A DNA stretch of 20,610 nt from an uncultured Eubacteriales bacterium (GTDB lineage Bacteria; Bacillota; Clostridia; Oscillospirales; Acutalibacteraceae): assembly GCA_934718145.1 (NCBI GenBank), contig CAKUZC010000009.1, forward strand, positions 1 through 20,610, written 5' to 3'. Below are positions 1-20,610 of this stretch, piece by piece. The translations under genes were made by a program, and so were the position numbers. Below the pieces are notes generated by a model. That model ran no database searches. It was not told the DNA's origin and saw only the letters and a list, made by a program, of their open reading frames with translations. Numbering within the stretch: position 1 is the stretch's first letter; every line of letters begins with the position of its first letter.

Positions 1-28
1 CATCATATATATATATATATATATGATG
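1..28. repeat. 28-nt perfect palindrome with (AT)n core
   Basis: The first 28 bases read the same on both strands: CATC at one end, GATG at the other, and an unbroken alternating AT core of about 20 nt between. The palindrome fills the spacer and -10 region of the minus-strand promoter described next. It could be a dimeric regulator site, a cruciform-prone element, or simply a chance property of a TA microsatellite flanked by CATC/GATG. The window edge cuts off what lies to the left. Confidence 0.75.
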
Positions 29-32
29 TCAA
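4..32 (-). promoter_or_regulatory. (TA)n-spacer promoter for a gene off the left edge
   Basis: On the minus strand a perfect TTGACA (32-27) is followed by a 17-nt alternating TA spacer and TATATG (9-4). Just upstream (about 35-60) lies the AT-rich stretch with TATTATTTTTATAAAAA that also precedes the other (TA)n promoters in this window. The same architecture drives the module and coiled-coil genes, so the gene off the left edge probably belongs to that family. The transcript itself is outside the window. Confidence 0.6.
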
Positions 33-111
33 GTGTTTTTTATAAAAATAATATAAATTATTTTTCAAAGATTTCATACGAGTAAAAAATAGGATCTATA
101 GTGAATCTTTT

Positions 112-146
112 TTGACTTATCTTTCGTAGCGTTATAATTGTATAAT
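112..146 (+). promoter_or_regulatory. Promoter of the amidase operon
   Basis: TTGACT (112-117) is followed at 15 nt by TATAAT (133-138); a second TATAAT lies at 141-146. Spacing is shorter than the 17-nt optimum, so the -35 call is weaker than the -10. The start codon of the amidase gene is about 55 nt downstream. In sporulating Firmicutes cwlD is read by sporulation sigma factors; no convincing SigE- or SigG-type box was identified here. Confidence 0.45.
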
Positions 147-201
147 TTAGTTTTAAAACAAGCTTTTATATTCATACAATTAAGTGTAGGGAGGAGTTAG
201 A

Positions 202-957
202 TTGCGTAAAATTAAATTTTTCAGTTATATTAAAAATAATGTTTTAAGTACTGTTACTTTTTCAATGGGTATAGCTGTTGTTTTGTCGCTTTTGTTTGTC
301 TCTTATGTAAAAATAAGTGCCCATATAGCGTCTCAGAAAGAATCGGGAGGCAATTCATCTAAAGTTGTTATACTTGATGCAGGACATGGAGGAGAAGACG
401 GTGGAGCAGTAGGCGTTGATGGAATCGTTGAGAAAGATATAAATCTTGCGATTACACTGAAAGTTCGAGATTATCTTGAGGCGTCCGGTTATAAGGTCAT
501 AATGACAAGGGATAAAGACATTGCAATTTATGACGACAGTGCCGAGAGTTTAAGGAGTAAGAAACGGTCTGATTTGCACAACAGAGCAAAGATAATAAGT
601 GAAAACGAAAACGAAAATAATATATTTGTCAGTATACACCAGAATAAATTTCCGGATTCTAAGTATTTCGGTACTCAAATATTTTATTCCAAAAATGATG
701 CCAGGAGTCAAACATTGGCTTGTGGAATAAAGGATTCTGTTGTTGGACTTATTCAACCTGAAAATACCAGGGAAATAAAACCGGCCGATAAGAGAATTTT
801 TTTACTTGATAAATCCCGAATACCGGCTGTGGTTGTGGAATGTGGTTTTTTATCGAATGAAGAGGAAGCTTCCAAGTTGATAAAAAATGAATACCAAAGT
901 CAGATGGCTTTTTGTATATACTGCGGAATTATTAATTATTACTTAAACAATACTTGA
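202..957 (+). CDS. cwlD: N-acetylmuramoyl-L-alanine amidase, CwlD-like, membrane-anchored
   Basis: A zinc-dependent amidase (Amidase_3 family) that cleaves the bond between N-acetylmuramic acid and L-alanine in peptidoglycan. The 251-residue product has a short basic N-terminus and one hydrophobic segment (about residues 17-37), which suggests an outward-facing membrane anchor. The catalytic domain follows: LDAGHGGEDGG (His62), Glu77 in the VEKDIN segment, SIHQN (His146), and the catalytic glutamate in VVECGFLSN (Glu213). All expected zinc and catalytic residues are present. Size and anchor match CwlD (about 240 aa), which acts with a deacetylase to make muramic-delta-lactam in spore cortex; that specific role is inferred from family resemblance. 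The start is TTG at 202, supported by GGGAGGAG at 189-196. A promoter for the next gene overlaps the stop codon. Confidence 0.87.
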   Translation: MRKIKFFSYIKNNVLSTVTFSMGIAVVLSLLFVSYVKISAHIASQKESGGNSSKVVILDAGHGGEDGGAVGVDGIVEKDINLAITLKVRDYLEASGYKVIMTRDKDIAIYDDSAESLRSKKRSDLHNRAKIISENENENNIFVSIHQNKFPDSKYFGTQIFYSKNDARSQTLACGIKDSVVGLIQPENTREIKPADKRIFLLDKSRIPAVVVECGFLSNEEEASKLIKNEYQSQMAFCIYCGIINYYLNNT

Positions 958-982
958 TGATAAACGAATATCAAGTTATAAT
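954..982 (+). promoter_or_regulatory. Possible internal promoter before the small secreted protein and radA
   Basis: TTGATG (954-959), overlapping the amidase stop codon, is followed by a 17-nt spacer and a perfect TATAAT (977-982), 30 nt before the start codon at 1012. This would let the small protein and radA be expressed separately from the amidase. No terminator separates the genes, so read-through from the first promoter is also likely. Confidence 0.5.
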
Positions 983-1011
983 TTAATTGAATTTTTTAAA
1001 GGATGTAATTT

Positions 1012-1407
1012 ATGAAAACGTTTAAAAATAAGTTGATATCAATTTTTGCTGTATTTTTTGTGTCATTTTTTTCAGTAAATGCGCAGGAGTTCAAGGAATT
1101 TGAAATGAATTCTGAAATATGTGCGTCTATTCCTCATGAGATTGATTTACACGATTTTTGTTTTAAGAGAATTTCAGTTATATCGAAGTATATTGGAATA
1201 GTATTTAATAAAAAATTTTTATTTCAAAATATTAAAAGCACTTTGATAGAGAAAATGAACAATGAATTTGAAGGCGGTATTTTATCCACTGAAAAATATT
1301 ATCTTAGCAGTTCTTCCGGTTGGGAAGAGTACGTAAACACTTCAAAATCTCTCATGAATATTTATAAAACAGCGATGAGATTTAAAGTGAGAGAAAAGTA
1401 TGAGTAA
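1012..1407 (+). CDS. Small secreted protein of unknown function
   Basis: The 131-residue product is not recognised. It starts with a good signal peptide: basic KTFKNK, a hydrophobic stretch to about residue 21, then a likely cleavage site after VNA (about residue 24). The mature part of about 107 residues has two cysteines (in EICAS and DFCFK), no further membrane segment and no motif I can name. ATG at 1012 is supported by AAAGGATG at 998-1005. The last 8 nt overlap the radA start (ATGAGTAA), so the two genes are probably translationally coupled. The overlap says nothing reliable about a shared role, because an exported protein and a cytoplasmic repair protein act in different places. Confidence 0.75.
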   Translation: MKTFKNKLISIFAVFFVSFFSVNAQEFKEFEMNSEICASIPHEIDLHDFCFKRISVISKYIGIVFNKKFLFQNIKSTLIEKMNNEFEGGILSTEKYYLSSSSGWEEYVNTSKSLMNIYKTAMRFKVREKYE

Positions 1408-2773
1408 ATTAAAAAGCGTCTATGTTTGTTCGGAATGCGGATATGAATCTGCAAAATGGAATGGAATATGTCCATCGTGCGGTCAGGGAAATACTATGGT
1501 TGAAGAAGTGCGTGATACGGACTTAAAAAAGAAATCTCCGGCTGTAAAGTTTAATAGTTCACACATAAGTGAAGTTCCGATGGATAGCATAGACATAAAT
1601 GAAGAAACGAGATATCATACAGGTTTTAATGAACTTGACAGAGTTTTTGGCGGAGGTATTGTCAAAGGCTCTTTGTCGCTTTTAGGCGGTACACCTGGAA
1701 TAGGAAAATCCACGCTTTTGCTTCAAATATGTAATTATTTGGATAAAGATCTTAAAATTTTGTATGTATCGGGCGAAGAGTCCAAACGTCAGATAAAGAT
1801 GCGTGCTTCTAGGCTGGGCGTTCATAACGAAAATTTATTTATCATGACTGAAACGGACATTAATTTGATTTCCGCAGAGATAGAGTACACTCATCCCGAT
1901 ATAGTTATAATAGACTCAATCCAAACTATGAACAATTCAAATTCATCTTCTTTTCCCGGGAGTGTTTCTCAAGTCAAAGAGTGTGCCAATGCATTTTTAA
2001 AGCTTTCAAAATCTTTGGATATTACCGTAATGGTGATAGGCCATGTAAATAAAGACGGAGCAATTGCAGGCCCGAAAGTTTTAGAACACATGGTTGATGC
2101 AGTATTTTATTTTGAAGGAGATAATCAGACATCCTATCGAATTTTACGTGCTGTTAAAAATAGACATGGTTCCACGAATGAAATAGGCGTTTTTCGAATG
2201 GAAAATGAAGGACTCAGCGAGGTTGAAAATCCTTCTGCGATGATGCTGGCCGGAAAACCGGAAGGTGTATCGGGAATATGCGTTGCGTGTGTTATGGAAG
2301 GTTCTCGACCTATTTTAACTGAAGTTCAAGGACTTGTAACATCAACGAGTTTTGGAAATCCTCGTAGGATGTCCACCGGATTTGATTATAATCGAATGTC
2401 GCTTATTTTAGCTGTTTTGGAAAAACGTGCGGGATACTTTTTTTCTTCGATGGACGCATATATTAATGTAGTAGGAGGACTTAAACTTGATGAACCGGCG
2501 GCAGATCTTTCTGTTGCTGTTGCTTTGGTTTCGAGTCTTAAAGATAAAGCTGTTGCCGATGACGTTGTTGCATTTGGAGAAATAGGTCTTGCAGGAGAAA
2601 TTAGAGCTGTTCCAAACTGCGAAATGAGAATAAGAGAAGCTCAGAGGCTTGGATTTAAAAAATGTATAATTCCTTATTATAATTTCAAATCAATGAGGAA
2701 TACCAATAACCACGAAATAGAGATTATTGGAGCAAAAGACATAAGAACTGCTGTTTCGGAAGCAATAAATTAA
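1400..2773 (+). CDS. radA: DNA repair protein RadA (Sms)
   Basis: A RecA-related ATPase that processes branched recombination intermediates and helps extend D-loops in the cytoplasm. The 457 residues match the usual length and all domains are in order: a zinc finger with CSEC and CPSC (Cys10, 13, 24, 27), Walker A GGTPGIGKST (96-105), Walker B DIVIIDS (167-173), the RadA signature KNRHGSTNE (253-261), and a C-terminal Lon-protease-like domain with GGLKLDEPAADL (359-370) and GEIGLAGEIR (393-402). The signature reads KNRHG instead of the common KNRFG; the Lys and Arg considered important are intact, so activity is expected. The start overlaps the upstream gene by 8 nt. A wobble-rich hairpin terminator follows 18 nt after the stop. 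Confidence 0.97.
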   Translation: MSKLKSVYVCSECGYESAKWNGICPSCGQGNTMVEEVRDTDLKKKSPAVKFNSSHISEVPMDSIDINEETRYHTGFNELDRVFGGGIVKGSLSLLGGTPGIGKSTLLLQICNYLDKDLKILYVSGEESKRQIKMRASRLGVHNENLFIMTETDINLISAEIEYTHPDIVIIDSIQTMNNSNSSSFPGSVSQVKECANAFLKLSKSLDITVMVIGHVNKDGAIAGPKVLEHMVDAVFYFEGDNQTSYRILRAVKNRHGSTNEIGVFRMENEGLSEVENPSAMMLAGKPEGVSGICVACVMEGSRPILTEVQGLVTSTSFGNPRRMSTGFDYNRMSLILAVLEKRAGYFFSSMDAYINVVGGLKLDEPAADLSVAVALVSSLKDKAVADDVVAFGEIGLAGEIRAVPNCEMRIREAQRLGFKKCIIPYYNFKSMRNTNNHEIEIIGAKDIRTAVSEAIN

Positions 2774-2790
2774 AAATTTGTATTACTGTG

Positions 2791-2822
2791 AAGTCGTGTG
2801 AAGTGTATTCATGCGATTTTTT
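2791..2822 (+). terminator. radA terminator
   Basis: A 12-bp stem (2791-2802 with 2808-2819) closes a 5-nt loop GTGTA and runs into a T tract ending at 2822. Two of the inner pairs and one outer pair are G-U and form only in plus-strand RNA, which orients the terminator to radA. Confidence 0.7.
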
Positions 2823-2842
2823 AATATATTTTATAAAAACTA

Positions 2843-2869
2843 TTGACAATATATATATATATATATAAT
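2843..2869 (+). promoter_or_regulatory. (TA)n-spacer promoter of the 154-aa gene
   Basis: A perfect TTGACA (2843-2848) is followed directly by an alternating AT tract (2849-2867) whose end forms a perfect TATAAT (2864-2869). The spacing is only 15 nt. The upstream sequence ATATTTTATAAAAAC matches the element seen before the other (TA)n promoters. Gain of one TA unit would give the 17-nt optimum, so the tract could tune or switch expression; that is a prediction. Confidence 0.65.
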
Positions 2870-2922
2870 TATTAGTATCCTTAGCGCTTTGGATAAAAAT
2901 AATTTTATAGGATGTGATTTTT

Positions 2923-3387
2923 ATGGAAATGCAAATATCGTTTGGTGGTAAAAATTTAAAATTATCTATAGCCGACTCTTTTAAAAATATATTGGAAGAA
3001 AAACGTGATCCCAATATGAAGGCTGAAGAATTTAAAAAGGAAACTCAAAAGTTGATTGAAGAATCATTTAAAGATTACTTTACAGCTAATGAGTGGAAAG
3101 AATTAAAAAAATTAAATAATGGTAAAGATGTTGATTTAGAAGAGATTGATATAGTTGAAAAGTGTGGGAATAACTGTCTAGCGAGTTGTTCAAATAAAGA
3201 AGTAAATTATTTTAAGCAGTTTCATGAAGTGTTTCTTATTGGAAATAAATTTAAAGTTTCCATAGTATTGTATCCTGAGAAAGTAAGTTTAAGAGAAATG
3301 TGGGAGGAAAATAGTGGTATAAATCCCGATTGCACATATGACGCTTTAAAACAGGCAATAAAAGAACTAAAACAAAAACAAAAATAA
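2923..3387 (+). CDS. 154-aa protein with one copy of the strand-proline-helix module
   Basis: Not a family I recognise. The first 80 residues are charged and helical, a cysteine-containing linker (CGNNC and SC, residues 81-89) follows, and residues about 99-131 read FHEVFLI, then KFKVSIVLYP, then a helix ending in MW. That is the same pattern as the first module of the 651-aa and 441-aa proteins (FKVCVFLP and FKICFMLP, each followed by a helix ending in W). There is no signal peptide or membrane segment. ATG at 2923 is chosen over an upstream GTG at 2914 because that GTG lies inside the Shine-Dalgarno AGGATGTGAT (2909-2918). This leaves the same 4-nt spacing seen in three other family genes. 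The gene is monocistronic, lying between the radA terminator and its own hairpin. Confidence 0.75.
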   Translation: MEMQISFGGKNLKLSIADSFKNILEEKRDPNMKAEEFKKETQKLIEESFKDYFTANEWKELKKLNNGKDVDLEEIDIVEKCGNNCLASCSNKEVNYFKQFHEVFLIGNKFKVSIVLYPEKVSLREMWEENSGINPDCTYDALKQAIKELKQKQK

Positions 3388-3398
3388 AAAGTTTTCAG

Positions 3399-3430
3399 CC
3401 ACACAGAAGTTAAACCTGTGTGGTTTTGTG
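3399..3430 (+). terminator. Terminator between convergent genes
   Basis: CCACACAG (3399-3406) pairs perfectly with CTGTGTGG (3416-3423) around a 9-nt loop, followed by TTTTGTG. It ends the 154-aa gene. On the other strand the hairpin lies 9 nt beyond the addA stop and is followed a few bases later by a T-rich run, so it may serve both directions. Confidence 0.8.
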
Positions 3431-3432
3431 TG

Positions 3433-6400
3433 TTAAATTATTTTAGAAAAGCTTTCATTGAGGTAAAAAGAATAGATAATAAGCTCTTTTACATCTGTTC
3501 CGGAAATTTTTTCAAGAGCATATTTGTATAAATTGAGTTGTGTGGAATATTTTTCATATAAATCTTTAATGCTTTCAGTTTTGTCAGTTTTATAATCGAC
3601 TATTACGTATTTTCCGTTTTCTTGAAAAGCACAATCCAAAGCTCCTTGCATGAATACAAAATTGTCTGAATCGTTTTTAGATATAGCATGTTTATTTAAT
3701 AGTTCAGGATGAATTTTTACAGAGAATCTTTTTTCTCGCACTGTTTTTTCGCTTTGCATTATTCTTTTTGCAAGAGGAGAACTTATAAATTTTTGAATTT
3801 TGCTTATGTTTAAATTTTCTGATTCTTTAATTGTTAAAAATCCTTCTGATAAAAGGCGATTAATTTCTGATTTTACTCCATGTAACATTGCATTTTTGAA
3901 GTTTGAAAAACACATAAATTTGTGTAGAGCTGTGCCTTTTTGTGCGGCAGTGAAATTTTTTTCAGTAGCAAAAGATGGTCTGGAATTTGCTGTATATTGC
4001 TCCCAGTCACCACTTTGATTCATCATAGAAGCTGAAATTTTAAGCGGCAAATTTACAAATTCTTTGTATGGATAGACGAAATCAAATCTTTCATTTATAA
4101 TTCTTTCCCATTCTGGGTCTGAGTTCTCATATGAAATTTGTTCTTCTATATATTCTTCACAATCATCAGAATAACCGGTAGATTCGAGTTCATGAGAGAT
4201 CAAATTAATATCCCAGTTTAAATTTTTTGAATTTTTTTCTGAGATATATTCGTTTAAATTCATAACATTGCAAAGCTTGTTTCTGAGGTTGCTTTGGCAT
4301 ATGCATAAAATTATCCAAGATGCAAAAGAATTGGAATTTTTCACTTCAATTGGTGAAATAAAATTATTATTTTGGGTTAATATCAGATTTTTTTCAATTG
4401 TTTTTGAGGGTTCTTTTATGGAAGCTATTAAAAAAAGTTTTTGTTTTGCTCTGGTCAAAGCGACGTAGAAAATTCGCATTTCTTCAGAGATGTCTTCATC
4501 TTGGTTCTGAGATAATATAGCTTTTCTCATTAAATTATCAAATTGTAAAGTTCCTTCATTGTTTTTCAATTTCATAGCGAGGCCAAAGTCTGAACTAATA
4601 ATTACTTTATTTTTATCAAAATTAAACCTTTTTCCGCATCCTGCCACTATGCATACGGGGAATTCAAGACCTTTCGATTTGTGAATACTCATTATTTTCA
4701 CAGTATTTTCGTACTCAGAAGATATTGAAGCAGGTTCCAAATCGGATTTTTTTTGTTTTATATTTTCTATGTAATCTAAAAATCCGGATAATCCTTTGTG
4801 GTACTGATTTTCGAATTTTTCTGCATATTGAACCAAAAGTTCAAGATTTGCTTTTTTAACTTCTCCTTTTGGCTTTGCAAGGCATAGAGCGGGATAATCG
4901 GTGTCTTGATATATGAATTCAATTAATTCTCCGCAAGGAATTGTGCAAGAAATCTTTCTCCAGTAGTTTATTTTTTCTAAAAAATCGGTACATTTTTTCA
5001 TTCCGTTTTCAGATGATTTTTTTACTGCAAAATAAAATAAATTGTTTTTGTCATATTCTCTAATTTCACTGAGTTCGTCTACGCTAAATCCAAATATTGG
5101 ACTCATCATTGCAGATATTAACGGTATGTCCTGAACGGGATTGTTTATTGTTTGAAGTATTGAAATTATGTTGGAAATCTCAGAAGTATCGAGAAATTTT
5201 TCTTTAGTTTCCGACCAAGCCGGTATACCTTGCTCTAAAAGTCTTGAAGTGTAAATGTGAGCATGAGCGTTTGAACTGCGCATGAGTATGCAAAAATCAG
5301 AATAAGTTATGGGTCTTTCAGTCCCATTTTCACTTACTTTATATTTTTGATGAATCATTTCTGTAATTTTTTCTGCAATAAAATCGGCTTCAAGAATATC
5401 TGAGTTTTCCTGAGATTTAGAGGTATCTATTATTGAAAAATTTACATCACATTCATTGTTTTGAATTTCTTCTTTGCATAGACCCGGAACCAGTTTTTCT
5501 TCATCGTTATATTCTATTTCTCCGGCTTCTTCAGACATAATGCTTTCAAAAATAAAATTTATGCTGTTTATAATTTTTGGATTACTTCTGAAATTTTTTC
5601 CCAGTATTATTTTGGCGGGGTAATTATTTTTTTCTTTAGAATAAAGTTGATAATCGCTTTTTTTTCTTAAAAATATTTGAGGTTTTGAATGTCTGAATTT
5701 ATATATACTTTGTTTAACGTCTCCCACACAAAACATTTTGTTGTTATTGTTTATGAGTTTAAATATAGTATTTTGGATTTCGTTTATGTCCTGATATTCG
5801 TCTACCATTATTTCTGCGTATCTGTTCGAAATTTCTAAAGCTATATCGCTTGGCATTATTTCTCCTGAATCAATATCTTTTGAAAGAAGTTTTATGGTCC
5901 AGTGTTCTAAATCACTGTAGTCGGCGATATTTCTGATAGTTTTTAGATAAGAAATTTCCTGACTCAAATAATTTGTTGCATCAAAAAGAGTTTTTGTTAC
6001 GATTTTGAATTTTTCCAATGCATTTATTGTTCCGAGTTCAAAAAATATAAAGTATTTTTTAGTGTTTTTAATTAAATTCTTAGCGTATTCTCGTTTTTCG
6101 GAGATTATATTTTTCTCGAAATCGCAATCCTTACATCTTAGAGGTTTGAGTTTAGAAAATGAAAATTGAGTAATTTTTTCTGCAATTTTGTCCCAGCTTT
6201 CAGTGCTTAACGATTCTATAATCGAATTTACTTCGGATAAATCTTTTTCAATGGCTTCACCGTAAGATTTTTGTATATTTTCATTTTCGGAAGAAATATT
6301 TTTTATCTGAAAAAGTGTTTTTTGAATTTCCGTAAATGATTTCTTTGCAAAATTGATGGCAATTTTTCCCCATGGAGAATCTTTTACAGATGTAATATTT

Positions 6401-6999
6401 TCATACATCTTACAAACATCATTCATCCATTTTTCAGGGAAAGGTAAAGAACGGGTAAAATCGTATAGTTGTTCAATTACAAGAGATAAAGAGTTGTCAT
6501 TTTTTTCGTTTCCAAAAAGATTCGCAGTATATATGAAATCAGGATTTTGAGATTCATAAAAATCATTTAAAGTTTTTTCCATTGCTTTATTCTTTATAAT
6601 GGAAATTTCACTTTCTTCGGCGATTCTAAATTTTGGAGATATTCCGAGTTTGTAAAAATTTTCTCGTATGATGCTTGCGCAAAAGCTGTGAATGGTACCC
6701 AGGGAAGCACATTTTAACATTATTTGTTGGTTGCTGAGATGAGAGTTTTGCGGATTTTTGCTTATCATTTCAGAGAGTCTTGCTGAGATGCGACTTTTCA
6801 TTTCTTGTGCAGCGGCCTTTGTGAAAGTAACGATTAAAAATTTATTTATATCTATGGGATTTTCCAAATCTGTTATTTGTTTTATGACTCTTTCTACGAG
6901 TACTGAAGTTTTCCCCGAACCTGCTGCTGCCGATACCAGTATACTTCCGCCCGTGGAATTTATAGCATTTTCTTGTTCGGTAGTCCATTTTTTGCTCAT
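3433..6999 (-). CDS. addA: ATP-dependent helicase/nuclease subunit A (AddA)
   Basis: The motor subunit of AddAB, the RecBCD counterpart in Firmicutes: a 3'-5' helicase that with AddB resects double-strand breaks and loads RecA. The 1188 residues fit the family (about 1200). Superfamily 1A helicase motifs are visible: WTTEQENAI (Q motif, 5-13), SAAAGSGKT (23-31), MVDEYQD (398-404), GDVKQSIYKFR (426-436), MSIHKSKGLEFP (770-781) and YVALTRAK (845-852). The RecB-type nuclease domain follows, with GTALHKF (1022-1028), GALD (1119-1122), DYKTDK (1135-1140) and QLNLYKYA (1154-1161), so it appears catalytically complete. It starts 4 nt after the addB stop, with AAAGGA inside the end of addB as its ribosome site; the pair is coupled. 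The protein ends soon after the nuclease motifs, as usual. Confidence 0.96.
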   Translation of the reverse strand: MSKKWTTEQENAINSTGGSILVSAAAGSGKTSVLVERVIKQITDLENPIDINKFLIVTFTKAAAQEMKSRISARLSEMISKNPQNSHLSNQQIMLKCASLGTIHSFCASIIRENFYKLGISPKFRIAEESEISIIKNKAMEKTLNDFYESQNPDFIYTANLFGNEKNDNSLSLVIEQLYDFTRSLPFPEKWMNDVCKMYENITSVKDSPWGKIAINFAKKSFTEIQKTLFQIKNISSENENIQKSYGEAIEKDLSEVNSIIESLSTESWDKIAEKITQFSFSKLKPLRCKDCDFEKNIISEKREYAKNLIKNTKKYFIFFELGTINALEKFKIVTKTLFDATNYLSQEISYLKTIRNIADYSDLEHWTIKLLSKDIDSGEIMPSDIALEISNRYAEIMVDEYQDINEIQNTIFKLINNNNKMFCVGDVKQSIYKFRHSKPQIFLRKKSDYQLYSKEKNNYPAKIILGKNFRSNPKIINSINFIFESIMSEEAGEIEYNDEEKLVPGLCKEEIQNNECDVNFSIIDTSKSQENSDILEADFIAEKITEMIHQKYKVSENGTERPITYSDFCILMRSSNAHAHIYTSRLLEQGIPAWSETKEKFLDTSEISNIISILQTINNPVQDIPLISAMMSPIFGFSVDELSEIREYDKNNLFYFAVKKSSENGMKKCTDFLEKINYWRKISCTIPCGELIEFIYQDTDYPALCLAKPKGEVKKANLELLVQYAEKFENQYHKGLSGFLDYIENIKQKKSDLEPASISSEYENTVKIMSIHKSKGLEFPVCIVAGCGKRFNFDKNKVIISSDFGLAMKLKNNEGTLQFDNLMRKAILSQNQDEDISEEMRIFYVALTRAKQKLFLIASIKEPSKTIEKNLILTQNNNFISPIEVKNSNSFASWIILCICQSNLRNKLCNVMNLNEYISEKNSKNLNWDINLISHELESTGYSDDCEEYIEEQISYENSDPEWERIINERFDFVYPYKEFVNLPLKISASMMNQSGDWEQYTANSRPSFATEKNFTAAQKGTALHKFMCFSNFKNAMLHGVKSEINRLLSEGFLTIKESENLNISKIQKFISSPLAKRIMQSEKTVREKRFSVKIHPELLNKHAISKNDSDNFVFMQGALDCAFQENGKYVIVDYKTDKTESIKDLYEKYSTQLNLYKYALEKISGTDVKELIIYSFYLNESFSKII

Positions 7000-7003
7000 A
7001 TTT

Positions 7004-10000
7004 TCAATTATCCTTTTCGATTATTTTTTCCAAAGCTTTTTTGTTTGTCATATTTGTAGGTATTTCGTTAAATATTTCTTGTTCGTAGCAACATATCGGA
7101 AAATAGCAGCATTTTTCGCATGCAGTGTACTCTTTGAAAATCGGTTTTGCAGATACTTTGCCGTTTTGTAGACAATTTACCATTTCAATTATCAGTTTTT
7201 GGGAGTAATCCGATATTAGACGTAGTTCTTCGGAATTTATTGTAGATTGTGATTTTTTTATTTCTCCGTTTTTAATTTCAGCAGGTATGAAAATTCCTCT
7301 TCCGTCTTTTTCCATTCCCAAAATTGACTCAGTGTCATCTAAAAGTAAACCGTTCATGCATAATTTTTCAAAAATTTTAACCGTTTCTATTTGATGGGAT
7401 TCTGCTTCTATTGCGTCTATGACAGGTTTTAAAGCGGTAAAATATAACATACCGGCAGGAATTATTTTACCGTATTTTTTTTCACCATTTTTCTTAACTG
7501 CTGTTAAATATATAAGCATTTGCATATTCAAACCGAATAAAATATCTGATAATTTAAACTCTTTAACACCCGTTTTATAATCTACGATTCTAACGTAAGT
7601 TCCTTTTTGAGATTTCATAATGTCTACACGGTCAATTTTACCCTCAATAGTAATAACTGTTCCGTTTGGCATATTTATTTTTAACGGAGGTATATCGCCA
7701 TTTTCGGCTACCTGCAGTTCAAGGTCTGAAAGTGAAAAAGAGCTTTGTTCAAATTCTTTTACAAAATATTTTGCAAGAAAAATAAGAGAGGAATTTAACT
7801 TTTTTATTCCATGTAAAAATCTCTGCGGTTTACCATCTATTCCGCCCAAATTTTTTTCTATGTAATGTTTGGTAATTGATTCTATTTCAGATTTAATTTC
7901 TTCTTCTGGAGCGGATACAATTGTATGATTTGGATATTTTTTAAATAATTTTTCTAAAGAATAGTGTATTATATTTCCGTACTCTATTGCTCCAAATGAG
8001 GCTTTTTTTAAGGGTTTTGCTCCCAACGCATATTGACAGAAGTAACTGAATCGACAATTATAATATTTTTCTATTTGAGATGCAGAAAGCTTAATTTGTT
8101 TTCCGAAAAAATTTTCTGCTCTTTCGGGATTTTCAAAATCAAGAGGTTTGTTTAAAAATATTTTTTCCAGAGCTTTATATTTTTCTCTATACGATCCATC
8201 TTGTACGTAGTATTTTTTAAGTTCATTTGAAAATGACGAGTTTTTTCCAAAGTTTGTGGCCAGTATTTCAAAAGACGGTTTTTGTTTCCAAATTTTTTCT
8301 TTAGGACCTGAACTATAGCGGTTCATTATTTTTATTTTGGGGAAAATTTGTATTATCTCTTTTATAATTTCAGACGGAATATTTCCTTTACCGGAAAAGT
8401 TTGATGAGGGCCAACTTACAAACAATTTTTCAGATGCATTTGAAATTGCCATGTAGGCGAGAAATCTTTCTTGAATTAAAAAAGTTTTTGCACTGTCTGT
8501 AATTTCAACTCCCAAAGAGGCCATAAGATTTATTTCAGATTCTGTGAATACAGCTGAAGAATCGGGATTTTTGGGGAATTCTCCATTAATTGCACCTATT
8601 AAAAATACGGTTTTTACGCTTGAAAGACGTATGGTATCTGCTTGACCTATAACGACATTATCAAGGCTTTGAGGGATAGTAGAAACGGTGACAGAACTCG
8701 AAACTGAACGAAGTACGTCGGCATATTTTTTGACTGAAATTTTAGTGTTTTGGAATATTTCGGAAATTTTGCTTAAAATATTCATTGCGCAGTCCCAAGC
8801 ACCGGATTCGTATTGAGCTTCTGCTGATTTATTGGCGTTAGCTAAGTTTTTACACAAATTTCTTAAATTTTCCGCTGCATTTACATCCAAAAGAAGTTCA
8901 TAAATAGATTTTGATATTTTATCTGCTGTTGTCCGTTTTGTCTTGTCGTAAAAATTTTTAAGAGGAGATATTATTTTTTTACGCAATTCATTTATGTTTT
9001 CGAGTTCATTTTTACTCTCTTCGTCCCACGCTTTTTCAAATCCTTTGGGGTGCATTGTAAAGTCCTCAAACCATGAATTACCTGTTATATTCCAAAGAAA
9101 AATATAGTTTTCAACGATAGATATTTCTTCTGTTGATAAATCCACAAGACCTGATTTTAAAAACCTGAAAATCTCCTGTGAATCAAATTCCGAAGCTACA
9201 GTATCAAGCGCTGAAAATATCAAATTCATAATACTTTTGTGAAAAATTGTATTTGGAGAATTTAAAAAATAGGGTATATCGTATTTTTTGAAAGTGCTTT
9301 TTAAAATACTTTTGTAGTTTTCCATATTTCTTACGATTACTGCAAAATCTTTGAATCTGCAATTTTCAGTCATAACTGATTTTGCTATGTTTCTTGCTAC
9401 ATATTCACATTCTTCTGATTGGTTCAAAGCGTTATATATTTCGATATTTTGAGGAACTATTTCACTTGAAGATTTTTCGGGACAGAACATATTTTCTTGT
9501 AAAATTAAAAGATCTTTTTTCTTGAATTTTGAGTTTTTCTGTAAAAAAATAGGTTCAGAAATTTCAACATAGTTTGAGCGTGCGTCTTTTTTAATTTTTT
9601 TTATTGTTTGATAAACGTTGAAGAATAAATTTTTTTCATCGTAATTTTGAATAGAAGCATCAAAGCAAAATGCCATGTATATATTTTTAGCTTGACGGAG
9701 TATTATTTTTAATATGCTGCTTTGCTGGGGTGTAAAGCTGCTGAATTCATCAAAAAATATATCATATTCTTTAAAAATGTTATTTTTTATTATAATATCT
9801 TCAAGTTTATTTAGGTTATCTAAAGAATCCTCGAATTTATTTTTTGTCAGTTCTTCATAGGAATTGATTATTATTTTTATTTCGGATATTTTTTGTTTAA
9901 GAGTATCATTATAATCGAGCTGTTGAATTTTATTTAATTGTTCAAAATTAATTTTATGAGTTTTGAATTCTTCTATTGTACGTAACATTAGGTCTGCCAC

Positions 10001-10342
10001 AGCTGAATCGGCATAATTTTTTTTATATAGATTCAGATTTTTTCTGGCTCGTTCTAATGCACAATTCATAGTTACGATTTTTGTAGTGTCTTCAGGTGTA
10101 GGCAATGCTGGTATTTCCAGTTTTGTCGATACAAAATCATATAGTCTCGAGAAACTCAAAACTTCAGTTTTATTAAAATCATTATTTCCCAAAATTTTAA
10201 GCATTTTTTTTTCGTTTTCGAAAGAACTTTGTTCAGGTACGATAAGTATCGTTTTTTTACCTGATTTAATTTTATTTTTTATCATATCTGTTATGGTTTT
10301 TGACTTTCCCGTACCGCATTTTCCAAGAATAAATTGAAGCAA
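7004..10342 (-). CDS. addB: ATP-dependent helicase/nuclease subunit B (AddB)
   Basis: Partner of AddA; it carries the second nuclease and, by family knowledge, the Chi-recognition fold. The 1112-residue product has a Walker A GKCGTGKSKT (7-16) near the N-terminus, FFDEFSSF (197-203) as the likely Walker B region, and a C-terminal RecB-like nuclease with GKIDRVD (901-907), DYKTG (921-925) and QMLIYL (941-946). The four iron-sulphur cysteines expected for AddB are present: one in YYNCRFSYF (Cys763) and three in ACEKCCYFPIC (Cys1075, 1078, 1084). The start is TTG at 10342, supported by GGGAGGA 8 nt upstream; no in-frame ATG lies nearby. It leads the addB-addA operon and is divergent from the tRNA-Pro gene. 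Confidence 0.96.
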   Translation of the reverse strand: MLQFILGKCGTGKSKTITDMIKNKIKSGKKTILIVPEQSSFENEKKMLKILGNNDFNKTEVLSFSRLYDFVSTKLEIPALPTPEDTTKIVTMNCALERARKNLNLYKKNYADSAVADLMLRTIEEFKTHKINFEQLNKIQQLDYNDTLKQKISEIKIIINSYEELTKNKFEDSLDNLNKLEDIIIKNNIFKEYDIFFDEFSSFTPQQSSILKIILRQAKNIYMAFCFDASIQNYDEKNLFFNVYQTIKKIKKDARSNYVEISEPIFLQKNSKFKKKDLLILQENMFCPEKSSSEIVPQNIEIYNALNQSEECEYVARNIAKSVMTENCRFKDFAVIVRNMENYKSILKSTFKKYDIPYFLNSPNTIFHKSIMNLIFSALDTVASEFDSQEIFRFLKSGLVDLSTEEISIVENYIFLWNITGNSWFEDFTMHPKGFEKAWDEESKNELENINELRKKIISPLKNFYDKTKRTTADKISKSIYELLLDVNAAENLRNLCKNLANANKSAEAQYESGAWDCAMNILSKISEIFQNTKISVKKYADVLRSVSSSVTVSTIPQSLDNVVIGQADTIRLSSVKTVFLIGAINGEFPKNPDSSAVFTESEINLMASLGVEITDSAKTFLIQERFLAYMAISNASEKLFVSWPSSNFSGKGNIPSEIIKEIIQIFPKIKIMNRYSSGPKEKIWKQKPSFEILATNFGKNSSFSNELKKYYVQDGSYREKYKALEKIFLNKPLDFENPERAENFFGKQIKLSASQIEKYYNCRFSYFCQYALGAKPLKKASFGAIEYGNIIHYSLEKLFKKYPNHTIVSAPEEEIKSEIESITKHYIEKNLGGIDGKPQRFLHGIKKLNSSLIFLAKYFVKEFEQSSFSLSDLELQVAENGDIPPLKINMPNGTVITIEGKIDRVDIMKSQKGTYVRIVDYKTGVKEFKLSDILFGLNMQMLIYLTAVKKNGEKKYGKIIPAGMLYFTALKPVIDAIEAESHQIETVKIFEKLCMNGLLLDDTESILGMEKDGRGIFIPAEIKNGEIKKSQSTINSEELRLISDYSQKLIIEMVNCLQNGKVSAKPIFKEYTACEKCCYFPICCYEQEIFNEIPTNMTNKKALEKIIEKDN

Positions 10343-10382
10343 TTTTTTGTCCTCCCGAAATTAATATAAAAACTCAACATAT

Positions 10383-10411
10383 ATGATATATTAAAAATGA
10401 TTGTTTATCAA
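10383..10411 (-). promoter_or_regulatory. Promoter of addB-addA
   Basis: On the minus strand TTGATA (10411-10406) is separated by exactly 17 nt from TATCAT (10388-10383), about 40 nt before the addB start. It is divergent from, and separated by about 18 nt from, the tRNA promoter -35 box. Confidence 0.6.
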
Positions 10412-10429
10412 AATTAACTTTATTTTTAG

Positions 10430-10458
10430 TTGACATATTTAATTATAAAGGGTATACT
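10430..10458 (+). promoter_or_regulatory. Promoter of tRNA-Pro
   Basis: A perfect TTGACA (10430-10435), a 17-nt spacer and TATACT (10453-10458) place transcription start a few bases before the mature tRNA at 10469. This is the strongest consensus promoter in the window and probably also drives the glycosyltransferase gene downstream. Confidence 0.85.
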
Positions 10459-10468
10459 ATAACAGTAT

Positions 10469-10544
10469 CGAGGTGTAGCTCAGCTGGTAGAGTGCTTGGT
10501 TTGGGACCAAGATGCCGCAGGTTCGAGTCCTGTCACCTCGACCA
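10469..10544 (+). tRNA. tRNA-Pro (anticodon UGG)
   Basis: A complete 76-nt cloverleaf. The acceptor stem is CGAGGTG with CACCTCG, and the D arm begins TAGCTCAGCTGG. The anticodon stem CTTGG/CCAAG closes the loop TTTGGGA, giving anticodon TGG for proline. The T arm contains GGTTCGAGTCC, the discriminator base is A, and CCA is encoded. A T6 run follows the CCA but no stem precedes it other than the tRNA itself. Confidence 0.98.
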
Positions 10545-10575
10545 TTTTTTTATTTTAGCTAAAAGGGTTTTGTTA

Positions 10576-11508
10576 ATGAAGTTTAAAAAATTGTTCTTAG
10601 TTTGTATTATTGGCTGTGTTTTAGGAGTTGGACTCTTATTTTTTTACCATAAATTTGACGAAAATTGTCCTAAGTTGTCGATTATAGTTCCCGTGTACGA
10701 TTCTGAAAAGTACCTTTCAAAGTGCATGGACAGTTTAATATCACAGACTTTTGACGATACAGAAATAATATGCATTAACGACGGCTCCAAAGACGGTTCT
10801 TTAAATATTTTAAAAGAGTACGCCGCAAGAGATTCTCGTATTAGAGTGATAGACCAACCAAATAAAGGGGTTTCGGCTACTAGAAATAACGGTATCCTTG
10901 CCGCGAGAGGGAAGTACATAACTTTTGTTGATTCTGATGATTGGTTAGATGAGTATGCATATGAATCGTGTATGGATGTGGTTCTTAAAGAGAAACCTGA
11001 AGTATTCTTTTTTGGTTTTAGGACTGATGCGTCGTCCAAAGCTTCTTCTCGTATAGATGAATCTTCCATTAAATTTCATGGACGAGGTAATATTATAAAT
11101 GCTTACAGAGAAACAAATCCCGCTGTTTGGGATAAGATATTTGATAGAAAATTTATTTTGCGAAATGATTTGTTATTTAAAGAAGATATGAGCTATGCGG
11201 AAGATCATGTGTTTAATTTGATGGCTTTTGCAAAGGCAGATAAAATTATAGGTGTTCCGAATAAATTTTACTATTATCGTGAAGATAATCAATCCTCGTT
11301 AGTACATGTAATAAATAGCACGAAAAGATTAGAGGACAAGATCAAAGCAAATAAATATTTGATATCTTATTTCAGAGATTTGGGGATACATGATTTCGAT
11401 TTGGAATTTGCAAGACAGATGGGTTTAATTTTTGATCATATAAATAATGAGGTTAAAGATGAAACCATGAAAGCTAAGTACGCAAAAGAAGTATTCAAGG
11501 CTTGTTAG
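10576..11508 (+). CDS. Family 2 glycosyltransferase with N-terminal membrane anchor
   Basis: A GT-A fold transferase that probably moves a sugar from a nucleotide-sugar to a cell-surface glycan or lipid carrier; the substrate cannot be told. In 310 residues: a hydrophobic segment (about 5-24) after MKFKK, then LSIIVPVYDSEKYL (35-48), IICINDGSKDGS (64-75), GVSATRNNG (98-106) and the metal-binding FVDSDDWL (117-124). An N-terminal membrane segment is less usual in this family and could leave the catalytic domain on either face. ATG at 10576 is used, with AAAAGGG 8 nt upstream; an open frame reaching back to 10492 would run through the tRNA. The gene begins 31 nt after the tRNA with no promoter between, so it is probably read from the tRNA promoter. 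A hairpin terminator follows. Confidence 0.88.
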   Translation: MKFKKLFLVCIIGCVLGVGLLFFYHKFDENCPKLSIIVPVYDSEKYLSKCMDSLISQTFDDTEIICINDGSKDGSLNILKEYAARDSRIRVIDQPNKGVSATRNNGILAARGKYITFVDSDDWLDEYAYESCMDVVLKEKPEVFFFGFRTDASSKASSRIDESSIKFHGRGNIINAYRETNPAVWDKIFDRKFILRNDLLFKEDMSYAEDHVFNLMAFAKADKIIGVPNKFYYYREDNQSSLVHVINSTKRLEDKIKANKYLISYFRDLGIHDFDLEFARQMGLIFDHINNEVKDETMKAKYAKEVFKAC

Positions 11509-11537
11509 TTTTTAAAAATATAAAATTGCAGTAGAAA

Positions 11538-11565
11538 GCTCGCCAAACGGCGAGCGGTTTTGTTG
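11538..11565 (+). terminator. Terminator after the glycosyltransferase gene
   Basis: GCTCGCC (11538-11544) pairs perfectly with GGCGAGC (11549-11555) around an AAAC loop, followed by GGTTTTGTTG. It lies 29 nt after the stop codon, in the gap before the convergent family pseudogene, which it may also serve. Confidence 0.85.
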
Positions 11566-11573
11566 TGTGGTAT

Positions 11574-12218
11574 TTATTCTTGTTCACGTTCCTCAAAGCT
11601 TTTTCTAATGCCCATTGTTCCATCTATTTGTCTAGAACTTAGGCTACAAGTTTTAATTTTTTTGGGTAATTTTATGTTTTCCCACAAAGATTCATTTTTT
11701 AATTTTGTATATACATTCTTTTTATTACCGTTGGGCTCAGCCAAATCTTGTATTACTTCATCAAGTTTAGATTCTGGTATTAGATGGCATGAAAGTCCAA
11801 GTAATTCATGATAGTTGGCATCATTTGTGTAGAATTTTTTATCAATAGATTTTAATTTTTTGTATGTGGTTATATTAGCCTTTCTTTCTGTTTTTCCGTT
11901 AAATAAGCCCAAAAATTTTTTAAATGTATACGTAACTCCTGGTGTAGTTCCTCGGATTGGAAGTTCTACTAGATCCTCTGACTTGCAATTTATTATAATT
12001 TTGTCAAGTTCATCAGGAATATTTGTCCATCCTTTAGATTGTGCAATTTTTTGAATTTCATCGGGTGTTGGTACTAGGAGATAATGTCGTTTATTATCTA
12101 GATTTAATGTATTATTTTTAGTTCCCAAATTTTGAGTATATAAACCTTTTGTTGCCCAATAATGTCCCCAATTTCTTCCTTATATTGCTTGGTTTATAAT
12201 TTGTTTTCTTGTTGCCAT
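11574..12218 (-). pseudogene. Module-family gene broken by an in-frame TAA at codon 13
   Basis: Reading from ATG at 12218, which has AGGATGTGAT at 12232-12223 and a 4-nt gap exactly as in its relatives, gives 12 codons, then TAA (12182-12180). The same frame then stays open for 201 codons to 11574. Sequence right after the stop still looks like the family: GHYWATKGL resembles GHYITVGL of the 441-aa protein, and RHYLLVPTPDEIQK with SKGW matches the strand-LP-helix-W pattern. A second copy is SCHLIPESKLDEVI (about 119 residues after GHYW). The only later start (TTG at 12128) has no ribosome site. The simplest reading is a recent nonsense mutation, for example CAA to TAA. Suppression or a sequencing error are alternatives. 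The function of the intact form is unknown. Confidence 0.65.
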
Positions 12219-12271
12219 AATAATCACATCCTGTTCTTAAAATTATTAATTGCGTTTTGAAATACAATTAT

Positions 12272-12300
12272 ATTATATATATTTATATTTATAAAATTAA
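12272..12300 (-). promoter_or_regulatory. Family promoter upstream of the broken gene
   Basis: On the minus strand TTAATT (12300-12295) is followed by a 17-nt AT spacer and a perfect TATAAT (12277-12272). The -35 is poor compared with TTGACT/TTGACA in the relatives. The leader downstream is nearly identical to that of the 870-aa gene, with TATTTC, AAATTTTAAGAA-like sequence and AGGATGTGAT. Confidence 0.55.
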
Positions 12301-12334
12301 GTATTTTTGTGAAAATAATATATTTTTTTAATTT

Positions 12335-12374
12335 CCAAAATAAAAACACCCACATTTCAAAAGAAACATGGGTG
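12335..12374 (-). terminator. Cassette terminator, copy 1
   Basis: Read on the minus strand, CACCCATGTTTC (12374-12363) pairs with GAAATGTGGGTG (12358-12347) around TTTT, followed by TTTTTATTTTGG. Two central pairs are G-U in this orientation and would be C-A mismatches on the other strand, so it terminates minus-strand transcription from the 651-aa gene. Confidence 0.85.
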
Positions 12375-12382
12375 ATAAATTT

Positions 12383-12475
12383 TTATTTAGCTAGCAGTTT
12401 TAGAATTTGCTTATCGCTTAAAACTATACAAAATTTTTTATATATGCACAATTTTTTAATATTAATAATTATATA
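12383..12475 (-). other. Possible in-frame remnant of the 651-aa gene's 3' end
   Basis: Beyond the stop of the 651-aa gene, the same frame has stops at several codons and then stays open for 30 codons, from just after TGA (12478-12476) to TAA at 12385-12383, right before the cassette terminator. The reading includes KKFCIVLSDKQILKLLAK, which resembles the FKVCVFLP-then-helix core of the module. The stretch is short and AT-rich, so chance resemblance is possible. Confidence 0.3.
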
Positions 12476-12508
12476 TCAAATTTATAAATTAAGTGAATCA
12501 ACTTCTTA

Positions 12509-14464
12509 TTAACCCATTATTTTTTTTAAATCATAACTATCTATTTCTTCAATATCTAGTGATATAGGTAATCTTTTGCTTTTCCATATATTATCCGATT
12601 TTTTCAAAATACTATAGAAGTCTTTGTTTTCATTTTTTGATAGCAATTCGTCGCGTACTGCATGAATTTTGTCTTTCGGTATAAGATAATTATATCCGCT
12701 ATAACAAGAAATATGAAGTGCATAATACTTAGTATCGTTCTTATATTCACTTTCAGGAATACATGTAAGGATGTTATATGTTTGAATTTTAAATTTTTCT
12801 CTATAATAACTCTCTTCTGACTCTTCCTTAATATATTTAGATAATGAATCGAAATATTTGTTGTAATCTTCGATTACGTATGAACAATATTCCACTTTAG
12901 CAGGCCTAGAATTTCTCTTGATGTTTTGTTCTGTAAAAAATGGTAAAAATTCATTTTTTATAACTTCCATCACATGATTTACGTATTGTTCATGTGTATC
13001 AAAACTCGATAAAGGTAATATTTTTTCGGTGATATTGTGGCGAGTTTTATTGTTCTTTCTTACTAATCCATAATAAACTTCTGAGCCACTGGGGAGTATT
13101 AGCGCTGTTTCATTATCTTGAGATATCCAAATACTACGTTTATAATCAACTATTGGATTACCGGTACTGTATAAATAATCATTGGGTAAAGAATTTGGTA
13201 TATATGCTTTTAATTTTCTAATTTTTTCCATATCAGTAACACGTTCTTGAATGTCTTTATCTTTTTCAAAATATTCTTCCAAATTTTTTATATACTCTTC
13301 AAAACTATCTATGGTTTTATAATTAGAAACTTCGCTTTGTTTTTTAATTTCGAAATCTTTACATTTTTCCATTTTTTCAATATGATGTTTTAACCATCCA
13401 ATTGCATTTCCGTATTCTTGTGCCGTATATGATATATTCCATCTAAGAAACTCTTTTTTTATATCATCAATTTCTGGAAACAAGTATGCAACCTTTTTTT
13501 CTTCATCTATATAAGAGAGTATAGGATCTTTTGTTATTTTTATATCGGAGTCATATTTTTTTATTACACTTATTTCATCAGAAGATAATTTACATTTTAC
13601 AATCTCTTTTTTTACGTAAAATTCAATTTCTTTGTCCAAATAATTCCATAAGTAGTCGTCTTTAAAATGGAATCCTCTGCTATAAATAAGTTTGCTAAAT
13701 GGTCGTTGAGAAAACGGATTTTCTCCGTATCCGTCAGAAGTTTTCTTATCAAAAATTCCTTCATATTTAGCCATCATCTCACTAGTGTATGCATGGTCAA
13801 TATCCTGGATAAAAACAGACTCTATTTTATTGTTTAATTTATTAATTAGAGATTCTTTTATAGTATCAATACTATAATTTTCTTTTTTGATAGCTTCCTT
13901 ATCTAAAATTTCTTTACTAAAAAGTTTTTTAACTCCATCAATGCTTGGAACAATTAACCCCCTCGATTGTTCTTTATCGATTATTAAACAAGGGGAATTT
14001 GATATATATTCTAAATAATTTTTATCTTTGATTTTGTATACTTCAATATATGGCAAAGCATTCCATCCTAGACTTCTTTCTACCTCTCGCATATAATTTT
14101 TGTAAAATAACCAACGCGCTTCACAATTTAGTTCATCTCCTTTAGTAACATACCCATGATATTTTAATTTCAATTTTTCTTTAGTTAGGCAATTTGAAAG
14201 AAATTTTTTATATTCATCTAGGATGATATTCGTTTTTTCAGATGCATTTTTTTTAGTTGCTCCTTCTGATATTATATTAGCCCAATCATTTTTTTTAACT
14301 ATATTTTTAACACCAGTAACTGTAGGTAGAAAAACACAAACTTTAAATGCTTCATCTAAAGCAACTACAATAAAATAATCACCTATATTAGAAACCATCT
14401 CTTCATCTGTTGACTCCATTATTATACTTTTTCCTTCTGGAATCATATCAATAAGTTTTCCCAT
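12509..14464 (-). CDS. 651-aa protein with five degenerate module copies
   Basis: Not a recognised family. No signal peptide or membrane segment. The recurring core is a hydrophobic strand, a polar turn, a second strand ending in LP/VP/FP, then a helix. I see it at about residues 28-61 (FKVCVFLP, then DW), 148-183 (KNYLEYISNSP and GLIVPSIDGVKK), 313-342 (VAYLFPEIDDIKK, then RW), 438-470 (ALILPSGSEV) and 578-610 (YNYLIPKDKIHAV). It is a clear paralogue of the 441-aa protein: both share IPEG near the start, YISNSP with I(I)VP, and ENPF followed by F(S/T)K(L/C)IY. ATG at 14464 lies 2 nt after the stop of the 500-aa coiled-coil gene, with AAAGGA as ribosome site, so the two are coupled and probably made in fixed ratio. 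A conserved terminator lies about 135 nt downstream. Confidence 0.8.
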   Translation of the reverse strand: MGKLIDMIPEGKSIIMESTDEEMVSNIGDYFIVVALDEAFKVCVFLPTVTGVKNIVKKNDWANIISEGATKKNASEKTNIILDEYKKFLSNCLTKEKLKLKYHGYVTKGDELNCEARWLFYKNYMREVERSLGWNALPYIEVYKIKDKNYLEYISNSPCLIIDKEQSRGLIVPSIDGVKKLFSKEILDKEAIKKENYSIDTIKESLINKLNNKIESVFIQDIDHAYTSEMMAKYEGIFDKKTSDGYGENPFSQRPFSKLIYSRGFHFKDDYLWNYLDKEIEFYVKKEIVKCKLSSDEISVIKKYDSDIKITKDPILSYIDEEKKVAYLFPEIDDIKKEFLRWNISYTAQEYGNAIGWLKHHIEKMEKCKDFEIKKQSEVSNYKTIDSFEEYIKNLEEYFEKDKDIQERVTDMEKIRKLKAYIPNSLPNDYLYSTGNPIVDYKRSIWISQDNETALILPSGSEVYYGLVRKNNKTRHNITEKILPLSSFDTHEQYVNHVMEVIKNEFLPFFTEQNIKRNSRPAKVEYCSYVIEDYNKYFDSLSKYIKEESEESYYREKFKIQTYNILTCIPESEYKNDTKYYALHISCYSGYNYLIPKDKIHAVRDELLSKNENKDFYSILKKSDNIWKSKRLPISLDIEEIDSYDLKKIMG

Positions 14465-14466
14465 TT

Positions 14467-15969
14467 TTATCTTCCTTTCATATTTGATTTTTCAGAGCGC
14501 CTTTTAAAGTGGTTTATCATCCTTCTAATTACATTTTTATTGTCTAAATCTTTTTCTTTAATAGTTTTCACAATGTACTCATTATTTCTATTTGAATTAA
14601 TTTTACTTTTAATTGCTAATTTTGTATTATCCGTCCATTCCATTTTTTTTATAACTTGTCTTAAAGTATAATTGAATTTTTTATCATCTACTTGTTTTTT
14701 TATTGCTTCAAATATATCCTTTTCAATTACCTTTGTATCTTTTTTGGATTTTATAATAATTATTGGATTACTAGGTTTTTCAATATTTCTCTTACTGCTC
14801 AATTTAAAAGTTTTATTTTTTATTGAAATATGGTCGTTATTGTTATTATCGTTATTAAAACTATTCTTTATAGCATCTATTACTTTTTGTCCTAATTCAT
14901 TTTGTTCTTTGTTCTTGAGTATGCGGTACGTTTCTTCAGATGAATCTCTAATTAATTTTCGTGAGAGTTTTTCTGACTTAATAAATTTTGGCAGAGTTTC
15001 ATCAAGAAGTTTTAAATTTTCATTTGTAGAAAGTTCTATCAATGACATAGTTTGCATTTTTTTCAAACTATATATATGAGATTCTATGTCATCTAGATCT
15101 TTAGAGGTAGTAAGGGAATTGCCTACTAATTTTTCTAATTTTTTTAACATTATATCAATTTTTTCTTTATATTCTTTTAATTCCGAAGCATTTGTAGTTT
15201 CTATTTGTCCTATCGATTTATTAATATAATTTGGAATGTCTTTTTCGAGATAGTCTGAATATAAAGGTGTAGATAACTGTACCAGTAAATTATATTTTAT
15301 TTGTTCAGGTGTAGCTAGTAAGTTATATTTTATTCCTTCATGTATAGGGAGCTTTGCTAGTAAATCATGTTTCACTTTTTCAGGTGCAAACAGTAATTTA
15401 CGTTTTATTTCTTCAGATATAGGGAGCTTTGCTAGTAAATTATATTTCATTGTCATTAAATTATTTTCTATTTCTTCAGGTGTAGCCAGTAAATTACGTT
15501 TCATTCCTTCCAAATTATTTATATAAGATTCTAAATTAGCACGTTCTCCTTCTCCAGTAAATTTACTTTTCTGTAGATTTTTTAACTTTTTTAAAGATGT
15601 ATCTATACTATCTAGAGTTTTACTATATATCTTATAGTCTTCTTCTCTTTTTTCCTGTTCCTCAATATATGCAGGCAGTTCTGTTTTGAGAAATTTTAAA
15701 TCATCAGGTGTATATTGATCTTCTTCTAGTAATAAATATAATTTGTCTATATGTTGGTTTATAGTTTTTAGTATCAATTCTCTATATTCATAATCGCCTA
15801 CCAGAATGGAGGATATACTGTCTTTTAGTATACGTAATTTTTCTAACATTTCATTTATACTAGCTTTTGTATTAGCCATTTCTTGTTTTTCAGTTTCTTT
15901 GTTTATAAGCTTTATAACTTCTTCATTGCTTTCGATTGCTTCTATAATTTTATTTAAATCCAAATCCAC
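14467..15969 (-). CDS. 500-aa helical-repeat/coiled-coil protein
   Basis: Unrecognised. Strongly helical, without signal peptide or membrane segment. It contains about three copies of the unit that fills the 870-aa protein, a long helix pair ending in a motif like LPAYI, IPNYI or LPKFI (about residues 98, 245 and 326). The middle unit is expanded by tandem 25-residue repeats built around YNLLA and LPI (about residues 157-235). The C-terminal 140 residues form a domain shared with the 870-aa protein: NPIIIIK, KVIE with IF, YTLRQVIKKMEW and DLDNKN, ending in a basic tail with HFKRR. The GTG at 15969 is chosen because the longer GTG start at 15978 lies inside the Shine-Dalgarno AGGATGTGGT (15983-15974). 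It is the first gene of a two-gene cassette with the 651-aa gene. Confidence 0.78.
   Translation of the reverse strand: MDLDLNKIIEAIESNEEVIKLINKETEKQEMANTKASINEMLEKLRILKDSISSILVGDYEYRELILKTINQHIDKLYLLLEEDQYTPDDLKFLKTELPAYIEEQEKREEDYKIYSKTLDSIDTSLKKLKNLQKSKFTGEGERANLESYINNLEGMKRNLLATPEEIENNLMTMKYNLLAKLPISEEIKRKLLFAPEKVKHDLLAKLPIHEGIKYNLLATPEQIKYNLLVQLSTPLYSDYLEKDIPNYINKSIGQIETTNASELKEYKEKIDIMLKKLEKLVGNSLTTSKDLDDIESHIYSLKKMQTMSLIELSTNENLKLLDETLPKFIKSEKLSRKLIRDSSEETYRILKNKEQNELGQKVIDAIKNSFNNDNNNNDHISIKNKTFKLSSKRNIEKPSNPIIIIKSKKDTKVIEKDIFEAIKKQVDDKKFNYTLRQVIKKMEWTDNTKLAIKSKINSNRNNEYIVKTIKEKDLDNKNVIRRMINHFKRRSEKSNMKGR
15298..15447 (-). repeat. Two tandem 75-nt coding repeats
   Basis: Two adjacent 25-codon units in the 500-aa protein have the pattern K-x-x-LLAKLPI-x-E-x-I then K-x-x-LL-x-(A/T)P-E-x-(V/I). 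Half-units extend on both sides (about 15266-15504), including NLLATPEEI upstream and YNLLVQLSTP downstream. Units of 75 nt can expand or contract without shifting the frame. Confidence 0.8.
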
Positions 15970-15973
15970 TATA

Positions 15974-15983
15974 ACCACATCCT
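15974..15983 (-). promoter_or_regulatory. Extended Shine-Dalgarno of the 500-aa gene
   Basis: AGGATGTGGT on the minus strand resembles the extended anti-16S sequence AGGAGGTGAT and sits exactly 4 nt before GTG at 15969. It overlaps an upstream in-frame GTG (15978), which is therefore unlikely to be the start. Confidence 0.75.
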
Positions 15984-16030
15984 AATTTTGACATTTTTAC
16001 CTATATTCAAAAACACAGTAATATTATATC

Positions 16031-16060
16031 ATAATATTATATATATATATATAAAGTCAA
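16031..16060 (-). promoter_or_regulatory. (TA)n-spacer promoter of the 500/651-aa cassette
   Basis: On the minus strand TTGACT (16060-16055), an 18-nt TA-rich spacer and TATTAT (16036-16031). The alternating tract is 15 nt (16039-16053). Just downstream AATATTAT and ATAATATT form an 8-bp inverted repeat around GAT (about 16040-16020), overlapping the -10. The -10 is not unique: TATAAT also occurs at 16041-16036. Confidence 0.6.
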
Positions 16061-16094
16061 GAGTTTTTATAAAAATAGTATAAATTTTTAACTT

Positions 16095-16134
16095 TCAAAA
16101 TAAAAGCACCCACATTTCAAAAGAAACATGGGCG
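16095..16134 (-). terminator. Cassette terminator, copy 2
   Basis: The same hairpin as at 12347-12374, spanning 16134-16107, with one change in the outer stem: minus-strand CGCCCATGTTTC pairs with GAAATGTGGGTG. It is followed by CTTTTATTTTG. It lies downstream of the 441-aa gene and its frameshifted tail. Confidence 0.8.
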
Positions 16135-16190
16135 ATGATTTTTTTGTGTTGTGATTGAAATTATTAACTATTATATGCAATAAACAACTT

Positions 16191-16312
16191 CTAATCTTTG
16201 TTGTAGATGTATTCAAAATTTGGGAGTACGACTTTTTGATTTTCACTACCTGTGAAATAAATTAAATATGAATTTTTTACACGATTTATGTTGATATGAT
16301 CATATTTAGTTA
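16191..16312 (-). pseudogene. Frameshifted 3' tail of the 441-aa gene
   Basis: One frame over from the end of the 441-aa gene, 40 codons stay open to TAG at 16193-16191: ITKYDHININRVK, then NSYLIYFTGSENQ, then KVVLPNFEYIYNKD. The last part has the strand-turn-strand-LP-helix pattern of the module. Removing one A from the A5 run at 16317-16313 joins it seamlessly to the 441-aa frame. So the tail looks like lost C-terminal coding sequence, through a one-base insertion, a slippage site or a sequencing error. Confidence 0.6.
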
Positions 16313-17631
16313 TTTTTGGATGTCACATCATTTTTTGTTATATTTTTAAATTTTTCTATGATATCGTTGTCTTTGCTGAGATTATCTTTCACGTATTTAA
16401 CATACTGTTCTTTTCCATACAACGTTACATTATAATTATTAATTTCATCTTTGTCTATAAGATCAAAGCTTTCAGGGTACTTAAAATGTTTACTCTCTTC
16501 AGATACTACTAAATTTGCATTGTAATCTAATATTTCATCTAATCGTTTATTATCGTTGGTTATTGAGTCTAATACAATAGGTTTTAATGTATCAACTCCG
16601 GGAAATAACTGCGCATACTTTCCTTCTTCGTCTTTATAACAAAGTATAAAATCTTTTATCTGTTCTCCATCAGCACTAGGATCTATTTTTTTAAGAGCAA
16701 TTTGATCATCGGGCAGAGGCATATTTTTTCTGGATTCTTTTTCTTTATCTTTAAAGTAAGATTTAAATCCATCATTTTCAATAGTTTCTTTATAAATATT
16801 AATAAATTCATTATTATTTAATTTTCCGGATTTATAAATACATTTGGTAAATTTTTTGTTACCATCAAAAGGGTTTTCTTCAACATTACCAGAAACACAA
16901 GATTCAAGTTTTTCTTGTGAAAGTTTTTCATCATAAAAATTTTCTTCTATTTCAGAACACATGTTCTGAATTTGTTTATCTATATCTTTTTCATTTTCTA
17001 TATCTAAACTCAAGAAGTGGTCGAAGATTTCTCCTTCTTCAATCATTTTTTCAAAATAATTGTCACTTACATATTCTTTAAATCCTTCAATTCCCGGTAC
17101 AACTATACCGATAAGATTTGTACTATCGCATATCAGGTAGGGAGAATTTGATATATATTTTAGATAGTTTTTATTTTTAACTCTATATATTTGATATTGA
17201 TTGGTATTTTTCGTTAAAATTTCTTTCTGTAATTGTTGTGTTATATATTTGTTAATATAATCGTCATAAGTAAGCCACGTTGTTGAATCTTTGAGCTTAG
17301 GGACATCATATTTACTGAATTCATATTCTGAATTATCGAGTAGATGTGACTCAAGGTATTTCTCGTATTTGCTTATAAATGCTGATATTTTATCATCAAT
17401 ACTTTCCTCGTTTTTGATCCATTTTTCTTTTACAGCTTTATCATATATATCAGTAAATGTTGGCAACATAAAGCATATTTTAAATTCATTATTCAAACCA
17501 ACTGTGATGTAATGGCCTCCGTTCACATATTTGTATACATCGCTACCTTTCTTTGGATGCATTATAGCGCTACCATATCCTTCTGGGATTGTATCTGTAA
17601 GCAGTTCTTGTTTTTCCTCCAATTCGCCCAT
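16306..17631 (-). CDS. 441-aa module protein, probably truncated by a frameshift
   Basis: Paralogue of the 651-aa protein, same unknown family, no signal peptide or membrane segment. Module copies lie at about residues 39-71 (HYITVGL, FKICFMLP, KEKW), 154-187 (KNYLKYISNSPYLI, GIVVPGIEGFKE) and 326-352 (YAQLFPGVDTLK). TIPEG near residue 14 and ENPF (252-255) followed by FTKCIY are shared with the paralogue. The frame ends at TAA 16308-16306, right after an A5 run. One base out of frame the sequence continues for 40 codons with another module, so the ancestral protein was likely about 480 residues. ATG at 17631 is supported by AAGGAGAGATT in the 12-nt gap after the 870-aa gene. Second gene of its cassette. 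Confidence 0.78.
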   Translation of the reverse strand: MGELEEKQELLTDTIPEGYGSAIMHPKKGSDVYKYVNGGHYITVGLNNEFKICFMLPTFTDIYDKAVKEKWIKNEESIDDKISAFISKYEKYLESHLLDNSEYEFSKYDVPKLKDSTTWLTYDDYINKYITQQLQKEILTKNTNQYQIYRVKNKNYLKYISNSPYLICDSTNLIGIVVPGIEGFKEYVSDNYFEKMIEEGEIFDHFLSLDIENEKDIDKQIQNMCSEIEENFYDEKLSQEKLESCVSGNVEENPFDGNKKFTKCIYKSGKLNNNEFINIYKETIENDGFKSYFKDKEKESRKNMPLPDDQIALKKIDPSADGEQIKDFILCYKDEEGKYAQLFPGVDTLKPIVLDSITNDNKRLDEILDYNANLVVSEESKHFKYPESFDLIDKDEINNYNVTLYGKEQYVKYVKDNLSKDNDIIEKFKNITKNDVTSKNN

Positions 17632-17643
17632 TTTAATCTCTCC

Positions 17644-20256
17644 TTATCTCATTTTTTTAGATTTTTTCTTTAATTTTTCATAATTTCTTTTGAAAAAATT
17701 AGATATTCTTTTTAACGCTTCCTTATTACTTAAATCTCTTTCATCTATATAAGTAACAAGTTCTTTCCCTTCTTTTTCCCCTTCTTTTTCCCCTTCTTTT
17801 TCCCCTTCTTTTTCCCCTTCTTTTTTTCCTTCTTTTTTTCCGCCTTTTTCTTCTTTACCTTTCGATTTTGGACATTTGTCCAATTTATCCTTAATAAGTA
17901 ATTTTTGATCCTTCCATTCCATTTTTTCAATAACTTGCTTCATAGTGTATTTTATGTTTCCTTTAATAATTTCTCCATTTATTAAACCAAATATTGCAGT
18001 TTCAATTACCTTCGGATTTTCACCTTTTTTTTTAGGTTTTATGATAGTTATAGGTGTATTTTCATTTTCTATATCTTTCTTATGACTAAGTTTAGGATTA
18101 ATGGAATTTGTCATTAAAGCAGCTATGATTTTATCTCCAAATTTTTTTTGATTTTTATCAAGTATTTTGTAAAGTTTTCCTTCAGTTTCTCGTTTGTTTC
18201 TTTTGTTTAGTCTCTCTTTTTCTTCCTCAATAAATTCTTTAGCTTCTTTGAGATAGTCCTTGTCTTCTTTGTAAAGAGTAAAGCTGGCAACTAATTTTTT
18301 GAGACCATCGATGAAAGCAAGAGCGATTGCTTGCTTGGTTTCCTTTTTTTCGGGGATATAAGTATCCTTTACCAAATCTTCTAATTCTTTTATCATTTTT
18401 CTTACACTGATTTTACATATTAAAACTGGCACAGTTTCTTTGAGATCTTTATTAACATTCTCTGTAGATAATTGTTCATATGATAAATCTTTCCATTTTT
18501 CTAACTTTTTTTTGTAATTATCAAAGTTTTCACGATCTTCTTCTTGAACACAATCATTTAGCTCATTTAATTTAGTTAACAGTTCATTTATAGTCTTTTT
18601 TGATCTTTCATCATCGTTTCTCAGTTGTTCGTTACATCTTTCAATAAAATTTGGTATAGTTTTTTCGATAAGTTCATTATTATACAATTTTTCGTATGGC
18701 CAGTTGATCATTTTCGATAAATTGCTTATATAAATTTCGCAGTCTTTGTTATAGTTTTCTATAACAGATTTATTTTTATACAGTTGACGCAATTCATTTA
18801 TCAGTTTATTTATAGTTTCTTTTAATTTTTCATAATTTTCTTCCTGTTTTTTATAATTTCCTTCTGGGTTTTTACATCCTTTAATAAAATTTGGTACAGT
18901 TTTTTCGAGATAGTTTTTAATTATATCTGTAGATAATTCTTCGTATGGACGGTTTTTCATTCTTTGTAACTCATGTATATATTTTGCGAAGATCATCCTA
19001 TCTCGTGCTATAACAAATTTACTGTTGCGCATTTGGTCCAATTCACTTATCAGTTTATCTATAGTATCTCTGATTTCTTTTAATTTCGCATCTTTATCCT
19101 GAACCTGAGACTGAACCTGAGGTTGAGATTGAACCTGAGGTTGAGATTGAACCTGAGGTTGAGATTGAACGTGAAGTTTCGGACCTTGTTCCATCATTTT
19201 TATTCCATCTTCACATAATTTAATATAATTTGGTACAGTTTCTTCGATATATTTTTTAAATGAAGGCGTATTTAGTTCTGAAAGTGGCTTATCTAGTTTT
19301 TCTTTTAAATTAGATTCGTGAGTTTTAATATCTCGCTTCAGTACGTTTGAAACAAGCATATTGTTACTTAGTTCATTTAATTTTGTTAACAGATTTTCTA
19401 TAGTATCTTTGATGTTTTTTTCTAATTCTGCGTCTTGATTCTGAGGTTGATCGTTTTCTTGTACTTGTTTTTCATATTGTTCAATAAAATTTGGTAGAGT
19501 TTGTTCGAGAAATTCATTAATTTCATCGCTAGATAATTCTATATATGACCAATTTAATGCATCGTTTAACCATTTTTCATAATCCATAAGTTCTGTTTTC
19601 ATTTTTTCTGTAACAAACTTACTGTTAATCAACAATTCCACTTTCTCTAACAGTTTACGTATTGTATCTTTGATTTTTTTTAATTCTTTATCTTGCATTA
19701 TTTGAGCTCTAATTTGAGTTTGTTCCAGTTGTTTTATAAAATTTTCACATGATTCAATAGATTTCGGCACAGTCTCTTCGATATATTTTTTAAATGAAGA
19801 CGTATATAGTTCTGAAAGTGGCTTATTTAGTTGTTCATTTAAATAGGATTTTTGCTTTTCAATTTGTTGCTTCATTAGTTTCGGAGTACGTTGATTGTTA
19901 CTCAGTTCGTTTAATTTTGTTAACAGTTCATTTATATAATTTTTGATATCTTGTAATAGTGGAGCTTGTTTGGATTCTTCTTTTTTTATATTCTCTTTAT
20001 ATTCTTTAATGAGATTCGGCAAAGTTTCTTTTAAATATTTTAAAGTTTCATTGTTATATAGTTTGTTAACTGGCGTTTTTGCTCCAGTTTGCGTCAACCA
20101 ATTTATGTTACTTGCTATTTCTTCCTTTATGTTATCTGAAAGAAACATGCTGTCATATAATTTTAAAAGTTCCTTTAGCATAACAGAAATTCTTACGTTT
20201 TTTACAAGTTCTTGGTCTTTGTTGATTTTTTTATAAAGATTTTCTGCCAAATTCAC
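17644..20256 (-). CDS. 870-aa helical-repeat/coiled-coil protein
   Basis: Unrecognised. Highly charged and helical, without signal peptide or membrane segment. About seven units of 75-113 residues end in a T(V/L/I)PNFI-like motif, at about residues 78, 162, 253, 340, 453, 533 and 608. Each is preceded by (L/P)xxELST-type sequence and begins with a helix like INELLTKLNELSNN. Two low-complexity inserts interrupt it: VQSQPQ repeats (about 363-385) and KEGE repeats (about 807-832). The C-terminal domain matches the 500-aa protein: TPITIIK, KVIETAIFG, YTMKQVIEKMEW and DLSNKE, with a basic tail ending FKRNYEKLKKKSKKMR. GTG at 20256 is chosen, as GTG at 20265 lies within the Shine-Dalgarno. Repeat units with helix pairs suggest an elongated scaffold or binding protein; that is inference. 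Upstream partner of the 441-aa gene. Confidence 0.78.
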   Translation of the reverse strand: MNLAENLYKKINKDQELVKNVRISVMLKELLKLYDSMFLSDNIKEEIASNINWLTQTGAKTPVNKLYNNETLKYLKETLPNLIKEYKENIKKEESKQAPLLQDIKNYINELLTKLNELSNNQRTPKLMKQQIEKQKSYLNEQLNKPLSELYTSSFKKYIEETVPKSIESCENFIKQLEQTQIRAQIMQDKELKKIKDTIRKLLEKVELLINSKFVTEKMKTELMDYEKWLNDALNWSYIELSSDEINEFLEQTLPNFIEQYEKQVQENDQPQNQDAELEKNIKDTIENLLTKLNELSNNMLVSNVLKRDIKTHESNLKEKLDKPLSELNTPSFKKYIEETVPNYIKLCEDGIKMMEQGPKLHVQSQPQVQSQPQVQSQPQVQSQVQDKDAKLKEIRDTIDKLISELDQMRNSKFVIARDRMIFAKYIHELQRMKNRPYEELSTDIIKNYLEKTVPNFIKGCKNPEGNYKKQEENYEKLKETINKLINELRQLYKNKSVIENYNKDCEIYISNLSKMINWPYEKLYNNELIEKTIPNFIERCNEQLRNDDERSKKTINELLTKLNELNDCVQEEDRENFDNYKKKLEKWKDLSYEQLSTENVNKDLKETVPVLICKISVRKMIKELEDLVKDTYIPEKKETKQAIALAFIDGLKKLVASFTLYKEDKDYLKEAKEFIEEEKERLNKRNKRETEGKLYKILDKNQKKFGDKIIAALMTNSINPKLSHKKDIENENTPITIIKPKKKGENPKVIETAIFGLINGEIIKGNIKYTMKQVIEKMEWKDQKLLIKDKLDKCPKSKGKEEKGGKKEGKKEGEKEGEKEGEKEGEKEGKELVTYIDERDLSNKEALKRISNFFKRNYEKLKKKSKKMR
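17769..17840 (-). repeat. 12-nt tandem repeat encoding KEGE
   Basis: Four perfect 12-nt copies (17769-17816; plus-strand unit CTTCTTTTTCCC), followed by degenerate copies to about 17840. They encode a Lys-Glu-Gly-Glu stretch between the conserved domain and the basic tail of the 870-aa protein. The 500-aa paralogue lacks it. Copy-number change keeps the frame. Confidence 0.9.
19113..19166 (-). repeat. 18-nt tandem repeat encoding VQSQPQ
   Basis: Three perfect 18-nt copies (plus-strand unit GAACCTGAGGTTGAGATT) with partial copies at each end. They encode a Gln/Pro-rich linker between the fourth and fifth helical units of the 870-aa protein and account for the longer spacing there. Confidence 0.92.
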
Positions 20257-20260
20257 TATA

Positions 20261-20270
20261 ATCACATCCT
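20261..20270 (-). promoter_or_regulatory. Extended Shine-Dalgarno of the 870-aa gene
   Basis: AGGATGTGAT on the minus strand, 4 nt before GTG at 20256. Two family genes with ATG starts (2923 and 12218) have the identical sequence and the identical 4-nt gap, which decides this start over the GTG at 20265 that lies inside the site. Confidence 0.8.
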
Positions 20271-20312
20271 ATTCTTAAAATTTTTAATTTCATTTCGAAA
20301 TATAGTAATATT

Positions 20313-20341
20313 ATATTATGATATTATATATATAAATTCAA
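20313..20341 (-). promoter_or_regulatory. Family promoter of the 870/441-aa cassette
   Basis: On the minus strand TTGAAT (20341-20336), a 17-nt spacer containing a short TA run (9 nt) and TAATAT (20318-20313); a TATAAT lies slightly further at 20315-20310. Upstream is the shared TATTATTTTTTTATAAAA element. The exact -10 is uncertain because of the AT richness. Confidence 0.5.
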
Positions 20342-20370
20342 GTATTTTATAAAAAAATAATATAATTTCC

Positions 20371-20408
20371 AAAATAAAAACACCCACATCTCAAAAGAAA
20401 CGTGAGTG
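20371..20408 (-). terminator. Cassette terminator, copy 3
   Basis: Minus-strand CACTCACGTTTC (20408-20397) pairs with GAGATGTGGGTG (20392-20381) around TTTT, followed by TTTTTATTTTGG. Compared with copy 1 the stem differs at three positions, yet every pair is still Watson-Crick or G-U in minus-strand RNA. It lies 8 nt after the stop of the partial gene at the right edge. Confidence 0.85.
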
Positions 20409-20416
20409 ATAAATTT

Positions 20417-20610
20417 TTATTCTACCGTATTGTCTAAATCATCAATATATCCATCAAATTGGCCTAGAGTTTTCAAATAAGAATAAGCTGTGTTTACATT
20501 CAAAGACGAGTTATAGTCTATATTGAAGTATTCGGTATTTATAAAAATATTCATCGATTCATGATTTTCTAAAGCTGATTTTTCTTCAAGTCTTTTTGAT
20601 TTCGTGGTAT
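20417..20610 (-). CDS. C-terminal end of an unidentified gene (cut by window edge)
   Basis: Sixty-three complete codons end at TAA (20419-20417); the gene continues to the right of the window. The visible part is acidic and contains KSKRLEEKSALENHE, then NIFINTEYFNIDYNS, ending LGQFDGYIDDLDNTVE. I see no module core in it. The position right before a cassette terminator, and the conserved AATAAAAATTTATCAC at the stop (also present before terminator copy 1), place it as the last gene of a further cassette. Confidence 0.6.
   Translation of the reverse strand, partial: TTKSKRLEEKSALENHESMNIFINTEYFNIDYNSSLNVNTAYSYLKTLGQFDGYIDDLDNTVE

Follow-up and report, generated by a model that had tools for sequence, protein, structure and literature searches.

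MIB and MIP of mycoplasmas are surface proteins which together form a two-protein system. Most Mycoplasma species carry multiple copies of it, and their sequence diversity was suggested in a review to be a component of antigenic variation (PMC8593674). The array analyzed here, located in a window of 20,610 nt (the whole stretch of DNA under study), resembles MIB-MIP in being a two-protein system with several diverged paralogous copies in a host-associated bacterium. As for differences, none of the proteins A1, B1, A2 and B2 exceeded the cut-off of a Pfam or NCBIfam family, and no export signal was seen in the A and B proteins by hydropathy. A further parallel is the phase-variable hifA/hifB promoter of Haemophilus, for which the length of a TA tract was proposed to set the spacing between the -35 and -10 boxes (PMC2651432). 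Similarly to this pilin promoter, three paralogous promoter-like regions in the window differ in length via TA-rich tracts, but here the differences lie between paralogous copies only, and the choice of hexamers is uncertain. In terms of structure, the long helices, shorter linkers and bundles predicted for A2 recall the three-helix repeats of spectrin; a PDB profile of spectrin (3edv) matched A weakly (E 0.31), and the Pfam spectrin family was not among the matches of A1 and A2 at E 1.

Tandem gene pairs and their control blocks

The array lies on the minus strand and comprises two operons of the same gene order, in which a helical repeat protein A is followed by a second protein B. In the first operon, A1 (17644..20256) encodes an 870-residue helical repeat protein with seven motifs of the T(V/L/I)PNFI type (spacing 75-113 residues), followed by a conserved C-terminal region with QVIEKMEW, and B1 (16306..17631) encodes a 441-residue partner colinear with modules 1-3 of B2. 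In the second, A2 (14467..15969) encodes a 500-residue helical repeat protein with three such motifs (spacing 147 and 81 residues) and short leucine-rich repeats, and B2 (12509..14464) encodes a 651-residue partner with modules 1-5. The start of A1, whose ORF was listed as 17644-20265, was placed at GTG 20256 by comparing the three leaders, and that of A2 (ORF listed as 14467-15978) was placed at 15969, where the database copy P0003 begins. Each of the four reading frames is open throughout, and the gaps between A and B amount to 12 nt in the first pair and 2 nt in the second, in agreement with the two operons of identical gene order and 2-12 nt gaps described in an earlier note on this DNA.

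The earlier note had also mentioned a broken and a partial gene flanking the two pairs. The broken gene, C (11574..12218, minus strand), is of the B type and stands behind a third copy of the control block with no A gene, but it is broken, having an in-frame TAA at codon 13 and being open over 11574-12128. It retains only module-1-like and module-5-like parts: its end resembles residues 557-651 of B2 (E 2.7e-9), and its start weakly resembles B2 module 1 (z 4.3, one of 45 pairs compared). The partial gene (20417..20608, minus strand) lies upstream and is truncated by the window edge to its 3' part; in none of six comparisons did it display detectable similarity to an A or B protein (each z below 1). 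Behind it, only the control block is common with the cassettes.

The repeated control block, absent from the earlier note, is 162-175 nt long, contains a terminator-like hairpin, a promoter-like sequence and a Shine-Dalgarno sequence, and is situated upstream of A1, A2 and C. Identity between its copies is 81, 88 and 77%, versus 63-64% for shuffles, and falls to 29-63% outside the blocks, the drop occurring at the start codons. A conserved 5' control region ahead of divergent coding regions, by which phase-variable surface-antigen families are recognized, is thus found here. Block S0 (20257..20418, minus strand) contains a terminator-like hairpin (20408-20381), the -35-like box TTGAAT, a TA tract, TATAAT at a spacing of 20 nt and the Shine-Dalgarno sequence AGGATGTG. 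Block S1 (15970..16144, minus strand) contains a terminator-like hairpin (16134-16107), TTGACT, (TA)8 at 16038-16053, TATAAT at a spacing of 26 nt and a Shine-Dalgarno sequence, and block S2 (12219..12390, minus strand) contains a terminator-like hairpin (12374-12347), TTAATT, TATAAT at a spacing of 17 nt and a Shine-Dalgarno sequence. Terminator-like hairpins are therefore present in all three blocks (the whole region has eight versus 2.2 expected). TATAAT precedes the Shine-Dalgarno sequence by 39 nt in all three copies, and its distance from the -35-like box varies through the TA-rich tracts. The hexamers were paired by homology of the common TATAAT, and other choices exist: a consensus scan prefers ordinary spacing in S1 (TTGACT-18-TATTAT) and S2 (TTTATA-17-TATAAT), and TTGAAT is not used by any S0 site among the 60 listed out of 67. 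Taken together, promoter-like matches are about as frequent as expected by chance (67 versus 58.8, sd 8.0), and (TA)9 tracts are found elsewhere in the window too, at positions 6 and 2850. On these grounds, the promoter reading of the blocks is not secure.

Relatedness and architecture of the A and B proteins

Both proteins have paralogues in the other cassette, A1 and A2 being 24% identical over 547 columns (E 1.2e-30) and B1 and B2 27% identical over 450 columns (E 4.2e-37), with E-values that refer to a database of six sequences and are uncorrected for low complexity or composition. Judging from the sequences compared, composition inflates the alignment scores, as the unrelated pairs A1/B1 and A1/B2 reached E 2e-5 and 2.5e-4 in the same comparison; the paralogue matches still lie far beyond these cross matches. 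Since A1 and A2, as well as B1 and B2, are paralogues, the two genes were duplicated together, as had been proposed earlier, and the common control block backs this proposal. The part of A with QVIxKMEWxD is 45% identical between A1 and A2, and the alignment together with the motif counts bears out the shared C-terminal domain and repeat noted before; the motifs IPEG, YISNSP and ENPF, reported as common to the second genes, were also found in both B1 and B2. The description of B as a module-repeat protein stood in part: the modules match colinearly between B1 and B2 (z 14.3, 14.1 and 7.7), but different modules, compared within and across B1 and B2, scored z 3.3 at best. A score of z 12.7 for Cm1/Cm2 as a module repeat was rejected as an artefact of overlapping segments.

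In the predicted structure of A2, residues 5-332 are helical, with long helices joined by shorter ones and arranged in bundles; among the first 33 ten-residue blocks, 31 have pLDDT values of 73-95 and two have 65 and 67. By 19-residue hydropathy, no N-terminal signal-like stretch was detected in the A and B proteins, therefore a surface role would require another export route. The usual hydropathy threshold is 1.6, and B2 reaches a peak of 1.8 from residue 31 (19-residue window), in a stretch with charged residues and low-confidence predicted strands. The computed net charges are opposite within each pair (A1 +15 and B1 -25; A2 +9 and B2 -7). Along with the kept gene order, this hints, for a set of only two pairs, at the interaction of the A and B products that the earlier note had proposed. 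Translational coupling is plausible for A2-B2 from the length of the gap, and it is less needed for A1-B1 because a GGAGAG Shine-Dalgarno sequence lies within the gap.

The database variant P0002, which is 97% identical to B2, has 19 differences from it, 16 of them inside 126 residues, versus a maximum of 12 over 20,000 random placements, the 126-residue span having been chosen post hoc. The A2 variant P0004 is without one 11-residue unit and finishes in a divergent tail; it may represent an assembly error or a broken gene. Both variants are database proteins from contigs of no more than 5,047 bases, available as protein sequences only. The clustered variation of database copies is not visible from the window itself. 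We tentatively favor, at somewhat less than an even chance, the view that the two-gene cassettes are autonomous units of a diversifying family confined to one lineage, and that A and B probably assemble.

Relatives, genomic site and alternative explanations

Searches of the profile libraries Pfam, NCBIfam, PHROG and PADLOC gave nothing above curated cut-offs, in line with the earlier statement that no known family matches. The sub-threshold matches were read as chance, among them Pfam Thr_synth_N for A1 (E 0.0038), NCBIfam FliH on the charged linker of A1 (E 0.0087 and 0.009), NCBIfam PrsA for C (E 0.047), PHROG 35354 for B2 (the best PHROG) and PHROG 35066 for C (E 0.027). The same applies to PDB profiles, with best E of 0.044 for A (eL19) and 0.67 for B. 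In the protein database, one search recovered a single match among 6482 candidates, the window's own B1, and others recovered P0002 (one of 7994 scored) and P0003 with P0004 (two of 7992 scored). The search giving P0002 missed B1, though B1 was a row of its query and is in the database, and the one giving P0003 and P0004 missed A1, if A1 is in the database at all; consequently, failure to find distant relatives carries little weight. Four scans of viral-contig proteins gave 3, 600, 600 and 483 stretches fitting the pattern, none of them confirmed, and the control-block pattern was not found in viral contigs. A2 and B2 had no match in plasmids, nor had A2 in phage records; two Streptococcus phage records matched B2 at E 1, none better, and were regarded as chance.

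Related genomes, in which the earlier note had proposed to look for the same gene pair, yielded no convincing relative in samples of 7-394 per search with limited sensitivity (overlapping whole-genome samples: 0 of 7, 0 of 200 of the family, 0 of 11 of the genus, 0 of 97 relatives and 0 of 299 of the phylum). Matches put down to chance were those of the A C-terminus query in 1 of 391 genomes (part with the A1 charged linker and beyond; local tblastn E at least 0.11), of the B module 2 query in 2 of 391 (local tblastn nothing better than E 0.11), of an A-repeat query in 1 of 59 (the ORF at the match resembles MnmE by eye) and of a B query in 1 of 394 (E 1.4e-4; the ORF resembles an AraC-type regulator by eye). 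Block DNA gave matches in 20 of 59 genomes (E 8e-7 at best, over query bases 71-139), which was considered noise from short pieces and an AT-rich query, as was the terminator pattern seen in 2 of 59 genomes at three mismatches (0 in the reversed control). The positive control AddB was found in 10 of the 11 genus genomes; these genomes are searchable, which does not imply detectability of fast-evolving proteins. Apart from near-identical copies, no relative of A or B was found in the family libraries, the PDB and viral contigs, or, for A2 and B2, in plasmids and phages.

That two large families, for which no relative was found, are kept as a pair and have been multiplied side by side points to a function specific to the lineage and under pressure to vary. 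Alternatively, A and B could be the two subunits of an ordinary scaffold or storage body inside the cell, with copies that were added for dosage and then diverged by drift, neither variety nor switching being selected. The predicted helical rod of A2, the fixed gene order and the hydropathy of the N-termini, which showed no export signal, would be consistent with this. However, identity is low between the proteins (24-33%) and reaches 77-88% between the blocks at the DNA level, the differences from the B2 variant are clustered, and the family, genus, relative and phylum samples gave no match; we regard this explanation as unlikely, if the best surviving among the alternatives.

The array sits beyond tRNA-Pro(TGG) (10469..10544, plus strand), which adjoins the radA-addA-addB genes, and the sequence beyond this tRNA differs in the relatives L002 and L003; like the lower GC of the array, this is in keeping with the diversifying family preferred here. 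Judged by RadA, the nearest relatives are assemblies of gut Clostridia, of which L001, L002 and L004 are labelled from goats, and the 11 genomes of the L003 genus are 0.8-1.3 Mb in size (completeness not stated). In L002, the nearby site encodes a Stealth/ricin-lectin protein whose N-terminus looks signal-like by eye. The gut relatives, their small genomes and this protein, and the tandem, orphan and variable nature of the genes, would suit proteins acting outside the cell on a host or protist via an unrecognized export route in a small-genome host-associated bacterium; the hydropathy, revealing no signal peptide, argues against such action, which seems doubtful. The variable site beside tRNA-Pro, adjoined in L003 by a serine recombinase, and the strong divergence of the copies would also fit an uncharacterized, duplicated two-gene anti-phage or inter-bacterial conflict system, but none of the five proteins matched a PADLOC anti-phage defence profile at E 1 and no nuclease, ATPase or toxin domain exceeded the Pfam cut-off, making this reading improbable. 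Quite improbable is an origin from a phage or mobile element, of which the array would be a remnant or cargo surviving in decaying copies, as the broken C and the lower GC of the array (25-28% in segments across 12001-19500 versus 28-36% before) might suggest, given that A1, B1, A2 and B2 are all open, that the best PHROG reached only E 0.0085 and that viral contigs and phage records gave the outcome described above.

A model of the cassettes

In a diversifying family of autonomous cassettes, which we prefer, each cassette would consist of a control block (the preceding unit's terminator, a promoter and a ribosome-binding site), followed by the A gene and the B gene. A is modelled as a long rod of helical bundles whose C-terminal region is conserved, and B as a modular protein for which a weak model suggests repeated beta-hairpin-plus-helix elements. 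Candidate A-B contacts are the conserved C-terminal region of A and the conserved second module of B (YISNSP); the A repeats and the first module of B would diversify. The cassettes multiplied by duplication, probably with recombination at the near-identical blocks. The promoters may differ in strength if the TA tracts set the -35/-10 spacing, and through such differences the bacterium could express different versions, possibly for contact with a changing partner, be it host, phage or rival. A more specific version, namely a variable two-component assembly of a new kind in gut Clostridia, with tandem cassettes of a rod and a modular partner, block reshuffling, TA-tract promoter switching and variation concentrated in B's first module and the number of A repeats, appears unlikely in its full form. 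If promoter switching and module exchange were true, the array would represent an antigenic-variation-like system in uncultured gut Clostridia. The control block may serve as a searchable tag for more cassettes.

Tandem cassettes and their control blocks

Along the minus strand, the last part of a gene that looks unrelated (stop codon at 20419-20417) is followed by a control block (S0, 20257-20418), the genes A1 (17644-20256) and B1 (16306-17631), a second block (S1, 15970-16144), A2 (14467-15969) and B2 (12509-14464), and finally a third block (S2, 12219-12390) preceding the broken B-type gene C (11574-12218). Protein comparison revealed A1 and A2, encoding helical repeat proteins, to be paralogues (E 1.2e-30), as are their partners B1 and B2 (E 4.2e-37); A/B cross matches went down to E 2e-5 in the same uncorrected comparison, so that composition adds to these scores. 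The tandem two-gene cassettes with related pairs in the same order, as proposed in the earlier note, were thus borne out, and these are very probably paralogous pair cassettes, each having its own control block.

The block (162-175 nt) extends from 10-16 nt upstream of a 12-pair terminator-like hairpin to the start codon. Pairwise identities of the blocks, each comparison taking in 7-9 nt of the gene, were 81, 88 and 77% vs 63-64% in base-shuffled controls; in 30-column steps, identity was 68-97% inside the block and 29-63% outside. With the same aligner, coding DNA displayed 67% identity over the first 1240 nt of B (63% when shuffled) and 62%, a value without a shuffled control, over the last 480 nt of A. 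Judged from these identities, the non-coding block is kept better than the genes, which is the reverse of the usual case and suggests diversifying genes next to a block that is either under strong constraint or a site of repeated recombination.

In all three blocks TATAAT lies 39 nt upstream of AGGATGTG, and 20, 26 and 17 nt separate it from a -35-like hexamer at the homologous place, with TA-rich tracts in between. This arrangement resembles Haemophilus hifA/hifB, where a TA tract is proposed to set and alter the -10/-35 spacing and, hence, expression (PMC2651432). Such a reading is weakened by the consensus promoter scan, which picks other pairs (TTGACT-18-TATTAT in S1, TTTATA-17-TATAAT in S2) and uses TTGAAT of S0 at no site among 60 of 67 sites listed, by the promoter-like matches as a class being not above chance (67 vs 58.8), and by (TA)9 tracts outside the array (window positions 6 and 2850).

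Cassette proteins and their variants

The best-kept part of the A proteins is C-terminal (45% identity). The T(V/L/I)PNFI-type motif occurs seven times in A1 (spacing 75-113 residues) and three times in A2, which also possesses short leucine-rich repeats; alignment of the ten units, cut at 87 residues, left three invariant columns. A 12-nt tandem repeat in A1 (17761-17853), likely a length-variable spot, encodes a KEGE-type charged linker lacking in A2. Of the initial 33 ten-residue blocks in the A2 model, 31 reached pLDDT 73-95 and the other two 65 and 67; this region is predicted to form bundles of packed long helices, and from residue 333 onward pLDDT is mostly <50. No specific structural relative was found. 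B2 has two more modules at its C-terminus than B1, and its model (pLDDT 36) was unusable, with strand-strand-helix placed without confidence at four sites. In C, a shortened gene of the B type, codon 13 is a stop. Gene order, spacing and opposite charges make it somewhat more likely than not that A assembles with B.

The database copy of B2 (P0002, 97% identity) carries 19 differences, 16 of them inside 126 residues comprising module 1 and the adjoining downstream linker; the maximum among 20,000 random placements was 12, the 126-residue length being chosen after the data were seen. The A2 variant (P0004) lacks one 11-residue unit and has a divergent tail at its end. Both contigs are ≤5,047 bases, so assembly error is possible.

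Broad, not exhaustive searches of a protein database, viral contigs, phages, plasmids and genome samples (7-394 each) revealed near-identical copies but no further convincing relative; the protein database search relies on shared 5-residue words, and one such search missed a row of its own query present in the database, indicating limited sensitivity. We tentatively propose, at somewhat less than even likelihood, a lineage-restricted, diversifying family of autonomous two-gene cassettes; that their purpose is switching or diversification seems rather doubtful.

Genomic setting

The window stems from an uncultured clostridium. Among the 80 best of 281 relatives, its RadA is matched at 76-79% identity by the gut Clostridia assemblies L001-L004 and L042; three of these (L001, L002 and L004) bear goat labels (duodenum, jejunum, cecum). 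In the synteny view, covering 7 of the best 80 RadA loci, the RadA-AddA-AddB order is kept in L002, L003 and L042, and in L001 up to the contig end. A tRNA-Pro adjoins AddB in L003 and L042; in L002 it lies about 3 kb away on the opposite strand. Past AddB the sequence varies: in L003, tRNA-Pro is followed by a serine recombinase; in L002, it is preceded by a Stealth/ricin-lectin gene and a glycosyltransferase; in the window, a glycosyltransferase and then the cassette array follow it. GC content is 25-28% in the intervals spanning 12001-19500 vs 28-36% in those preceding. The L003 genus is represented by 11 genomes with listed sizes of 0.8-1.3 Mb, which, completeness not being given, may be underestimates.

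Two short genes beside radA (1012-1407 and 2914-3387) had no Pfam matches at E 0.01. The L002 gene between AddB and tRNA-Pro (18373-19860) encodes a Stealth CR2 domain, a ricin-type lectin C-terminus and, by eye, a signal-like N-terminus. The window's GT2 glycosyltransferase (10492-11508) has, by eye, a hydrophobic N-terminal segment; the listed start of its ORF falls within tRNA-Pro, so that translation probably begins at a later position. The GT2 glycosyltransferase beside the L002 gene matches that of the window with 40.8% identity over 250 columns.
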